Positions 1 to 64,000 of a DNA stretch of 64,000 nucleotides are shown one piece after another. Position 1 is the first letter of the stretch, and each line of letters begins with the position of its first letter. Source of the stretch: Sandaracinus amylolyticus (lineage in GTDB: Bacteria; Myxococcota_A; Polyangia; Polyangiales; Sandaracinaceae). The notes beneath the pieces were generated by a model. That model did not search any database and was not told the DNA's origin. It saw only the letters and a program-made list of their open reading frames with translations. Made by a program: the position numbers and the translations under genes. Location: the NCBI RefSeq assembly GCF_000737325.1, contig NZ_CP011125.1:5518001-5582000 (forward strand), read 5' to 3'.

Positions 1-397
1 CGGCTTCGTGATGCTCGCCGAGGGCAACGTCCGCGGCGCGCTGACGCAGCTCGAGACCGCGGCGGATCGCGGGTACGCCGACGCGCTGATCGGCGTGGGC
101 GACGCGCACCGGCGGCTCAACCAGCGCGAGCAAGCGCTCTCGGCGTACGAGCGCTACCTCGAGCGCGCGCCGAACGGCAGCCGCGCGTCGATCGCGCGCC
201 GCCAGGCGGACCGACTGCGCACCGAGCTCGGCGCCAGCAGCGCTCCCGAGCCCACGCCGACGCCGCAGCCGACGCCCGAGCCGAGCGAGCCGGCGCCGGA
301 CACGACGCCGACCACCGCGCCCGACGAGCTCCCGGGACCGCGGGGCAGCACCGCGCCGCCGCCGAGCGACGTCCCCGCGATCGACTCCGAGCCCTGA
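1..397 (+). CDS. TPR-repeat protein, C-terminal part (5' end outside window)
   Basis: The reading frame is open from base 2 and ends with TGA at 395-397. The visible part begins with two helix-turn-helix units of TPR/Sel1 type (ALTQLETAADRGYADALIGVGDAHRRL, then EQALSAYERYLERAPN, about residues 10-65). A low-complexity Pro/Glu/Thr tail (repeated PTPEP-like blocks) of about 50 residues follows and looks disordered. The repeats suggest a protein-protein interaction module, but the part that would identify the family lies upstream of the window. A Val/Met near base 8 could be read as a start, but the codons before it continue in frame, so I treat this as a partial gene. Confidence 0.75.
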   Translation, partial: GFVMLAEGNVRGALTQLETAADRGYADALIGVGDAHRRLNQREQALSAYERYLERAPNGSRASIARRQADRLRTELGASSAPEPTPTPQPTPEPSEPAPDTTPTTAPDELPGPRGSTAPPPSDVPAIDSEP

Positions 398-524
398 AAC
401 GACGGCGAGACCGGGCACGCCATCGCCAGGGCGGCACCGGACACGCGGCCGAGGGCTCCCACACATTCTCCGCGCGGCCCCGGACACGCCGCCGGCGCCT
501 CCGACACGTTCTCGCGGGGCCCCC

Positions 525-692
525 GGACGCGCGGCGGAGGCCGCCCTGCGAATCCCCGGAACGCACCGGACACGCGGCGGGGGCCGCCCTGCGAATTCCA
601 GGAACGCACCGGACACGCGGCGGAGGCCGCCCTGCGAGTCCCAGGAACGCACCGGACACGCGGCGGGGGCCGCCCTGCGAATCCCAGGACGC
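525..692. repeat. 43-bp tandem repeat, four copies
   Basis: Four head-to-tail 43-bp units start at 525, 568, 611 and 654; the last is cut short and diverges near 690. Each carries a small hairpin (GGCGG, loop RGG, CCGCC) followed by a conserved CTGCGA and a GGAACGCACC end. The hairpin loop purine alternates A, G, A, G from unit to unit, so the array may have grown as an 86-bp dimer. Degenerate relatives of the GGACACG core continue upstream to about 455. The period is not a multiple of three, so this is not a repeat protein. It fills most of the 379-bp gap between the TPR gene and sppA, where I see no gene. Confidence 0.85.
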
Positions 693-761
693 GTCCCGCC
701 GAGCGTCCGGTGCCACCTCGTCGATCGATCGGGCCCGCGAGCGCTCGGGACGCGCTGGCCC

Positions 762-767
762 TACCAT
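762..767 (+). promoter_or_regulatory. -10-like hexamer TACCAT before sppA
   Basis: TACCAT lies 9 nt upstream of the sppA ATG at 777, too close for a leader carrying a ribosome-binding site. It is one of the leaderless-type -10 candidates that recur in this window. Confidence 0.45.
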
Positions 768-776
768 CGCGTTCGC

Positions 777-2528
777 ATGCGTCGCGCGCCCACCCCGCTC
801 ACCGCTCTCTTCGTCCTCGCCGCCTGCGGCGGCGATCCCGCCGCCGTCGACACCGAGACCGACGCGAACCCCGCGCGCCGCGAGCTCCGCGAGATCGTCC
901 TGCTCGCGCCGCCCTCCGAGTCGGCGCAGCCCACGTTCTTCGAGCCGCCGCAGCCCGCCCTGCGCGACGTCGTGCAGCGCATCGACGACGCGCGCACCGA
1001 CGAGCACGTCGTGTCGCTCTTCCTGCGCCTCGGCCCGATGGGCGGCGCGTGGGGCCGCATCGACGACGTCCGCGAGTCGCTCCAAGCGGTGCGCGACGCG
1101 GGCAAGCCCGTCCACTGTCACTTCGAGACGATCGACAACGCGGGCTACCTGCTCGCCGCGTCGGCGTGCGACCGGATCACCGTCACGCCCGCGGGCATGC
1201 TCGACACGGTCGGCGTCGCCGCGCAGGTCTTCTACGCGCGCTCGCTGCTCGACTCGATCGGCGTGAGCGCGGACCTGCTCCAGGTCGGCACGTTCAAGGG
1301 CGCGGCCGAGCCCTTCACGCGCCAGGACATGTCGCCCGAGATGCGCGAGTCGCTCGGCACGCTGCTCGACGATCTCCAGGCCGGCCTCGTGCAGGCGATG
1401 GTGACCGGCCGCGGCATGGACGCCGCGCACGCGCAGCAGGTGCTCGACGGCGGCCCGTACGACAGCGCGGGCGCGCTCGAGGCGCACCTCGTCGACGCGA
1501 TCGAGTACGACGACGAGGCGCGCACCCGCGCCCGCGAGGCGGGCGGCGCGACGCGCAACGTCCGCGTCCGCCTCACGCCGGAGCAGGAGGACGTCACGAT
1601 CGGCGACCTCATCGGCGCGCTCACGTCGGGCGAGCCCCCGGAGGGCGAGCCGGTCGGCCCGCACATCGTGCTCGCGTACCTCGACGGCGAGATCACCGAC
1701 GCCGAGGAGAGCGGCACCGGCACCGGTCAGTCGGGGCCCTTCGTGCGCCGCATGCGCGAGCTCGCGGAGGACGAGGACGTGAAGGCGGTCGTGCTGCGCA
1801 TCGACTCGCCCGGCGGGTCGGCGCTCGCGAGTGATCGCATGTGGCACGCGGTGCGGCGCATCGCGGGGCGCAAGCCGGTGATCGTCTCGGTCGGCGACAT
1901 GGCGGCGAGCGGCGGCTACTACATCGCGTCGGCGGGCCACGACATCGTCGCGCACCCCGGCAGCATCGTCGGCTCGATCGGCGTGGTCGGCGGCAAGGTC
2001 GACGCGTCCGCGCTGATGTCGCGCCTCGGGATCCACGCCGAGACGATCACGCGCGGCGCGCACGCGGGCTGGTCGTCGCCCTCGGCGCCGTTCACCGACG
2101 AGGAGCGCGCGGTGCTGCGGCGGATGATGGAGGGCACGTACCAGCGCTTCGTGCAGCGCGTCTCGGAGGGCCGCGAGATGCCGGCGGAGCGCGTCCTCGC
2201 GTCGGCGGAGGGCCGCATCTGGAGCGGCCGTCAGGGCCTCGAGCGCGGCCTGGTCGATCGGCTCGGCGGGCTCGGCACCGCGGTCGCGATGGCGCGCGAG
2301 CGGGCGAGCCTCCCGGAGGACACCCAGATCGTCGAGTGGCCGGCGCGGCGCACGATGATCGAGACGCTGATGCACACGATGCAGGGCGGCGATCCCGCGG
2401 AGGACGCGGCCGCGGCGCTGATGCACGCCGAGCTCGGCCCGGCGGCGGGCGCGCTGCGCTGGGCGCGCCTGCTGCGCGAGGGCCAGCCGGTCGTGCTCGC
2501 GCTGCCGATCGGGCTCGACGTGCGGTGA
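777..2528 (+). CDS. sppA: Signal peptide peptidase SppA, 67K type, predicted lipoprotein
   Basis: This is a 583-residue S49-family protease with the duplicated domain layout of long SppA, which cleaves leftover signal peptides in the membrane. The catalytic dyad is visible: Lys174 in the context TFKGAAEPFTRQDMSPE, as in E. coli SppA where the Lys comes from the N-terminal half, and Ser378 in DMAASGGYYIASA. The spacing of 204 residues is close to the 200 of E. coli. RIDSPGGSALASD is the usual motif before the Ser. The N-terminus (MRRAPTPLTALFVLAAC, Cys17) reads as a lipobox rather than the usual transmembrane anchor, so I infer a lipoprotein form. The ATG at 777 is supported by this signal and by the -10-like TACCAT upstream. 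Confidence 0.9.
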   Translation: MRRAPTPLTALFVLAACGGDPAAVDTETDANPARRELREIVLLAPPSESAQPTFFEPPQPALRDVVQRIDDARTDEHVVSLFLRLGPMGGAWGRIDDVRESLQAVRDAGKPVHCHFETIDNAGYLLAASACDRITVTPAGMLDTVGVAAQVFYARSLLDSIGVSADLLQVGTFKGAAEPFTRQDMSPEMRESLGTLLDDLQAGLVQAMVTGRGMDAAHAQQVLDGGPYDSAGALEAHLVDAIEYDDEARTRAREAGGATRNVRVRLTPEQEDVTIGDLIGALTSGEPPEGEPVGPHIVLAYLDGEITDAEESGTGTGQSGPFVRRMRELAEDEDVKAVVLRIDSPGGSALASDRMWHAVRRIAGRKPVIVSVGDMAASGGYYIASAGHDIVAHPGSIVGSIGVVGGKVDASALMSRLGIHAETITRGAHAGWSSPSAPFTDEERAVLRRMMEGTYQRFVQRVSEGREMPAERVLASAEGRIWSGRQGLERGLVDRLGGLGTAVAMARERASLPEDTQIVEWPARRTMIETLMHTMQGGDPAEDAAAALMHAELGPAAGALRWARLLREGQPVVLALPIGLDVR

Positions 2529-2590
2529 CGGACGCGCCGGGCGCGGCGGAGGCCGGGCGCGAAAGCCCCTTCTCCCCTGGCGCTCGGTGA

Positions 2591-2596
2591 TAGAGT
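2591..2596 (+). promoter_or_regulatory. -10-like hexamer TAGAGT before the 2,012-residue TPR gene
   Basis: TAGAGT ends 7 nt before the GTG at 2604. No ribosome-binding site fits in that space, so the transcript is probably leaderless. It supports the GTG start. Confidence 0.5.
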
Positions 2597-2603
2597 CGCG
2601 CGC

Positions 2604-5600
2604 GTGACGGAGGTCTGGGCGCCATCGCCGAGCCCCATCGCGCGCTTCCTCCTCGAGCTCGACGAGCGGGGCGCCGAGGGCGCGGTCGAGGTCGGAGAGC
2701 GCACGGTGGTGCTGCGGCGCGGCCGCGTGGTCGACGTGCGACGTGCGCCCGGCGATCCCTCGCTCCACGAGTTCCTGGCGAAGACGGGGCGCATCCGCGA
2801 GGAGGAGCGCGCCGCGCTCGGACGCCTCTCGGCGGACCCCGATCGCCTGCCCGAGGGCTCGACGCTGCTCTCGCACGACGCGCTCGCGGAGACGCTGCGC
2901 GCGCTCTGGCTCGACCGCCTGGTGCGCGGCATGGCGAAGGCGGAGAGCGAAGGTCGCGCGGTCCCGCCGCTGCGCCCCGAGGCGCCTCCGCCCCACGTCG
3001 CCGCCGAGGCATCGCTCGTCCCGCTGGTGCTCGACGCGCTCGAGCGGCGCGCCGCCGAGGGCGACGCCGAGCAGGTCGGCGCGCGCGCGACGCATCGCCT
3101 CGAGTGGCTCCAGGGCCCGCACACGGCGCGCGCGCGCCGCTGGGCAGGGCTCGACGCGGCCGAGAAGAGCGCGAAGGAGCCGCGCATCGCCGCGTTCCTG
3201 ATGAGCGCGCCCGCGGCCGCGTCGCGCATCGCCGCGCTGGTCCGCGCCGGGCTCGCGCGCGTCGTCACGCCGGGCGCGAGCGCGCCTGCGCCCGCCCGCC
3301 GACTCCCCTCGCTGCCCGCGCCTGCGCCCGCGCCCGAGGCCGTTTCGATCCGCCCCGGCAACCTGTCGATCCCGCCGGCGCGCAGCGCGTCGATCCCGCC
3401 GCCGCGCCCCGCCGCGGTGCAGCTCTCGCCGGGCGCGGCCCAGGCGTTCGCGCAGATCGAGACGTTCGACCTCACGCTGCCCGAGCTCCCGCCCGCGACG
3501 CGCGCGCTCGACGACGCGCTCGATCCACTGGAGCGCGAGATCGCGGTGCTCGAGGAGTCGGGCGCGCCGGCCGTCGAGCGCGCCGCGGCGTGGCGCGCGG
3601 CCGCCGAGACCTGGCTCGAGCGCTACGCGAGCGTCGAGGAGCGCGAGCGCGCGCTGCGCGAGGCCGCCGCCGCGCTCGCCGAGGATCCCGAGACGCTGCT
3701 CGCCGCGGCCGACGCGTGCGCCGCGTGCGCGCACACCGACCTCGCGCTCGCGTACGGACGCGCCGCGGTCGGCGCCGCCGGCGAGGGGCCGCGCCGCGAC
3801 GACGTGCTGATCGCGTACGCGCTCCTCGCGCGCCGCATCGGTCGCACCCAGGTCGCGCTCTCCGCGCTGCGCGCCGCGTCGGGCGGGGCACGCGCCGCGG
3901 ATGCGCGCGCGATCACCGCGTCGATCGTGATCGCCCAGGGACGTCCCGCCGACGCCGCGGACGAGCTGCTCGGCGCGGCGACGCAGCTCGGCGAGAGCGA
4001 CCCCGAGGGCGCCGCGTACCTCGTCGGGTGGGCGTGGTCGATCACGCCCGGCCACGAGCGCGCCGCCGACGCGATGGCGGCGTGGCACGCCGCGGCCCAG
4101 CGCGGTCCCGCGATCATCGCGCTGCGCGCGGACGCCGCCCGTCGCGCGAGCGAGCCCGACGTGCGGAGGCGCCTCCGCCTCGAGGCCGCGGAGCGCGCCG
4201 AGATGGACGAGCGCCCGCTGCTCGCCGCCGAGATGCTGCTGCGCGCGCTCGACGACGAGCCCGAGCTCGAGGTGCTCTACGAGCCGCTCGACGTCGACCT
4301 CGAGGCCGCGGGCGCGCTGGTCGAGCGCGCGGTCGTGCTCGAAGAGCTCGCGACGGTGTGCCCGCCCGAGGCGCGCCTCTCCTGGCTCACGCGCGCGGCC
4401 GACGCGCGCCTCGAGATCCCGGGCGACGGCAGCTGGGAGCTCGAGCTGCGCATCCGCTGCCTCGAGGTCGAGCCGACCGACGAGGGCGCCCGCGCCGCGA
4501 TCCGACAGCAAGCCGAGGCCGCCGCCGATCCGATGCTGCTCGCCGACGCGCTGGAGCGGGCGATCCGCGCGTCGGGCTGGACGTCGGACGCCGCGCGCGC
4601 CGCGGCGCTCGAGGACCTCGCGCGCATCGCGGACGACGTGACCCACGAGCCGCTGCGCGCGGCGTGGGCGCGCTCGGTGGCGGCGGCGCTCGGCGGCGAG
4701 CCGATGTCGAAGGCGCGCGCGCGATTCGAGAGCACGATGCGCCCCGCGATGGCGCGCGCCGCGGAGCTCGATCGCCTCTCGCGCCAGGGCGAGCGCGCCG
4801 AGCGGCGCGACGCGACCCGCGGGCTCGCCGCGATCCTCGCGCAGGACCCGGAGCGTCGCGAGCGCGCGATCTCGCTGCTCGCGGGCATGATCGACGAGGG
4901 CTGGGACGACGGCGCGGGAGATCTCCTGGAGCGCATCCTCACGCTGCGCGGCGACGTCCCGGGGCGCATCCAGGTGCTCGAGCAGCGCGTCGAGCACGAG
5001 GGCCGGCGCATCGAGCGCGTGCGGCGCCTCCTCCGCATCGCGGGGCTCGAGGCGGTGCGCGGCGATCACCGCGCCGCCGCGCGCGCCTGCCTGCGCGTGC
5101 TGAACGAGGTGCCCGGGCACCGCGAGGCGATCGTCCGGCTGCGCCGCGCCGCGTCGCGCCTGGGCGACGACGCCTTGGTGCGCGATGCGCTCGCCCGCGA
5201 GTCGCGCCTCGCGCTCGCTCCGCCCGAGCGCGCTCGGGCTCTCACCGCGCTCGCCGCGCGCTGCGAGTCGGCCGGCGATCGCGAGGGCGCGCGCGTCGCC
5301 GCGATCGACGCGCTGCTCGCCGATCCCGAGGCCGCGGAGGCCGCGCTGATCCTCGCGCGCCGGCTCGCGACCGATCGTGGCAGCGCGCCGCCCGACGCGA
5401 TCGCCCGCGCGCGCGCGCTCGTCGGCGACCTGCCGCCGCTGCTCGCCGCCGCGGTCCGCGCCGCGCCGCGCGAGCACGATCGCCTCGACGCGATCGAGCG
5501 ATGGGCGCGCCTCGCGACGTACCAGGCCGAGCCCTGGCGCGACGCGCTGCAGGTCGCGCTCGAGCAGGGCGAGATCGATCTCGTGGTGCGCGCCGTCGAG

Positions 5601-8600
5601 GCCCTCACGCGCGATCCGCGCTGCGAGCCTGCGAGCATCGGCCCGATCGCGGACGCGCTCTCCGCGCTCGACGCGCGCGGCGCCGTCGAGCGCGCCGCGG
5701 CCCTCGCCGTCAGCAGCGCCGATCGCTTCGGCGAGGCCGGCGTCCCGCTCCGCGAGATCGCGAGCGCGCTCGCGCAGCGCGCCGGCTCGCCGATCTTCGT
5801 GATCGCCGCGCTGGAGCGGCGCCTCGCCGCGTCGAGCGACGAGGACGCGATCGCGACGCTGCGCGAGATCGCGGCCCAGCACGCGCGCGGCGGCGACGTG
5901 GCGGGCGAGGCGCGCGCGCTCCTCCGCGTGCTGGCGCGCGTGCCGCGCGACGAGCCGTCGATCACCCGCCTCGCCGAGATCTACGCGAGCACCGGCGAGC
6001 ACGACCGGCTGATGGCGGCGCTCGCGCTGCGCGTCGCCGAGGGCGCGACCGACGACGAGCGCTTCGAGGGGCGCCTCGCGCTCGCCGCCGCGAGCATGCA
6101 GGTGCTCGGTGATCCCTCGGCCGCGGAGTCGTTCGCGCGCGCCGCGCTCGAGGAGCTGCCGCCGGTCGCCGACGAGCCTGCGCTGCAGCGCGTCGCGAAG
6201 ACCGCGGGCGTGCTGGTCGCGATCGACTGCCCCGAGGCTGGCGTCGCGGTGATGCGCGACGAGGCGCGCCGCGCCGAGGGCGCGTGGGCGGGACGCCTCT
6301 GGGAGCGCGCCGCCGCGCGCGCCGCCCGCCACGCGGGCGACGTCGCGCTCGCGATCCAGCTGATCCACGAGGGCCTGCGCGCGGTGCCGGGCCACGGCGC
6401 GCTGCTCGTCGCGTTCGAGCAGCTCGCGCTCGAACGCCAGGACGTCGAGGACGCCAAGCGCACGTACGACGAGCTGATCACCCACGCGATGGGCGCGAGC
6501 GGACGGCGCGCCCTGCTCTATCGCCGCGCGCGCTGGCTCGAGCGCGCGGGCGCGGAGCGCGACGCGCTCGAGGCGTACCTCGAGGCCGCGCGTCACGCCG
6601 CGAGCAGCGGCGTCATCCTCACCGCGGTCGAGCGCCTGGCGCGCGCCACCGGTGACCTCGACGCGCTCGCGCGCGGCCTGCTCGTGCTCGCGGAGAACGC
6701 GCCGCACCCGATGGTGCGCCTCTCCATGATCCGACGCGCCGCGACGCTGCTGGACCAGGAGATCGGCCGTCCCGAGCACGCCTGGGAGGTGCTCTTCCCG
6801 GTGTGGAAGGAGACCGGCCTCAGCGAGCTCGAGGAGGAGCTCGGGCGGCTCGGCGCGCGCATGGGCGAGGCCTCGGCCGAGCTCGGTGAGCGCGCGTTCG
6901 GCGAGCTCTTCGGCGAGCTCGCGCGGCGCGCCGACGAGGCGTGGATGGCCGACGAGAAGGCCCGCCTCACGATGAAGGCCGCGCGCCTGCACGCCCTCGC
7001 GCGCGGCGATCTCGCGCGCGCCGAGCAGCTCGCGGACGAGGCCCTCGCCGCGCTGCGCGCCGAGGAGCCCGAGCCTTCGAAGATCGCGGGGGTGCTCGCC
7101 GAGCTCGCGAGCTGGCTGCGCCGCGATCCCCGCCGTCGCGAGGACGCCCGCGCGAAGGTGCGCGAGGCGCTCGAGGCCGACCCGACCAGCGACGACGCCA
7201 AGCGCGTCGCCGCCGAGCTCGGCGTCGCGGCGCCTTCGGGCCCGGCGTCGCTCGCCTCCGCGGTGTCGGTGATCGCGCATCCCGCGCCGTCCGAGCTGCC
7301 CGCGCCGGTGCCGAGCTACGCGACCTCGCCGTCGTACGCGCCGAGCCCGTCGCCCCCGTCGCGCGCGTCGACGCCCGAGCGCGCGCGCCCGGTCTCCAGC
7401 GCGAACGGCCACGCCGCGCCCTCGCCTTCGCTGCGCCCGTCGCGCCCGCCGGTCGCGCTGCCCGAGCCCGACGAGGAGGAGCCCGCCGAGCCCGGCGATC
7501 GCCCGTCGCGCATGGATCTCTGGCTCCCCGCGCCGCCCTCGCTGCCGCCCGCGCCCGGCGGGCCCTCGCCGATCGCGATGCCGGTCTCCGAGGACGAGCC
7601 GCTCGACGACGACGCGCTCGACGATCTCGAGGCGCGCGCCCGCGCGCTCGCCGCGAGCGACGACGATCTCCTCGAGGCCGCCGCGCTCTTGCGCGCCGCG
7701 CTCGTGATCGATCCCGGTCGTGCCGCCGCGATCGAGCTGCTCGGCGAGATCGCGACGCGCGCCGGCGCGCGCGGCGCGGCGTACGTCGCGCACGCCGTCC
7801 TCTCGGCGTTCGATCCGCGCCGCAGCGCGCCCGCGATCCAGGCGCTCGATGCGCGCTCGCTCGCCGACGCGCGCGGCACGCTGCTGCGCAACCCCGCGCA
7901 CGAGAGCGCACGGCGGCTGCTCGCGCTCGTGTGGGAGTCGGCGCTGCCGCTCTTCCGGGTGTCGCTCCAGCAGCTCGGGATCCTCGGCACCGATCGCGTC
8001 GGGCCGCACACCGGCTCGGGCATCGGGCGCGCGCTCGCCGCGACGCTCGATGCGCTGCCCGAGGGCGACGACGTGACGCTCTTCGCGACGCGCGGCGCGG
8101 GAACCGGCGTGGTGCCGATCCGCACCCATCCTCCGGCCGTCCTCGTCGGCGCCGACGCGCCGGGCGACGATCGCTCGCTGCGCTTCCTGCTCGGCCGCGC
8201 GATCGAGCTCGCGCGCCCCGAGCACGTGCTGCTCGCGACGCTCTCCGACGACGAGGGCCGGACGCTCTACGCCGCGCTGCGCGCCGCGTTCGGTCCCGCC
8301 GAGGGCGCGCAGGTCGCGCGCGAAGCGGCGGCGCTCGCGTCGCAGCTCTGGCGCACGATCCCGACGCGCAACCAGCGCGACGTGCGCGAGCTGCTGCTCG
8401 ACTCGGAGAGCACGCTCGACTGGGACGCGCAGCGCGCGTCGGTGCTCGGCGGCGCGGCGCGCGCCGGGCTCGTCGCGTCGGGCGACGTGCGCGCGTCGAT
8501 CGCGGCGCTGCGCGCGCTCGAGGCTCAGCAGAGCGGGACGCGCCCGCCGAGCGCGCTCGAGGACGCGGTCGCCGAGTCGGGCGCGCTCGCGGACCTGCTG

Positions 8601-8642
8601 CGCTTCGCGTTCGGCGACGCGTTCATCGGCGCGCTGCGTTGA
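2604..8642 (+). CDS. Giant TPR scaffold protein with DUF4388/PATAN-like N-terminus
   Basis: This is a 2,012-residue soluble protein. Residues 10-110 resemble a DUF4388 (PatA N-terminal-like) domain: a short GAVEVGERTVVLRRGRVVDVR strand set, then helices with a GxLLSHDAL element. A Pro-rich linker covers about 230-280. From about 290 to 1545 there are almost continuous Ala/Glu/Arg-rich helical repeats of TPR type, some clear (for example ERGYxxALxAYLEAARHA-like units). A second disordered Pro/Ser linker follows at about 1545-1665. A compact C-terminal domain of about 340 residues (FRVSLQQLGILGTDRVGPHTG) is unfamiliar to me. No signal peptide or membrane segment is present, so it is probably a cytoplasmic assembly or signalling scaffold; partners cannot be inferred. 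The GTG start is set by the -10-like hexamer 7 nt upstream. Confidence 0.75.
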   Translation: MTEVWAPSPSPIARFLLELDERGAEGAVEVGERTVVLRRGRVVDVRRAPGDPSLHEFLAKTGRIREEERAALGRLSADPDRLPEGSTLLSHDALAETLRALWLDRLVRGMAKAESEGRAVPPLRPEAPPPHVAAEASLVPLVLDALERRAAEGDAEQVGARATHRLEWLQGPHTARARRWAGLDAAEKSAKEPRIAAFLMSAPAAASRIAALVRAGLARVVTPGASAPAPARRLPSLPAPAPAPEAVSIRPGNLSIPPARSASIPPPRPAAVQLSPGAAQAFAQIETFDLTLPELPPATRALDDALDPLEREIAVLEESGAPAVERAAAWRAAAETWLERYASVEERERALREAAAALAEDPETLLAAADACAACAHTDLALAYGRAAVGAAGEGPRRDDVLIAYALLARRIGRTQVALSALRAASGGARAADARAITASIVIAQGRPADAADELLGAATQLGESDPEGAAYLVGWAWSITPGHERAADAMAAWHAAAQRGPAIIALRADAARRASEPDVRRRLRLEAAERAEMDERPLLAAEMLLRALDDEPELEVLYEPLDVDLEAAGALVERAVVLEELATVCPPEARLSWLTRAADARLEIPGDGSWELELRIRCLEVEPTDEGARAAIRQQAEAAADPMLLADALERAIRASGWTSDAARAAALEDLARIADDVTHEPLRAAWARSVAAALGGEPMSKARARFESTMRPAMARAAELDRLSRQGERAERRDATRGLAAILAQDPERRERAISLLAGMIDEGWDDGAGDLLERILTLRGDVPGRIQVLEQRVEHEGRRIERVRRLLRIAGLEAVRGDHRAAARACLRVLNEVPGHREAIVRLRRAASRLGDDALVRDALARESRLALAPPERARALTALAARCESAGDREGARVAAIDALLADPEAAEAALILARRLATDRGSAPPDAIARARALVGDLPPLLAAAVRAAPREHDRLDAIERWARLATYQAEPWRDALQVALEQGEIDLVVRAVEALTRDPRCEPASIGPIADALSALDARGAVERAAALAVSSADRFGEAGVPLREIASALAQRAGSPIFVIAALERRLAASSDEDAIATLREIAAQHARGGDVAGEARALLRVLARVPRDEPSITRLAEIYASTGEHDRLMAALALRVAEGATDDERFEGRLALAAASMQVLGDPSAAESFARAALEELPPVADEPALQRVAKTAGVLVAIDCPEAGVAVMRDEARRAEGAWAGRLWERAAARAARHAGDVALAIQLIHEGLRAVPGHGALLVAFEQLALERQDVEDAKRTYDELITHAMGASGRRALLYRRARWLERAGAERDALEAYLEAARHAASSGVILTAVERLARATGDLDALARGLLVLAENAPHPMVRLSMIRRAATLLDQEIGRPEHAWEVLFPVWKETGLSELEEELGRLGARMGEASAELGERAFGELFGELARRADEAWMADEKARLTMKAARLHALARGDLARAEQLADEALAALRAEEPEPSKIAGVLAELASWLRRDPRRREDARAKVREALEADPTSDDAKRVAAELGVAAPSGPASLASAVSVIAHPAPSELPAPVPSYATSPSYAPSPSPPSRASTPERARPVSSANGHAAPSPSLRPSRPPVALPEPDEEEPAEPGDRPSRMDLWLPAPPSLPPAPGGPSPIAMPVSEDEPLDDDALDDLEARARALAASDDDLLEAAALLRAALVIDPGRAAAIELLGEIATRAGARGAAYVAHAVLSAFDPRRSAPAIQALDARSLADARGTLLRNPAHESARRLLALVWESALPLFRVSLQQLGILGTDRVGPHTGSGIGRALAATLDALPEGDDVTLFATRGAGTGVVPIRTHPPAVLVGADAPGDDRSLRFLLGRAIELARPEHVLLATLSDDEGRTLYAALRAAFGPAEGAQVAREAAALASQLWRTIPTRNQRDVRELLLDSESTLDWDAQRASVLGGAARAGLVASGDVRASIAALRALEAQQSGTRPPSALEDAVAESGALADLLRFAFGDAFIGALR

Positions 8643-8647
8643 TCGCT

Positions 8648-8662
8648 GCAGCGCCGCGCTGC
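8648..8662. terminator. Small hairpin between convergent genes
   Basis: GCAGCG and CGCTGC are separated by CCG, inside the 24-bp gap between two convergent stop codons. It is symmetric and could serve both strands. There is no T-run, so it is only a candidate. Confidence 0.3.
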
Positions 8663-8666
8663 GCGT

Positions 8667-9362
8667 TCAGGGCCCGCACGCCGCCGCGGCGGCGCTGACC
8701 GCGTCCTGCCCCGGACGGCACGACGGCACGTTGATCGGCATGCTCATCTCGTCGAGCTGGCACTGGAAGAGGCAGCCGTCGCACAGCGAGACGACCATCT
8801 GGAACTCGGCGGTCGTCTGCGTCGAGTCGCCGGACGTCGTCCCCGTCAGCTGGACCTGCGCGACGATCGTCCCGGTCCGGCCCTGGAGCGCGTCGCCGTA
8901 GATGCTCGGGATCACCTCGACCGTCACCGCGCCACGACCGTACTCGGTCGCGTCGGCCGCGGACGGCACGTAGCCGCTCGCCGGCACCCGGAAGCGCGTC
9001 GGCAGGTCGCCGAGATCCAGCGGCGAGCCGTCGATCGCCTCGAGCGAGACCTCCGCTTCCTCGACGAAGAACGAGTTCGGGTCCGCCATGATCGGGAAGT
9101 CCGAGCGGCCGAGGTTCAAGAACCGGTTCACGACCTGGAAGCTCGCGGCGTAGCGGATCCCGCCGGGCCGAATCGCGTTGAACAGCGGCGACGTGTCGAG
9201 GGTCGGGCTCGCCAGGAACGTCGGGTCGGTGCCCGGGTCGAGCGTGCACATCGCGGCGTCGCTGAACGCGAGCACGCCCTCGATCTCGATCCCCGGGTTC
9301 GATTCGGCGCAGCCGGCGAGCGCGAGCAGAAGAGCGAGGAACGACCCAACCCTGGCGTGCAT
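8667..9362 (-). CDS. Predicted lipoprotein of unknown function
   Basis: The protein has 231 residues. The N-terminus MHARVGSFLALLLALAGC is a lipoprotein signal with the lipobox LAGC. The mature part is beta-rich with a short Cys cluster near the C-terminus (LCDGCLFQC, then CRPGQD and ACGP), which would form disulfides in the periplasm. I do not recognise the family. A longer frame runs 12 codons upstream, but the ATG at 9362 gives a proper signal peptide and has a TACGCT -10-like hexamer 6 nt before it, so I chose it. The gene lies downstream of the 84-bp repeat array and is convergent with the giant TPR gene. Confidence 0.7.
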   Translation of the reverse strand: MHARVGSFLALLLALAGCAESNPGIEIEGVLAFSDAAMCTLDPGTDPTFLASPTLDTSPLFNAIRPGGIRYAASFQVVNRFLNLGRSDFPIMADPNSFFVEEAEVSLEAIDGSPLDLGDLPTRFRVPASGYVPSAADATEYGRGAVTVEVIPSIYGDALQGRTGTIVAQVQLTGTTSGDSTQTTAEFQMVVSLCDGCLFQCQLDEMSMPINVPSCRPGQDAVSAAAAACGP

Positions 9363-9368
9363 GGATCC

Positions 9369-9374
9369 AGCGTA
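9369..9374 (-). promoter_or_regulatory. -10-like hexamer TACGCT before the 231-residue lipoprotein
   Basis: Reading the minus strand, TACGCT lies 6 nt before the ATG at 9362. It gives this gene its own promoter just after the 84-bp repeat array and implies a leaderless message. Confidence 0.45.
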
Positions 9375-9423
9375 CGCCCGGCGCCGCGGCGCAGCCAAAT
9401 TGCAGTCGAAGGCGGGTCCCTAC

Positions 9424-9843
9424 ATCGGCTCGCCCGCTGGTCCCTACCGTCCGCGCGCTTCGCGCGCTCCCGTCCGCGACCTGCGGTCCGAGCACTCCGG
9501 CAAGGTCATCGGCTCGCCCGCTGGTCCCTACCGTCCGCGCGCTTCGCGCGCTCCCGTCCGAGACCTGCGGTCCGAGCACTCCGGCAAGGTCATCGGCTCG
9601 CCCGCTGGTCCCTACCGTCCGCGCGCTTCGCGCGCTCCCGTCCGCGACCTGCGGTCCGAGCACTCCGGCAAGGTCATCGGCTCGCCCGCTGGTCCCTACC
9701 GTCCGCGCGCTTCGCGCGCTCCCGTCCGCGACCTGCGGTCCGAGCACTCCGGCAAGGTCATCGGCTCGCCCGCTGGTCCCTACCGTCCGCGCGCTTCGCG
9801 CGCTCCCGTCCGCGACCTGCGGTCCGAGCACTCCGGCAAGGTT
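9424..9843. repeat. 84-bp tandem repeat, five near-identical copies
   Basis: Five units of exactly 84 bp start at 9424, 9508, 9592, 9676 and 9760. I can see only one internal substitution (GTCCGAGACC instead of GTCCGCGACC in unit 2). Each unit contains the self-complementary run GCGCGCTTCGCGCGC, a 6-bp stem with a TTC loop. The array begins about 60 bp upstream of the lipoprotein start and its last base is the first base of the aroK-aroB stop triplet (9843-9845), so it fills the gap between these two minus-strand genes. Because 84 is divisible by three, several frames stay open through it, but none has a start or a signal of its own. Confidence 0.95.
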
Positions 9844-11438
9844 CAGCCGCGCGTGGCGATGCGCTGGAGCTCCTCGATCGCGATCATCCGCAGCCCGACC
9901 GTGCCCGCCGCCCCCGGGGACACGAAGCGCACGTCGCGGCCCTTGCGCTTCTTGTCCGCGCCCACGAACGCCAGCGCGGTGTCGTCGAGGTAGCGCTCGG
10001 GATCGGTCGGCAGCCCGAGGCGCGCCAGCAGCGCGATCATCCGTCGCTCGTCGTCCTGCCGCGCGTCGCCGAGCGCGCGCGCCACCCGCACCGCCGCGAC
10101 CATCCCGCGCGCGACGGCCTCGCCGTGGCGCATCGTGTACCCGCTCGCGGCCTCGATCGCGTGCCCGAGCGTGTGCCCGAGGTTCAGGAGCGCGCGCGGG
10201 CCGCGCTCGTGCTCGTCCTCGGCGACGATGCGCGCCTTCAGCGCGACCGACATCCGGACCGCGCGCATCGTCGCCTCGCCGTCGCCCGCGAGCAGCGCGT
10301 CGGCGTCGCGCTCGAGCGTCGCGATCGCGTCCTCGGAGTCGATCCACGCCGACTTCACGACCTCGGCGAGCCCGGCGATGCGCTCGGCGCGATCGAGCGT
10401 CGAGAGCGCGTCCACGTCGCACAGCACGGTGCGCGGCTGGTGGAACGATCCGATCAGGTTCTTGCCCTGCGCGCGATCGAAGCCGGTCTTCCCGCCGACC
10501 GAGCTGTCGACCATCGCGAGCAGCGACGTCGGGATCTGCGCGAGCACGATGCCGCGCAGGATCGTCGACGCAGCGAACGCAGCGAGGTCCCCCACCACCC
10601 CGCCGCCGACCGCGACGACCGCGCCGTGGCGATCGATGCCCGCCTCGAGCGCCGCGTCCCAGATGCGCTCGACCGACGCGATCGTCTTGTGCTGCTCGCC
10701 GGGCGGGAGCGTCACCGACGCCGCGCGCAGCCCTGCGCCCTCGACGTAGCGGCGCGCGCTCGCGGCCCACGGCGACTCGACGTTCGCGTCGCCGGCGACC
10801 ACCGCGATGCCCGAGACGCCCGCCTCGCGCAGCCGCGCGCCGACGCGCGACGCGATGCCCGATCCGATCTCGACGCGGTAGCTGCGCTCGCCGAGCGCGA
10901 CCGCGACCGGGCGCTCGCGCGCGACGCGCAGCACGTCCTCGGCGATCGTGCTCGCGTCGCGACCGCGGGTGTCGATGCGCGCGTGGCACTCCGCGTACGC
11001 GGAGGCGCGCTCCTCGAGGAGGCTCGTGAGCACGCGCGTGGTGTCGCTCGCGGTCGCGAGCAGCGGCCGATCGTCGGCGCCCGCGACGCGCCGGGCGAGC
11101 TCGTCGGGCGGCGCGTGGAGCGTCACGAGGGTGCCGCGCGCGAGGAGCATCCGGCGCGTCGCGGTGTCGGTCACGGTGCCGCCGCCGAGCGCGACGACGC
11201 GCGCGCCGGGCTCGCTGGCGACGCGCGCCGCGGCCTCGCGCTCGATGGCGCGGAAGACGGGCTCCCCGCGATCGCGGAAGATCGCGCGCACCGACGCGCC
11301 CTGCTCGGCCTCGATGCGCGCGTCGAGATCGACGAAGGGCACGCCGAGCCGATCCGCGAGGACGCGCCCCACGGTGGACTTCCCGCTGCCCATCGGGCCG
11401 GAGAGGAAGACCGGGGCGGGCGCGGAGTCGAGGGTCAT
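9843..11438 (-). CDS. aroKB: Bifunctional shikimate kinase / 3-dehydroquinate synthase (AroK-AroB fusion)
   Basis: The 531-residue fusion catalyses two non-consecutive steps of the shikimate pathway. Residues 1-168 are shikimate kinase: P-loop GPMGSGKSTVG, shikimate-binding DLDARIE, FRxxE and VVALGGGT. Residues from about 172 are NAD-dependent dehydroquinate synthase: VGGGVVGD, PTSLLAMVDSSVGGKTG, the metal-site motifs NLGHTLGHAIE and HGEAVARGM, and a KKRKG lysine cluster near the end. The combined length matches the sum of the two families. A longer open frame continues upstream into Arg/Pro-rich nonsense made by a G-rich simple repeat; I chose ATG 11438, right before the kinase fold. The stop codon touches the last unit of the 84-bp array. 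Confidence 0.93.
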   Translation of the reverse strand: MTLDSAPAPVFLSGPMGSGKSTVGRVLADRLGVPFVDLDARIEAEQGASVRAIFRDRGEPVFRAIEREAAARVASEPGARVVALGGGTVTDTATRRMLLARGTLVTLHAPPDELARRVAGADDRPLLATASDTTRVLTSLLEERASAYAECHARIDTRGRDASTIAEDVLRVARERPVAVALGERSYRVEIGSGIASRVGARLREAGVSGIAVVAGDANVESPWAASARRYVEGAGLRAASVTLPPGEQHKTIASVERIWDAALEAGIDRHGAVVAVGGGVVGDLAAFAASTILRGIVLAQIPTSLLAMVDSSVGGKTGFDRAQGKNLIGSFHQPRTVLCDVDALSTLDRAERIAGLAEVVKSAWIDSEDAIATLERDADALLAGDGEATMRAVRMSVALKARIVAEDEHERGPRALLNLGHTLGHAIEAASGYTMRHGEAVARGMVAAVRVARALGDARQDDERRMIALLARLGLPTDPERYLDDTALAFVGADKKRKGRDVRFVSPGAAGTVGLRMIAIEELQRIATRG

Positions 11439-11512
11439 GGTGCCCGGCAGACTGTCCGCGGGCGCGGCCGAGTGCACGCGCCAATCCGAGGCGGCCGGCG
11501 GGACCGGCCGGC

Positions 11513-11675
11513 GGGGGCCAGGGCGACGGCGACGGCGGGGGCGAGGGCGACGGCGACGGCGGGGGCGAGGGCGACGGCGACGGCGGGGGCGACGGCGGGG
11601 GCGACGGCGGGGCGACGGCCGGCGCGAGGGCGAGGGCGACGGCCGGCGCGAGGGCGAGGGGCGCGAGGGGCGAGC
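11513..11675. repeat. G-rich imperfect simple repeat upstream of aroK-aroB
   Basis: This is a purine-rich run built from GGCGAC, GGGGGC and GAGGGC hexamers. A 24-bp unit repeats almost exactly twice near 11536-11583 and then decays. It contains many GGGG/GGG runs on the plus strand (C-runs on the coding strand of aroK-aroB) and sits about 75 bp upstream of the aroK-aroB start. In all frames it would give only Arg/Pro or Gly/Asp/Ala low complexity. It could form G-quadruplex or slipped structures in the 5' region. Confidence 0.8.
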
Positions 11676-11789
11676 TCGCGGGCGAATGGCGCGGGAGCCG
11701 CTGGATCGGACGTGACGGGCCAGATCCGGCGTGGGGTCGCGTCCGTTCGCCATTTCGCGCGACCGGAGGCGGCATCTCGGGCGAAATGG

Positions 11790-11809
11790 CCAAAACACGC
11801 GAGTTTTGG
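11790..11809. repeat. 7-bp inverted repeat CCAAAAC/GTTTTGG
   Basis: CCAAAAC (11790-11796) and GTTTTGG (11803-11809) are separated by ACGCGA. The hairpin overlaps the left arm of the larger one next to it by two bases, so the two structures are mutually exclusive or coaxial. AT-rich arms are unusual in this sequence. Confidence 0.6.
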
Positions 11810-11851
11810 TCCCCAGACGCCCGAATTGGTCATTTCGCGCGTCTGGGGACC
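11808..11851. repeat. Perfect 13-bp inverted repeat with 18-nt loop
   Basis: GGTCCCCAGACGC (11808-11820) pairs perfectly with GCGTCTGGGGACC (11839-11851). The loop contains CATTTCGCGC, which also occurs exactly 80 bp upstream at 11751. The structure is strong enough to be a bidirectional terminator or the core of a protein-binding site, but it lacks a T-run. It lies in the gap between aroK-aroB and the FHA regulator, both on the minus strand. Confidence 0.7.
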
Positions 11852-12312
11852 TTCTCGTGCAGTCCTACGGTCGCGCCGGGGGTGCCCAGACGCTTCCAAC
11901 GGCCAATTCGCGCGAGTTGACCAGCAGAATCATTGAGGAATGCCCGACCTGCGAATCGTTCCCGGCACGACCGCGCGCAGCCGGGGATCGTCGACTTCGC
12001 GCTCAACCTGCCGATCTCACGACGAAATCGCGCGATCGCGCGCACCGACGGCGCAGCCGGGCATGGCGCGGCCCGTGTCGGTTCGGCGCGCTCGAACGGC
12101 GTCCATCACGCCGATCGCGCCAGAGTGCCCGTCCGTTCTCGTCGCGCTCCTGCGCTCGAGCGCACGCTGCCCGCGACAACCGTGATGCTCTCGAGGCGAA
12201 CGGCCCCCGCACGCGATTCGAGCGGCTCCGCCGCACGCCGGGATCCGGAGCCCGCGCAGTCCCGAGCCGCAGCGGTTCCCCGCCAGCGACGCGGACCCGG
12301 CCCCCGACCCCG
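11852..12312. other. Non-coding stretch downstream of the FHA regulator gene
   Basis: I see no convincing gene in these 461 bases. The first 80 bases hold a second, imperfect copy of the hairpin motif: CAGACGC (11887) followed after 13 nt by TTCGCGCG (11907), the same spacing as at 11814/11834, an offset of 73 bp. The composition is a little less GC-rich than the flanking genes. Short frames here lack start signals and family resemblance. Confidence 0.5.
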
Positions 12313-13548
12313 TCAGCGCAGGTTGTGCTTCTTCGCCAGCCGCGCGAGGTGGTTGCGGTCGAGCCCGGCCTCCGCCGCCGCGCGGCTGAGGTTTCCGCCC
12401 GCGCGCTCCAGCAGCTGCGCGACGTAGCCGCGCTCGAACGCGTCGAGCAGGCGATCCTTCGCCTCCTTGAACGGCATCCGCGCGAGCTCGTCCGTCACCT
12501 GCTCGCCCGGGGGCGACGAAGGACGCGCCGGCACCGCGCTCCGCAGCAGCGTCTCTTCGATCGTGCGGCGCAGCTCGCGCACATTGCCGTCGAAGCGCTG
12601 GACGCGCAGCTGCCCCAGCTCCGCCGCGCCGAGGCGCAGCTCCGGATAGCCGAGCTCCTCGAGCAGCGCGTGCACGAGGCGCGGCAGATCCTCGAGCCGC
12701 TCACGCAGCGGCGGCACCTCGACGCGCACCGACGCGAGGTGGAACCAGAGATCGCGACGCAGCGCGCCGCGCTCCACGAGCGCGCGCGGATCGCCCCGGC
12801 TCGTCGCGAGCACGCGCACGTCGATGCCCTCGCGCTCGCGGCGATCGAGCGCCGCGGAGAGCGCGTCCTGCACCGCGCCGCTCGCCTCGTCGATGCGCTC
12901 GAGCAGCAGCGTGCCGCCGAGCGCCGAGCTCATCGCGGGGCCCACCGCCGCCGCCGGCACGCCGCCGAGCTCGATCACCACGAAGGGCCCGCGCGCGCGG
13001 CTCGAGGCGTCGTGGATCGCGCGCGCCGCTTCCGTCTTCCCCGTGCCGGGCTCGCCGTGGATGAGCACTGCGACCTCGGTCGCGGCGACGCGCTCGAGCT
13101 GCCCGAAGAGCCTCCGCATCGCCGGGCTCGATCCCACGAGCCGACCGAAGCGCGTCGCCTCCGACGGCGCGTCGGGGAGCGGCACGTCCGACGGCAACAG
13201 CTCGACGCGCGTCCGCCCGAGCCGCACCTCCGAGCCCACCGGCACGAGCACGCTCTCGATGCGCGACTCGCCGACGAACGTGCCGTTCGTCGACCGCAGA
13301 TCCTTCACCCGCACGCCCGCCGGCAGGAGCGCGAGCTCCGCGTGGTAGCGCGACACCGTGGTGTCGGTGAGCACGAGGTCCGCCTGCGGGTGGCTGCCGA
13401 CCACCATCGTGCCCTGATCGAGCTCGCGCTCGATCCCGCGATCCGGGCCCGACGCCACGCGCACCCGCACGCGGCGCAGCACCAGCGTCCCGCCCGCGTC
13501 CGTCGCGAGCACGCCCGTGCCCGGGCCGATCCGGCTCGTCGCGCTCAC
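12313..13548 (-). CDS. FHA-AAA+-Fis transcription regulator lacking the sigma-54 contact loop
   Basis: The protein has 411 residues. The FHA domain (about 25-115) shows GSHPQADLVLTDTTVSRYHAEL and LRSTNGTFV, which bind phosphothreonine. The AAA+ domain (about 130-345) has Walker A GEPGTGKTEAA with Lys171, a Walker B-like GGTLLLERIDE (Glu replaces the usual Asp) and the sensor/arginine-finger region PPLRERLEDLP. The C-terminal Fis-type helix-turn-helix is NLSRAAAEAGLDRNHLARL. Bacterial enhancer-binding proteins carry GAFTGA between Walker A and B; here VIELGGVPAAAVGPAMSSALGGT runs straight through and the loop is absent. It should therefore not remodel sigma-54 polymerase, and may act as a phospho-dependent DNA-binding switch. 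GTG 13548 overlaps the upstream stop (GTGA), which fixes the start and shows translational coupling. Confidence 0.85.
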   Translation of the reverse strand: MSATSRIGPGTGVLATDAGGTLVLRRVRVRVASGPDRGIERELDQGTMVVGSHPQADLVLTDTTVSRYHAELALLPAGVRVKDLRSTNGTFVGESRIESVLVPVGSEVRLGRTRVELLPSDVPLPDAPSEATRFGRLVGSSPAMRRLFGQLERVAATEVAVLIHGEPGTGKTEAARAIHDASSRARGPFVVIELGGVPAAAVGPAMSSALGGTLLLERIDEASGAVQDALSAALDRREREGIDVRVLATSRGDPRALVERGALRRDLWFHLASVRVEVPPLRERLEDLPRLVHALLEELGYPELRLGAAELGQLRVQRFDGNVRELRRTIEETLLRSAVPARPSSPPGEQVTDELARMPFKEAKDRLLDAFERGYVAQLLERAGGNLSRAAAEAGLDRNHLARLAKKHNLR

Positions 13549-14849
13549 GCGCGCCTCCCTCGTCGCATCCACACCACCACGGCCGCGAGCATCGCGAGGA
13601 TCGCGGCCGCGCGCCAATCCGTGCGCGCGCCGTTCACGACGCACCCGCAGCCGCCGCCGATGCTGGTGCGGCTGCCCTCGCCTGCGTCGACGCCTCCGGC
13701 GTCCGGCTCACCGGCGTCGACGATCGGGAAGACCCCGGCGTCGATCCCGCGGGGCGGCGCGGCGCACTCCGCCGTCCCGCTCCCCGGCGTCATCTGGAAG
13801 CTGCACCACTCCTCGTACCCCGGCGGGACCGTGCAGACCTTGCATTCGTCGCGATAGCCGGCGAGCGAGGCGTGGACGATGTACGTGCGCGCCGCGATGT
13901 CGAGCTGCCAGTACGCGCTCGAGTTCGGGCGGGGCATGGCGACGAGGCGACCGTCGGTGCTCTCCACGCGGTACGTCCCGCCGGGCAGGCGCGTGTGATC
14001 GGGGAGCTCCATGACGCTGCGCAGCAGGCCGGTCGCACCGTCGGCGCGGTCCACGATGCCGAGGAACGGGCCCGCAGCGCGCAGCGCGCCGTCGCTCGAG
14101 GGGATCTCCGCGACCGCGCCCGCGGTCGTGAGCGCGCTGGTCGCTCCCTCGCCGATGCGGATCGCGTCGTGCGCGCCGGCCTCGCTCGCGAGCGCGCCGA
14201 GCTCGGGATCGGTCACGCCCTCGCTCGTCGCGGTCCAGCCCTCCACGACGACGATCACGAGGGTGCGCCCGTCGCTCGAGATGCCCACCGCGGTGCGCGG
14301 CCGTCGCTCGCACCCGTCGCCCTCGCACGCGGTGATCGGCGCGCCCGCGCGCACGACCTCGACGCCCGACACGGCCGAGCGCATCCACGCCTCGACGGGG
14401 ACCGTCTGCACCGCGGGAACGACGAGGCCGGCGCCCTGCGCGTCGAGCGCGAGCACCGCGCGGGTGCCGTCGTCGGCGGTGCCGGGCCATGGCTCGCCCT
14501 CGGCGATCGTGAGGCCCTCGGGATCCCAGCCCGGGAAGCGGAACGCGCCGCCCTGCACCGCGAGCACCGCGCCCGGCACCGACGCGCGCCACGCGCTCGC
14601 GGTCTGTCCGCGCTCGCCGCTGCGCGCGACGCGCACCCCGACGTCGCTGGCCGCCAGGTCGGCGTGGGCCACCGACCAGCGCCGCCCGTCCTCGGTGCAG
14701 CGTTGCACGGTCACGCCGGTCGAGAGCGTGGCCTCGGCCTCGCATTCCGCGCGCGCCGACGACGCCGCCAGCGTCACCGCGATCACCAGGACCGCGGTGG
14801 GCGCCGAGGCGGAGTGTCCCGTGAGGTCGGGGCGGCGGCCGGAAAGCAC
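13545..14849 (-). CDS. Phosphodiester glycosidase-family surface protein with MYXO-CTERM-like tail
   Basis: The protein has 434 residues. A signal peptide (about residues 15-34, ending SSARAEC) leads into a phosphodiester glycosidase (NAGPA/DUF2233-like) domain: VLAVQGGAFRFPG, later RPRTAVGISSDGRTLVIVVVEG and a GPFLGIV segment. That fold hydrolyses sugar phosphodiesters in characterised members; the substrate here is unknown. The C-terminal 40 residues are an Asp/Ala/Gly linker, GGGCGC, a hydrophobic helix (AAAILAMLAAVVVWM) and RRGRR. This is the MYXO-CTERM pattern of proteins sorted to the myxobacterial cell surface. The GTG start has TATGCT 9 nt upstream. The gene is translationally coupled to the FHA regulator behind it, so the regulator may control surface-glycan processing. 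Confidence 0.75.
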   Translation of the reverse strand: MLSGRRPDLTGHSASAPTAVLVIAVTLAASSARAECEAEATLSTGVTVQRCTEDGRRWSVAHADLAASDVGVRVARSGERGQTASAWRASVPGAVLAVQGGAFRFPGWDPEGLTIAEGEPWPGTADDGTRAVLALDAQGAGLVVPAVQTVPVEAWMRSAVSGVEVVRAGAPITACEGDGCERRPRTAVGISSDGRTLVIVVVEGWTATSEGVTDPELGALASEAGAHDAIRIGEGATSALTTAGAVAEIPSSDGALRAAGPFLGIVDRADGATGLLRSVMELPDHTRLPGGTYRVESTDGRLVAMPRPNSSAYWQLDIAARTYIVHASLAGYRDECKVCTVPPGYEEWCSFQMTPGSGTAECAAPPRGIDAGVFPIVDAGEPDAGGVDAGEGSRTSIGGGCGCVVNGARTDWRAAAILAMLAAVVVWMRRGRRA

Positions 14850-14858
14850 GTCGCGACG

Positions 14859-14864
14859 AGCATA
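14859..14864 (-). promoter_or_regulatory. -10-like hexamer TATGCT before the phosphodiester glycosidase gene
   Basis: On the minus strand TATGCT precedes the GTG start at 14849 by 9 nt. Together with TATACT on the other strand at 14918 it forms a divergent promoter pair within 80 bp. Confidence 0.4.
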
Positions 14865-14917
14865 GCAGCCACACCCGCGGGCGTGCGTGCGCTCCTGCCC
14901 GCGGGCGGCCCGGCTCC

Positions 14918-14923
14918 TATACT
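14918..14923 (+). promoter_or_regulatory. -10-like hexamer TATACT before pepP
   Basis: TATACT is close to the ideal sigma-70 -10 box and lies only 6 nt before the pepP ATG. The message is probably leaderless. Confidence 0.55.
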
Positions 14924-14929
14924 CCGCCG

Positions 14930-16309
14930 ATGCTGCTCCCGCGGATCGACACCGCCGCGCTCGTCGCGCGCAGAGCGCGCCTCTCGAAGGCGCTCGAAGG
15001 CGCGCCCGCGCTGATCGCGGCCGGTGCGCCGAGCCCTCGCAACTACCGCGCGAACCCCTGGCCGTACCGCGCGGCGAGCCACTTCCTGTACCTCGCGGGC
15101 GCTCCGATCCCGGGCGCGTTCCTGCTGCTCGAGGGCGATGCGGCGACGCTCTTCGTCGAGACGCCCGACGACGACGACGAGCTCTGGCACGGACCGAGCG
15201 CGTCCCTCGCCGATCTCGCGGCCGCCGTCGGATGCGCAGTGCGCGACGCGAGCGATCTGCCGCGCGTGCTCGCGGGCCGCCGCGTCGCGACGCTGCCCGC
15301 GATCGACGCGCCGACCCGCGAGCGGCAGAGCGATCTGCTGGGACGGCCGGTGCGCTACGGCGCGCTCGCCGAGGACGACGCCGCGCTCGCCGACGCGATG
15401 ATCGCGCTGCGCCTGGTGCACGACGAGGCCGCGATCCGAGGGCTGCGCGAGGCGGCGGACGGCACGGCCGCGGCGCACCTCGCGGGCATGCGCGCGACGC
15501 GCGTCGGGCTGCGCGAGCACGCGATCCGCGGCGCGATGGAGAGCGCGCTCCTGACGCGCGGGATGGGCACCTCGTACCAGTCGATCGTGACGGTGCACGG
15601 CGAGGTGCTGCACAACCACGGGTACGGCCACGAGCTGCGCGAGGGCGATCTGCTGCTCGCCGACGTCGGCGCGGAGACCGAGGGCGGCTGGGCCGGAGAC
15701 GTGACGCGCACCTGGCCGGTGAGCGGTCGGTTCAGCGAGACGCAGCGCTCGATGTACGAGCTCGTGCTCACCGCGAACCGCGCCGCGATCGAGAAGGTCG
15801 CGCCGGGCGTTCGTTATCGGGACGTGCACCTCGCGTCGTGCCACGTGATCGCGCGCGGGCTCGTCGATCTCGGCGTGCTGCGCGGCGATCCCGAGGAGCT
15901 CGTCGCGGACGGAGTGCACGCGCTCTTCTTCCCGCACGGCGTGGGGCACCTGATCGGGCTCGACGTGCACGACATGGAGGACCTCGGCGATCGCGCGGGG
16001 TACGCGCCGGGGCGCACGCGCTCGTCGCAGTTCGGGCTCTCGTACCTGCGCCTCGATCGCGATCTCGCGCCGGGGATGGCGGTGACGATCGAGCCCGGCT
16101 TCTACGTCGTGCCCGCGATCCTGCGCGATCCGAAGCTGAAGGCGATCGCGCGCGATCGCATCGATCACGCGACGCTCGAGCGGTTCGCGGACGTGCGCGG
16201 CATCCGCGTCGAGGACGACGTGCTCGTGACCGCGACGGGCGCCGAGGTGCTCACGAGCGCGATCCCGAAGACGGTGCGCGACGTCGAGCACGCGGTGGGC
16301 GGAGGCTGA
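14930..16309 (+). CDS. pepP: Xaa-Pro aminopeptidase (M24B)
   Basis: The 459-residue pita-bread metallopeptidase removes N-terminal residues preceding proline. Its N-terminal aminopeptidase-P domain (1-165) contains NYRANPWPYRAASHFLYLAG. All five di-metal ligands are present: Asp245 (LLADVGAE), Asp257 (GDVTRTWPVSG), His336 (FPHGVGHLIGLDVHD), Glu388 (VTIEPGFYV) and Glu428 (RGIRVEDDVLVT). It is the first gene of a probable plus-strand operon: its TGA shares one base with the ATG of the phosphatase, and def follows 47 bp later. A -10-like TATACT sits 6 nt before the ATG, which supports this start and a leaderless transcript. Confidence 0.93.
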   Translation: MLLPRIDTAALVARRARLSKALEGAPALIAAGAPSPRNYRANPWPYRAASHFLYLAGAPIPGAFLLLEGDAATLFVETPDDDDELWHGPSASLADLAAAVGCAVRDASDLPRVLAGRRVATLPAIDAPTRERQSDLLGRPVRYGALAEDDAALADAMIALRLVHDEAAIRGLREAADGTAAAHLAGMRATRVGLREHAIRGAMESALLTRGMGTSYQSIVTVHGEVLHNHGYGHELREGDLLLADVGAETEGGWAGDVTRTWPVSGRFSETQRSMYELVLTANRAAIEKVAPGVRYRDVHLASCHVIARGLVDLGVLRGDPEELVADGVHALFFPHGVGHLIGLDVHDMEDLGDRAGYAPGRTRSSQFGLSYLRLDRDLAPGMAVTIEPGFYVVPAILRDPKLKAIARDRIDHATLERFADVRGIRVEDDVLVTATGAEVLTSAIPKTVRDVEHAVGGG

Positions 16310-17010
16310 TGCGCTTCGGCTGGTTCCAGGTCGTGCTCGGCCTCGTGCTGATCGGGTGCGCGGGGTGGATCGGCGGGCCCGCGTGGGCGCTCACGTGGCC
16401 CGCGCTCGCGGTGATCGCGGTGGGGCTCGGCTATCTCGGGCTCGGGCCGGGCGTGTTCGGCAAGCGCGAGGACGGATCGCTGCGCACGCCGCACTTCGTG
16501 CTGCTCTTCCCGTATCACGTGGTCGCGTGGCTGCGCGTGCGCTGGGACGCGTGGCGGCATCGCGAGGACGCGTGGAACGAGGTCGCGCCGGGGCTCTACC
16601 TCGGGCGCATCGTCGGCGCGGAGGCGCTGCCCCCCGGGACGCGCGTCGTCGTGGATCTGACGAGCGAGTTCGCGTGCGGCGCGGCGATGCGCGACGGGCG
16701 CGACTATCACTGCTTGCCGGCGCTCGACACGTCGGTGCCGCGCTACGCGGACTTCGCGCGGCTGGCGCGCGCGATCGCGGCGCACGAAGGGCCCGTCTAC
16801 GTGCACTGCGCGGCGGGGCACGGTCGCAGCGCGACGTTCGCGGCGGCGCTGCTCATCGCGCGCGGTCAGGCGGGCGACGTCGACGAGGCCGAGGCGAAGC
16901 TGCGCGCGGCGCGACCGACGGTGCACCTGCATCGCGGGCAGCGCGCGATGGTGCAGCGCTTCGCCGAGGAGCTGCGCGCGCGCGCGACGCCGTCGCTCGC
17001 GACGGCGTGA
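16309..17010 (+). CDS. Membrane-anchored dual-specificity protein phosphatase-like protein
   Basis: The protein has 233 residues. Two hydrophobic segments at about 5-22 and 27-45 anchor the N-terminus in the inner membrane. The C-terminal domain is a Cys-based phosphatase with the CX5R signature HCAAGHGRSAT (nucleophile Cys167, phosphate-binding Arg173), of the dual-specificity/PTPMT type. The domain is small (about 140 residues), like those acting on phospholipids or phosphoproteins; the substrate cannot be told from sequence. The start overlaps the pepP stop (TGATG), which fixes it. Confidence 0.8.
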   Translation: MRFGWFQVVLGLVLIGCAGWIGGPAWALTWPALAVIAVGLGYLGLGPGVFGKREDGSLRTPHFVLLFPYHVVAWLRVRWDAWRHREDAWNEVAPGLYLGRIVGAEALPPGTRVVVDLTSEFACGAAMRDGRDYHCLPALDTSVPRYADFARLARAIAAHEGPVYVHCAAGHGRSATFAAALLIARGQAGDVDEAEAKLRAARPTVHLHRGQRAMVQRFAEELRARATPSLATA

Positions 17011-17057
17011 GCGCGGGGCCTGGACGCGCGCGGCGCGCGTCAGCAGGATCGCCGGGC

Positions 17058-17633
17058 ATGACCATCCGGAAGATCGCGCAGATCGGCCATCCCATCCTCC
17101 GCGAGCGCGCCCGCGAGCTGACGCTCGACGAAGTGAAGAGCCCCGAGATCCAGCGCTTCGTCGACGATCTCGTCGAGACGATGCGCGACGCGAACGGCGC
17201 GGGGCTCGCGGCGACGCAGGTCTACGAGCCGCTGCGCATCTGCGTGATCGAGGTCGGCGAGAACCCGCGCTATCCGTACAAGCCGCGCATCCCGCTGACG
17301 ATCCTGATCAACCCGGTGATCGAGCCGCTCTCGGACGAGACGTTCCTCAACTACGAGGGATGCCTCAGCGTCCCCAACCTCCGTGGTCGTGTGCGTCGCG
17401 CCGCGCACGTTCGAGTGCGCGCGTGGGATCGCCACGGGCAGCCCTGGGAGCGCGAGGTGAAGGGCATCTCGGCGGGCACGTTCCAGCACGAGGTCGATCA
17501 CCTCGACGGCAAGATCTTCGTGGACCGCGTCGAGGACCCGTCGAGCTTCAGCACGTGGGACAACTTCGATCGGCATCACAAGGACCCCTTCATCGCGTAC
17601 GTGAAGGAGATCGTCGCGAAGTACGGCGAGTGA
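17058..17633 (+). CDS. def: Peptide deformylase
   Basis: The 191-residue metalloenzyme removes the N-formyl group from nascent proteins. The three family motifs are intact: GAGLAATQV, EGCLS (metal ligand Cys102) and HEVDHLDG (His144, Glu145, His148). The length is at the upper end of the usual range, with a C-terminal extension ending EIVAKYGE. The gene's last 23 bases (17611-17633) recur with one mismatch at 21682-21704, where an 8-codon remnant ends VAKYRE. The native 3' end has therefore probably been replaced by a copy brought in by the inserted element. It likely shares the pepP operon. Confidence 0.95.
   Translation: MTIRKIAQIGHPILRERARELTLDEVKSPEIQRFVDDLVETMRDANGAGLAATQVYEPLRICVIEVGENPRYPYKPRIPLTILINPVIEPLSDETFLNYEGCLSVPNLRGRVRRAAHVRVRAWDRHGQPWEREVKGISAGTFQHEVDHLDGKIFVDRVEDPSSFSTWDNFDRHHKDPFIAYVKEIVAKYGE
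17611..17633 (+). repeat. Left direct repeat of the def insertion (candidate attL)
   Basis: This is the final seven sense codons and TGA of def. It forms the left boundary of the insertion and is repeated at 21682-21704 with a single G/C difference. Confidence 0.75.
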
Positions 17634-17680
17634 CCTAAGACCCTGGAAAACACAGGCGATTCGCACACGAGAGAATCAGC

Positions 17681-17698
17681 GGTAAGCGAAACGGTAAG
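17681..17698 (+). repeat. Paired GGTAAG motif, left end
   Basis: GGTAAG occurs at 17681 and 17693 with a 6-nt spacer. The same pair with the same 12-bp period occurs near the other end of the insertion at 21449 and 21461. This is a candidate for arm-type recombinase binding sites. Confidence 0.45.
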
Positions 17699-17765
17699 GG
17701 AAGCACCCAATATCGGCTTATTTCTGGTCGTTTCCTGGTCGACAGGTAAGTTATCCACGCGGAAG

Positions 17766-17796
17766 CCCTTGGAACCCTTGCGGTTCCAGGGGTTTT
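17766..17796 (+). terminator. Rho-independent terminator downstream of def
   Basis: An 11-bp stem (CCCTTGGAACC with GGTTCCAGGGG, one G-T pair) and a 5-nt loop are followed by TTTTCGCTTTT. This is the best intrinsic terminator in the window and would end the pepP-phosphatase-def transcript. It was brought in with the inserted element. Confidence 0.75.
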
Positions 17797-17952
17797 CGCT
17801 TTTGGGGTTCTGGTCTTCCAGGCGCTCCCAGGAGCCCCGATCGAGCTCTCCCGCTACCCGCGTTCGTCCCAGCGCCTCCTGACGTCCTAGACAGGCGCCA
17901 GACGTTCGGCGAGGGTCGCCCTACCGGTTCTGCCGGATCGAATTCGACCGTC

Positions 17953-17977
17953 TGCCGGTCTTCACCCTGAAGCGACC
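17953..17977. repeat. IS21-type terminal inverted repeat, left
   Basis: It starts TGCCGGTCTTCACCCTGAAG and is the inverted counterpart of 20715-20739 with 22 of 25 matches. It is preceded directly by the target copy ACCGTC. Confidence 0.9.
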
Positions 17978-18096
17978 GCCCTGTTTTCAGGGTCATGGGA
18001 CCAGGGGGAAGTCGAGCGACCGGATGCAGGATGCGCGATCCGTCTCGCTCGTGTCGAGACAGCGGAGGCGCGCGTAGCGCGCCGACGTACGCCGCG

Positions 18097-18912
18097 TCAG
18101 CGGCGCTTTCCGATCAGCGTCTTCTTCTCGACCGGCGAGGACGGCGGAGGGTCGTCGTCGCTGACCTTCGGCTTGAGCCTCGCGCGATAGGATTCGCCCT
18201 CGACGACCAGGTCGAAGGCGTTGTGGATGAAGCGATCGACCGCGCTCTGCGCGAGCAGCACCTCGTCGAATGCTGCGAGCCACTCCGAGGTGTCTCGGTT
18301 GCTCGTGACGATCGTCGATGCGCGGCCCGAGCGCTCGACGAAGAGCTGATAAACGTCTCGGCTCTCGTCGCGCGTCATGGGCTCGAGCGCGAAGTCGTCG
18401 ACGACGAGCAGATCGATCGTCGACAGCTCCGTCATCACCGCGTCGCGCGAGTTGTCGAGACGGCTCTGCTTGAGCCGCCTGAGCATCGCGTCGGCGCGCG
18501 TGAAGATCACGTTGTAGCCGTGCCGGCACGCGATGTGGCCGAGCGCGCTCGCGAGAAACGTCTTGCCGACCCCGACCGGCCCGAGGATCACCGCGTTCTT
18601 GCTCGCCTCGATGAAGCGAAGGCTCGTCAGCTCCGCGAGCACGCGCTTGTCGTATCGGACCTTTGCGCTCGAGTCCCAGCGCTCGAGAGTCATGTCCGGA
18701 TCGAGGCCCGCCTTCGCAGCGCGTCGCGCGCACGCGCTGCTCTCACGACGAGCGATCTCGTCCGAGAGCACGAGCAGCAGAGTCTCTTCGAGCGAGAGCT
18801 TCTGCATCTCCGCGAGCGCCATGCGATCGGGCAGCGTCGCGATGATCGGACCGAGCTTCAGCTTCTTGAGCACCTTCTTCAGCTCGGGCGAGATCGACGG
18901 CAGCGTCTTCAT
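18097..18912 (-). CDS. istB: IS21-family helper ATPase IstB
   Basis: The 271-residue AAA+ ATPase of the DnaC/IstB type assists IstA in target selection. The P-loop is GPVGVGKTF (Lys117), Walker B is LLVVDDFA, and the usual IstB segments VTSNRDTSEW and AAAVDR-like AQSAVDRFIHNAFDLVVEGESYR are present. The ATG overlaps the istA stop by four bases (ATGA), which fixes the start and gives coupling. A longer frame runs back through istA and is not used. Confidence 0.93.
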   Translation of the reverse strand: MKTLPSISPELKKVLKKLKLGPIIATLPDRMALAEMQKLSLEETLLLVLSDEIARRESSACARRAAKAGLDPDMTLERWDSSAKVRYDKRVLAELTSLRFIEASKNAVILGPVGVGKTFLASALGHIACRHGYNVIFTRADAMLRRLKQSRLDNSRDAVMTELSTIDLLVVDDFALEPMTRDESRDVYQLFVERSGRASTIVTSNRDTSEWLAAFDEVLLAQSAVDRFIHNAFDLVVEGESYRARLKPKVSDDDPPPSSPVEKKTLIGKRR

Positions 18913-20465
18913 CGCTCGCCCTCCTTCTTCGTCGCGAAGAGATCGGCGCCTCGCGCGAAGCGGGGCGCGCCACCGCTCGAGAGACGATGCAGCTTGCCTT
19001 CGTCGTGCGCGCGCTCCTCGCCGGCGATCGCGAGCTTCAGCATTCGCGCGATGCGAGGTACGTCGATCACATCGAACTCGAGCGCACGCGCGCACACCGC
19101 GTCGACACGCGCCTCGCCGTAGCGATCGCAGAGCCGCACGAGCTCGTAGCCCTGCCTCATCGTCGTCCACGGCAGCGGCCCGCCGAGCAGTCGCTCCGCG
19201 TAGCGACCGACGTTCGCGCCGCGCTGCTTCGCGCGCGCGAGCAGCGCATCGACGCTCCTCATCGCGAGCTCGCCGACGCCCTGCGGATAGTCGTTCGGGT
19301 CGGTCGACCGCTTGCCCGCCGCGACGCGCGGGTGCGTCTTGATGAGCTCGGTGCCGAGATAGATCCGCACCATGCGACTGTCGGCGCGCACGCGGACCTT
19401 CTTGCCGATGAAGCGCGTCGGCACGGAGTAGAGCGACTTGAGCACCTGCACGTGATGGTCGGGATGCACCTTCGCGTCGGACCAGTGCGGCACGTCGAAT
19501 CGCTCGGTAGGCGCAGGGCCGAGGAGTGATCGCTCCTCACGCTCGAAGAGGTCGCGCGGCACCTCGCGCGTCGTGCCGTGCACACGCGCGCCGGCGACGT
19601 CGCGGCACCACGCTGCCGCATCTCGACGCGCGTGCTCGAGATCGTCGAACTGCTCACCGGCGAACCAGCTCTCGCGCACGTACGCGATCTGATTCTCGAC
19701 GCGGCCCTTGTCCTTCGGCTGACGCACGCGCGCCGCGTCGACGAAGAGTCCGCGCGCCTGCGCATAGTCGGCGAACGCGTCGACGATCGTGGGCCCGATC
19801 GCGTCGGCCTTGGAGACCATCGACGATGCGTTGTCCGGCACGATGCGCTGCACGACGCCGCCGAAGAACTGCCACGCCGCGTCGAGCCCTTCGCAGACCG
19901 TCGCCGTCGTCTGATCCCACGTCGGCCACACGAACTGGTAGCGGCTGAAGCAGAGCGTCACGACGAGCACGTAGAGCGCGCGCACGCGACCCGCTGCCGG
20001 GTCGTAGACGTCGCCCATCTTGCCGAAGTCGACCTGGGCTTCTTCTGCAGGCGGCGCGTCGACCACACGCACCGTCGGCTTCTTCATCCGCCAGCTCAGC
20101 TCGTCGATCGCGAAGCGGCGCAGCGTCGCGTAGCTCACGTCGACGCCGTGGTCGCGCGCGAGCAGCACGTGCACCTTCGTCAGTCGCAGCGGCTTCGTCT
20201 GCGTGAGCCACGCGGCGATGCGATCGCGATGCTCCATCAGCATCTCGCGCTCGACGCTCGGCTCAGGAAGCGCGCGCGTCTGCACTCGCGACGCGACCTG
20301 GTGCACGAGCGCATCGTCGAGCTCGGTGTCGCGCGACACGCCCAGCGCATCGAGCACCGCGAAGTAGCGGCGCACCGTCTTCCGATCCAGTCCCGTCTCG
20401 CGTGCGACCTCGCGCACACGCTGTGCGGCCTGCCAGCGGCGCACGATCTCTCGTACTTCGATCAT
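18909..20465 (-). CDS. istA: IS21-family transposase IstA
   Basis: The 518-residue DDE transposase starts with a helix-turn-helix (IVRRWQAAQRVREVARETGLDRKTVRRY) for end binding. The catalytic triad is complete: Asp146 (AQVDFGKMG), Asp211 (VPDNASSM) and Glu257 (KGRVENQIAYV). The C-terminal part carries the VRADSRMVRIYLG-like beta domain usual in IstA. I chose ATG 20465; a GTG 27 bases upstream would add nine residues outside the domain. There is no frameshift or internal stop. Confidence 0.93.
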   Translation of the reverse strand: MIEVREIVRRWQAAQRVREVARETGLDRKTVRRYFAVLDALGVSRDTELDDALVHQVASRVQTRALPEPSVEREMLMEHRDRIAAWLTQTKPLRLTKVHVLLARDHGVDVSYATLRRFAIDELSWRMKKPTVRVVDAPPAEEAQVDFGKMGDVYDPAAGRVRALYVLVVTLCFSRYQFVWPTWDQTTATVCEGLDAAWQFFGGVVQRIVPDNASSMVSKADAIGPTIVDAFADYAQARGLFVDAARVRQPKDKGRVENQIAYVRESWFAGEQFDDLEHARRDAAAWCRDVAGARVHGTTREVPRDLFEREERSLLGPAPTERFDVPHWSDAKVHPDHHVQVLKSLYSVPTRFIGKKVRVRADSRMVRIYLGTELIKTHPRVAAGKRSTDPNDYPQGVGELAMRSVDALLARAKQRGANVGRYAERLLGGPLPWTTMRQGYELVRLCDRYGEARVDAVCARALEFDVIDVPRIARMLKLAIAGEERAHDEGKLHRLSSGGAPRFARGADLFATKKEGER

Positions 20466-20588
20466 CGTCAGCTCCCGGAAGCTCACCGGCACCCCCTGCG
20501 CGCTGCCCCACGTCGGCGCGCAGGAGGGTCGGTCGTTTCACGCTCCGGTCGCTCGGCTCGAACCGCTCGGTCTCGAGGTCATGAAGGC

Positions 20589-20735
20589 GGTCCCATGACC
20601 CTGAAAATCGGGTGGTCCCATGACCCTGAAAATCAGGGGCACGCCCCTCGCGGGTCGGTCCCATGACCCTGAAAACCAGGTGGTCCCTTCAGGCTGGAAA
20701 TCGCGCCCGAAGGTGGTCCCTTCAGGCTGAACACC
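20589..20735. repeat. Reiterated terminal motifs at the right end of the IS
   Basis: GGTCCCATGACCCTGAAAA occurs at 20589, 20614 and 20657. The related GGTCCCTTCAGGCTG occurs at 20682 and 20715. The first type recurs inverted at the left end (17979-18002). The array overlaps the region upstream of istA, so transposase binding here could also repress its own promoter. Confidence 0.85.
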
Positions 20736-20739
20736 GGCA
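20715..20739. repeat. IS21-type terminal inverted repeat, right
   Basis: It ends ACACCGGCA and is followed directly by the second target copy ACCGTC at 20740-20745. Confidence 0.9.
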
Positions 20740-21065
20740 ACCGTCCAGCCTTGTGACTCGCTCTCCGGTCGCGCAGAGTGCGCTTGCCCGGTCGGCGAGG
20801 GTGCCGGCTTGAATGAGAAGGGCTCGGTTCCTCGCTCTAAAGCTCAGAAAAGCTCAAAAAGCTTTGGTTTCTGACGCCCTGGACTACGGCGACCAGGGAA
20901 GTTCTGATCGACCCCATCGGCGATCCGTCGCCTCGTTGGTCGTACACGTGCCGCAAACGGAGCGGCGCCGTGGCTCACCCGATGTGATTTCGGGGCAATT
21001 GTGGGATGTTATCCCGCATGTGCGTTTGCGACACCTGGCGATCTAGCGATTGACGGAGCGCGCAC
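20740..21065. other. Part of the inserted element between the IS and the orphan gene, no clear gene
   Basis: It holds AT-rich tracts, including AAAGCTCA twice (20839, 20849) followed by AAAAGCTTT. A 77-codon frame at 20813-21046 has no recognisable domain or start signal, and I do not call it. Confidence 0.4.
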
Positions 21066-21308
21066 ATGGCGGACGGTAGCGGGAGCCCCCTTTGCGGGGC
21101 GTATCTGGTTTCGTATTGGTTCGCGTCGCTTAAGGAAGCGCGGCGGTTTCTCCACGAGGAAATCGGCGCTTTCTGGGCGATCGATGGTCGTTGGGTGATC
21201 GCTGGTCTGTCGATCTCCGTGCACCGGTACGAAGATGATGGAAGCGTGATCGTCTGGATCTCTCCGCAGGACCACGAATCGATCCAGGAGCGCGAGCGGA
21301 AGCGCTGA
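21066..21308 (+). CDS. Small orphan protein (80 residues) in the def insertion
   Basis: I do not recognise the family. The protein has a mixed composition unlike a random GC-rich frame: an aromatic-rich start (CGAYLVSYWFASLKEARRFLHEE), a central WAIDGRWVIAGLSISVHRY segment with alternating hydrophobics that suggests beta-strands, and a charged tail QERERKR. An 8-bp inverted repeat (21317-21346) lies just after the stop. It is the only plausible cargo of the inserted element besides the IS, so it may be a small defence, antitoxin-like or regulatory protein; this is a guess. The antisense frame is also open for 88 codons, but its product is Pro/Arg-rich and less protein-like. Confidence 0.5.
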   Translation: MADGSGSPLCGAYLVSYWFASLKEARRFLHEEIGAFWAIDGRWVIAGLSISVHRYEDDGSVIVWISPQDHESIQERERKR

Positions 21309-21316
21309 AAAGGCGA

Positions 21317-21346
21317 ATGCCGGACCCCCTCACGAGAATCCGGCAT
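21317..21346 (+). terminator. Hairpin downstream of the orphan gene
   Basis: ATGCCGGA (21317-21324) pairs with TCCGGCAT (21339-21346), starting 8 bp after the orphan stop codon. There is no T-run, so it is a weak terminator or an mRNA-stabilising end. Confidence 0.4.
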
Positions 21347-21448
21347 CCGGGTTGGTGTGGACCTGGTCGGACGCTACCCAACCCCGGAAAAATCCCACGA
21401 ATATCGGGGAAAAGACTTCGAACGAAGTCAGGACGACCCGAAAGGCGA

Positions 21449-21466
21449 GGTAAGCCGGAAGGTAAG
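21449..21466 (+). repeat. Paired GGTAAG motif, right end
   Basis: GGTAAG at 21449 and 21461 mirrors the left-end pair at 17681/17693 in sequence and spacing. An inverted copy (CTTACC) follows at 21480. Confidence 0.45.
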
Positions 21467-21681
21467 TTCTTCCGTGTCGCTTACCTGACCTGTCAATCCG
21501 ATTTTTCCTGTGTTCTTCCGGATTTATAGCGCTTGCAGCCCCGTACTTGACCAGCGCTCCCGCGGAGGTTGGCGCGCACGGGCCCGGAGCGCATCACTAC
21601 CTGGCGCCCCACGCTGGCCGGGCGAACCTCTAAAGCGTGGAACCCCTCGGAATCACAAGCGGTTTTATCTTCAATTAGGTT

Positions 21682-21704
21682 TCGTCGCGAAGTACCGCGA
21701 GTGA
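21682..21704 (+). repeat. Right direct repeat of the def insertion (candidate attR, def remnant)
   Basis: It encodes the remnant VAKYRE plus TGA, matching the def C-terminus VAKYGE. It has 22 of 23 bases in common with 17611-17633 and lies 4 bp before the convergent PEGA gene stop. Confidence 0.75.
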
Positions 21705-21708
21705 TCGC

Positions 21709-23175
21709 TCAGAACGAGGCGCGCAGCGCGAGCGAGCCGGGCCCCACGCCGACGTCGACGCGCGCGGCGGCGCCGCGATCGAAGTCGCCGTGGGACGGCG
21801 TAGCGAGCAGCAGGATGGTCCCGCTCAGCGCGAGCGCGCCGCCGAGGGCGATGCCGCCGATCGCGAGCGCGTCGATCGTCGCGTACTCCTGACGGCGCCG
21901 GTTGATGTCCGCCTGGTAGTCCTCGAAGCGAGCGAACTGCGGGTGCAGCGCGCGGCACTCGGGCGCGCTGAGGTTCGTGCAGTTCGCCTGCACCAGCGCG
22001 ACCTCGGCGTCGATGTCTCGCCACTGATCCTGGTTGAGCACGTAGCCCGCGGTCCCCGCGCCGACGAGCAACACGCCGAGCACGATCGTGCTCACGCCCG
22101 CCGCGTGTCGCGCGTCGATCTCGGCGTGGCCCGACTGCTGCGCCTCGGGCGTCCACGCGAGCGCGGGGCGCACGGTCTCGATCGACGCGATCGGGACCTC
22201 GACGCGCGTCTGCACCGGGCGGCGCTGCGCGACCTCGAGGTGCAGATCGTGCGGCCCGATGGGCACCTCGATGCGGCGCTGGCGCGCGGGGATGCGCACC
22301 CCGTCGATCGTGCCGGCCCACTCGGCGTCCGGCAGCTGCAGCTCGATCTCGCCGAGCACGCCCGCGGGCGCGTGGGGATCGCGCTCCATGAGCACGTCGA
22401 TCGGGACCTCGGATCCGAGCGGCGCGGCGAAGCTCTGCTCGAACGTGCGATAGCCCGGCCGGCGCGCGACGAGCCGGTGGGGGCCCGCCTCGATCTGTAC
22501 GCTCGAGTCGAACGGCGTGAGGCCGAGCGGGCGATCGTCGAGGAGGATCTCGACGCCCGGGAGCGTCGTGCGCACGCGCAGCGACGCGCGCGGCGACGCG
22601 GACTCGATCAGCTCGATCCGCACCGTCTCGTGCGCACCGCCCGCGATGCGGACGCGTCGCGTCACCGTCTCGTGCCCGGGCGCGCGCACCGCGATCACGC
22701 GCTCGCCCGCGCTGACGCGCACGCGCTCGCCGAGCGGCGTGGTGCCGACGTCGACGTCGTCGATCGCGACGATCGCGCCGAGCACGTTCGCCTCGATCAC
22801 GAGCGTCGAGATGCGCGCGCGCTGCCGCGCGAGCTCGGCCTCCGCGTCGGCGCGTCGCTCGGGCGAGATCGTCGCGCCGCCCTCGCGCAGGTAGCGCTCG
22901 AACGCGTCGACGGACTCGACCGCGTGGCCGAGCGCGGCGTGCACCTGCGCGATGTTGAAGAGCACCGCGACGGCGGGCGCGAGATCGTACGCGCGCTGGA
23001 ACTCGGCGAGCGCCGCGTCGTAGCGCCCCTCGTCGTAGAGCTCGACGCCGCGCGCGAAGCGGGTGCGCGCCTCGTCGCGCCCGCCCTGCGCGAAGGAGCG
23101 ACCGGGAGCGAGGAGCACGAGCGTGGAGAGCGCGACCAGGACGAGGACGAGCGCGCGACGTGGGATCCGGATCAT
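21709..23175 (-). CDS. TPR and double-PEGA membrane protein
   Basis: The protein has 488 residues. A signal peptide (MIRIPRRALVLVLVALSTLVLLAPGRSFAQ) is followed by one or two TPR units (residues 35-110: RFARGVELYDEGRYDAALAEFQRAYDLAP and VLFNIAQVHAALGHAVESVDAFERYL). Two PEGA domains follow (about 145-185 and 205-250, the second LPGVEILLDDRPLGLTPF ... GPHRLVARRPGY), then beta-rich sequence and two hydrophobic helices near the C-terminus (ASGVSTIVLGVLLVGAGTAGYVL and DALAIGGIALGGALALSGTILLLA). PEGA domains are extracytoplasmic and often follow kinases. Here the gene lies 28 bp behind a Ser/Thr kinase gene, so the two probably form a sensor-output pair. ATG 23175 was chosen for the signal peptide. 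Confidence 0.8.
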   Translation of the reverse strand: MIRIPRRALVLVLVALSTLVLLAPGRSFAQGGRDEARTRFARGVELYDEGRYDAALAEFQRAYDLAPAVAVLFNIAQVHAALGHAVESVDAFERYLREGGATISPERRADAEAELARQRARISTLVIEANVLGAIVAIDDVDVGTTPLGERVRVSAGERVIAVRAPGHETVTRRVRIAGGAHETVRIELIESASPRASLRVRTTLPGVEILLDDRPLGLTPFDSSVQIEAGPHRLVARRPGYRTFEQSFAAPLGSEVPIDVLMERDPHAPAGVLGEIELQLPDAEWAGTIDGVRIPARQRRIEVPIGPHDLHLEVAQRRPVQTRVEVPIASIETVRPALAWTPEAQQSGHAEIDARHAAGVSTIVLGVLLVGAGTAGYVLNQDQWRDIDAEVALVQANCTNLSAPECRALHPQFARFEDYQADINRRRQEYATIDALAIGGIALGGALALSGTILLLATPSHGDFDRGAAARVDVGVGPGSLALRASF

Positions 23176-23203
23176 GAGCCTCGGGCGCGTCGAGCCGCGC
23201 GCG

Positions 23204-24703
<1,500 letters not shown>

Positions 24704-24710
24704 GCGGGCG

Positions 24711-24716
24711 ATGGTA
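24711..24716 (-). promoter_or_regulatory. -10-like hexamer TACCAT before the kinase gene
   Basis: Minus-strand TACCAT is separated from the GTG at 24703 by 7 nt. It fits the leaderless pattern. Confidence 0.5.
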
Positions 24717-24767
24717 GCGCGAGTACAGTCCCGGTCGAAGCCAGGATTGAGCCAATCTACGGCGACG

Positions 24768-25562
24768 ATGGCTTACCGCGAGGATCCCGGCGCGCTCGAG
24801 CGACGGCGCGTGGCGCTGGTCGCGCGGATGCGCGAGCTCGAAGCCCGCTGGACCGAGGCGTTCTGGGCCGAGGTGGCCCCGAGCCGGGGGCTCCCGCACC
24901 CCGGGCCCGAGCCGTCGATCGATCGGATCGCGGAGCTCGCGGCGCGGGTGTCGGCGCTCGAAGCGCTGGAGGCACGGCACGGGGCGGTGGTGCTCGAGTG
25001 GAGCACGCCGGGAGAGGTCCGGCGCACCGCGCACTCGGTGCGCAGCACCGCGCCTCGCGCGGTGCGATGGCTGGAGGGCGTCCTGCCGGACGCGTACCGC
25101 GCTCGCGCCGAGTCCGTCGCGGACATGCTGGTCGCGCGCGCCGCGCCGATCCCGATCGACGTGCGGACCGCGATCGACGACTCCGCGCTGCTGGTCGAGA
25201 TCGCGGCGCCGGTCGCGCCCGGGGTCGCGACGCTCTCGCTCGGCCCCGAGACGCTGTGGCACTCGCTCGGGAAGATGCTCGGCTCGCGCGAGATCGAGCT
25301 CGGAGACTCGACGTTCGACGGCGCGTTCCTGGTCGCCGGCGACGAGGAGACCGTGCGCGCGGTGCTCGACGCGCCGACGCGCGCCGCGCTCCTCGCGCTG
25401 GGGACCAACCACCGCGCCGAGCTCCGGATCGCGCCGGGCGAGGCGCGCGTCGGGACGGCGCGCCTCGATCCGCTCCACGGCGGCGACGAAGCGCTCGACG
25501 CGCTCGTCGCCGTCATCCGCAGCGCGGTGCGCGCGCCGATCCGTCGCCTCCGCGCGACGTGA
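24768..25562 (+). CDS. Conserved-looking hypothetical protein, DUF3137-like C-terminus
   Basis: The soluble protein has 264 residues. Residues 1-40 are a charged helix (REDPGALERRRVALVARMRELEARW). The C-terminal half has the pattern EIELGDSTFDGAFLVAGDEETVRAVLDAPTRAALLAL, which resembles the end of DUF3137-type proteins (a strand, then 'F..V..D.E..VR.LL'). No signal peptide or membrane helix is visible, and the function is unknown. The frame is open upstream to 24711, but the codons before 24768 overlap the divergent kinase promoter, so I prefer ATG 24768. Its stop abuts the stop of icmF on the other strand with no gap. Confidence 0.6.
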   Translation: MAYREDPGALERRRVALVARMRELEARWTEAFWAEVAPSRGLPHPGPEPSIDRIAELAARVSALEALEARHGAVVLEWSTPGEVRRTAHSVRSTAPRAVRWLEGVLPDAYRARAESVADMLVARAAPIPIDVRTAIDDSALLVEIAAPVAPGVATLSLGPETLWHSLGKMLGSREIELGDSTFDGAFLVAGDEETVRAVLDAPTRAALLALGTNHRAELRIAPGEARVGTARLDPLHGGDEALDALVAVIRSAVRAPIRRLRAT

Positions 25563-28500
25563 TCAGAGGTTGCGGCGGTACTCGCCGCCGACGTCGTAGA
25601 GCGCGTGGGTGATCTGTCCGAGCGAGCAGTGCTCGGTCGCGTCGAGCAGCGCCGCGAAGAGGTTCTCGCCCTTCACGGCCGCGCGCTTGAGGCGCTCGAG
25701 CGCGCCGCCCGAGTCGCTCGCGTGGTCCGCGTGGAAGCGCTCGAGGCGCGCGATGCAGCCGCGCTTCTCGTCCTCGCTCGCGCGCGAGAGCTGCACGTCG
25801 CGCGGGATCGACGCCTGCGCCGCGTTCTTCGGCAGGAACGTGTTCACGCCGATGATCGGCAGCTCGCCCGAGTGCTTGAGGCGCTCGTACTTCATCGAGT
25901 CGTCCTGGATGCGCCCGCGCTGGTACTGGCGCTCCATCGCGCCGAGCACGCCGCCGCGCTCGGTGAGGCGATCGAACTCCTGCAGCACCGCCTCTTCGAC
26001 GAGGTCCGTGAGCTCCTCGACGACGAACGAGCCCTGCGTCGCGTTCTCGCAGCCGACGAGCCCGAACTCCTTGTTGATGATCAGCTGGATCGCCATCGCG
26101 CGGCGCACGCTCTGCTCGGTCGGCGTGGTGATCGCCTCGTCGTACGCGTTGGTGTGCAGCGACTGCGCGTTGTCGTACGTCGCGAGCAGCGCCTGCAGCG
26201 TCGTGCGCACGTCGTTGAACTCGATCTCCATCGCGTGCAGCGAGCGGCCGCTCGTCTGGATGTGGTACTTGAGCATCTGCGAGCGCGCGTCGGCGCCGTA
26301 GAGACGCTTCAGCGCGACCGCCCAGATGCGACGCGCGACGCGGCCGATCACCGTGTACTCGGGATCCATGCCGTTCGAGAAGAAGAACGACAGGTTCGGC
26401 GCGAACGCGTTCACGTCCATGCCGCGCGATCGGTAGTACTCGACGTACGTGAAGCCGTTCGCGAGCGTGTACGCGAGCTGATGGATCGGGTTCGCGCCCG
26501 CTTCGGCGATGTGATAGCCGCTGATCGAGACCGAATAGAAGTTGCGCACCGCGTGGTCGACGAAGAACTGCTGCACGTCGCCCATCGCCTTGAGCGCGAA
26601 CTCGGTCGAGAAGATGCACGTGTTCTGACCCTGATCCTCCTTGAGGATGTCGGCCTGCACGGTGCCGCGGACCTGCTGGAACGTCTTCTCGCGGAGCTGC
26701 GCGTGCTCGGCGTCGCTCAGCAGCGAGCGCACCTGCGCCCAGCTCGAGCCGCGCTTCGCGTCGGGCTGCAGCTCCTGCTCCTTCGTGATCGCGAGGCGTC
26801 CGTTCTCGCGCAGCCAACGGCGGCACTGCTGGCGGATCGCGGTGTTGAAGAAGAACGCGAGCACGGTCGGCGCGGGGCCGTTGATCGTCATGCTCACGCT
26901 GGTCGACGGGTCGCAGAGATCGAAGCCCGCGTAGAGCTGCTCCGCTTCCTCGACGGTCGCGATCGAGACGCCGCTCTCGCCGATCTTCCCGTAGATGTCG
27001 GGGCGGATCGCCGGGTCCTCGCCGTAGAGCGTGATCGAGTCGAACGCCGTCGAGAGGCGCGCGGCGGGCTGGCCGTCCGCGAGGTAGTGGAAGCGCTTGT
27101 TGGTGCGCTCGCTCGGGCCCTCGCCCGCGAACATGCGCGTCGGGTCCTCGCCGGTGCGCTTGAACGGGAACGTGCCCGCCGTGTACGGGAACTCGCCCGG
27201 GACGTTCTCGGTCAGGCGCCAGTAGAGGCGATCACCCGCGCTCCGGAAGCGCGGCAGCGCGACCTTGCGCAGCTGCAGCTCGGAGAGCGTCTCGCGGTAG
27301 TTCGCGACGCGGATCGTCTTGCCGCGCACCTGGTACTCGAACTCGGGGCGCTGATAGTTGGAGCTCCAACCATTCCACTCGGCGAGCAGCGCGCGGCAGC
27401 GCGCGTCGAGCCGCGCGAGCGCGCGATCGTGCTCGGCCATCAGATCCTGCGCACGCGGCGGCGCCGACGCGATCTCGCCGTACGGCGCCCAATCCGGCTC
27501 GTCCTTCGGTCCGCCCACGAGCGCGACGGCGCGCGCCAGGGCCTCGACGTCGCGCGCCACGTCGCTCTGCTCGCGCGCCCACTGGTGGTGCTCGCGGCAC
27601 GCCTCGGCGATCTCGCTGAGGTAGCGCTCGCGTCCCGCGGGGATGATCGCCTGCGAGGCCTCGGTGGTGCGCTGCGGGCCCGCCTCGTACGACGTGCGCA
27701 GCTTCGCGTCGAACCGCTCGTTCAGCGCCGCGACGAGGTGCGCGTAGAGCGCGTTCACGCCCGCGTCGTGGAAGTGTGCGGCGCTCGTGCCGAACACCGG
27801 GAGGGACTCGAGCTTGCGCTCGAACCAGCCGCGCGAGCGCTGGATCTGCCGGCGCACGTCGCGCAGCGCGTCCTCCGAGCCGCGGCGCGTGAACTTGTTG
27901 ATCGCGACGAGGTCGGCGTGATCGAGCATCTCGATCTTCTCGAGCTGCGAGGGCGCGCCGTACTCGGCGGTCATCACGTAGAGCGTGAGATCCGCGAGCT
28001 CGGTGATCGCGCTGTCGCCCTGCCCGATGCCCGCGGTCTCGACGAAGATCACGTCGAACGCGCCGCTCGCGCGAAGCAGCGCGAGCGCGCTCTTCGCCTG
28101 CGCGCTGACCTCGGAGCCCGAGCCGCGCGTCGCCATCGAGCGCATGAACACGCGCTCGTTCTTGAGCGAGTTCATGCGGATGCGATCGCCGAGGAGCGCG
28201 CCGCCGGTCTTCTTCTTCGTGGGATCGATGCAGAGCACCGCGACGCGGCGGTTCGGATCGTCCTGCACGAAGCGGCGCACGAGCTCGTCGGTGAGGCTGC
28301 TCTTGCCCGCGCCGCCGGTGCCGGTGAGGCCGACGACCGGGACGCGCTTGCTCGGCTGCGGGAGCGCGCTCGCGTCGAGCCGCCCGTTCTCCACGAGCGT
28401 CAGCTTGCGCGCGAGGGGCATCCATCCCGGCGCCTGGTCGAGCGGCTCGCTCGACGGGAAGTCGCACCCGCGGATCACGAGGTCGATCATTCCCTGGAGC

Positions 28501-28892
28501 CCGAGGTTGCGGCCGTCTTCGGGGCTGAAGATGCGATCGATGCCGCGGCGGTGGAGCTCCTCGATCTCCGCGGGCACGATCACGCCGCCGCCGCCGCCGT
28601 AGATGCGCGTGTGCTTCGCGCCGAGCGCGTCGAGCCGCTCACGCAGGTACGTGAGGTACTCCATGTGGCCGCCCTGATAGGACGTGAGGGCGACGCCCTG
28701 CGCGTCCTCCTGCACCGCGGCCGTCGCGACCTCCTCGACGCTGCGGTTGTGACCGAGGTGGATCACCTCGGCGCCCGACGCCTGGAGGATGCGGCGCATC
28801 ACGTTGATCGCGGCATCGTGGCCATCGAAGAGCGCGGCCGCGCTGACGATGCGGATCGGGTTCTGCGGACGGTAGTGGGGAGCCTCGGACAT
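25563..28892 (-). CDS. icmF: Fused isobutyryl-CoA/acyl-CoA mutase IcmF (B12-dependent)
   Basis: The 1,109-residue three-part enzyme interconverts branched and linear short acyl-CoAs (isobutyryl/butyryl type). The N-terminal B12-binding domain has the axial-base motif DGHDAAI (His25), TSYQGGH and GGGGGVI. The middle G-protein chaperone domain of MeaB type has P-loop GLTGTGGAGKSS (Lys197) and NKFTRRG as guanine-specificity motif. The C-terminal mutase barrel has PYTAGTFPFKRTGEDPTRMFAGEG, close to known IcmF rather than MCM. The length and order match IcmF. The ATG at 28892 is right for the B12 domain; the frame continues upstream into Arg-rich noise. The role is probably branched-chain amino acid and fatty acid metabolism. 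Confidence 0.94.
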   Translation of the reverse strand: MSEAPHYRPQNPIRIVSAAALFDGHDAAINVMRRILQASGAEVIHLGHNRSVEEVATAAVQEDAQGVALTSYQGGHMEYLTYLRERLDALGAKHTRIYGGGGGVIVPAEIEELHRRGIDRIFSPEDGRNLGLQGMIDLVIRGCDFPSSEPLDQAPGWMPLARKLTLVENGRLDASALPQPSKRVPVVGLTGTGGAGKSSLTDELVRRFVQDDPNRRVAVLCIDPTKKKTGGALLGDRIRMNSLKNERVFMRSMATRGSGSEVSAQAKSALALLRASGAFDVIFVETAGIGQGDSAITELADLTLYVMTAEYGAPSQLEKIEMLDHADLVAINKFTRRGSEDALRDVRRQIQRSRGWFERKLESLPVFGTSAAHFHDAGVNALYAHLVAALNERFDAKLRTSYEAGPQRTTEASQAIIPAGRERYLSEIAEACREHHQWAREQSDVARDVEALARAVALVGGPKDEPDWAPYGEIASAPPRAQDLMAEHDRALARLDARCRALLAEWNGWSSNYQRPEFEYQVRGKTIRVANYRETLSELQLRKVALPRFRSAGDRLYWRLTENVPGEFPYTAGTFPFKRTGEDPTRMFAGEGPSERTNKRFHYLADGQPAARLSTAFDSITLYGEDPAIRPDIYGKIGESGVSIATVEEAEQLYAGFDLCDPSTSVSMTINGPAPTVLAFFFNTAIRQQCRRWLRENGRLAITKEQELQPDAKRGSSWAQVRSLLSDAEHAQLREKTFQQVRGTVQADILKEDQGQNTCIFSTEFALKAMGDVQQFFVDHAVRNFYSVSISGYHIAEAGANPIHQLAYTLANGFTYVEYYRSRGMDVNAFAPNLSFFFSNGMDPEYTVIGRVARRIWAVALKRLYGADARSQMLKYHIQTSGRSLHAMEIEFNDVRTTLQALLATYDNAQSLHTNAYDEAITTPTEQSVRRAMAIQLIINKEFGLVGCENATQGSFVVEELTDLVEEAVLQEFDRLTERGGVLGAMERQYQRGRIQDDSMKYERLKHSGELPIIGVNTFLPKNAAQASIPRDVQLSRASEDEKRGCIARLERFHADHASDSGGALERLKRAAVKGENLFAALLDATEHCSLGQITHALYDVGGEYRRNL

Positions 28893-28996
28893 GAGGCTGG
28901 GCAGTCTTCCACAGCGCGCTTTCTGCGCACAGCGAGACGGCTCACGTGCGGGGACGGGCCTTCTCGGGCGCGCCGTGTTCCGCGATGCTCGCGAGC

Positions 28997-29854
28997 ATGA
29001 CGCGCACGATCGTCGTGGTGCTCGCGGTGGGGCTCGCCATCGGTTGCGGCGACGACGACGGGGTCGACCGTCGCGACGCGAGCAGCGGGATCGACGCGGG
29101 GAGCGGGTCGGACGCCGGCGCGTCCGACGACGCGAGCACCACGATCGACGCCGCGACGAGCGCGGACGCGAGCGGTGGCGACGCGAGCACGAGCGCGGAT
29201 GGCGGGACGAGCGGCGACGCGACGATCGACGGCGGCCTCGTGTCGATGCCGTGCACCGCGAGCGGTGCGTGTGATCCCTTCGATCCGACCTCGTGCGGTG
29301 AGAGCGCATGCCGCCGCGGCGCGAGTGGGACCGAGTGCCGCGCGATCACGACGCCGGTGCGCGGCGCCGGCGAGACGTGCACGCGGAACGACGAGTGCGC
29401 GGCCGGCACGCTGTGCCTGAACTTCGGGGACGGCTTCCACTGCGAGCGCATGTGCCCCGAAGGCTCGATCGGCTTCTGCGGCGACGGGCACGCGTGCAGC
29501 GGGACGATCGGCGACGCCTGCATCCGCGTGTGCCGCCCGATCCCCGCGCCTTGCGACATCTACGCGCAGGACTGCGCGGACGCGGCCGACACGTGCACGC
29601 TCGCGACGCACCCCGAGACGCGCGCGCCGTACACCGCGTGTCGGACGGCCGGGACGCGAGCGCGCGGCGAGACGTGCGGCGGCGAAGCGGGCACGTGCGG
29701 GCACGATCTGATCTGCATCCGCACCGGCGACACGACGGCGTGCCGCCAGCCGTGCGACCCCGAGGCCGCCGTCGACGAGTGCACGACGGGCGAGTCATGC
29801 ACCGGCATGGCGCGCACGTGGATGGTCGGTTTCTGCGCGCCGGTCACGCCGTGA
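28997..29854 (+). CDS. Cys-rich predicted lipoprotein
   Basis: The protein has 285 residues. MTRTIVVVLAVGLAIGC is a lipoprotein signal with the lipobox IAIGC-like AIGC (Cys17). A linker of about 70 residues made of Asp, Ala, Ser, Gly and Thr follows. The C-terminal 190 residues carry about 28 Cys in spaced pairs (GETCTRNDECAAGTLC, RMCPEGSIGFCGDGHAC), a pattern common in secreted myxobacterial and deltaproteobacterial proteins and presumably fully disulfide-bonded. The function is unknown. GATGCT lies 7 nt upstream of the ATG, a weak -10. Its stop is 3 bp from the duplicated stop of the convergent lipoprotein gene remnant. Confidence 0.75.
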   Translation: MTRTIVVVLAVGLAIGCGDDDGVDRRDASSGIDAGSGSDAGASDDASTTIDAATSADASGGDASTSADGGTSGDATIDGGLVSMPCTASGACDPFDPTSCGESACRRGASGTECRAITTPVRGAGETCTRNDECAAGTLCLNFGDGFHCERMCPEGSIGFCGDGHACSGTIGDACIRVCRPIPAPCDIYAQDCADAADTCTLATHPETRAPYTACRTAGTRARGETCGGEAGTCGHDLICIRTGDTTACRQPCDPEAAVDECTTGESCTGMARTWMVGFCAPVTP

Positions 29855-29859
29855 CGATC

Positions 29860-29894
29860 ACGGCGTGACGACCTCGACGCGCAGCGAGTAGTCG
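29860..29894 (-). repeat. Left 35-bp direct repeat (remnant of lipoprotein gene 3' end)
   Basis: It is identical to 30451-30485. On the minus strand it still reads DYSLRVEVVTP and then TGA, so it looks like the original end of the lipoprotein gene. Confidence 0.8.
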
Positions 29895-29925
29895 GAGGGA
29901 TGCGCTTGGGTGCTCGTGGCCGCAG

Positions 29926-29931
29926 TAAAGT
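29926..29931 (+). promoter_or_regulatory. -10-like hexamer TAAAGT before the cassette gene
   Basis: TAAAGT ends 6 nt before the ATG at 29938. The cassette therefore carries its own leaderless-type promoter. Confidence 0.45.
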
Positions 29932-29937
29932 GCCGCA

Positions 29938-30441
29938 ATGACCTCGCAGTCGCGGCCCGACCTCGTCATCCCTCTCGTCGACTCGATCCGGGTCTCGCTG
30001 CGTCCGCCCGTGCACGGCTGGCTCGACGTCGACATCGATCTCGACGAGTTCCGGCTCGATGCGGCTGCTTCGTGGGTACTCAACGACCCGCTCGAAGAGC
30101 TGGTCGACCTGGGCTCGTTCCTCGCTCGCGGCGGCAGCGGATCACGGCGTGTGTGCCTCTGGGGTGAACCCGCGGGCTACGCGATCGACGCCTGGAACCT
30201 CAACGACACACTCGCCCAAGTCCTCCTTAGTTACGCGCCTCACTTCATTCCGCCGATGGCCGGACGCGCGATGCGGCGGAAATACGTGTGCACGGTCGAG
30301 CGAGTTGGTCTCGCGCGTGCCATTCGCGCTGCGGTCGATGAGCTCTTCGCCAAGGCCGGGGCAGCGGTCGCTCCGCCGCACTGGCATGCTCCCGATCGGT
30401 ACGCGCAAACGCTCGTCACGCTGCGCGAGGCGAGCCCGTGA
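29938..30441 (+). CDS. Orphan 167-residue protein carried by the small insertion
   Basis: The protein is soluble with no signal peptide. The segment HGWLDVDIDLDEFRLDAAASWVLNDPLEELVDLGSFLARG followed by RRVCLWGEPAGYAIDAW resembles the general shape of small immunity-type proteins (strand, 'DPL..L', helix, 'EPG.Y'), which accompany polymorphic toxins. This is a resemblance of pattern only, and no toxin gene is adjacent. The C-terminal half is helical (GLARAIRAAVDELFAKAG). Codon use is less GC3-rich than the neighbours, which suggests transfer. The ATG is supported by TAAAGT 6 nt upstream. Confidence 0.6.
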   Translation: MTSQSRPDLVIPLVDSIRVSLRPPVHGWLDVDIDLDEFRLDAAASWVLNDPLEELVDLGSFLARGGSGSRRVCLWGEPAGYAIDAWNLNDTLAQVLLSYAPHFIPPMAGRAMRRKYVCTVERVGLARAIRAAVDELFAKAGAAVAPPHWHAPDRYAQTLVTLREASP

Positions 30442-30448
30442 TCGCCGA

Positions 30449-31513
30449 CTACGGCGTGACGACCTCGACGCGCAGCGAGTAGTCGAACGGGCGATCGATC
30501 GCCTCGTTCACTGCGTACACGCGCAGGTGATAGCGGCCCGCGGCGAGGCCGTTCGCGAACGAGTCCGTCTCGTCGATCGACGGGCACGAGCTCGCGCCGC
30601 GCGCGGTGCCGGTGCCGAGCACGACGATGCCGTCCGCGCCGACGAGCTGCAGCTCGGTCGAGGGCGTGTTGCTCGGGCAGTCCGCACCGCCCGCGGTGCG
30701 CAGGCTCGCGCGGATCGAGCCGCCGCCCTCGGGCACGTCGACCGCGTAGACGTCGAGCTCGCAGAGCGCGCCGACGCGGCCGCCGACGCTCATCGCGCCG
30801 CCCGTGACGTCGAGCTCGTTCGCCATGAACGCGTCGTCGTTGACCTCGTGCTCCGAGGCACCGCCCGCGAGCACCACGCGACACTGATCGCTGCACGTGA
30901 GCGACGGGTTCACGCCGGGCTCGCAGCTCTCGCCGTGCTCCTGCACGCCGTTGCCGCACTCGGGCCGGAACACCTCGACGCTGCCCGCGAAGCCCTCGCT
31001 GTTCGACGAGTCGATCCCGACGAAGTAGCGCCCCGTCTGTCCGGCGACGAGCGAGAGGTGCTCGTCCGAGTCGGTGCGGCACGCGTCGAGCCCGTTGGGT
31101 CGATCGCAGTTCCGCTCGTCGCAGATCTGGCGCAACAGGTAGAGCACCGGATCGGCGCCGCTGCTGCGACGTCGCACGTGGATGTGCCAGCGCTCGCCCG
31201 CGGTCATGTCGATCGCGAAGAAGCCCTCGGGCCCGGGCGAAGGGCGGCCGGTGCAGCTCAGGTTCGAGTGATCGTCGGACAGACCGCGCGTGTCGAACGA
31301 GCGCAGCCACGACGTCGCGCCGTCCTCGAACGTCACGACCGGGAGCTCGCCGGTGCACACGTCGGCGAGCGCGAGCAGCGGAGGGCCGCCGTCGGTGCCC
31401 GGCGTGCTCGCGTCGCGGTTCATGTAGAGCGACTCGTCGAACACGAAGCAGCCGGGCGTCGCGATCGCGAGGAGGATCGCGAGCAGCATCGGAAACGAAC
31501 GCGCGCGGAGCAT
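30449..31513 (-). CDS. Predicted lipoprotein with PPC-like and Cys-rich domains
   Basis: The protein has 354 residues. MLRARSFPMLLAILLAIATPGC is a lipoprotein signal (Cys22). Two beta-sandwich regions resemble bacterial pre-peptidase C-terminal (PPC) domains, with GRYFVGIDSS and GRYHLRVYAV end strands. Between them is CGNGVQEHGESCEPG...CSDQC, a DUF4215-like Cys motif seen in myxobacterial surface proteins. It starts 8 bp after the kinase stop and is third in the minus-strand operon. Its last 35 bp are duplicated at 29860-29894, so its present stop (TAG) belongs to an inserted copy while the ancestral stop was probably TGA. Confidence 0.75.
   Translation of the reverse strand: MLRARSFPMLLAILLAIATPGCFVFDESLYMNRDASTPGTDGGPPLLALADVCTGELPVVTFEDGATSWLRSFDTRGLSDDHSNLSCTGRPSPGPEGFFAIDMTAGERWHIHVRRRSSGADPVLYLLRQICDERNCDRPNGLDACRTDSDEHLSLVAGQTGRYFVGIDSSNSEGFAGSVEVFRPECGNGVQEHGESCEPGVNPSLTCSDQCRVVLAGGASEHEVNDDAFMANELDVTGGAMSVGGRVGALCELDVYAVDVPEGGGSIRASLRTAGGADCPSNTPSTELQLVGADGIVVLGTGTARGASSCPSIDETDSFANGLAAGRYHLRVYAVNEAIDRPFDYSLRVEVVTP
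30451..30485 (-). repeat. Right 35-bp direct repeat (current lipoprotein gene 3' end)
   Basis: It is identical to 29860-29894 and includes the first base of the TAG stop codon. Confidence 0.8.
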
Positions 31514-31521
31514 GGGGGATC

Positions 31522-33207
31522 TCAGTGGGTGAGGTACGGGTTCGTCTCGAGCTGCGGCGCGCTCGGCGTCGACGGAGACGCGGGCTCGATCGTGGCGCGA
31601 CGCGTGCGCGGAGCACGCGGCGCGGCGGGCGCCTCGACCACCGGAGCGACGGCCTCGACCGCGGGGGCGACGGCCTCGACGACCGGCGCGGGCACCGGCG
31701 CTTCGACCTGCACCGGCGCGGGCTCGACCACCGGCGCAGGCGGCGGCTCGACGGCCGGCGCGGCAGCCGCCGCGGGCGCGACGACCGGCGCGGGCGCTGC
31801 GGCCTCTTCGCCGCCCGAGAGCGCGACCGCGATCGCACCGCCGATCGCGAGGACGGTCACCGCGATCGCCGCGCCGATGAGCGCGCGCGATCGCGTCGCA
31901 TCCGGCGCCGACTGCAGCGGCACCGGCGACGTCGCGTCCGGACGATCGCTCAGGCGCGTGCTCGCGTGCGCGTCGACGTCCGAGTGCATCCCGCTCACCG
32001 GCGTGCGCGGCACCGCGCTCTGACGAACGCCCGAGCGCGCCTCGACGCCCGGCCGGCTCGCGCGCGTCGCGGGCAGATCGGCGTCGCTCCGCGATCCGCC
32101 GCTCGACTCGACCACGCTCACGTCATCGCGCCGCGGCCGCGGGATCAGCCGCGAGATCGACGCGAGCCCCACGCGATCGAGCGGCTGCTCCGGCCCCGTC
32201 GACTCCGCGAGGCGCTTGGTCACCGCGTCCTGTCGTGTCGCGATCTCGCTCTCGAAGAGCCGCGCGATGACCTCTTCGACCTCGTGCGCGCTCGCGAGCA
32301 GCCCCGCGCTCTCCGCCGCGCGCTCGAGCGCGATCGCCATGTCGCGCGCCGTCGCGTAGCGATCCTTCGCGTCGCGCTGCAGCGCCTTCATCACCATCGC
32401 GGACAGCGAGTCCGGCAGCTCGGGCACGTGCTTGGTCGGCGGCTCGACCACGCACTCCATCACCTTCACGAGCGTCGCGATGTCCATGTCGGCGTAGAAG
32501 AGCCGCGCGCCCGTGAGCGCCTCCCACAGCACGATCCCGAGCGCGAACACGTCCGCGCGCGGATCGCACGCCTCGCCGCGCGCCTGCTCGGGCGCCATGT
32601 ACGAGGGCTTGCCCTTCAGCATCCCGGGGCGCGACGCCGCGACGCGCGACGCGGCGAGCGCGATGCCGAAGTCGACGATGCGCCCCATCCCGTCGGTGCC
32701 GACGAGGATGTTCTGCGGGCTCACGTCGCGATGGACGATGCCGAGCTTCTCGCCCTTCGCGCTCTTCGCGGTGTGCGCCGCGTGCAGGCCGTGGGCGGCG
32801 TCCGCGACGAGGCGCGTCGCGATGCGGATGCGCTCCTCGCGCTGCAGCGCGGGATGATCGAGCAACTGCGCCAACGAGAAGCCGTCGACGTAGTTCATCA
32901 CGAGGTAGTAGCCGACCGGGCTCTCCCTCACGTCGATGATGCCGACCGCGTTCGGATGGTGGATGTGCGCCGCGGTCCTCGCTTCATCGAGGAGCATCGT
33001 GACGAACGTCTCCTCCTGCGCGAGGTGCTCGTGCATGAGCTTCACCGCGAAGAGGCGCTCGAACCCGCCCGCGCCGCCGAGCCGCGCGAGATAGACGGTG
33101 CCCATCCCGCCCTGCGCGATCTCCGCGAGGATCTCGTAGCGATCGAGCATGCGACGCGGATGGGCCTCCGCTCGCGCCCGCACCACCGGCTCCGCCGCGC
33201 TCTTCAC
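31522..33207 (-). CDS. Membrane Ser/Thr protein kinase (Pkn type)
   Basis: The protein has 561 residues. The kinase domain is at about 20-290: Gly-loop AQGGMGTVYLA, FAVKLMH lysine, catalytic loop HRDVSPQN (Ser instead of Lys after the Asp-Val, a known myxobacterial variant), DFG (IVDFGIA) and PSYMAPEQARGE. A Ser/Arg-rich juxtamembrane region of about 120 residues follows. Then come one membrane helix (ALIGAAIAVTVLAIGGAIAVAL, about 440-462) and a Pro/Val/Ala/Glu-rich tail ending ETNPYLTH. The NPY near the C-terminus is shared with the other kinase in this window. GTG 33207 overlaps the stop of the upstream TPR/PEGA gene (GTGA), so the pair is translationally coupled. Confidence 0.92.
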   Translation of the reverse strand: MKSAAEPVVRARAEAHPRRMLDRYEILAEIAQGGMGTVYLARLGGAGGFERLFAVKLMHEHLAQEETFVTMLLDEARTAAHIHHPNAVGIIDVRESPVGYYLVMNYVDGFSLAQLLDHPALQREERIRIATRLVADAAHGLHAAHTAKSAKGEKLGIVHRDVSPQNILVGTDGMGRIVDFGIALAASRVAASRPGMLKGKPSYMAPEQARGEACDPRADVFALGIVLWEALTGARLFYADMDIATLVKVMECVVEPPTKHVPELPDSLSAMVMKALQRDAKDRYATARDMAIALERAAESAGLLASAHEVEEVIARLFESEIATRQDAVTKRLAESTGPEQPLDRVGLASISRLIPRPRRDDVSVVESSGGSRSDADLPATRASRPGVEARSGVRQSAVPRTPVSGMHSDVDAHASTRLSDRPDATSPVPLQSAPDATRSRALIGAAIAVTVLAIGGAIAVALSGGEEAAAPAPVVAPAAAAAPAVEPPPAPVVEPAPVQVEAPVPAPVVEAVAPAVEAVAPVVEAPAAPRAPRTRRATIEPASPSTPSAPQLETNPYLTH

Positions 33208-34205
33208 GTCCCGCCTCCGAAGCTCTGCTCGATCCCGATCATCGCGCCCTCGGGGCTCGCGACGAGCCAGGGCCGCGTCGTCTCCGCGCGCTGCTCTTCG
33301 GGCTCGCCGTCCCAGTCGGTGAAGAACGCGAGGACCACGGTCGCGATCCCCAGCGCCGCCGCGCCGATGAAGAGCCCGTTCGTGCGCCACTGGCGATCCA
33401 CGCCGTCCTCGTAACGCTCGCGCGTGGGATCGTTCTCGTACGCGTCGCGCGCCGAGAGCGTGTCGACGCCCGACGCGATGCCCGCGCCGAGCGCGATCGC
33501 GGTGAGCCCCGCGCCGATCCCGAAGACCCACGGCGTGATCCCACCGTCGTCGGCCGGCGGCGCGGGCTGGACGATCACCTCGTCCATCGGCGCCGGCTCC
33601 GTCTCCACGACCGGCTCGGGCTCCGGCGCGACCACCGGCTCGGGCGTCGGCTCCGGCGCGCGCATCTCGAGCGTGCGCTCCGCGCCCGCCTCGATCGCCA
33701 CCGACTCGCTCACCGCCTCGCGCCCCGGCCACGACGCGACGACGCGACGCTCGCCGGGATCGACGAAGAGATCGATCTCGGTCGCGCTCGTCTCCGTCGC
33801 GGCGCGCCCGTCGATCGCGAGCGAGCACGCGGGCTCGCACGTCACGCGCATCCGCGCGAGCGAGCTCGAGGACGCGGCGATCACCTCGTCCGCGACCGCG
33901 CGCGTGTCGGCATCGTCCGGGTAGAGGCGCTGCGCGCGCAGCGCGAGCGTCGCGGCGCGCGAGAGGTGACCCGCCGCGCGGTGGTTGCGGATGGCGCTGC
34001 GCAGCGCGGCCGCGCTCGGCGCGCTGCGATCCGCGAGCTCGAAGAGATCGGCCGCCTGCGCGTAGCTGCCGCGCAGCTGCGCGCGCTGTCCTTCCGCGAA
34101 CGCCGCGGCCGCGGCCTGGACGTCCTCGGGGCGCGGCTGCGCGCGCGCGATCACCGGCGCGACGAGCGATGTCACGAGGACCAAGCAAGCGAGGAACGAG
34201 CGCAC
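33204..34205 (-). CDS. TPR/PEGA-like membrane protein, kinase partner
   Basis: The protein has 333 residues. A signal peptide (FLACLVLVTSLVAPVIARAQ) is followed by TPR-like helices (AFAEGQRAQLRGSYAQAADLFELADRS). A PEGA-like beta domain contains CEPACSLAIDGRAA and DPGERRVVASWPG. A Pro/Glu linker precedes two C-terminal hydrophobic helices (GGITPWVFGIGAGLTAIALGAGIA and GLFIGAAALGIATVVLAFF). It is first of three coupled genes with a kinase and a lipoprotein. An ATG at 34214 would add three residues, but it overlaps the TAGGAT -10-like hexamer; GTG 34205 lies 7 nt after that hexamer, as in the other leaderless genes, so I prefer it. Confidence 0.75.
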   Translation of the reverse strand: MRSFLACLVLVTSLVAPVIARAQPRPEDVQAAAAAFAEGQRAQLRGSYAQAADLFELADRSAPSAAALRSAIRNHRAAGHLSRAATLALRAQRLYPDDADTRAVADEVIAASSSSLARMRVTCEPACSLAIDGRAATETSATEIDLFVDPGERRVVASWPGREAVSESVAIEAGAERTLEMRAPEPTPEPVVAPEPEPVVETEPAPMDEVIVQPAPPADDGGITPWVFGIGAGLTAIALGAGIASGVDTLSARDAYENDPTRERYEDGVDRQWRTNGLFIGAAALGIATVVLAFFTDWDGEPEEQRAETTRPWLVASPEGAMIGIEQSFGGGT

Positions 34206-34212
34206 GGGGCCC

Positions 34213-34218
34213 ATCCTA
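34213..34218 (-). promoter_or_regulatory. -10-like hexamer TAGGAT before the TPR/PEGA-kinase operon
   Basis: On the minus strand TAGGAT is followed by 7 nt and then GTG (34205). The ATG at 34214 lies inside the hexamer and is unlikely to be used. Confidence 0.5.
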
Positions 34219-34298
34219 TCCGATTCGCTGTCGCGGGAAAGATCGCGATCGCACGGAAGTGCGCGCGGCACGCCCCCGTCACGGGACCAGGCCCTCTT

Positions 34299-34317
34299 CG
34301 TGGCCGTTCCGGCCACG
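34299..34317. promoter_or_regulatory. Palindrome in the divergent promoter region (possible operator)
   Basis: CGTGGCCG and CGGCCACG are separated by TTC, midway between the kinase operon and the FadL-like operon. A perfect 8-bp dyad in a divergent intergenic region is a reasonable operator candidate, but no regulator can be named. Confidence 0.35.
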
Positions 34318-34360
34318 GTTCGCACGCGAATTGCCCGATCTCCGGGGTGACGAACTCGTG

Positions 34361-34366
34361 TAGTCT
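34361..34366 (+). promoter_or_regulatory. -10-like hexamer TAGTCT before the FadL-like operon
   Basis: TAGTCT lies 8 nt before ATG 34375, with no room for a ribosome-binding site. Confidence 0.45.
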
Positions 34367-34374
34367 GCGCGGCG

Positions 34375-35685
34375 ATGCGTCGGATCACGACGGCGCTCGC
34401 GGCGCTCCTCGCGCTCCTGTTCGGGAGCGCGGGCACGGCGAGCGCGACCCCACAGGACCTCTTCGGGCTCGGCGCGCGCACCCAGGGGCTCGCGCTCACC
34501 GGCGTCTCGTACGCCGAGGACTACGAGGCGACGTTCGCGAACCCGGCCGGGCTCGGTCGCGCGCGTCGCCGCGGCATCCACGTCGGGCTCTCGGCGGGCG
34601 CGTACGACCTGCACATCGACGACGAGCGGTTCCCGATCGACGCCGCGCGCGGGATGACGATCGGCGCGACGCTGCCCCTGCCCTTCCACGACGTGCTGCA
34701 GGACCGGCTCGTGCTCGGGCTCGGCGTGTACACGCCGCAGCAGGTGCTGCTCCGCGGCAACGTGCGCTTCCCCGACGTGCCGCAGTGGCCGGTGATCGAG
34801 CGCGCGCAGTCGCTCGGCATCGTGATCGGGCTCGGCATCGATCTGCACTCGACGGTGCTCGAGGGGCTGCGGCTCGGCATCGGCGTGTCGGCGATCGCCG
34901 ACGTGATCGGCGAGCTCGACGTGCGGCTCGACGAGACCGCGTCGTTCTCGTCGACGGTCGAGACGCAGCTGCTCGCGACCTTCGCGCCGCTCGTCGGCGC
35001 CTCGTACGACGTCGGCGAGTGGTCGTTCGGGCTCGTCTACCGGCACGAGCTGCGCGCGAAGATGGACCTCGAGATCCGCACCGCGGATCTGCCGGTCACG
35101 CTCCCGGTGCTGACGGTCGGCGGCATCGTGCAGTACGACCCGGGACAGCTCGCGGGCGAGGTCTCGTGGCGGCCCGATCCCGGGCTGCGCGTCATCGCGA
35201 ACCTCACGTGGCGCATGTGGAGCCAGTACCCGGGCGCGCAGACCGCGACGAGCCTCTCGTCGCTCTCGGCGCCCGATCCCGAGTTCTCCGACACGGTGTC
35301 GCCGCGCCTCGCGGTCGAGGGCACGCTGCGCGATCGCCGCGCGACGCTGCACCTGCGCGGCGGCTACGCGCTCGAGCTGAGCCCCGCGCCGGATGCGCGC
35401 CTCGCGCCGCGCCGCAACCCCGATGGCTCCGCCGTGATGAACGACGCGGTGCCGGTGCGTTATCTCGACGGCGATCGCCACGTCGTCACCGCAGGCCTCG
35501 GGCTCACGTGGGACCTCTCGGCGCGCGAGCGGGTCCGCTTCGATCTCTTCGGTCAGGCGCACTTCGTCGTCGACCGCGTGCATCAGATCCTGCGGACCGG
35601 CGCGATGGAGGCGCCGGAGGGCATGGGGATGCGCACGGGCGGCGTGATCCTGGTGGGTGGATGGACCATCGCGTTGGAATTCTGA
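34375..35685 (+). CDS. FadL/OMPP1-like outer-membrane channel protein
   Basis: The protein has 436 residues. A cleavable signal peptide (MRRITTALAALLALLFGSAGTASA) is followed directly by TPQDLFGLGARTQGLALTGVSYAEDYEATFANPAGLGRA. This is the N-terminal hatch pattern of the FadL/TodX family ('R..G.A.T......A...NPAGL'), which carries hydrophobic compounds across the outer membrane. The rest is alternating amphipathic strands ending in Phe (WTIALEF), the outer-membrane barrel end signal. It is first in a three-gene operon and overlaps the next gene by 25 bases. Confidence 0.82.
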   Translation: MRRITTALAALLALLFGSAGTASATPQDLFGLGARTQGLALTGVSYAEDYEATFANPAGLGRARRRGIHVGLSAGAYDLHIDDERFPIDAARGMTIGATLPLPFHDVLQDRLVLGLGVYTPQQVLLRGNVRFPDVPQWPVIERAQSLGIVIGLGIDLHSTVLEGLRLGIGVSAIADVIGELDVRLDETASFSSTVETQLLATFAPLVGASYDVGEWSFGLVYRHELRAKMDLEIRTADLPVTLPVLTVGGIVQYDPGQLAGEVSWRPDPGLRVIANLTWRMWSQYPGAQTATSLSSLSAPDPEFSDTVSPRLAVEGTLRDRRATLHLRGGYALELSPAPDARLAPRRNPDGSAVMNDAVPVRYLDGDRHVVTAGLGLTWDLSARERVRFDLFGQAHFVVDRVHQILRTGAMEAPEGMGMRTGGVILVGGWTIALEF

Positions 35686-37031
35686 CCGCGGTCATTCTCG
35701 CGGCGGCGATCCCATCGCGCGCGCTCGCGCAGCCGATGGACACGTACGGCATGACGTCGCGCTCGATCGCGCTCGGCGGCGCGGTCACCGCGGACGTCGC
35801 GGACATCAGCGCGAACTACTACAACCCCGCGGGCCTCGTGCGCGGCGAGCACGTGCGCGTCGGCATCGGCTGGCTCGGTGTGCACCACGAGCTCGGGATC
35901 GACGACCACGACAGCAACGTCGACTCGGTGCACGGCCTCACCGCGGGCCTCGTGGTCCCCGGCAACATCGACGGCTTCCGCTTCGCGTTCGGCGTCGGCG
36001 TGCACCTCAACGACGAGCGCATCTCGCGCACGCGATCGCTGCCGCGGAGCCGCCCGCGCTGGGAGTTCTACGACAACCGGCCGCACCGCACGTACCTCGC
36101 GACGCACCTCGCGGTCCGTCCGGTGGACTGGCTGCTGATCGGCGGCGGCATCTCGTTCCTCTCGTACGCGCGCAACGAGCTCTCGATCCGCGGCGACATC
36201 GACGTGCTGCGGCCGGACGTCGGCTCGCGCGTCGAGCACGAGGTGTCGGCGGATCTCACGACGATCCGGTACCCGCAGGTCGGTATCCAGATCGTCCCGA
36301 TGCCCGAGCTCAGCTTCGGCATCGTCTACCGCGGCGAGTTCGCGCTCTCGAACGAGCTGATCGCGGAGGTCGGATCGCCGGGCGAGACGAGCAGCACGCG
36401 GCTGCTCGTCGGTGACGTGAGCATCCCCGGGTACTTCCATCTCGTCAGCGAGTCGGTGAACGCGTTCGTGCCGCAGCAGATCTCGCTCGCGGGCAGCTGG
36501 ACGCCGATCCCCGAGCTGCGCATCTCGGCGGAGCTCACGTGGGTGAACTGGTCGGCGTACGTCAGCCCGATCGGGCGCGCGGACATCCTCCTCTCGATCC
36601 GCGTCCCGCCCGAGCTGCAGGACACGATCTTCGTGCCGGACATGATCAGCGGCTCGACGCCGGTCGCCGCGAGCTTCTCGGACCGCTTCGTGCCGCGCAT
36701 CGGCGTCGAGGGCATCGCAGCGCGCGAGCACGGGCTCGAGGTCACGGTGCGCGGCGGCGCGTTCTACGAGGCGAGCCCGGTGCCCGAGCAGCGCGGCGTC
36801 TCGAACCTCGTCGACACCGATCGCCTCGCGCTCTCGCTCGGCAGCGGGCTGCGGCTCGATCAGCTGCGCCCGCTGATCGACGGATGGATCGCGTTCGACC
36901 TCCACCTGCAGTGGTCGATCCTGCCGGAGCGAACGACGCGGAAGTCGAGCCCGGTGGACCCGGTGGGCGACTGGCGCGCGGGCGGCTGGTTCTTCTCGGG
37001 AGGCCTCTCGATGGAGATCGCGTTCCGATGA
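35661..37031 (+). CDS. Second FadL/OMPP1-like outer-membrane protein
   Basis: The protein has 456 residues. The signal peptide (VGILTAVILAAAIPSRALAQ) is followed by the same family opening: YGMTSRSIALGGAVTADVADISANYYNPAGLVRG. Beta-strand periodicity runs through the whole protein, which ends LSMEIAFR. It is a paralogue of the gene before it, with low direct identity. The ATG at 35661 lies inside the 3' end of the upstream gene (25-base overlap), and the stop overlaps the ATG of the lipoprotein gene (ATGA). The pair may form related channels for different hydrophobic substrates. Confidence 0.82.
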   Translation: MDHRVGILTAVILAAAIPSRALAQPMDTYGMTSRSIALGGAVTADVADISANYYNPAGLVRGEHVRVGIGWLGVHHELGIDDHDSNVDSVHGLTAGLVVPGNIDGFRFAFGVGVHLNDERISRTRSLPRSRPRWEFYDNRPHRTYLATHLAVRPVDWLLIGGGISFLSYARNELSIRGDIDVLRPDVGSRVEHEVSADLTTIRYPQVGIQIVPMPELSFGIVYRGEFALSNELIAEVGSPGETSSTRLLVGDVSIPGYFHLVSESVNAFVPQQISLAGSWTPIPELRISAELTWVNWSAYVSPIGRADILLSIRVPPELQDTIFVPDMISGSTPVAASFSDRFVPRIGVEGIAAREHGLEVTVRGGAFYEASPVPEQRGVSNLVDTDRLALSLGSGLRLDQLRPLIDGWIAFDLHLQWSILPERTTRKSSPVDPVGDWRAGGWFFSGGLSMEIAFR

Positions 37032-38164
37032 GACGTGTCCGGAGCATCGCGCTGGTTCTCGCGCTCGGGGCGTCGAGCGCGTGCAGCACGCTCGGGAGTG
37101 CGCCGGGGCAGCCCGAAGGGCTGCCGCACGGAGGCACCGGGCCGTTCCGGCTCGCGCAGGCCGAGGAGGTCGATGTGCCGCCGACGCCGCCGGGATCGAC
37201 GCTCTTCGAGCGCACGCGGGCGGTCGAGAACGGCATGGTCGCCGAGGGCTTCCTGTTCTATGCCGGCGCGGATCCGCTCGAGATCGAGATGCCGGATGCC
37301 GGCATGCCCGACGATGCCGGCGCGATCGACGACGCCGGCACGATCGACGATGCGGGGACCGACGCGGGCACGGCGGACGCAGGGCCGCCGCCGCCGGAGG
37401 GCCCGCTCGAGATCGACTGGAGCGTGTTCGAGCCGCGCGTGATCGTCCGCAGCGCGCCGCGTGACGAGGGCCTCGGGTTCGACGCCGGGAGCGAGGTCCT
37501 CGCCGCGACGCACGAGTGGGAAGGCGGGTTCGTGCGCGATCCCTGGGCCGTGGCGCTCGAGGACAGCCGCGCCCTGCTCTACTACGCCGCCGAAGGCGGC
37601 ATCGGCGTCGCGCAGGCCGCGTCGATCGACGGGTCGTTCGTCAAGGTCGGCACCGCGCCGGTGATCGCCGGTGACGTGCGACGCCCGACGGTGATCGAGA
37701 CGCGCGGCACCGAGGCCGAGCACGCGTTCCTCATGTACTTCGAGCGCGACGGCACGTTGGTCGGTGCGTCGTCGGGCGACGGGCTCGCGTGGGTCGAGAT
37801 CGGCACGCTCGATCTCCCCGCGCTCGCGGCCCGCGACTCGCGCGATGCGGAGGAGATCGCGATCGGCGGCCCGGGCGTCGTCGCGGCGCGCACCGAGGCG
37901 GGCCGTGCGGTCATCCGGCTCTACTACGAGTCGCGGCGCTCCGACGGTCAGGTGCTGATCACGATGGCCGGCAGCTTCGACGGCGTGACGTTCGAGCCGC
38001 TGCGCATCCCGGTCGTGCAGGATCGCGCGCTGCGCTGGCCTGCGCCGCGACAGATCGATCCGCGCGTCACCCTGCTCTACATGCAGGGCGAGCGCGGCGG
38101 ACGCGGCGCCGAACGCGGCGCGCTGCTCGTCGGGATCGCGCCCGCGGGCGTGACGCTGCCCTGA
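37028..38164 (+). CDS. Predicted lipoprotein with beta-propeller-like repeats
   Basis: The protein has 378 residues. MRRVRSIALVLALGASSAC gives a lipobox (Cys19). An Asp/Ala/Gly/Met low-complexity linker covers about 90-125. The C-terminal 250 residues have recurring strand motifs such as FVRDPWAVALEDSRALLYYAAEGGIGVAQAASIDG, AFLMYFERDGTLVGASSGDGLAWVEI and IRLYYESRRSDGQVLITMAGSFDG, similar to five-bladed propeller (GH43/68-like) folds. Catalytic residues cannot be assigned, so an enzymatic role is uncertain. It is translationally coupled to the second FadL-like gene and may be its outer-membrane partner. Confidence 0.7.
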   Translation: MRRVRSIALVLALGASSACSTLGSAPGQPEGLPHGGTGPFRLAQAEEVDVPPTPPGSTLFERTRAVENGMVAEGFLFYAGADPLEIEMPDAGMPDDAGAIDDAGTIDDAGTDAGTADAGPPPPEGPLEIDWSVFEPRVIVRSAPRDEGLGFDAGSEVLAATHEWEGGFVRDPWAVALEDSRALLYYAAEGGIGVAQAASIDGSFVKVGTAPVIAGDVRRPTVIETRGTEAEHAFLMYFERDGTLVGASSGDGLAWVEIGTLDLPALAARDSRDAEEIAIGGPGVVAARTEAGRAVIRLYYESRRSDGQVLITMAGSFDGVTFEPLRIPVVQDRALRWPAPRQIDPRVTLLYMQGERGGRGAERGALLVGIAPAGVTLP

Positions 38165-38233
38165 TCGTTCGCGCGCGGCGACACACACGCGCGAAGCACT
38201 CGTCAGGGATCGAGCGGGCCGAGCGCGGAGTGA

Positions 38234-38268
38234 GCGCGAGAGCACGACGCGCGGTCGTGCTCTCGCGC
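38234..38268. terminator. Bidirectional hairpin between convergent genes
   Basis: A perfect 15-bp stem (GCGCGAGAGCACGAC with GTCGTGCTCTCGCGC) encloses a 5-nt loop GCGCG. It lies between the stop at 38164 and the convergent stop at 38274. It is very stable and symmetric and should block read-through both ways despite having no T-run. Confidence 0.6.
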
Positions 38269-38273
38269 GCGGC

Positions 38274-38936
38274 TCAGATGTCGAACGCGTAGCCGACCGC
38301 CAGCCCGACGTAGGTGCGCGTCGGCTGGAACGTCGTCGTGCCGCACGCGCCGACGATCTCGCCGTCGATGCGCTCCTCGCACGCGCTCGGGCCCGTGAGC
38401 GCGTGCTCCACGCCGAAGAGCAGGCGCGCGTAGATGCCGAGATCGAAGCGCCACTCGAGCGACAGCGACGCGTCGACGAAGCCCGCGAACTCCCAGATCT
38501 GGTGCTGCACTCCGTCGCGCGTGTGCACCTCGTCGCCCGGCACGTTGTGCCCGGGGACCGCGCTCTCCCACGTGAGGGGCCCGCCTGCGAAGCCGACGCG
38601 CAGCCCGAGCGCGCCGTTCGCGTGCGGCAGCACCAGGCGCGCGCCGCCCGCGACGCGACCGCCGTCGCGGCTCACGCCGCCGCCCACGTCGAGCGCGAGG
38701 TGGCGGATCGGCGAGATCACGATCGCGCCACCGAACACGCCGTAGGGCGTGTCGAGACCGCCGATCAGCTCGACGGCGATCATGCGATCCCAGATGTCGC
38801 GGGTCGCGGCCGCGGGCTCGGACGAGACCTCGGGATCGGGCTCGTCGGCGCGCGCGATCGCGCTTGGAAGGATCGCGAGAGCGAGGGCGAGACAGGCGAC
38901 GCGGAGATCGATCCGCGAAGGAGCAGAGAGATTCAT
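38274..38936 (-). CDS. Small outer-membrane beta-barrel-like protein
   Basis: The protein has 220 residues. The signal peptide (LRVACLALALAILPSAIARAD) is cleaved before an acidic stretch. The mature protein shows alternating hydrophobic strands: IAVELIGGLDTPYGVFGGAIVI, LALDVGGGVSRDGGRVAGGARLVL and LEWRFDLGIYARLLFGVEHAL. It ends GLAVGYAFDI, compatible with an 8-stranded barrel. Two Cys (SACEER...GACGT) could pair in an external loop. I do not recognise a specific family. ATG 38936 was chosen over an upstream frame start because the signal peptide starts there. Confidence 0.65.
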   Translation of the reverse strand: MNLSAPSRIDLRVACLALALAILPSAIARADEPDPEVSSEPAAATRDIWDRMIAVELIGGLDTPYGVFGGAIVISPIRHLALDVGGGVSRDGGRVAGGARLVLPHANGALGLRVGFAGGPLTWESAVPGHNVPGDEVHTRDGVQHQIWEFAGFVDASLSLEWRFDLGIYARLLFGVEHALTGPSACEERIDGEIVGACGTTTFQPTRTYVGLAVGYAFDI

Positions 38937-39070
38937 GCGATGACCATCCGCGTTGCTTCGGGAGCGATGGTGATAGGTCGACTTCGCGGCGCGAAGCAAG
39001 CCCGAAGGGTTCGCGGACGCACGGTCCGAGCGCTGGCGCCGCGCTGCGTCACGCGTCAAGAACGAAGCCG

Positions 39071-40165
39071 ATGAGCCGCCGCAGCCTGCCGCTCGCGCCG
39101 TCCGGCGAATCGCGCATCGCGGTCGCCGAGCAGGCGCCGCGGAGGCCCGAGGGCTGGGGCGAGCAGGGCATCGCGCTCACGGACGCGCACGGTCGGCGCA
39201 TCACCTACCTGCGCGCATCGATCACCGACCGCTGCAACATGGCGTGCGTCTACTGCATGCCCCCGGGCGGCGAGGACGAGCACGCGATGCGCAGCGACGT
39301 GCTCGCGTTCGAGGAGCTCGTCGCGATCACCCGCGCGCTCGCGACCGGGGGCGTGCGCCGCGTGAGGCTCACGGGCGGGGAGCCGCTCGCGAGACGGGAC
39401 GTGGTCCGTCTCGTCGCGATGCTGCGCGCGGGCACGCCGATCGAAGCGCTCGCGATGACGACGAACGGCGCGCGCCTCACGACGCTCGCGCGCCCGCTGC
39501 GCGAGGCGGGCCTCGACGAGGTGAACGTGTCGATCGACAGCCTCGATCGTGATCGCTTCCGCGCGATCACGCGCGGCGGGGATCTCGACGAGGTGCTCGC
39601 CGGCGTGCACGCAGCGCTCGACGCGGGAATGGTCGTGAAGATCAACTGCGTCGCGCTCGGCGGGCTCAACGACGACGAGCTCGGCGCGATCGTCGACTGG
39701 GCGTGGTCGATCGGCATCGTGCCGCGCTTCATCGAGCTGATGCCGATCGGCGAGGCCGCCGCGCTGCCGCGCGAGCGGTTCGTCGCGGCGCGCGAGATCG
39801 TCTCGCGGCTCGGGGCGCGCGTGGCGCCCGACGCGAGCGCGACGAAGCCCGACGGCAAGGGCCCCGCGCGGTACCTGGCGGCGGCCGACGGATCGGGGCG
39901 CGAGGTCGGCTTCATCACCGCGGTGAGCGACGAGTTCTGCGGTGGATGCAACCGAGTGCGGATCACGAGCCGCGGCGAGCTGCGCGCGTGCCTGGCGTCG
40001 CGCCGCGCGGTGTCGCTGCGTGATCTCGTGCGCGAGGGCGCGAGCGATCTCGACGTGCTGTGGGCGACCGCGTGGTCGCTCGGCGTGAAGGACACCGGGC
40101 ACCACTTCGCCGACGTGCATGCGGACGAGCACGAGCGCGTCGGCATGAGCCTGATCGGCGGCTGA
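39071..40165 (+). CDS. moaA: GTP 3',8-cyclase MoaA (molybdenum cofactor biosynthesis)
   Basis: The 364-residue radical-SAM enzyme makes 3',8-cyclo-GTP, the first step to molybdopterin. The N-terminal cluster is CNMACVYC (Cys55, Cys59, Cys62). The substrate-side second cluster is CGGCNRVRITSRGELRAC (Cys290, Cys293, Cys307). The protein ends in the GG tail (SLIGG) that active MoaA needs. The N-terminus has about 35 extra residues before the usual start. No other moa gene is nearby, so the pathway is scattered. The start at 39071 is the first ATG after the divergent promoter region; the frame is open further upstream but without family similarity. Confidence 0.94.
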   Translation: MSRRSLPLAPSGESRIAVAEQAPRRPEGWGEQGIALTDAHGRRITYLRASITDRCNMACVYCMPPGGEDEHAMRSDVLAFEELVAITRALATGGVRRVRLTGGEPLARRDVVRLVAMLRAGTPIEALAMTTNGARLTTLARPLREAGLDEVNVSIDSLDRDRFRAITRGGDLDEVLAGVHAALDAGMVVKINCVALGGLNDDELGAIVDWAWSIGIVPRFIELMPIGEAAALPRERFVAAREIVSRLGARVAPDASATKPDGKGPARYLAAADGSGREVGFITAVSDEFCGGCNRVRITSRGELRACLASRRAVSLRDLVREGASDLDVLWATAWSLGVKDTGHHFADVHADEHERVGMSLIGG

Positions 40166-40166
40166 C

Positions 40167-40210
40167 GCGCAGCGCGTGCGCGTGCCTCGCGCATCGTTTG
40201 CGCGCTGCGC
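40167..40210 (+). terminator. Inverted repeat downstream of moaA
   Basis: GCGCAGCGCG (40167-40176) pairs perfectly with CGCGCTGCGC (40201-40210) across a 24-nt loop. It begins directly after the moaA stop. There is no T-run, so its role as a terminator is uncertain. Confidence 0.35.
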
Positions 40211-40291
40211 GCGCGCTGGCCCGGAATTCCCACGTGGCACGTGCGCTGCTCAGCGCGTCGTCGGCTTCACACGATCCGAGGGAGCACGACG

Positions 40292-40486
40292 ATGACGACC
40301 GCCGCCGCCCGCACTGCCACGCCTGCCGTCGAGATCCGCGCCGAGCGCGCCACGAAGGAGCTCGCCCGGCCCGCGCTGCCGAACCCGCACGACACGCTCG
40401 GCGCGTGGGTGCTCACCGCGATGGTGGCCGGGTTCTTCGCGACGATCGCGCTCGTCTTCTGGTTGGCTCGCACCATCCACGTCTGA
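40292..40486 (+). CDS. Small tail-anchored membrane protein (64 residues)
   Basis: It starts ATG 40292 with a GGGAG ribosome-binding site about 8 bases upstream, a leadered gene unlike many neighbours. Residues 1-38 are hydrophilic (TTAAARTATPAVEIRAERATKELARP). Residues 40-60 form one hydrophobic helix (LGAWVLTAMVAGFFATIALVFWL), and the protein ends ARTIHV. The form resembles small membrane subunits or regulators, but the function is unknown. Confidence 0.55.
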   Translation: MTTAAARTATPAVEIRAERATKELARPALPNPHDTLGAWVLTAMVAGFFATIALVFWLARTIHV

Positions 40487-40513
40487 TCGCGGGCGCGCCG
40501 GCGCGATGCCTCG

Positions 40514-40519
40514 TAGGCT
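40514..40519 (+). promoter_or_regulatory. -10-like hexamer TAGGCT before the 112-residue gene
   Basis: TAGGCT lies 6 nt before ATG 40526. It supports the start and a leaderless message. Confidence 0.4.
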
Positions 40520-40525
40520 TGGGGC

Positions 40526-40864
40526 ATGCGACCGGCGCCGCCGATCTCGCTCGCCGACCACCGGGCCCAGCGCCTCGTCGCGCGGCTTCTCGCCGTGCAG
40601 GAGGATCTCGAGGCCGCCGCGGTGCACCCCGAGAAGGCCGATGCGCTCTTCGACGAGCTCGAGCGCGTGCTCGAGGAGCTCGGGCGCAACGCGCAGCACG
40701 TGAAGAGCGCGCGGCTCCGCGGTGCGATCCAGCGCGCGTGCGACGCGCACGATCGCTGGTGGGGCGCGGTGTCGACCAGCGCGGAGCGCGCGGCGGTGCT
40801 GCGGTATCTGCGCAGCATCGACGCGCTCGCGCGCGCGGCGGCGAAGGTCACGCCGCGCCGCTGA
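40526..40864 (+). CDS. Small helical hypothetical protein (112 residues)
   Basis: The protein is almost entirely alpha-helical by pattern: LADHRAQRLVARLLAVQEDLEAAAVHPEKADALFDELERVLEELGRN and then DAHDRWWGAVSTSAERAAVLRYLRSIDALARAAAKV. There is no signal peptide or membrane segment, and no family is recognised. The -10-like hexamer 6 nt upstream favours it being real. The antisense frame is also open, so confidence is moderate. It converges on pbpC with a 20-bp gap. Confidence 0.5.
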   Translation: MRPAPPISLADHRAQRLVARLLAVQEDLEAAAVHPEKADALFDELERVLEELGRNAQHVKSARLRGAIQRACDAHDRWWGAVSTSAERAAVLRYLRSIDALARAAAKVTPRR

Positions 40865-40884
40865 TCATTCGACGGTGTCGCTGA

Positions 40885-43152
40885 TCACTCGACGGTGATG
40901 CGCGCTTCGTCGCTGCGGAGCCCCCGGGCACGCGCGACGAAGCGATGCTCGCCAGGGCGCAGCGGCCACGTGGGCTCGCGCCAGACCGCGCCGTCGATCT
41001 CCCACTCGACGTCGTCGGCGAGCGCGCCCGCGATGGTCGCGCGCAGCGGGATGCGGGTCTCGCCACGGCGTGGATCGGCGAGCATTCGCGCGCCCGCGCG
41101 CGGATGAACGACCACCGGCGCCGTCACGAGCGTGGAGCCCTCGCTCGTTCGGACGCGGACGTCGGCGGGACGCACGCGCGCGATCCACTCGGCGTAGCGC
41201 GGCGGGAGCAGGAGCGCGCCGTCCTCCGCGTGCGCATCGCAGGTGCGCGTGGGCGTGGTGCCCGCGGTGAAGCGCTCGGTCACGACGGCGTGGCACCGCG
41301 CGCCCGCGAGGAGCCCGGTGTGCGCGCAGATCGACGCGTGCTGGAGCGCGACGTCCTCGCGCACGCTCGTCTCGACCGTCGCGCCGAGCGACGCGACGCG
41401 CGCGTGCGCGGCCGCGAAGAGACGCGCCGCGACCGGAGCCGCGCCTTCGAAGCCCGACACCGCGCGCGTGGCGCCGCCGTCGGGATCGCCGAGCCACACG
41501 AGCACGGTCACGCGATCGTCGAACACGGCGGCCCACGCGTCGCGGAAGCCCGTCGAGGTGCCGGTCTTCAGCGCGATCTCGAGGCCCTCCGACTCGACGT
41601 GCAGATCGGAGCCGAACGCCTGCGCGCGGGCGCGGCCGTCGGCGAGGATGTCGCGCACGATCGCGGCTGCGTCCGCGGGCATGACCTCGGTGCCCTCTTC
41701 GATCGCACCGGGGACGCAGCGCAGCGGGACGCGCGTGCCGCCACGCGCGAGCGCCACGTACGCCTCCGCGAGCTCGACCGCGCGCACGTCGACACCGCCG
41801 AGCACCGCCGCCGCGCCCACCTCCTCGACGCTCGGCACGTCACGCACGCCGAGCGCCTCGAGCCGCGCGAGCACGCGATCGGGGCCCACGCGCCGCGCGG
41901 CATCGAGCGCCGCGAGGTTGAGCGACGACGAGAGCGCGACCCGCGCGCGCACCGGGCCGCGCTCGGTCCCGTCGTAGTCGCGCGGCGCGTAGAGCACGCC
42001 GGCGCGTCCGGTCATCGGCGTCGCGACGTCGTCGAGCACGCTCGCCGCGGTGCCGCCGCGCTCGAAGAGCAAGCCGTAGACGAACGGCTTCAGGGTCGAG
42101 CCGGGCTGACGCGGCGCGCGCAGGAGATCGAGCGCTCCGCCGGGCGCGTCGTGGCCGCGGCGCGCCGCGCCGACGTAGGCGAGCACCTCGCCGCTCGCGT
42201 TCGCGATCACGATCGCGGCGCCGTTCTCCACGCCGCGCGGGGCGAGCTCGCGCACCCGGGCCTCGAGCAGCTGCTCCGCACGATCCTGGAGCGCGAGATC
42301 GAGCGACGTGCGCAGCGATCCTCCGCGCGCGATCAGCGCGCCGCGCGCGCGCTCGCGCTGCACGACGTCGACGAACCGCGCAGCGCGCCAGGGCCGCGGT
42401 GGCGTCGGCACGACCCGCACTTCGTCGGCGCGCGCAGCCGCGATCTCCTCGGCGCTCCGCAGCCCGAGCGCCTCGAGCCGCGAGAGCACGAGCGCGCGGC
42501 GTCGCATCGCGCGCGGCAGATGACGGCGCGGCTCGGTCGCGCTCGGCGCCTGCGGGATCCCCGCGAGCAGCGCCGCCTCGGACAGCGTGAGCTCCGACGC
42601 CGAGTGCCCGAAGTACGCCTGGCTCGCGCGCTCCACGCCCTCGATGCCGTTCCCGTAAGGCAGACGGTTCAGGTACTGCTCGAGGATCTCGTCCTTCGAG
42701 AACGTGCGCTCGAGCGCGAGCGCCCGCGCGATCTCGACGCCCTTCGACGCGACGCCGTGCGGCCTTCCGTACACGAGCTTCACGAGCTGCTGCGTGATCG
42801 TCGACGCGCCGCTCCAGCGGTAGCCAGGCACGAAGTTGAAGACGAGCGCGCGGAACGTGCCCCGCACGTCGACGCCCTCGTGCTCCCAGAAGCGCTGATC
42901 CTCGACGGCGACGACCGCGTCGATCAGGTCGCGCGACATCGACGCGAGCGGGACCCAGCGGCGATCGGACGCGCCGCTGCGCGCGAAGCGCAGCGGCGCG
43001 CCGTGACGATCCGCGATCTCGACCGAGTCCTCGTAGTGCAGGAAGCGCGAGGTCTCGATCAGCGGATCGGGCAGTCCGATCCACGCGGCGAGCGCGAGCC
43101 CGACGGCGAGCGCGAGCCCACGCCGCGCGATGCGCCACCGTGCTGCCTTCAT
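40885..43152 (-). CDS. pbpC: Penicillin-binding protein 1C (bifunctional glycosyltransferase/transpeptidase)
   Basis: The 755-residue protein has an N-terminal membrane anchor (GLALAVGLALAAWIGL). The GT51 glycosyltransferase domain has catalytic Glu84 in VEDQRFWEH and GASTITQQLVK. The transpeptidase domain has Ser352 in GSTLKPF, SSSLN and KTGTS (Lys529). The C-terminal PBP1C-specific beta domain (about 670-755) is present (PLRPGEHRFVARARGLRSDEARI). PbpC polymerises glycan strands in the periplasm. The ATG overlaps the stop of the alpha-2-macroglobulin gene (ATGA). In many proteobacteria pbpC is coupled to such a gene, where the macroglobulin is thought to protect the repair machinery from proteases. 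Confidence 0.95.
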   Translation of the reverse strand: MKAARWRIARRGLALAVGLALAAWIGLPDPLIETSRFLHYEDSVEIADRHGAPLRFARSGASDRRWVPLASMSRDLIDAVVAVEDQRFWEHEGVDVRGTFRALVFNFVPGYRWSGASTITQQLVKLVYGRPHGVASKGVEIARALALERTFSKDEILEQYLNRLPYGNGIEGVERASQAYFGHSASELTLSEAALLAGIPQAPSATEPRRHLPRAMRRRALVLSRLEALGLRSAEEIAAARADEVRVVPTPPRPWRAARFVDVVQRERARGALIARGGSLRTSLDLALQDRAEQLLEARVRELAPRGVENGAAIVIANASGEVLAYVGAARRGHDAPGGALDLLRAPRQPGSTLKPFVYGLLFERGGTAASVLDDVATPMTGRAGVLYAPRDYDGTERGPVRARVALSSSLNLAALDAARRVGPDRVLARLEALGVRDVPSVEEVGAAAVLGGVDVRAVELAEAYVALARGGTRVPLRCVPGAIEEGTEVMPADAAAIVRDILADGRARAQAFGSDLHVESEGLEIALKTGTSTGFRDAWAAVFDDRVTVLVWLGDPDGGATRAVSGFEGAAPVAARLFAAAHARVASLGATVETSVREDVALQHASICAHTGLLAGARCHAVVTERFTAGTTPTRTCDAHAEDGALLLPPRYAEWIARVRPADVRVRTSEGSTLVTAPVVVHPRAGARMLADPRRGETRIPLRATIAGALADDVEWEIDGAVWREPTWPLRPGEHRFVARARGLRSDEARITVE

Positions 43153-46100
43153 TCGACGATCACGCGAAGCGCGGTGCTCCGCCCCACGAACGCATCGTCG
43201 CGCAGGGCCTCGACCGACGCGGGCGGCACGACGAACTCGCCCGGCGTGGTCGCGCGCACCGCGTACGTCAGCTCGTGCAGCCCCGGCGGCAGCGACGACA
43301 GATAGAAGGTCGTCGCGTGCACGTCGAAGCGCCGGTGCTCGACGTACGAGAGCGTGCGCATCGCGTGGAACCCGCGCGCGTCGGTCGCGTCGTCGTCGGG
43401 GCTCGCGCCGAGCAGCGCCATGAGCGACGCGTGCGGCGTCGTGCGCAGCCCCGCGTCGACGCTCTCGAGCCCGGCGCCGAGCGGATCGCGCACCGCGACG
43501 CGATCCGACGTTCCGTTCTCCACGTGCACGAAGAGCCGCACCCGGATCATCGTGCCGAGCGGGATGCGCGCGCCCGGCTCGATCGGCGTGCCCGCCGCGG
43601 TCTCGAGCACACGATGGAGCGCGACCGCGCGACCGCGCGCGACGTCGTCCGCCTCGCCGATCGGCACCGCCCACCGCGCATCGAGCGCGACGAAGATCGG
43701 ATCCTCCGCGCCCCCACCGCGCGCGAGCAGCCGGCGCGCGCCCTGCACCCGCGACCACGGCACGTCGAAGAGAGCGCCCTCGTCGCCGCGCACGCGCGCC
43801 TCGATCGCGCCATCGCCGATCACGAGCGATGCGTCGAGCGGATCACCCTCGCGCCCGAAGCGCTGCGCGCACGCGGAGAGCGCGGCCATCGCGGCCGCGA
43901 CGTCCGTCGGCGCGCCGAGCCCGTCCTGTCGCGCGCCGCCGATCCGCAGCAGCTCCGTCGCGAGCTCGCGGATCCACTGCTCTCCGCCGTCGACGATCGA
44001 CGCGGCCTCGAGCACCGCGGCGATCGCCGCGACGTCGTGCTCGACGTACACCGCGCGCGGCGCGCCCGCGTTCGACCGTGCGCTCGACTCGAGCCCTGCG
44101 ATCTCGAGCTCCGGGAAGAGCCGGTGCACGGCGAGCGCGAGCGCCGTCTCGCGACGACGATTGCCCTCGGGCAGCGCGAGCGCGAGCCACGCGAGCGACG
44201 CCGGCGACGCGAATTCGCGCTGCTCGTAGAGCGCGTCGAGCGGCCCACCGCGCGTGCCCGCTTCGCCCAGCAGGCGCAGCGCGAGCGCCCAGCTCTCCTG
44301 GCCCGCTCGCCCGTACGTCTCACCGAACGCGCCCATCTCGACGAGCTGCTCGACACGGCGCAGCCCGGCCTCGCGCACGCCCTCGGGGACGCGCAGCCCC
44401 GCGCGCTGCGCCTCGATCAGCGCGCGCAGCGCGAGCACCGTCTCGTGCGGCTGAGTGCCCTCGTCGGCGCTCCATCGCGCGAACCCTCCGTCGATGGTGC
44501 GCGTGCGCATGATCGCGTCGATCGCGCGCGCCGCCCGCGATCGCAGCTCCGCCTCGTCCCGACCGCCGCGACGCAGCCCCTCCGACATGCGCAGGTAGCT
44601 CGCGATCGCGAGCAAGCGCGACGCCTCGACCTCGGTGCCGCCCCACCCGCTCTCGTCCAGCGCGTCGAGCGCGCCGTCGAGCCCGACGAACGGATGCGAC
44701 GCGACCGCGACGCGCAGCTCGCCGCGCGGGCTCTGCCCGAACGCGAGATCGAGCGCGCGCTCGCCGCTGCCACCGACGACCGCGCGACGACGCACCCATC
44801 GCGCAGCGGGCACGACCGGGACGCGCGCGCCGTCCTCGTGCGCGACGGGCTCGCGGTCGACGCTCGCGCTCGCCTCGACCCGGAGCGGCATCACGCCGAC
44901 GCTCGTCGCCGCGATCGGCTCGCTCACCCGCGCCTCGCCGCCCGCGGCGATCGTGATCGTGCGCGCCTCGCGCGCCTCCCCGCCGACGTGGAACCGTACC
45001 TGCGCGGTGATCTCGCGCTCCCCCGCGTTGTGCACGAACGCGACCGCCTCGAAGCGATCGCCCTCGGTCGCGAAGCGCGGGAACGCGGCGCGCACGACGA
45101 GCGGCTGCTCCGCGACGACCCACGCCGACGCACGCCCGCGACGCAAGCCGTCGTCGATCGCGATCGCCATCACGCGGTACTCGGTCGGGCGCGCCGGCAG
45201 CTCGAGCTCGGCGCGCGCGACTCCATCCGCACCGGTGACGAGCCGCGGCGCCCAGAGCGGCGTCGGATCGAAGCGCTCGCGCTCCTCGAGATCCATCGCG
45301 CCCTCCGCGTACCCACCGTCGCCGCTCGCCTCCGCTTCGATCGACGGATCGATCCGCGAGACCAGCGCGCGACGCAGATCCTCGAGCGCGAACGCCGCGC
45401 CGCGCTCGACGAAGAGCCCGCCCGTCGCGTCGGGCGTCTGGTACCCGGTGAGGCGCAGCGTGCCCTCGTCGACGGCCCACAGCGCGACGCGCGCGCCGCG
45501 CACGTCGTGTCCCTCTTCGTCGCGCACGTGCACCGCGATCGGCATGCGCGTGCCGGGGCGCGCCGCGCCCTCGGTCTCGATCGCGACCTCGAGCCGCGAC
45601 GTGCGCGGACGAACGCGCACGCTCGCGCTCCCGAACCGCAGATCGGGCGCGTTGAGATCGATGCGTTCGCCCGGCTCACCCGTGCGCGGACGAACGAGCG
45701 CGACCGTCACGAACACGTTCGGCACCATCGCGTCGGTGAGCGCCACGCGCACCACCTGACCACCCGCGCCGACGCGACGACGCTCCAACGAGAGCAGCGA
45801 GCCGTGGTGCACCGCGATCAGCGCCTCCGCGCCCTCCCAGGGCGACTCGAACGCGAGCTCCGCCTCCTCGCCGACGCTCCACTCCTCGCGCGCCGGCGTG
45901 AGCGCGATCGGCGCGCCCGGCGGATCACGATCCGGGTGCTCGTCGGGCCCCGCGACGTACACGCGCGTCTGCGCGAGCGTCGTGCGCCCGGCCTCGTCGC
46001 GTCCCTCGACCTCGAGCACGTACGTACCGGCGCGCGCCGGCGTGAACGCGCAGCGCACCGGCTCGAGCGCGCTCTCGAGATCGCACGTGTGCGCGACGTC

Positions 46101-48965
46101 GCGACGCTGACCGCGGCGCAGCTGGTACGCGCCCTCGTCCTCCTGCTCCGCGCCGTCGTGCCACTCCCACCAGCCGTGCCAGCCCTCGCGCACGAAGCGC
46201 GCCTCGATCGCGCGCGCCGCGACCGGCTCGCCCGCGTGATCGATCGCGATCGCGTCGATCGCGAGCTCGCTCCCGAGGCCGACCCACGAGCGCGGCCGCC
46301 GCACGCCGACCTCGAAGCTCGCCGGGTACGCGACGATCGAGCGCGACGCGCTCGTGGTCTGTCCCGTCGCGTCCGTGACCTCGGCCTCGACGCGCAAGCG
46401 CGTGCGCACCGGCGACGCGAGCGAGACCTCCGCGCCGAGCGTCGCCGCGCCCTCGCGATCGAGCGTCGCTTCGCCCTCCGCCAGCGTGCCCGCCCGCGCC
46501 GCGCCCGACGCCGGACCGAACGCGTACTCGCTCCACCGCACCGGCACCGGCGCCACGCCCTCGCGCGCGATCGACCACCGCATCGTCGCGCCCTCGAGCG
46601 GCGCGCCGAAGAGGTAGCGCGCGGTCGCCGCGATCGAGAGCGCGTCACCGCCGTGCACGTCGCCGCTCGGCGCCGCGAGATCGACACTGAAGCGCGGCTG
46701 GCGGAACTCGGCGATCGTGACGTTCGTCGATCCGAGCGATGCCCCCTGGGTATCGATCAGCTCGAGTCGATGCGTTCCGAGCATCACGCCCTCGGGCAGC
46801 GTCCAGCTCGCGTCGGCCTGGCCACGCTCGAGCCGCGTGCTCGCCTCGGCGATCGGCGTCTCGCTGCCGCCCATCAGCCGGAACCGAACCGGGCGATCGC
46901 TCGGCGGGGTCGCGCTCGCACCCTCCATGCGGCGCGCGATCGCGAGCACCGACATCGGCTCGCCCGGGCGGTACGCACCGCGATCCGCGATCACCGTCGC
47001 GCGCACCACGCCCTCGTCCTCGTCGGGCGCGCCACCGCTCTGCGGAACCCCGAGCGCGCCAGGCCCCACGCCGCGCCGCGGATCGAGCTGCAGCACCGCG
47101 CGATCACCGGCCGCGCGCACCACGATCATCGTGGTCTCCGCGAGCGGGCTCCACTGGATCGTCGATCCGCGCCGCCCATCGCTGCGCACCCACGCCGCGC
47201 CGTTCGCGTCGGTCGTCGCCTCCGCGACGAGCCCGCCCGAGACGTTCCGCAGCTCGACGCGCGCGCCCTCGATCGCCGTCGCGCGCGCGATCGAGCTCAC
47301 CCACACGAGCACGCCGCGATCGAGCGCCTCCGCGGTGACGCCGAGATCGGTCGACTGCACGAACGCCGCCTGCAGATCCGACGCCGTCCCGCGCGCGCCA
47401 GGCTGGAACGCGACCACCATCATGTGCGCGCCGCCGCTCGCGTCGCGCGCGTCGAGCGTGCCGCGCCCCCAGCGGTTCGCGCGTGCGTCCGGGAGGATCG
47501 TCGGGAGCGCGATCTCGATCGGCTCCGCCGCGACGAACGACGCGGGGGACACGAGCGCGTCGACCTCGCGCCCCTCGGGCACGGTGCGCACGAGCGCGCG
47601 TCCCTCGTCGACGTGGATGCCGCGCACGTGCAGCGCGATCGGCGCGTCCTGCTCGTACACGAGCGTGCCGCCCGGCGCCTGCACGGTGGGCGGGTGACCC
47701 GCGCTCCGCACCGCGAGCGGCGCGAGCGGCACCACGCGATCTCCGCCCTCGGTCTGCACCGCGCCGAGGCGCACCTCGTAGACCTGATCGGGCTCCCACT
47801 CGCCGCGGATCGCGACGACGCGCCCCTGCTCCGCGCCCTGCCCCTCGACGCGCACGTCGACGTCGCGCAGCGCGGGCGCCACGCGCACGTCGCTCGGCGA
47901 GAGCGCGGCGAGACGCTCGCTCGCGAGCAGCCGCAGCGCCGGCCCGATGTCGACGATCTGCCCGGGATCCTCGGTGAACGTGCAGCGCGCGGTGCCCCAG
48001 CGGCTCTCCTCGCAGCCGATCCCGGTGAAGCGCGGGCGCGGCGCGAGGGCGAACTGCACGACGCGCGGGTACGACCCTCCGTAGCCGCTCCAGCGCGGCG
48101 CGAGCGCGACCGCGATCTGCGCGCCCGCCTCGAGCGGACGACCGAGCGCGAGATCGACGCGGAAGCGCTGCGGCGCGTCCTCGGCCGTCGTGGGCTCGAA
48201 GCCGCCCGCGGTGATGCGCAGCGGGATCGGACGTCGGCCTTCGACCTCCCACGCGAAGATCTCCTGCGCGAGCTCCGCGGCCGAGACCTGCGCGTCGAAC
48301 GTGAGCGCGAGCGGCTCGCCCTCCGCGACGCTCGGCTGGTGCCCGACGAGGCGCGGCGATCCGTCGAACACGATGACGCGCGGCGTGTCGTCGTAGAGCG
48401 CGTCGCCGTCGAGCGAGGCGAGCTCCTCCTCGACGACGAGCGAGGCCTCGACGTTGCGATCGAACGCCGTCACCGCGGGCGTGAACAGCAGGCTGCTGCG
48501 CGTCGCCCATCGCCAGCTGCCCGCGACCGCGGGCTCGAACGAGACGGGCGCATGCTCGAGCGCACGACCGACCTCGGAGCCGCGCACCATCGGGCGGTTG
48601 AAGCGCACGAGCAGCGTCTCGCCGCGCTCCACGCGCGTCGCGCCTTCACGCGGCGAGAGGATCGCGAGCGCGTCGGGCGCGTCGGCGACCAAGAGCGGCG
48701 CCAGCGGCGTCGCGGGCGGGACCTCCGGCTCGGGCGGCGGGAACTGCGAGATGCCGTCGAGCGCCTGCCACGGCGCGTCCCGGAGCGTCGCGGAGCGCCG
48801 GCTGCCGCTCGGGATCAGCGCGATGATCACGCCGAGCACGAGGAGCACACCCGCGACCAGGACCACGACGGGGACGCGTCGCGGGCTCGGCGCAGTGGGT
48901 CCCGCGGGCGTGCGGTACGGGCCTGGGGACGGAGGAGGCTCGGACGAGGGCGCGGAGGTCGCCAT
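43149..48965 (-). CDS. Bacterial alpha-2-macroglobulin, thioester lost
   Basis: The 1,938-residue periplasmic protein is anchored by one N-terminal helix (about 31-51, VPVVVLVAGVLLVLGVIIALI) rather than a lipobox. It has the order of the family: bacterial MG N-terminal domains, MG repeats (for example VFVTVALVRPRTG), a bait-like region, the A2M domain (APRLVTGADGVARAELELPARPTEYRVMAIAIDD) and the alpha-alpha toroid (SRLLAIASYLRMSEG, DGGFARWSADEGTQPHETVLAL). The canonical GC(L/V)EQ thioester, expected near residue 1440, reads GGTEV, so both Cys and Gln are replaced. A thioester-free trap resembles E. coli YfaS rather than the pbpC-linked YfhM. The ATG was chosen at 48965 behind TAGCCT. Confidence 0.9.
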   Translation of the reverse strand: MATSAPSSEPPPSPGPYRTPAGPTAPSPRRVPVVVLVAGVLLVLGVIIALIPSGSRRSATLRDAPWQALDGISQFPPPEPEVPPATPLAPLLVADAPDALAILSPREGATRVERGETLLVRFNRPMVRGSEVGRALEHAPVSFEPAVAGSWRWATRSSLLFTPAVTAFDRNVEASLVVEEELASLDGDALYDDTPRVIVFDGSPRLVGHQPSVAEGEPLALTFDAQVSAAELAQEIFAWEVEGRRPIPLRITAGGFEPTTAEDAPQRFRVDLALGRPLEAGAQIAVALAPRWSGYGGSYPRVVQFALAPRPRFTGIGCEESRWGTARCTFTEDPGQIVDIGPALRLLASERLAALSPSDVRVAPALRDVDVRVEGQGAEQGRVVAIRGEWEPDQVYEVRLGAVQTEGGDRVVPLAPLAVRSAGHPPTVQAPGGTLVYEQDAPIALHVRGIHVDEGRALVRTVPEGREVDALVSPASFVAAEPIEIALPTILPDARANRWGRGTLDARDASGGAHMMVVAFQPGARGTASDLQAAFVQSTDLGVTAEALDRGVLVWVSSIARATAIEGARVELRNVSGGLVAEATTDANGAAWVRSDGRRGSTIQWSPLAETTMIVVRAAGDRAVLQLDPRRGVGPGALGVPQSGGAPDEDEGVVRATVIADRGAYRPGEPMSVLAIARRMEGASATPPSDRPVRFRLMGGSETPIAEASTRLERGQADASWTLPEGVMLGTHRLELIDTQGASLGSTNVTIAEFRQPRFSVDLAAPSGDVHGGDALSIAATARYLFGAPLEGATMRWSIAREGVAPVPVRWSEYAFGPASGAARAGTLAEGEATLDREGAATLGAEVSLASPVRTRLRVEAEVTDATGQTTSASRSIVAYPASFEVGVRRPRSWVGLGSELAIDAIAIDHAGEPVAARAIEARFVREGWHGWWEWHDGAEQEDEGAYQLRRGQRRDVAHTCDLESALEPVRCAFTPARAGTYVLEVEGRDEAGRTTLAQTRVYVAGPDEHPDRDPPGAPIALTPAREEWSVGEEAELAFESPWEGAEALIAVHHGSLLSLERRRVGAGGQVVRVALTDAMVPNVFVTVALVRPRTGEPGERIDLNAPDLRFGSASVRVRPRTSRLEVAIETEGAARPGTRMPIAVHVRDEEGHDVRGARVALWAVDEGTLRLTGYQTPDATGGLFVERGAAFALEDLRRALVSRIDPSIEAEASGDGGYAEGAMDLEERERFDPTPLWAPRLVTGADGVARAELELPARPTEYRVMAIAIDDGLRRGRASAWVVAEQPLVVRAAFPRFATEGDRFEAVAFVHNAGEREITAQVRFHVGGEAREARTITIAAGGEARVSEPIAATSVGVMPLRVEASASVDREPVAHEDGARVPVVPAARWVRRRAVVGGSGERALDLAFGQSPRGELRVAVASHPFVGLDGALDALDESGWGGTEVEASRLLAIASYLRMSEGLRRGGRDEAELRSRAARAIDAIMRTRTIDGGFARWSADEGTQPHETVLALRALIEAQRAGLRVPEGVREAGLRRVEQLVEMGAFGETYGRAGQESWALALRLLGEAGTRGGPLDALYEQREFASPASLAWLALALPEGNRRRETALALAVHRLFPELEIAGLESSARSNAGAPRAVYVEHDVAAIAAVLEAASIVDGGEQWIRELATELLRIGGARQDGLGAPTDVAAAMAALSACAQRFGREGDPLDASLVIGDGAIEARVRGDEGALFDVPWSRVQGARRLLARGGGAEDPIFVALDARWAVPIGEADDVARGRAVALHRVLETAAGTPIEPGARIPLGTMIRVRLFVHVENGTSDRVAVRDPLGAGLESVDAGLRTTPHASLMALLGASPDDDATDARGFHAMRTLSYVEHRRFDVHATTFYLSSLPPGLHELTYAVRATTPGEFVVPPASVEALRDDAFVGRSTALRVIVE

Positions 48966-48970
48966 GAGCG

Positions 48971-48976
48971 AGGCTA
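48971..48976 (-). promoter_or_regulatory. -10-like hexamer TAGCCT before the alpha-2-macroglobulin-pbpC operon
   Basis: On the minus strand TAGCCT is 5 nt before ATG 48965, at the short end of the range seen here. Confidence 0.4.
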
Positions 48977-49170
48977 CGATGGCAACCGGCGCGCCTGCGC
49001 CCTCCGGCCGGGAACATCGTGGACGGCGCGCGGCGCGCGTGGCTGCCCGGCCACGACGCGGTCGCCGGGCGGACACGCCTCGGCTCCTCCCCACACCGAC
49101 GTGTGGGCTCGACGCGAGCGGACTTCGCCCTTAGGCTCGCGCCCGCTCTTCCACGGAGGCGAAGGTCGAG

Positions 49171-49281
49171 ATGGCGCAGCAGCAGAAGAACGACGACGCG
49201 GGCTTCATGATCGGGATGGTGCTCTTCTCGGTGCTGATCCCGGCGCTCTTCGGGATCGCGGTCTACCTCTCGCCCGGCTGA
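49171..49281 (+). CDS. Small membrane protein (36 residues)
   Basis: It reads MAQQQKNDDAGFMIGMVLFS and continues VLIPALFGIAVYLSPG. A polar head is followed by one membrane helix (about 12-33). It has a clear ribosome-binding site (ACGGAGG, 49153-49159, plus GAAGG) and a TAGGCT -10-like box at 49132, giving a leader of about 30 nt. This is the kind of gene automatic callers miss. Its last 19 bases overlap the 3' end of the convergent TPR gene. The function is unknown. Confidence 0.55.
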   Translation: MAQQQKNDDAGFMIGMVLFSVLIPALFGIAVYLSPG

Positions 49282-50096
49282 TCCTCGCTCGCTCCCGCGA
49301 TCGGTGCGCGCGCCTCGGCAGCGAGGCCGCGCACGCGGCGGAAGCCGAGCATCTCCAGCGACAACAGCGTCGCGTCGTCGAGCGTGCGCAGCGTGGTGAT
49401 CGCGCCCTCGTGATCACCTCTCGCATCCAGCGCCGCCGCACGCAGCACGCGCGCCTCCGCCTTGACCGAGGCGTCCTCGAGCCGCGCCTCGACGTCGGTC
49501 GCGATCTTCAGGGCATCGTCGAGCTCGCCGCGCTCGACCGCGATCATCCCGCCGAGCAGATCGAGACGCGCCTCCATGTCGGGCTCGTCGCTCGCCTTGC
49601 CGCGCACCGCGAGCGCGGCCTGCGCGTCGTCGATCATGCCCGCCGAGAGGTACGACGCGATCTTCGTGTGCCGCACCACGACCGCCTGCGACGGCGAGAG
49701 CGCGTCGAGGTCCACGCGCGCGAGGACACGCGCGCCCTCTTCGGGGCGACCGCTCGCGTCGAGCAGCTCCGCGAGCACCACCGAGAGGTGCGCCTGCTCC
49801 TGACGCAGTCGCGGCCCGAGGCGCTGCGAGCGCGCGAGCGCCTGCTTCACCTCGATGATCGCGCGCGGGCGCAGCGACGCATCGACCACCGCGCTCTCCC
49901 AGCGATCCCAGTCCGCTTCCTTCTTCTTGCGCGTCCACGCGCGGCGCGCCTGCTCCGCGAGCCAGAGCGCGAGCACGCCGATCGCGATCGGCACGAAGAG
50001 CCACGCGCGATCGTAGTGATCGAGCACCTGGTAGAGGAGCCAGGCGACGATCGCCATGAACGTCGCGCGGAGGATGCGGAAGCCCCAGGTGCGCAT
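49263..50096 (-). CDS. Membrane-anchored TPR-like protein
   Basis: The protein has 277 residues. Two hydrophobic segments near the N-terminus (about 8-24 and 33-48: ATFMAIVAWLLYQVL and WLFVPIAIGVLALWLAEQA) precede a cytoplasmic domain of paired helices with TPR character (HLSVVLAELLDASGRPEEGARVLARVDLDAL, MEARLDLLGGMIAVERGELDDALKIATDVEARL). It probably acts as an adaptor. The ATG at 50096 is 8 nt after TACGCT. Its 3' end overlaps the small gene on the other strand. Confidence 0.7.
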   Translation of the reverse strand: MRTWGFRILRATFMAIVAWLLYQVLDHYDRAWLFVPIAIGVLALWLAEQARRAWTRKKKEADWDRWESAVVDASLRPRAIIEVKQALARSQRLGPRLRQEQAHLSVVLAELLDASGRPEEGARVLARVDLDALSPSQAVVVRHTKIASYLSAGMIDDAQAALAVRGKASDEPDMEARLDLLGGMIAVERGELDDALKIATDVEARLEDASVKAEARVLRAAALDARGDHEGAITTLRTLDDATLLSLEMLGFRRVRGLAAEARAPIAGASEDQPGER

Positions 50097-50104
50097 GGTG
50101 CGCG

Positions 50105-50110
50105 AGCGTA
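50105..50110 (-). promoter_or_regulatory. -10-like hexamer TACGCT before the membrane TPR gene
   Basis: Minus-strand TACGCT sits 8 nt before ATG 50096. Confidence 0.4.
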
Positions 50111-50152
50111 CTCCGACGCGATCCCAGCGCCACACGTGGCGCCGGTCGAGCC

Positions 50153-50962
50153 TCAGATCTTCACGCCCGCGGCGCGCAGCGCGTCGCGCACCGGCGCGTA
50201 GTCGTCGCTCGTCGCGCGCACCAGCCGCGCGGCCTGGAACAACGAGCGCATCGCGGTCGCGCCGTCGGGCTCGCGGTCGAGCGACTCGAGCACGTCGACG
50301 ATGCGTGCGCGCCACCGCTCGTCGAGCACGCGCGTGGCCGCGATCACGTCGCCGGGGATCGGATCGCTCGTGAGCACCGCGCGCATCGGGACGTCCGCCC
50401 CGCTCCACCCGGCGCGCGCGATCGGCGTGGTGGGATCGTCGGGCGAGGCGTGCTCGACGAACGTCGCGCCGGCGTCGACCTGCCGCGAGGCGACCGCCGC
50501 GACCACCGCGCCGTGGCTGCCGAGGATGCGCATGTCGGCGAAGAGCCGATCGGGATCGAGACCGCGCTGCGCGAGCGCGATCCGCGGGAAGAGGAACCCC
50601 GCGCACGAGTCGGGATCGACCCACGCCACCCGCTTGCCCGCGAGCTGCTCGGGCGTCGTGATGCCGGCGTCTTCGCGTACGAAGAGCGCGCCGCGGAACG
50701 ACGCGCGCCCCTCGCGCTCCATGCGCACCAGCGGCTCGACGCCGAAGCGCGCATGGGCCTGCACGAAGAGCGCAGGACCGAGCCAGGCGAGCTGCACCTC
50801 GCGGCGACCGACCCACCCGAGGAGCTCGCGATACGTGAGCGCGGGGCGGACCTCGACCTCGATCTGGAGCGCGCGACCGAGCGCGGCGGCGAGGCCCGCA
50901 CGGACGCGTTCTCCTTCCGCGTCGAGCGCGATCGGACCGACGGCGAGGACGAGCGTCGTCAA
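50153..50962 (-). CDS. PhnD-like solute-binding domain protein without signal peptide
   Basis: The protein has 269 residues. The fold signature of PhnD/phosphonate-type periplasmic binding proteins is present: LVLAVGPIALDAEGERVRAGLAAALGRAL, VQLAWLGPALFVQAH, GRASFRGALFVREDAGITTPEQLAGKRVAWVDPDSCAGFLFPR and GSHGAVVAAVASRQVDAGATFVEH. Normal family members are exported; this one begins directly with the first strand and has no signal peptide or lipobox, and no ABC transporter genes are adjacent. It may be a cytoplasmic sensor, or the start may lie elsewhere. The TTG start is supported by TAGGCT 7 nt upstream. Confidence 0.75.
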   Translation of the reverse strand: MTTLVLAVGPIALDAEGERVRAGLAAALGRALQIEVEVRPALTYRELLGWVGRREVQLAWLGPALFVQAHARFGVEPLVRMEREGRASFRGALFVREDAGITTPEQLAGKRVAWVDPDSCAGFLFPRIALAQRGLDPDRLFADMRILGSHGAVVAAVASRQVDAGATFVEHASPDDPTTPIARAGWSGADVPMRAVLTSDPIPGDVIAATRVLDERWRARIVDVLESLDREPDGATAMRSLFQAARLVRATSDDYAPVRDALRAAGVKI

Positions 50963-50969
50963 CGACCCG

Positions 50970-50975
50970 AGCCTA
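50970..50975 (-). promoter_or_regulatory. -10-like hexamer TAGGCT before the PhnD-like gene
   Basis: On the minus strand it is 7 nt before the TTG start at 50962. It faces away from TATGCC at 51006 on the plus strand, so the two promoters share about 30 bp. Confidence 0.45.
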
Positions 50976-51005
50976 ACCCAGCTTGCCCGCGCCGAGGGCG
51001 CCGCC

Positions 51006-51011
51006 TATGCC
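51006..51011 (+). promoter_or_regulatory. -10-like hexamer TATGCC before the cytochrome gene
   Basis: TATGCC lies 6 nt before GTG 51018. It ends in C rather than T, so it is a weaker match to the shared pattern. Confidence 0.35.
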
Positions 51012-51017
51012 TCGGGC

Positions 51018-51638
51018 GTGCGCGCCCATCCGCTCGTCCTGGCCCTCGTGCTCGTCGCCGCGTGCGGTGAGCCGGAGCGCGAGCTGCGCGAGTGGCAGCC
51101 CTCGGATCACCAGGTGCCGTCGGGACGCGAGGGCGCGGACGGCGACACGCGCGCGGCGCCGCCGGAAGAGGCGGAGCAGCAGGATCCCGAGCAGGCGGAG
51201 CGACGCGCCGCGACGGCGCTGTTCAGCTCGCTCTGCGCGAGCTGCCACGGCGAGGCAGGTCACGGCGACGGCCCCGGACGTCCTCCGGTCGCGCAGATCC
51301 CCGATCTCGCGAGCGCGTCGTGGCAGGAGCAGCGCACCGACGGCGAGATCGCGCAGGCCATCCTGCTCGGTCGCGGTGGGTTCATGCCGGCGTTCGGCGA
51401 TCGCTTGACGCCGGCGGGTGTGCAGGCGCTGGTGCGTCACGTGCGCCGGCTCGGCGGGCGCGAGCCCGGTGGCGGTGGTGGAGCGGCCGCGCCGGCCGAG
51501 GGCGAGACGCCGGAAGGCACGCCCGCCGAAGGCACGGCGCCCGCGGAGGGCACGGCGCCCGCGGAGGGCACGGCGCCCGCGGAGGGCACTCCTGCGGCGC
51601 CGGGTGCGAGCGGGGAGAGCGGCGCGGCAGCGCCGTAG
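51018..51638 (+). CDS. Lipoprotein c-type cytochrome
   Basis: The protein has 206 residues. The signal and lipobox (VRAHPLVLALVLVAAC) place it as a periplasm-facing lipoprotein. One class I heme c domain spans about 60-145: heme site CASCH (Cys73, Cys76, His77) and probable axial Met123 in GGFMPAFG, followed by VRHVRRLGG. The tail is Gly/Ala/Pro-rich with a six-residue tandem repeat (PAEGTA). It is a probable electron carrier; its partner oxidase or reductase is not in the window. The next lipoprotein gene starts 10 bp after its stop. Confidence 0.82.
   Translation: MRAHPLVLALVLVAACGEPERELREWQPSDHQVPSGREGADGDTRAAPPEEAEQQDPEQAERRAATALFSSLCASCHGEAGHGDGPGRPPVAQIPDLASASWQEQRTDGEIAQAILLGRGGFMPAFGDRLTPAGVQALVRHVRRLGGREPGGGGGAAAPAEGETPEGTPAEGTAPAEGTAPAEGTAPAEGTPAAPGASGESGAAAP
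51533..51595 (+). repeat. 18-bp tandem repeat inside the cytochrome gene
   Basis: GGCACGGCGCCCGCGGAG repeats about three times in frame and encodes the PAEGTA tail repeats. Its boundaries are approximate. Confidence 0.6.
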
Positions 51639-51641
51639 GAT
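51636..51641 (+). promoter_or_regulatory. -10-like hexamer TAGGAT before the 211-residue lipoprotein
   Basis: TAGGAT overlaps the stop of the cytochrome gene and lies 7 nt before ATG 51649. The gene may have its own promoter as well as read-through. Confidence 0.4.
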
Positions 51642-51648
51642 CGGCTCG

Positions 51649-52284
51649 ATGCGACGTGCGACCGCAGGGCTCGCGCTCTTCGTGCTCGCGGCGTGCGGCG
51701 GCGCGTCGAGCACGACGAGCACGTCGACCACGCCGTCCGGCTCGAGCTCGCTCGCGCCGGTCGCGACGGGCCCCATCGTGCCGTCGGAGGGCGCGCTCAA
51801 CGGACCGCCTCCGAGCGCCGGCGCGACCGCGCCCGACGTCTCCGCGACCTCGACGCCGACGCCGGCCGCGGAGGGCGAGATCCTCACGATCGCGCCCGGC
51901 TTCCGCCCCGATCCGATCATCCGACGCGGGCAGGCAGGAGGACCGCTGCCCGCGGAGTCGATCTCGCCCGACTGCCGCGGCTACGTGTCGAGCGCGCCGA
52001 GCTTCTTGCTCAAGGTCGACGCGCCCGTGCCGAGCCTGCGCGTGCTCGTCCACATGCAGGGCGACGCGACGCTCGTCGTGCAGCTCGCCGAGGGTCGCGT
52101 GCTCTGCAACGACGACACCGAGGGCCTCGACCCGATCGTCGAGGGCGCGTTCCCGGCGGGCCGCCATCGCGTGTTCGTCGGCACGTACGGCGAGGACGCG
52201 GCGGGCACGCCGTACACGCTCGCGGTGACGACGCAGTCGTCGCTGAGCACGGTCGCGATCGAGAGCCTGCCCGAGACGCGCTGA
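51649..52284 (+). CDS. Predicted lipoprotein, PPC-like domain (paralogue of next gene)
   Basis: The protein has 211 residues. MRRATAGLALFVLAAC is the lipoprotein signal (Cys16). A Ser/Thr/Pro-rich linker (about 17-80) precedes a compact beta domain: ISPDCRGYVSSAPSFLLKV, LRVLVHMQGDATLVVQLAEGRVLCNDDTEGLDPIVEGAFPAGRHRVFVGTYG. The same core occurs in the next gene (DCRGFI ... TTLVVQRADGSFACNDDSDGLNPVV). Two Cys (DCRG and LCND) are conserved between the two and probably pair. It resembles the PPC-type domains of myxobacterial secreted proteins. The ligand is unknown. Confidence 0.7.
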   Translation: MRRATAGLALFVLAACGGASSTTSTSTTPSGSSSLAPVATGPIVPSEGALNGPPPSAGATAPDVSATSTPTPAAEGEILTIAPGFRPDPIIRRGQAGGPLPAESISPDCRGYVSSAPSFLLKVDAPVPSLRVLVHMQGDATLVVQLAEGRVLCNDDTEGLDPIVEGAFPAGRHRVFVGTYGEDAAGTPYTLAVTTQSSLSTVAIESLPETR

Positions 52285-52455
52285 AGCTCGTCCGCACCGC
52301 GATCTCTCGCGCAGCGCGTCGTTTCGGCCTGCGCTCGACGCGGAAAAAACCTGCGCGAGATCCGCGAGCGGTTGGCGTACTCTCAGCACGCTTCGCAGGT
52401 GGACGCGCGGAGCGGGGGATCCGGACGAGTGAACCGAGAAGAAGGAGCGAAGCAC

Positions 52456-53349
52456 ATGCTCAAGCGATCGATCGTGCAGGCCATGCTCGCGCTGGGCCTC
52501 GCGGGGTGCTGCTTCGGCGGCAGCGGAATCCCCGGCCTGCCGGGCGCCGGCACGGGCACGGCCCCGCCGGGCGTGGGCACGACCGGCACGGCTCCGCCGA
52601 CGCCGCCGCCTGGCGTGGGCGGAGGCCTGGTGACGATCGGACCGGGCTTCATGCCCGATCCCTCGACCGCGACCGGCATGGCGGGCGGCCCCGTCGCCGC
52701 GAGCACGATGAGCCCCGACTGCCGCGGCTTCATCGCCGCGCAGCCGAACCACATCGTCAACGCGACCGGCCAGTTCGCGAACCTGCGCATCGTCGTGAGC
52801 TCGTCCAGCGACACCACGCTCGTCGTGCAGCGCGCCGACGGCAGCTTCGCGTGCAACGACGACAGCGACGGGCTCAACCCGGTCGTCGCCGGACCGTTCG
52901 GCCCCGGTCAGCACCGCGTCTGGGTCGGCACGTACAGCGCGAGCGCGGGCGGCGCGGCGTACACGATCGGCTTCACCGAGCTCGCGACCGTCACGGCGGC
53001 GTCGCTCGGCGGCGGCGGCGTGATCCCGGGCATCGGCGCGATCCCCGGCGTCGCGGGCGCGATGGGCGCGCTGGTCCCGCAGGACTGCGGCATGGCAGTG
53101 CCGGTCTACGGGCCGGTCGCGGTCGGCTCGAGCGTCGTGCTCGGCATGCACACGCCGTGGACCGGCAGCGACGGTCAGGGCGGCATGGTGACGGCGGACA
53201 CGAACTGGGCGGCGGACATGGCCCAGTACGTCGGCCAGCGCACCACGGTCACCCAGCTGAGCGGTCTCGACACCGCGGGCTGCCCCGGCATCCGCGTCCA
53301 GGCCGACAACGGCACGTTCTTCTGGCGCCTCCGCAACGTCTCGTTCTGA
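52456..53349 (+). CDS. Predicted lipoprotein, PPC-like domain plus C-terminal extension
   Basis: The protein has 297 residues. MLKRSIVQAMLALGLAGCC is the signal with lipobox LAGC. A Gly/Pro/Thr linker (about 20-55) is followed by the beta domain shared with the gene before it (GFMPDPS, MSPDCRGFI, DTTLVVQRADGSFACNDD, HRVWVGTY). A second domain of about 100 residues (DCGMAVPVYGPVAVGSSVVLGMHTPW ... GTFFWRLRNVSF) is not shared. A good ribosome-binding site (AAGGAG, 52442-52447) and a 170-bp upstream region with TACTCT at 52378 show it has its own leadered promoter. Confidence 0.72.
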   Translation: MLKRSIVQAMLALGLAGCCFGGSGIPGLPGAGTGTAPPGVGTTGTAPPTPPPGVGGGLVTIGPGFMPDPSTATGMAGGPVAASTMSPDCRGFIAAQPNHIVNATGQFANLRIVVSSSSDTTLVVQRADGSFACNDDSDGLNPVVAGPFGPGQHRVWVGTYSASAGGAAYTIGFTELATVTAASLGGGGVIPGIGAIPGVAGAMGALVPQDCGMAVPVYGPVAVGSSVVLGMHTPWTGSDGQGGMVTADTNWAADMAQYVGQRTTVTQLSGLDTAGCPGIRVQADNGTFFWRLRNVSF

Positions 53350-53516
53350 TTCGAGGCGATCGCGCCTCGTGACACGACGACGGCAGCCTCCGGGCTGCCG
53401 TTCGCGTTCGTGGGGCTCGCGATCGCTGCCATGATCCAGCCACGATTTCTCCGCGGCCGTGCGTCTCATCGGTCGTGGAATCGCTGTCCGTACCGAGGAG
53501 GTTCGAGCTCGCGCCC

Positions 53517-55304
53517 ATGAGCCGGTTGCCCCAGCTGCTCGCGGAGGTCCGCCGCGCGCTCGTGCTACGCGCGATGCTCGCGGAGCTCGTGCTGTGGTCC
53601 GCGGTGCTCGGCACCGGCGCGCTCGCGATCGCGCTGGTCGCGCCGGCGCTGCCGCGCTGGCCGCTGCTCGCGCTGCTGGGGCTCGCGCCGATCGTCGGGC
53701 TCGTGCGCGCGCGCCGCGCGCGGCCGAGCGATGCCGACGTCGTCACGTGGATCGATCGCAAGCTCGACGCGGACGCCGCCGTGATCACGGCGTGGGAGAT
53801 CGGCGCGGACGCGCCGCCCGCGCTCGCGCCGACGGTGGTGAAGGGGAGCGAGACGCTCGCGCGCGCGTCGCGTCGCGACGTGCGGCCGCGCATCGCGCGA
53901 GGGGACGCGTGGGCGCTGCCGATGGCGTGCGCGACGTTCCTCGCGGCGTTCATGGTGCCCCCGCCGCGCACGCCGGTGCGCGCGCCGGGCACCGACGTCG
54001 TGCAGACCGACGAGACGGAGACGCTGCGGCGCATCGAGCGACTGCCGGAGCAGGCGCGCGAGCCCGAGCAGCGTCGTCAGCTCGACGAGGCCGCGCGTCG
54101 TGCGCGCGAGCTGCGTCGCGATCTCGAGCAGGGGCTGGAGCGGCGCGAGGCGCTCGATCGGCTCGAGGGCGTGCGTCTCGCGGTCGAAGCGGCGCGACCG
54201 CGCCCGACCGCGGAGCAACGACGCGCGCAGGACGCCGCGTCGGAGGCCATGCAGGGCGAGGACGAGATGCAGCGCGCGGTGCAGGAGCGCGATCTCGAGG
54301 CGCTCGATCGCGCGGTGGAGCGCGCCGCGTCGCGGCGCGAGGCGGAGGATCGTGAGCGCGCGAGAGAGGCGCTGCGCGAAGCGGCCGACGCGGCGCGGCG
54401 CGCCGGTGACGAGGAGCTCGCGGGGTCGCTGCTCGAGCGCGAGGATCTCCTGCAGCGGCGCGCGGAGCAGGCACAGCTGGCGCGCGAGCTGATGGAGGCG
54501 ATGCCGGAGCTCGAGGGGCTCGGTCGCGCGCTCGAGCGGCTGGAGCGCGACGGCGAAGGGAGCGAGCTGAACCGCGAGATGGTCGACGCGATGCGCGACG
54601 CGTGGAGCCGGCTCAGCGCCGAGGAGCGACAGCGTCTCGCGGATGCGATGCGGCGCGCGCCGGTCGCGCCGAGCCAGGCGCGCAGCGGACAGCAGGGCGA
54701 GCAGAGCGGGCAGCCGATGACCGCCGAGGAGATGGAGCGCGCGCTGCGCGACGCGCTCGAGCACCTCGACGAGCTGCAGATGCAGCTCGGTGAGAGCGGG
54801 ATGCCGACGGGGGCCGGATCCGGGTCCGGGGCGGGACAGGGGAGCGGGAACGGCTCGGGGGCGGGACAGGGCAGCGGGAGCGGCTCCGGAGGATCCGGGA
54901 GCGGGTCGGGGAGCGGGAGCGGCTCGGGGAGCGGGAGCGGCTCGGGGAGCGGGTCGGGGAGCGGGAGCGGGAGCGGCTCGGGGTCGGGGACCGCCGGGGG
55001 GAACGGGACGGGCGGTGGTGGGCCCGGAGCGGGCGGCGGACATGCCGGCTCGAGCGGCTCGACGCGCGATCTCGGCGCCGAAGGCGGGCCGCTCGCGCGC
55101 GTCCGACCTCGCGTCGGGGCCGGCGCGCCTTCGCGCAGCACGGTCGAGTGGATCGACCCCGAGGGCATGGACGCGCCCGCTTCGAGCGAGGGGAGCGCGA
55201 CCGGCCGCGACGTGGCGACCGGCGAGCAAGGCGCGATCGAGCGCCTCCCGATCCCCGAGGACTATCGCGATCACGTGCGCGAGTACTTCGACGGAGAGCG
55301 TTGA
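53517..55304 (+). CDS. DUF4175-like membrane protein with long coiled coil and GS linker
   Basis: The protein has 595 residues. Two N-terminal membrane helices (about 22-60) and a third (about 130-147) are followed by a highly charged helical region (about 165-400: REPEQRRQLDEAARRARELRRDLEQ and similar), likely a long coiled coil. A Gly-Ser repeat linker (about 431-500) leads to a short C-terminal domain ending IPEDYRDHVREYFDGER. That ending and the neighbours (MoxR, DUF58, BatA) match DUF4175-type proteins that head such operons. The GAGGAGG at 53496 is rather far from ATG 53517; an upstream GTG at 53475 cannot be excluded. Confidence 0.75.
   Translation: MSRLPQLLAEVRRALVLRAMLAELVLWSAVLGTGALAIALVAPALPRWPLLALLGLAPIVGLVRARRARPSDADVVTWIDRKLDADAAVITAWEIGADAPPALAPTVVKGSETLARASRRDVRPRIARGDAWALPMACATFLAAFMVPPPRTPVRAPGTDVVQTDETETLRRIERLPEQAREPEQRRQLDEAARRARELRRDLEQGLERREALDRLEGVRLAVEAARPRPTAEQRRAQDAASEAMQGEDEMQRAVQERDLEALDRAVERAASRREAEDRERAREALREAADAARRAGDEELAGSLLEREDLLQRRAEQAQLARELMEAMPELEGLGRALERLERDGEGSELNREMVDAMRDAWSRLSAEERQRLADAMRRAPVAPSQARSGQQGEQSGQPMTAEEMERALRDALEHLDELQMQLGESGMPTGAGSGSGAGQGSGNGSGAGQGSGSGSGGSGSGSGSGSGSGSGSGSGSGSGSGSGSGSGSGTAGGNGTGGGGPGAGGGHAGSSGSTRDLGAEGGPLARVRPRVGAGAPSRSTVEWIDPEGMDAPASSEGSATGRDVATGEQGAIERLPIPEDYRDHVREYFDGER
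54811..55010 (+). repeat. Low-complexity GGGAGCGGC/TCGGGG tract (Gly-Ser linker)
   Basis: About 200 bp of near-repeats of GGGAGCGGGAGCGGCTCG encode alternating Gly and Ser. The plus strand is rich in GGG runs and prone to slippage. Length variation between isolates would be expected. Confidence 0.8.
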
Positions 55305-56311
<1,007 letters not shown>

Positions 56312-56312
<1 letters not shown>

Positions 56313-58444
56313 TGACGATCGTTTCGAGATCGTTCTCGATCCCTTCGAACCACGCGACGCAGCTCGTCGCCGCGCTCCTGGCGATCGTCGCGTCGCTCGC
56401 GACGCCGGCGCGCGCGCAGGAGCCGCCGCCGCCCGTCGAGGTGCGCGTCGAGGGCGTGCTCGGCAACGAAGCGCTGATCGGCGACGGCTACGCGACCGTC
56501 GCGGTGACGGTGCGCAACCTGACGCGCGAGACGTTCCGCGGTCGCGTGCTCGTCCGCACCAGCCAGTGGAACCAGTCTCCGGATCGCCACGTCGTGCCGC
56601 TCGATCTGCCGCCCGCCGAGCAACGCCGCACGCTCGTGACGTTCTTCGTGAACGGCTCGGGCACGCAGATCGAAGCGCGCTACGAGGTCGGTGACGCGCT
56701 GCTCGGGAGCACGTCGATGAGCTCTGCCTACGCGCCCTCGGGGCGCAGCCTGGTGGTGCTCGCCGATCCTCCGCGCCTGCGCGCGACGCTGCTCGATCTC
56801 CAAGCCTCGGTGCCCGACGAGAACCCCGGCTACTACGGCGCTGCGACCGGCGCCGAGCGCGCCGTGCAGGTGCCGATCGGCACGATCACGATCGACGCCA
56901 CGACGGGCGATCCCATCGTGCCCGACGACGCGCTCGGCTACTCGACGGTCGCGGTGCTCGCCGCGCAGGCGCCGATGCTGACGCGCCTCTCGGATCGCGA
57001 GCTCGACGCGGTCCGCCGCTGGGTGCACGCCGGCGGGCACCTCGTGATCTTCCCGCGCAGCGAGGGCGATCTCGCGACGCCGCTCGTCCGCGAGACCTTC
57101 GGCGCGGTGCGATTCTCCGAGACGCAGCGCCTCGCCCCGGGCGACTTCACGCCGGGCTCGCTCCCCGCGCTCGAGTGCGCGCGCGGCGTCACCGAGCGCT
57201 TCGGGTGCGCCGATCGCGTGGGCGCCGGCGCGGTGTACCTCACGGCGTACGACGCGAGCGCGCCGCCGCACGTGGATCGCCCCGAGCTGCGCGAGCTCCT
57301 GCGCTCGATCGCGCAGCGCGCGCTGCGTGATCCCGCGTCGACGCGCTTCACGCTCGGTCGCGGCGTCGACTCGCTCGAGCAGACGTGGTGGGACGGTCGT
57401 CCCAGCCTCGCGCGACTGCGCGCCGCGCTCGATCCCAACGAGGGCTACCGCCCCGCGCTCGGCCTCGTCGGCATCGTGCTCTTCCTCTACGTGATCGTCG
57501 TCGGTCCGCTGAACTTCCGCTTCGTGCTGCAGCGCAACCGACCGACGCTCGCGCTCGTGAGCACGCCGATCCTCGCGATCGGCTGCGCCACGGTGATGCT
57601 CGTCGTCGGCTATCTCGGAAAGGGCGTCACGATGCGCTACCGGCGCGTCGAGATCGTCGAGGCCGTCGAGGGCGACGCGCTCGCGCCGACGCGCGCCTAC
57701 GCGGGCTACTTCCTCACTGCGCCGTCGACCATCGAGGTCGCGACGCGCGAGGGAGGCCGCACGATGCGCCTCGCGTCGGGCGGCGGTGACGACGGGCTCG
57801 TCTACGACCACTCCGGCGAGCGCCCTCGCCTCACGTCGATGCGCGGCGGGCTCTGGGAGACGATCTTCCTCCGCGACGATCGCGTCGTCGATCTCGGCGG
57901 GCCGATCCGCTTCGCGTACGAGGGCGATCGGCTCGTCTCGATCACGAACGAGTCGCAGCAGCCGCTGCGCGCCGCGTTCATCGTCGACGAGTCGCGCGTC
58001 TACGCGATCGGCGACGTCGAAGCCGGCACGACGCGCCCGATCCCCGCGAGCGCGGCGACGGTGCTCTCGAGCGGCTTCGGCTTCGACGAAGAGGACAACC
58101 CCACGCCGCGCGACATCGCGCGACAGCTCGGCCTCGAGGAGGACGACGCGCGCTACGTGCGTGGCGTGCTGCGCCTCATCGGCGGGCCGAGCCCGTCGCC
58201 GAGCGAGCCTCTGCTCTGGGCGCGCCTCGATCCCGAGCCCACGGTCGAGAGCGAGCCCTCGTTCGGCGCGGAGCGCGATCTGCGCTTCGTGCTCCTGCAC
58301 CCGAGGCCGCGCTACGACCTGCTCGGCCGCGCCGCGCCGCCGACCACCGACGGCTCGGTGTGGGGCGAGCCGACCGGAGAGACGCCGACCGAGCTGCTCC
58401 CACCGCCGACCAACGCCGCGAGCCCCGACGGAGGTGTGCCGTGA
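56312..58444 (+). CDS. Large membrane protein with DUF4350/GATase-like domain
   Basis: The protein has 710 residues. A signal peptide (LVAALLAIVASLATPARAQ) leads into an immunoglobulin-like beta domain (GYATVAVTVRNLTRETFRGRVLV). A Rossmann-like segment follows (YSTVAVLAAQAPMLTRLSDRELDAVRRWVHAGGHLVIFPRSEGD), similar to DUF4350/GATase1-like domains in transporter-linked membrane proteins. Two central membrane helices (about 383-403 and 412-434) precede a periplasmic beta-rich C-terminal region of about 270 residues. It sits between MoxR and an ABC transporter, so it is probably the envelope-exposed part of the system. The stop overlaps the next GTG. Confidence 0.65.
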
Positions 58445-59370
58445 TCCGCGTCGAGCACGTGAGCCACTGGTTCGGATCGATGCAGGTCCTGCGCGACCTC
58501 TCGATGCACGTGCCCGCGGGCGAGATCTTCGGGTTCATCGGGCCCAACGGCGCCGGCAAGACCACGACGATCCGGATGATGGCGACGCTGCTCGAGCCCG
58601 ACGACGGGCGCGTGCTCGTCGACGGCATCGACGTGGTCGAGGCGCCCGCCGAGGTGCGCAAGGTGCTCGGCTTCATGCCCGACGCGTTCGGCGTCTACGA
58701 CCGCATCACGGTCGTCGAGTACCTCGAGTTCTTCGCGGCCGCGCACGGCATCGGGCTCGGCGCGCGCGAGCGCACCGTGAGCGCGGTGATGGAGCTGACC
58801 GACCTCGGCCCGCTGCGCGATCGCCTCGTGCAGACGATGAGCAAGGGCATGCGCCAGCGCCTCGGCATCGCGCGCATGCTGCTGCACGACCCGAAGGTGC
58901 TGATCCTCGACGAGCCCGCGAACGGGCTCGATCCGCGCGCGCGCATCGAGATGCGCGAGCTGATCGAGGAGCTGCGCTCGCTCGGCAAGACGATCCTGCT
59001 CTCGAGCCACATCCTCACGGAGCTCTCCGACATGTGCACGTCGGTGGCGATCCTCGAGAAGGGCCGGCTCCTCGCGGGTGGCTCGGTCGACGCGATCGGT
59101 CGCACGCTCAAGCCCGAGCGCGCCGTGAAGATCCGCGTGCTCGCACCGCCCGCCGACGTCGAGGCGATCCTCGCGCGCGGCCCCGAGGTGCTCTCGGTCG
59201 AGCGCGATCCCGACGGCGCGTACAAGGTGCAGTACCGAGGCAGCGACGAGACGCTCGCCGATCTCGTCGATCACTGTGTCTCCCAGAAGCTGCGCCTGCT
59301 CCGAGTCGAGCCCGATCAGAACGATCTCGAGCGCATCTTCCTCGAGGTCACGAAGGGAGAGCTGCAGTGA
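58441..59370 (+). CDS. ABC transporter ATP-binding protein
   Basis: The protein has 309 residues. Walker A GPNGAGKTTT (Lys40), signature MSKGMRQRLG (a variant of LSGGQ), Walker B VLILDEPANGLDP and the switch His in LLSSHIL are all present. It belongs to the CcmA/NatA/GldA-type subfamily that pairs with ABC-2 permeases, and a C-terminal regulatory domain follows (about 220-309). GTG 58441 overlaps the upstream stop (GTGA). The permease start overlaps its stop in the same way. Confidence 0.92.
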   Translation: MIRVEHVSHWFGSMQVLRDLSMHVPAGEIFGFIGPNGAGKTTTIRMMATLLEPDDGRVLVDGIDVVEAPAEVRKVLGFMPDAFGVYDRITVVEYLEFFAAAHGIGLGARERTVSAVMELTDLGPLRDRLVQTMSKGMRQRLGIARMLLHDPKVLILDEPANGLDPRARIEMRELIEELRSLGKTILLSSHILTELSDMCTSVAILEKGRLLAGGSVDAIGRTLKPERAVKIRVLAPPADVEAILARGPEVLSVERDPDGAYKVQYRGSDETLADLVDHCVSQKLRLLRVEPDQNDLERIFLEVTKGELQ

Positions 59371-61181
59371 GCGCCGCTGCAGAGACGCACGAGCGCACGA
59401 GCGGCGCGTTCGGTCACGCGCCCGGCGCGCAGCCGCCTCCGCGCTCGCCGCGCGACCGCATCAAGGCGTGGCTCGCGAAGCCCTTCGAGGATCCCAACCC
59501 GATCCTCCTCAAGGAGCTGCGCGCGACGTTCCGCACCGCGATGTTCATCCGCTTCCTCTACCTGACCGCGGGGCTCGTCGCGCTGCTCGTGCTGACGTGG
59601 GGCGCGGTCAACGCGGGCGAGCGCGCGCCCGCCGAGGTGGGACAAGAGGTCTTCCACGTCTTCTTCTCGCTGCTGAGCGTCGTGCTCTCGATGGTCGCGC
59701 CCGCCTACGCGGCGACCACGATCACCGGCGAGAAGCGCTCGGGCACGTTCGAGTCGCTGATCCTCAGCGGGATGAGCCCCTCGCGCATCGTGTGGGGCAA
59801 GTTCCTCGCGTCGTACGCGGCGGTCGTGCTCTGCGTGATCGCCGCGTCGCCGGTGGTCGGCCTCGCGTTCCTCTTCGGCGGCATCTCGCCGCTCTCCGTG
59901 CTCGCCGGGTTCGCGTACGTGCTGATCGCGCTCGCGCCCGCGGTCGCGTTCGGCATCGCGATCAGCGCGCGCGTCGAGTCGCTGTGGCTCGCGATCGTCC
60001 TCGCGTTCTTCGTCTACGTGGGCGCGCACTCGTTCTTCGTGTGGCCGCTGACCGTCGCGCTCGGCGAGATCGCGCACGGCGCGTGGAGCACGCCGTTCGA
60101 CGGCCCGTTCTGGTTCGCGGAAGCGCTGCCCGAGCGCTTCGCCACGTGGGACGGGTTCGCGTTCCTCGTGATGGGCCCTCTCTACGCGCTCGGCATGCCG
60201 CTGTGGTTCTTCCTCGCGTCGGCGGTCGCCGGGGTGCAGCCCGCGGCCGAGGATCGCTCGACGCCGCTCAAGATCTGGTGCGTGCCCGCGATCGGCGGCG
60301 CGGGCGTGCTCGCCGCGTGCATCGTCGCGGGCCCGAGCACGACGCGCGACTGCGCGGAGGCCGGCATCGCGCTCGCGCTCGTCTCGGGGCTGCTCGTGAC
60401 GTTCGTCGCGCTCCTCTTCGCGAACGAGCCGCCGCTCCCGCCGCGCGCGACCGGCACGCCCTCGCTCCTGCGGCGCGTCCTCGCGCCGATCGGACCGGGC
60501 GCGGGCCCCACGTTGCGCTTCACGTTCCTCGCGGTGATCGCGAGCGCCGCGGTCGTGCCGGTGGTCGTCTCGGGCGTGCGCTGGCTGCGCGATCCGGCGT
60601 GGGGCGAGCACGCCGTGGCGGACGCGGCGCTGCTCGCGCTGGCGGTCGGCAACGCGGCGGTCGGCATGTTCGCGGCGGCGGTCTCGGCGTGGCTGCGCCT
60701 CGTGCTGCGCAACGGGCTCGCGGCGCGCGTGCTCACGCTCGCGCTGCTCTCGGCCGCGGTGCTGCTGCCGTTCCTGATGACGCTCGTGATCGACGACGAC
60801 GCGCTCTCGCGCCTCAACCGCGAGATCCCCGCGCCGCTGATGCTCTCGCCGCTCCTCCCGACGATCCTCGCGTTCGACATCGGGCTCGAGCACGACATGC
60901 CGCTCTGGGAGGCCACGCGCGCGCTCGTGCCCGCCGTCGGCTACGGGCTGCTCGCGATCGCGGCGTGGATCGCGGTCGAGGCGCGCGGGGTCGCGGCACG
61001 CAAGGCGATGCAGGAGCGCAAGCAGCGCCTCGTCGCGCGCAGCGAAGCGGAGCGCGCGGCACGCGCGAGCACGCCCCCGCTCGCGCCGCCCAGCGCGCCC
61101 GCCGACGCGACCGCCCCGGACGCGTTCGCGCCGACGGCCGAGACCACGACGGTCGATCCCGATCGTGGAGACGCCGCGTGA
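59367..61181 (+). CDS. ABC-2 type permease
   Basis: The protein has 604 residues. After a soluble N-terminus of about 55 residues (IKAWLAKPFEDPNPILLKELRATFR, the family's amphipathic opening) there are about ten to twelve hydrophobic helices. The conserved ABC-2 segment ATTITGEKRSGTFESLILSGMSPSRIVWGKFLA couples to the ATPase. The C-terminal tail of about 70 residues is charged and then Pro/Ala/Thr-rich. It is longer than a typical ABC-2 permease and may be two membrane halves fused. The start and stop both overlap neighbours (GTGA). Confidence 0.88.
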   Translation: MSAAAETHERTSGAFGHAPGAQPPPRSPRDRIKAWLAKPFEDPNPILLKELRATFRTAMFIRFLYLTAGLVALLVLTWGAVNAGERAPAEVGQEVFHVFFSLLSVVLSMVAPAYAATTITGEKRSGTFESLILSGMSPSRIVWGKFLASYAAVVLCVIAASPVVGLAFLFGGISPLSVLAGFAYVLIALAPAVAFGIAISARVESLWLAIVLAFFVYVGAHSFFVWPLTVALGEIAHGAWSTPFDGPFWFAEALPERFATWDGFAFLVMGPLYALGMPLWFFLASAVAGVQPAAEDRSTPLKIWCVPAIGGAGVLAACIVAGPSTTRDCAEAGIALALVSGLLVTFVALLFANEPPLPPRATGTPSLLRRVLAPIGPGAGPTLRFTFLAVIASAAVVPVVVSGVRWLRDPAWGEHAVADAALLALAVGNAAVGMFAAAVSAWLRLVLRNGLAARVLTLALLSAAVLLPFLMTLVIDDDALSRLNREIPAPLMLSPLLPTILAFDIGLEHDMPLWEATRALVPAVGYGLLAIAAWIAVEARGVAARKAMQERKQRLVARSEAERAARASTPPLAPPSAPADATAPDAFAPTAETTTVDPDRGDAA

Positions 61182-62068
61182 GCAGCTCGCTGCTCGAGCC
61201 CGAGTTCCTGCGCCGCCTCGCGCGCCTGCGCCTCGCGGTGCGGCGTCGCTTCGCGGGCGCGACCTCGGGCGCGCGCCGCTCGAGGAACCGCGGATCGTCC
61301 GCGGAGTTCGCCGAGCACCGCCCGTACTTCCCCGGCGACGACGTGCGTCGCATCGACTGGAACGCGTACGCGCGCCTCGAGGAGCTCGTGCTGCGCCTCT
61401 TCGTGGCCGAAGAGGACCTCTCGCTCTACCTGCTCGTCGACACGAGCGCGTCGATGGGGCTCGGCGCGCCCCGCAAGATCGACGTCGCGAAGCGCCTCGC
61501 CGCGGGCCTCGGCTACGTCGGGCTCTCGGGCAGCGAGCGCGTCGCGGTCATGCCGTTCGCCGCGCGCCTGTCGCGCCCGTTGCCCGCGTCGCGCGGCCGC
61601 AAGCGCGTCGGCCCGCTGCTGCGCTTCCTCGACGAGCTCGAGCCCTCGGGCGACACCGATCTCGCGCGCGGCGTCGACGAATTCCTCGCGCGCTCGCCGC
61701 GCCCCGGGCTCGTCGTCGTGCTCAGCGACTTCCTCGATCCGCGCGGCTTCACGCGCCCGCTCGATCGCCTGATCGCCGAGAAGCACGAGCCCGTGCTCTT
61801 CCACGTGCTCGATCGCGAGGAGCTCGATCCCACGCCGGGCGGCGACCTCGAGCTCGTCGACAGCGAGACCGGTCGCAAGGTCGAGGTCTCGCTCGACGCG
61901 CGCGCGGTGCGCGCCTATCGCCAGCGGCTCGCGACGTTCCTCGTCGAGCTCGAGTCCTACGCGAAGAAGCGAGGTCTCTTCTACGGTCGCGTCGGAGAGG
62001 GCGCCTTCGAGGACGTGCTCGTCGAGTACCTCGCGCGCGGCACACCGGGCGCCGCCAGAGCGGTGTGA
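61178..62068 (+). CDS. DUF58 domain protein (vWA-like)
   Basis: The protein has 296 residues. The DUF58 signature EHRPYFPGDDVRRIDWNAYARLEELVLRLF is followed by a vWA-type metal site motif LLVDTSASMGLG (DTSAS) and a later VVLSDFLDP. DUF58 proteins are the usual MoxR partners in bacterial envelope operons. There is no membrane segment, so it is probably a cytoplasmic adaptor. The GTG overlaps the permease stop. Confidence 0.9.
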   Translation: MSSSLLEPEFLRRLARLRLAVRRRFAGATSGARRSRNRGSSAEFAEHRPYFPGDDVRRIDWNAYARLEELVLRLFVAEEDLSLYLLVDTSASMGLGAPRKIDVAKRLAAGLGYVGLSGSERVAVMPFAARLSRPLPASRGRKRVGPLLRFLDELEPSGDTDLARGVDEFLARSPRPGLVVVLSDFLDPRGFTRPLDRLIAEKHEPVLFHVLDREELDPTPGGDLELVDSETGRKVEVSLDARAVRAYRQRLATFLVELESYAKKRGLFYGRVGEGAFEDVLVEYLARGTPGAARAV

Positions 62069-63993
62069 TGGAGCTGCTCTCCCCGGCGTCGCTCGCGTGG
62101 CTCGGCCTGCTCGGCCCGCTGGTGCTGCTCTACGTGCTCAAGCGGCGCCGCGAGGCCCGCGTCGTGGGCTCGACGCTGCTCTGGGAGCAGGCGCTGCGCG
62201 ATCTGCGCGCGGAGCGCCCGTGGAAGAAGCTGATCCCGCACCTCTCGCTCCTGCTCCAGGCGCTCGTGCTGATCGCCGGCGCCGTCGCGCTCGCGCGTCC
62301 CGCGGGCGCGGGACAGATCCCGCAGGGCGCGCGGCTCGCGGTGATCGTCGACACCTCCGCCTCGATGGCCGCGCGCGAAGCAGACGGACGCTCGCGCCTC
62401 GATCACGCGAAGAGCGCGGCGCGCGCCCTCGCGCGCTCGCTGCCGCCGGGCGGCACGATGATGCTCGTCGAGGCCGGCGCCGAGGCCGCGGTGCTCGCGC
62501 CCGCCACCAGCGACGGCTCTATCCTCGAGCGCGCGATCGATCGACTCCGCACCCGCGGCAGCGGCGCCGGCATCGAGGGTGCGGTCGCGCTCGCCGCCGA
62601 GCGTCTCCGCGATGCGAGCGCGGGCTCGCGCATCGTGGTGCTCACCGACGCCGCGATCGACGGCGACGTCGTCCTGGCCGGGGGCGTACCGGTCGAGGTG
62701 CAGCGCGTCGGCGCAGCCGGCGAGAACACCGCGATCGTCGCGATCGACGTGCGCGCGAGGCCGAGCGAGGAGTCGCCCGATCGCGCCGAGATCTTCGCGC
62801 GCCTCGTGCGCTTCGGGACGACCGACGCCGAGGTCTGGGTGAGCGCGATCGTCGAAGGCCGCGGCGTCGTCGCCTCGCGCCGCGTGCGCGTCGCGCCCGA
62901 TCGCGCCGAGGGCGTCGTGATGCTCGCGGATCTCCCGCCCGACGCGTCCGGTCGCGCGGCCGTGGTGCGCGTCGAGCTCGCCTCGGACGAAGAAGGCACC
63001 CACGGCACCGGCGACGCGCTCTCGCTCGACGACGTGGCCGTCGCGCCGAGCCCGGGCGCGCGTCGTCTGCCCGTCTTCCTCGTCGGCGACGCGCCCGAGT
63101 CGATCCGTCGCGTGCTGCTCGCCGACCGCGACGTCGAGCTCTTCGCGACGAGCCCCGAGGCGCTCGCGCAGCGCCGCGCCGACGATCCCGACGCGCCCGA
63201 CCTCGATGGGCTCCTCGTCTTCGCGGGCGCGACCCCCGACGCGCCGCCGAGCGGCGCTCGGCTCGCGGCCGACGCGCTCGCGATCGCGCCCACCGGCGAC
63301 GCCGCGCTCGGCGTGACGCTCGGCCCCGAGGCGACCGGCCCGGCGATCGTCAGCTGGGACGAGGGCGATCCCCGCCTGCGCTTCGTCTCGTTCCGCGACG
63401 TGCGCGTCGCCTCCGCGCGCCCGATCACCGGCGCCTCCGCGCGCCCGATCGTCACCAGCGAAGCGGGCCCGATCGTCGCCGTGCTCGAGCGCCCCGACGG
63501 CGAGGCCACGATCGTCGCCTTCGATCCCGATCGCAGCGACTGGCCGCGCGGTCCCGGGTTCGTCGTGTTCGTGCGCAACCTGCTCGAGCGCGTGCGCGCG
63601 CGTCGCGCGGCCGGCGGCATCGCGCCCGGCGCGATCGGCGAGCCGTTGCGCGTGCCCGCGGCCGACGGCGAGACCGTCGTCGTGCGCGCGCCCGACGGCA
63701 GCTCGTCGTCCGCCACCGCGCGCGGCGGCGTCGCGATCGTCGACGTGCCCGCGGTGCCCGGCACGTACCAGGCGGAGGTCGGCCGGCGTCGCGTGCACGC
63801 GCTGCGCAACCTGCTCTCGAGCGAGGAGAGCGACGTGCGGCCCCGCGCGCGATTCGTGTCGCGCGAGGGCGGCGCGGAGGTGAGCGCGAGCGAGCGCCGC
63901 GAGCCGCGCGAGGCGTGGCCGTGGCTCGCCGCGGCGCTGCTCGTGATCCTCGCGATCGAGGTGGTCTGGGCCACGCGCAAAGGTGCCGCGTGA
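62068..63993 (+). CDS. BatA-like vWA membrane protein
   Basis: The protein has 641 residues. The N-terminal BatA pattern is present: MELLSPASLAWLGLLGPLVLLYVLKRRRE, then VGSTLLWEQALRDLRAERPWKKL and a second helix (LSLLLQALVLIAGAVALA). The vWA domain starts with VIVDTSASM (Asp95, Ser97, Ser99 in the metal site). A large periplasmic beta-rich region follows and the protein closes with a C-terminal membrane helix (WPWLAAALLVILAIEVVWA). It is likely the membrane effector controlled by MoxR. The ATG shares one base with the DUF58 stop; the next gene's GTG overlaps its stop. Confidence 0.87.
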   Translation: MELLSPASLAWLGLLGPLVLLYVLKRRREARVVGSTLLWEQALRDLRAERPWKKLIPHLSLLLQALVLIAGAVALARPAGAGQIPQGARLAVIVDTSASMAAREADGRSRLDHAKSAARALARSLPPGGTMMLVEAGAEAAVLAPATSDGSILERAIDRLRTRGSGAGIEGAVALAAERLRDASAGSRIVVLTDAAIDGDVVLAGGVPVEVQRVGAAGENTAIVAIDVRARPSEESPDRAEIFARLVRFGTTDAEVWVSAIVEGRGVVASRRVRVAPDRAEGVVMLADLPPDASGRAAVVRVELASDEEGTHGTGDALSLDDVAVAPSPGARRLPVFLVGDAPESIRRVLLADRDVELFATSPEALAQRRADDPDAPDLDGLLVFAGATPDAPPSGARLAADALAIAPTGDAALGVTLGPEATGPAIVSWDEGDPRLRFVSFRDVRVASARPITGASARPIVTSEAGPIVAVLERPDGEATIVAFDPDRSDWPRGPGFVVFVRNLLERVRARRAAGGIAPGAIGEPLRVPAADGETVVVRAPDGSSSSATARGGVAIVDVPAVPGTYQAEVGRRRVHALRNLLSSEESDVRPRARFVSREGGAEVSASERREPREAWPWLAAALLVILAIEVVWATRKGAA

Positions 63994-64000
63994 GCCTGCG
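63990..64000 (+). CDS. Start of the next operon gene (cut by window edge)
   Basis: GTGAGCCTGCG overlaps the BatA-like stop in the same GTGA arrangement used by several gene pairs in this operon. Only the first three codons are visible. By analogy it could be another vWA or membrane component. Confidence 0.5.

Follow-up and report, generated by a model that had tools for sequence, protein, structure and literature searches.

A probable remnant of an integrated element at the 3' end of def in Sandaracinus amylolyticus, interrupted by an IS21-family insertion sequence

Introduction

Elements of the CIME class have lost their integration genes and retain attL and attR (PMC5704250). The attachment sites of bivalent tyrosine integrases, of which lambda Int is an example, follow a core-plus-two-arms plan, in which the att core is flanked by arm-type sites (PMC4880445). 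In the case of GIsul2, the integrase mobilises a subunit, CR2-sul2, that is bounded by att sites (PMC9376610).

The locus studied here lies in a 64-kb window, meaning the whole stretch of DNA that was analysed, which corresponds to positions 5518001-5582000 of the single-contig, 10,327,335-bp genome of Sandaracinus amylolyticus; all coordinates without a genome prefix refer to this window. According to the original prediction, a single 4.1-kb insertion had rebuilt the 3' end of def, the gene for peptide deformylase. We show that this interval results from two nested events, the acquisition of an element of ~1.28 kb at def and the later insertion of an IS21-family element into it, and we describe a GGTAAG-N6-GGTAAG pair at both element ends that is new here.

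Results

The target gene def (17058-17633, forward strand; Pfam PF01327, E 1.3e-47) is intact, and its last 23 bp, including the stop codon, constitute the left, attL-like core (17611-17633, forward strand; repeat D9). The right, attR-like core (21682-21704, forward strand) is identical to it at 22 of the 23 positions, reads VAKYRE-stop, and is located 4 bp from a convergent PEGA/TPR gene (21709-23334, reverse strand; PF08308) that marks the right border. The similarity ends abruptly at the repeat on either side. The repeat, its abrupt limits and the right remnant had been described in the original prediction and were confirmed in the sequence. The repeat is not a chance match, because this 23-mer, when compared with ten further 4.1-kb slices taken from the window, matches at 14-17 of 23 positions at best. 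A tandem def paralogue, which had been named as a possible source of the match, could be excluded, as the only other def-like gene in the genome lies 3.6 Mb away and is a distant paralogue that is 45% identical along a part of its length.

A search with def identified Sandaracinus and Sandaracinaceae bins as relatives. The comparison of the insertion site rests on one genome that is close enough to be read, G295, which belongs to the same genus, is the closest relative compared and encodes a def protein that is 95% identical. The window aligns with G295 over 17010-17633 (93%) and 21682-23206 (91%) and nothing aligns between, so that the segment 17634-21681 was inserted between the repeat copies; it is missing from G295 exactly between them, and colinearity breaks at both copies, restarting precisely at the right one. 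In G295, the convergent PEGA gene ends in TCAGAACG, which directly follows ...GAGATCGTCGCGAAGTACGGCGAGTGA with the sequence of the left core. The empty site that had been predicted, with the def stop leading to the convergent PEGA stop, therefore exists, but the 4-bp spacer expected between the two stops is missing in G295. This empty site supports the proposal of site-specific integration into the def 3' end.

At the base that distinguishes the two repeat copies, both G295 and another member of the family (L052) read GTACGGC, as the left copy does. This makes it improbable that the right copy represents the ancestral end of def, and the earlier view that it is the remnant of the old gene end is probably the reverse of what happened. 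The C of the right copy either came with the element, which is the simplest account and the more likely one, or arose by a later point mutation. On the simplest account of these sequences, def would have kept its own sequence to at least the mismatch base, with the exchange taking place in GCGAGTGA just downstream. Thus, an insertion did occur at the def end, but "rebuilding" of the gene can have changed at most its last ~8 bp. The acquisition is recent relative to the split from G295, because the element is absent from that genome and has a foreign composition.

The interval is not one 4.1-kb element, since positions 17953-20739 (reverse strand) correspond to a complete IS21-family insertion sequence (IS) of 2787 bp located inside the 1.28-kb element. 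It has the ends TGCCGG...CCGGCA with terminal repeats inside (D1, D3 and I1), and it is flanked by the target duplication ACCGTC on the left (17947-17952, forward strand) and on the right (20740-20745, forward strand). It encodes the helper ATPase IstB (18097-18912, reverse strand; NF038214, E 3e-62; PF01695) and the transposase IstA (18909-20492, reverse strand; NF033546, E 2e-60; rve and Mu-transpos_C_2), and both matches are above the curated cut-offs. A second copy, letter-for-letter identical, is present at G000:C1:8287185-8289971 of the same genome, flanked by its own repeat GTGAGTGC. With its overlapping istA and istB genes on one strand, models above the NCBIfam cut-offs, multiple terminal repeats and short target duplications, this IS shows no notable difference from the IS21 family; it is an ordinary, recently moved member that made a clean secondary insertion. 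As its target duplication is intact, it represents a simple insertion and did not delete the integrase of the older element.

After removal of the IS and one copy of its duplication, the older element comprises 17634-17952 and 20746-21704 (319 + 959 = 1278 bp). The AT-richer interior noted in the original prediction was borne out: the two element parts have GC contents of 59.6% and 59.7%, compared with 67.6% for the IS and 73.7% for the window, and the composition of the element is foreign to the host, whose genome has a GC content of 74%. The right part (20746-21681, forward strand; 60% GC), which is missing at the orthologous site of G295, contains the only candidate cargo gene, an orphan open frame of 80 aa (21066-21308, forward strand). 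Its third-position GC content is 73%, against 92% in def, and it had no match in Pfam, PHROGs, NCBIfam, viral contigs, phages, plasmids or 379 genomes of the phylum; the frame may have arisen by chance or represent a genuine small gene. Within the element, downstream of def, folding predicts a strong, terminator-like hairpin (17759-17799), a perfect stem-loop of 18 bp with T-rich sequence after it, which was not listed by a consensus terminator scan. A perfect palindrome, GACTTCGAACGAAGTC (21414-21429), which also forms a stem in the folding, is a possible operator for a repressor or excisionase. A search of Rfam gave no match in 17000-22000. Elsewhere in the window, ARAGORN calls a tRNA (31778-31864) whose type is undefined and whose anticodon has two bases; the call is probably false or degenerate.

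The hexamer GGTAAG, or its complement CTTACC, occurs seven times in the 64-kb window, and six of these occurrences (17681, 17693, 17745, 21449, 21461 and, inverted, 21480) are within the element. The left end carries the pair GGTAAG-CGAAAC-GGTAAG (17681-17698, forward strand), with a third copy at 17745-17750, and the right end the pair GGTAAG-CCGGAA-GGTAAG (21449-21466, forward strand), with an inverted third copy at 21480-21485; the palindrome GACTTCGAACGAAGTC sits just outside the right sites. The distance to the core is 47-116 bp for the left sites and 196-232 bp for the right ones. It should be mentioned that this hexamer was picked out after the fact, and that a hexamer occurring six times in such a length is common in shuffled sequences (75%), for which reason we place weight on the matched pair and not on the count. 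Across the 10.3 Mb of the genome, the pattern GGTAAG-N6-GGTAAG has exactly two occurrences, one close to either end of the element, and the reversed control pattern has one. When both parts were shuffled with preservation of dinucleotides, an identical-hexamer pair with a gap of 6 was shared between the parts in 0 of 1000 cases, and one with any gap from 0 to 20 in 1 of 300.

Outside this genome, the arm pattern gave scattered matches in 145 genomes of the order, roughly as many as the reversed-pattern control gave, together with two local clusters. In one of them (G067, L160) the GGTAAG repeats are inside a phage-like replication gene, and in the other (G379, L167) no integrase was recognised. 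Positions 1442-1684 of L160 (G067:C11) hold eleven GGTAAG/CTTACC hexamers, several of them 12 bp apart, in this apparently phage-type gene, where they are perhaps origin iterons. In viral contigs the pattern gave 26 matches, which appear to be at the chance level, and queries with myxobacterial integrases detected none on these contigs.

No integrase, integrase fragment, relaxase or other family match was found in the frames of at least 40 aa that were scanned in the element. The claim that an integrase is absent holds insofar as no tyrosine integrase is present, but a DDE transposase is, namely that of the IS21-family element, which is unable to have made the 23-bp repeat. None of the eight tyrosine recombinases of the genome is near the element, and their fetched neighbourhoods contain no arm pairs; likewise, none of 27 newly fetched integrase neighbourhoods from the family has the same arms or target. 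Another place in the genome (G000:C1:1198395-1198532, L028) likely holds an integrase fragment, with a match to a tyrosine integrase that is confined to the C-terminal part (profile positions 125-170). At a further 105 def loci whose downstream sequence could be read, neither a similar 3'-end repeat nor an integrase was detected by homology to 29 family integrases, a search that divergent integrases could escape.

Relatives of the element itself were sought widely. The right part had none in 284 genomes of the phylum, where matches outside the host genome were short and mostly to the PEGA flank, and the left part had none in 184 genomes of the order, where matches were mostly to def tails; one match to the left part (L194) was rejected as an unrelated coding match. 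Phages (both parts) and plasmids (right part) yielded no relative, nor did viral contigs when searched with the core and the palindrome as patterns, and no def gene was found in viral contigs. Among all the genomes searched, a sample of a few hundred, the element is present in a single copy, and no parent ICE or IME was found in the sampled genomes, phages, plasmids or the 105 def loci.

Discussion

We consider it likely that the older element was an integrated one, bounded by attL- and attR-like ends and equipped with arm sites, that its integrase was lost, leaving a CIME-like remnant, and that the IS21-family insertion followed. In this scenario, a mobile element carrying a copy of the def 3' end in its attachment site would have recombined into def at the core without disrupting the gene, and each border would have been left with one copy of the 23-bp repeat. 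A bivalent tyrosine integrase of the lambda type is the most likely recombinase; it would also have recognised the GGTAAG arm sites close to either end. An internal deletion, before or after arrival, would then have removed the integrase, with ~1.28 kb remaining as two att halves with their arm sites and one small orphan frame, into which the IS21-family element later transposed. The empty site, the exact borders, the repeat, the IS with its target duplication and its twin, and the unique hexamer pairs at both ends are observed directly; a tyrosine recombinase is the best reading of the enzyme involved, and loss of the integrase is favoured over its having always been absent.

The comparison with the described systems is as follows. 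As in CIMEs, att-like border repeats are found at the 3' end of a housekeeping gene and genes for integration or transfer are lacking (PMC5704250): the 22/23 direct repeat coincides with the borders defined by the empty site, and the frames of at least 40 aa contained no such genes. However, the element is far smaller (1.28 kb) and has no linked functional element in tandem. The parent may equally well have been a prophage or a conjugative element. With regard to lambda-type att sites, the locus resembles them in having a short core, shared by the two copies of the window and the empty site of G295, and paired and repeated hexamers on both arms, one near and one far (PMC4880445), and by this resemblance the GGTAAG pairs can be regarded as putative arm-type integrase sites around a core att site. 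Unlike in those systems, no described integrase was matched to the hexamer, no IHF or Xis sites were assigned, and no cognate integrase gene was found in the element or, judged by arms in the fetched flanks, among the eight in the genome.

The alternative that best survives is that the 1.28-kb unit is a minimal passenger, an att module with one gene, that never had an integrase during its spread and owed its movement in trans to a helper, a phage or island with the same core and arm sites. Both att halves look intact and compact, integrase debris is absent, the unit has a small frame of its own, and mobilisation of CR2-sul2 provides a precedent (PMC9376610). However, a dispersing mini-element should have several copies or relatives, while the unit is single in the genomes searched, and this genome offers no helper with GGTAAG arms; decay is favoured because no second copy or relative was found, and we regard the passenger as unlikely. 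We are slightly more doubtful about a further reading, in which the unit, made up of core, two arms and a single small gene, acts as a self-contained minimal satellite of a tyrosine integrase and spreads in trans within the Sandaracinaceae; on this reading, it would be the tyrosine-recombinase counterpart of what MITEs are for DDE transposases.

It is improbable that site-specific integration played no role and that homologous or illegitimate recombination instead attached a gene-poor foreign segment, the 23-bp repeat being a duplication formed at the junction. The lack of a recombinase and of detectable relatives would fit such an origin, but the repeat coincides with a gene end and its stop codon, as is usual where an att site occupies the 3' end of a gene, and such an origin would leave the matched hexamer pairs close to the two borders unexplained. 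Retention here of an ancestral sequence that G295 lost is very improbable: just one very close relative could be compared, but the composition is foreign, the borders carry an exact direct repeat, and no other sampled genome of the order or phylum has a trace of it. There is next to no chance that the IS21-family element, although it holds the sole mobility gene set of the interval, produced the whole 4.1-kb insertion. Its second copy, which has other flanks, already refutes this idea. The ends of the IS, its target duplication and its identical twin place the borders of the IS at 17953 and 20739, well within the interval, and its duplication is 6 bp instead of 23.

The integrated and decayed remnant that we prefer provides a documented case in Myxococcota of the 3' end of def serving as an integration target; our search of open papers found no literature reports of def in this role. 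It would also be a compact, dated example of layering, in which integration was followed by integrase loss and then by an insertion sequence, and the matched GGTAAG arms provide a concrete handle for finding the missing integrase.

A minor observation concerns a 33-bp sequence in the right part of the element, GCCCGGTCGGCGAGGGTGCCGGCTTGAATGAGA (20786-20818, forward strand), which nearly equals a stretch directly upstream of the chromosomal ssb gene (G000:C1:9075439-9075471, L004). It recurs once in G295, in a different context (G295:C1:978384-978412, L184), and was not found in eight other genomes of the family; it is possibly a shared promoter, operator or leader.
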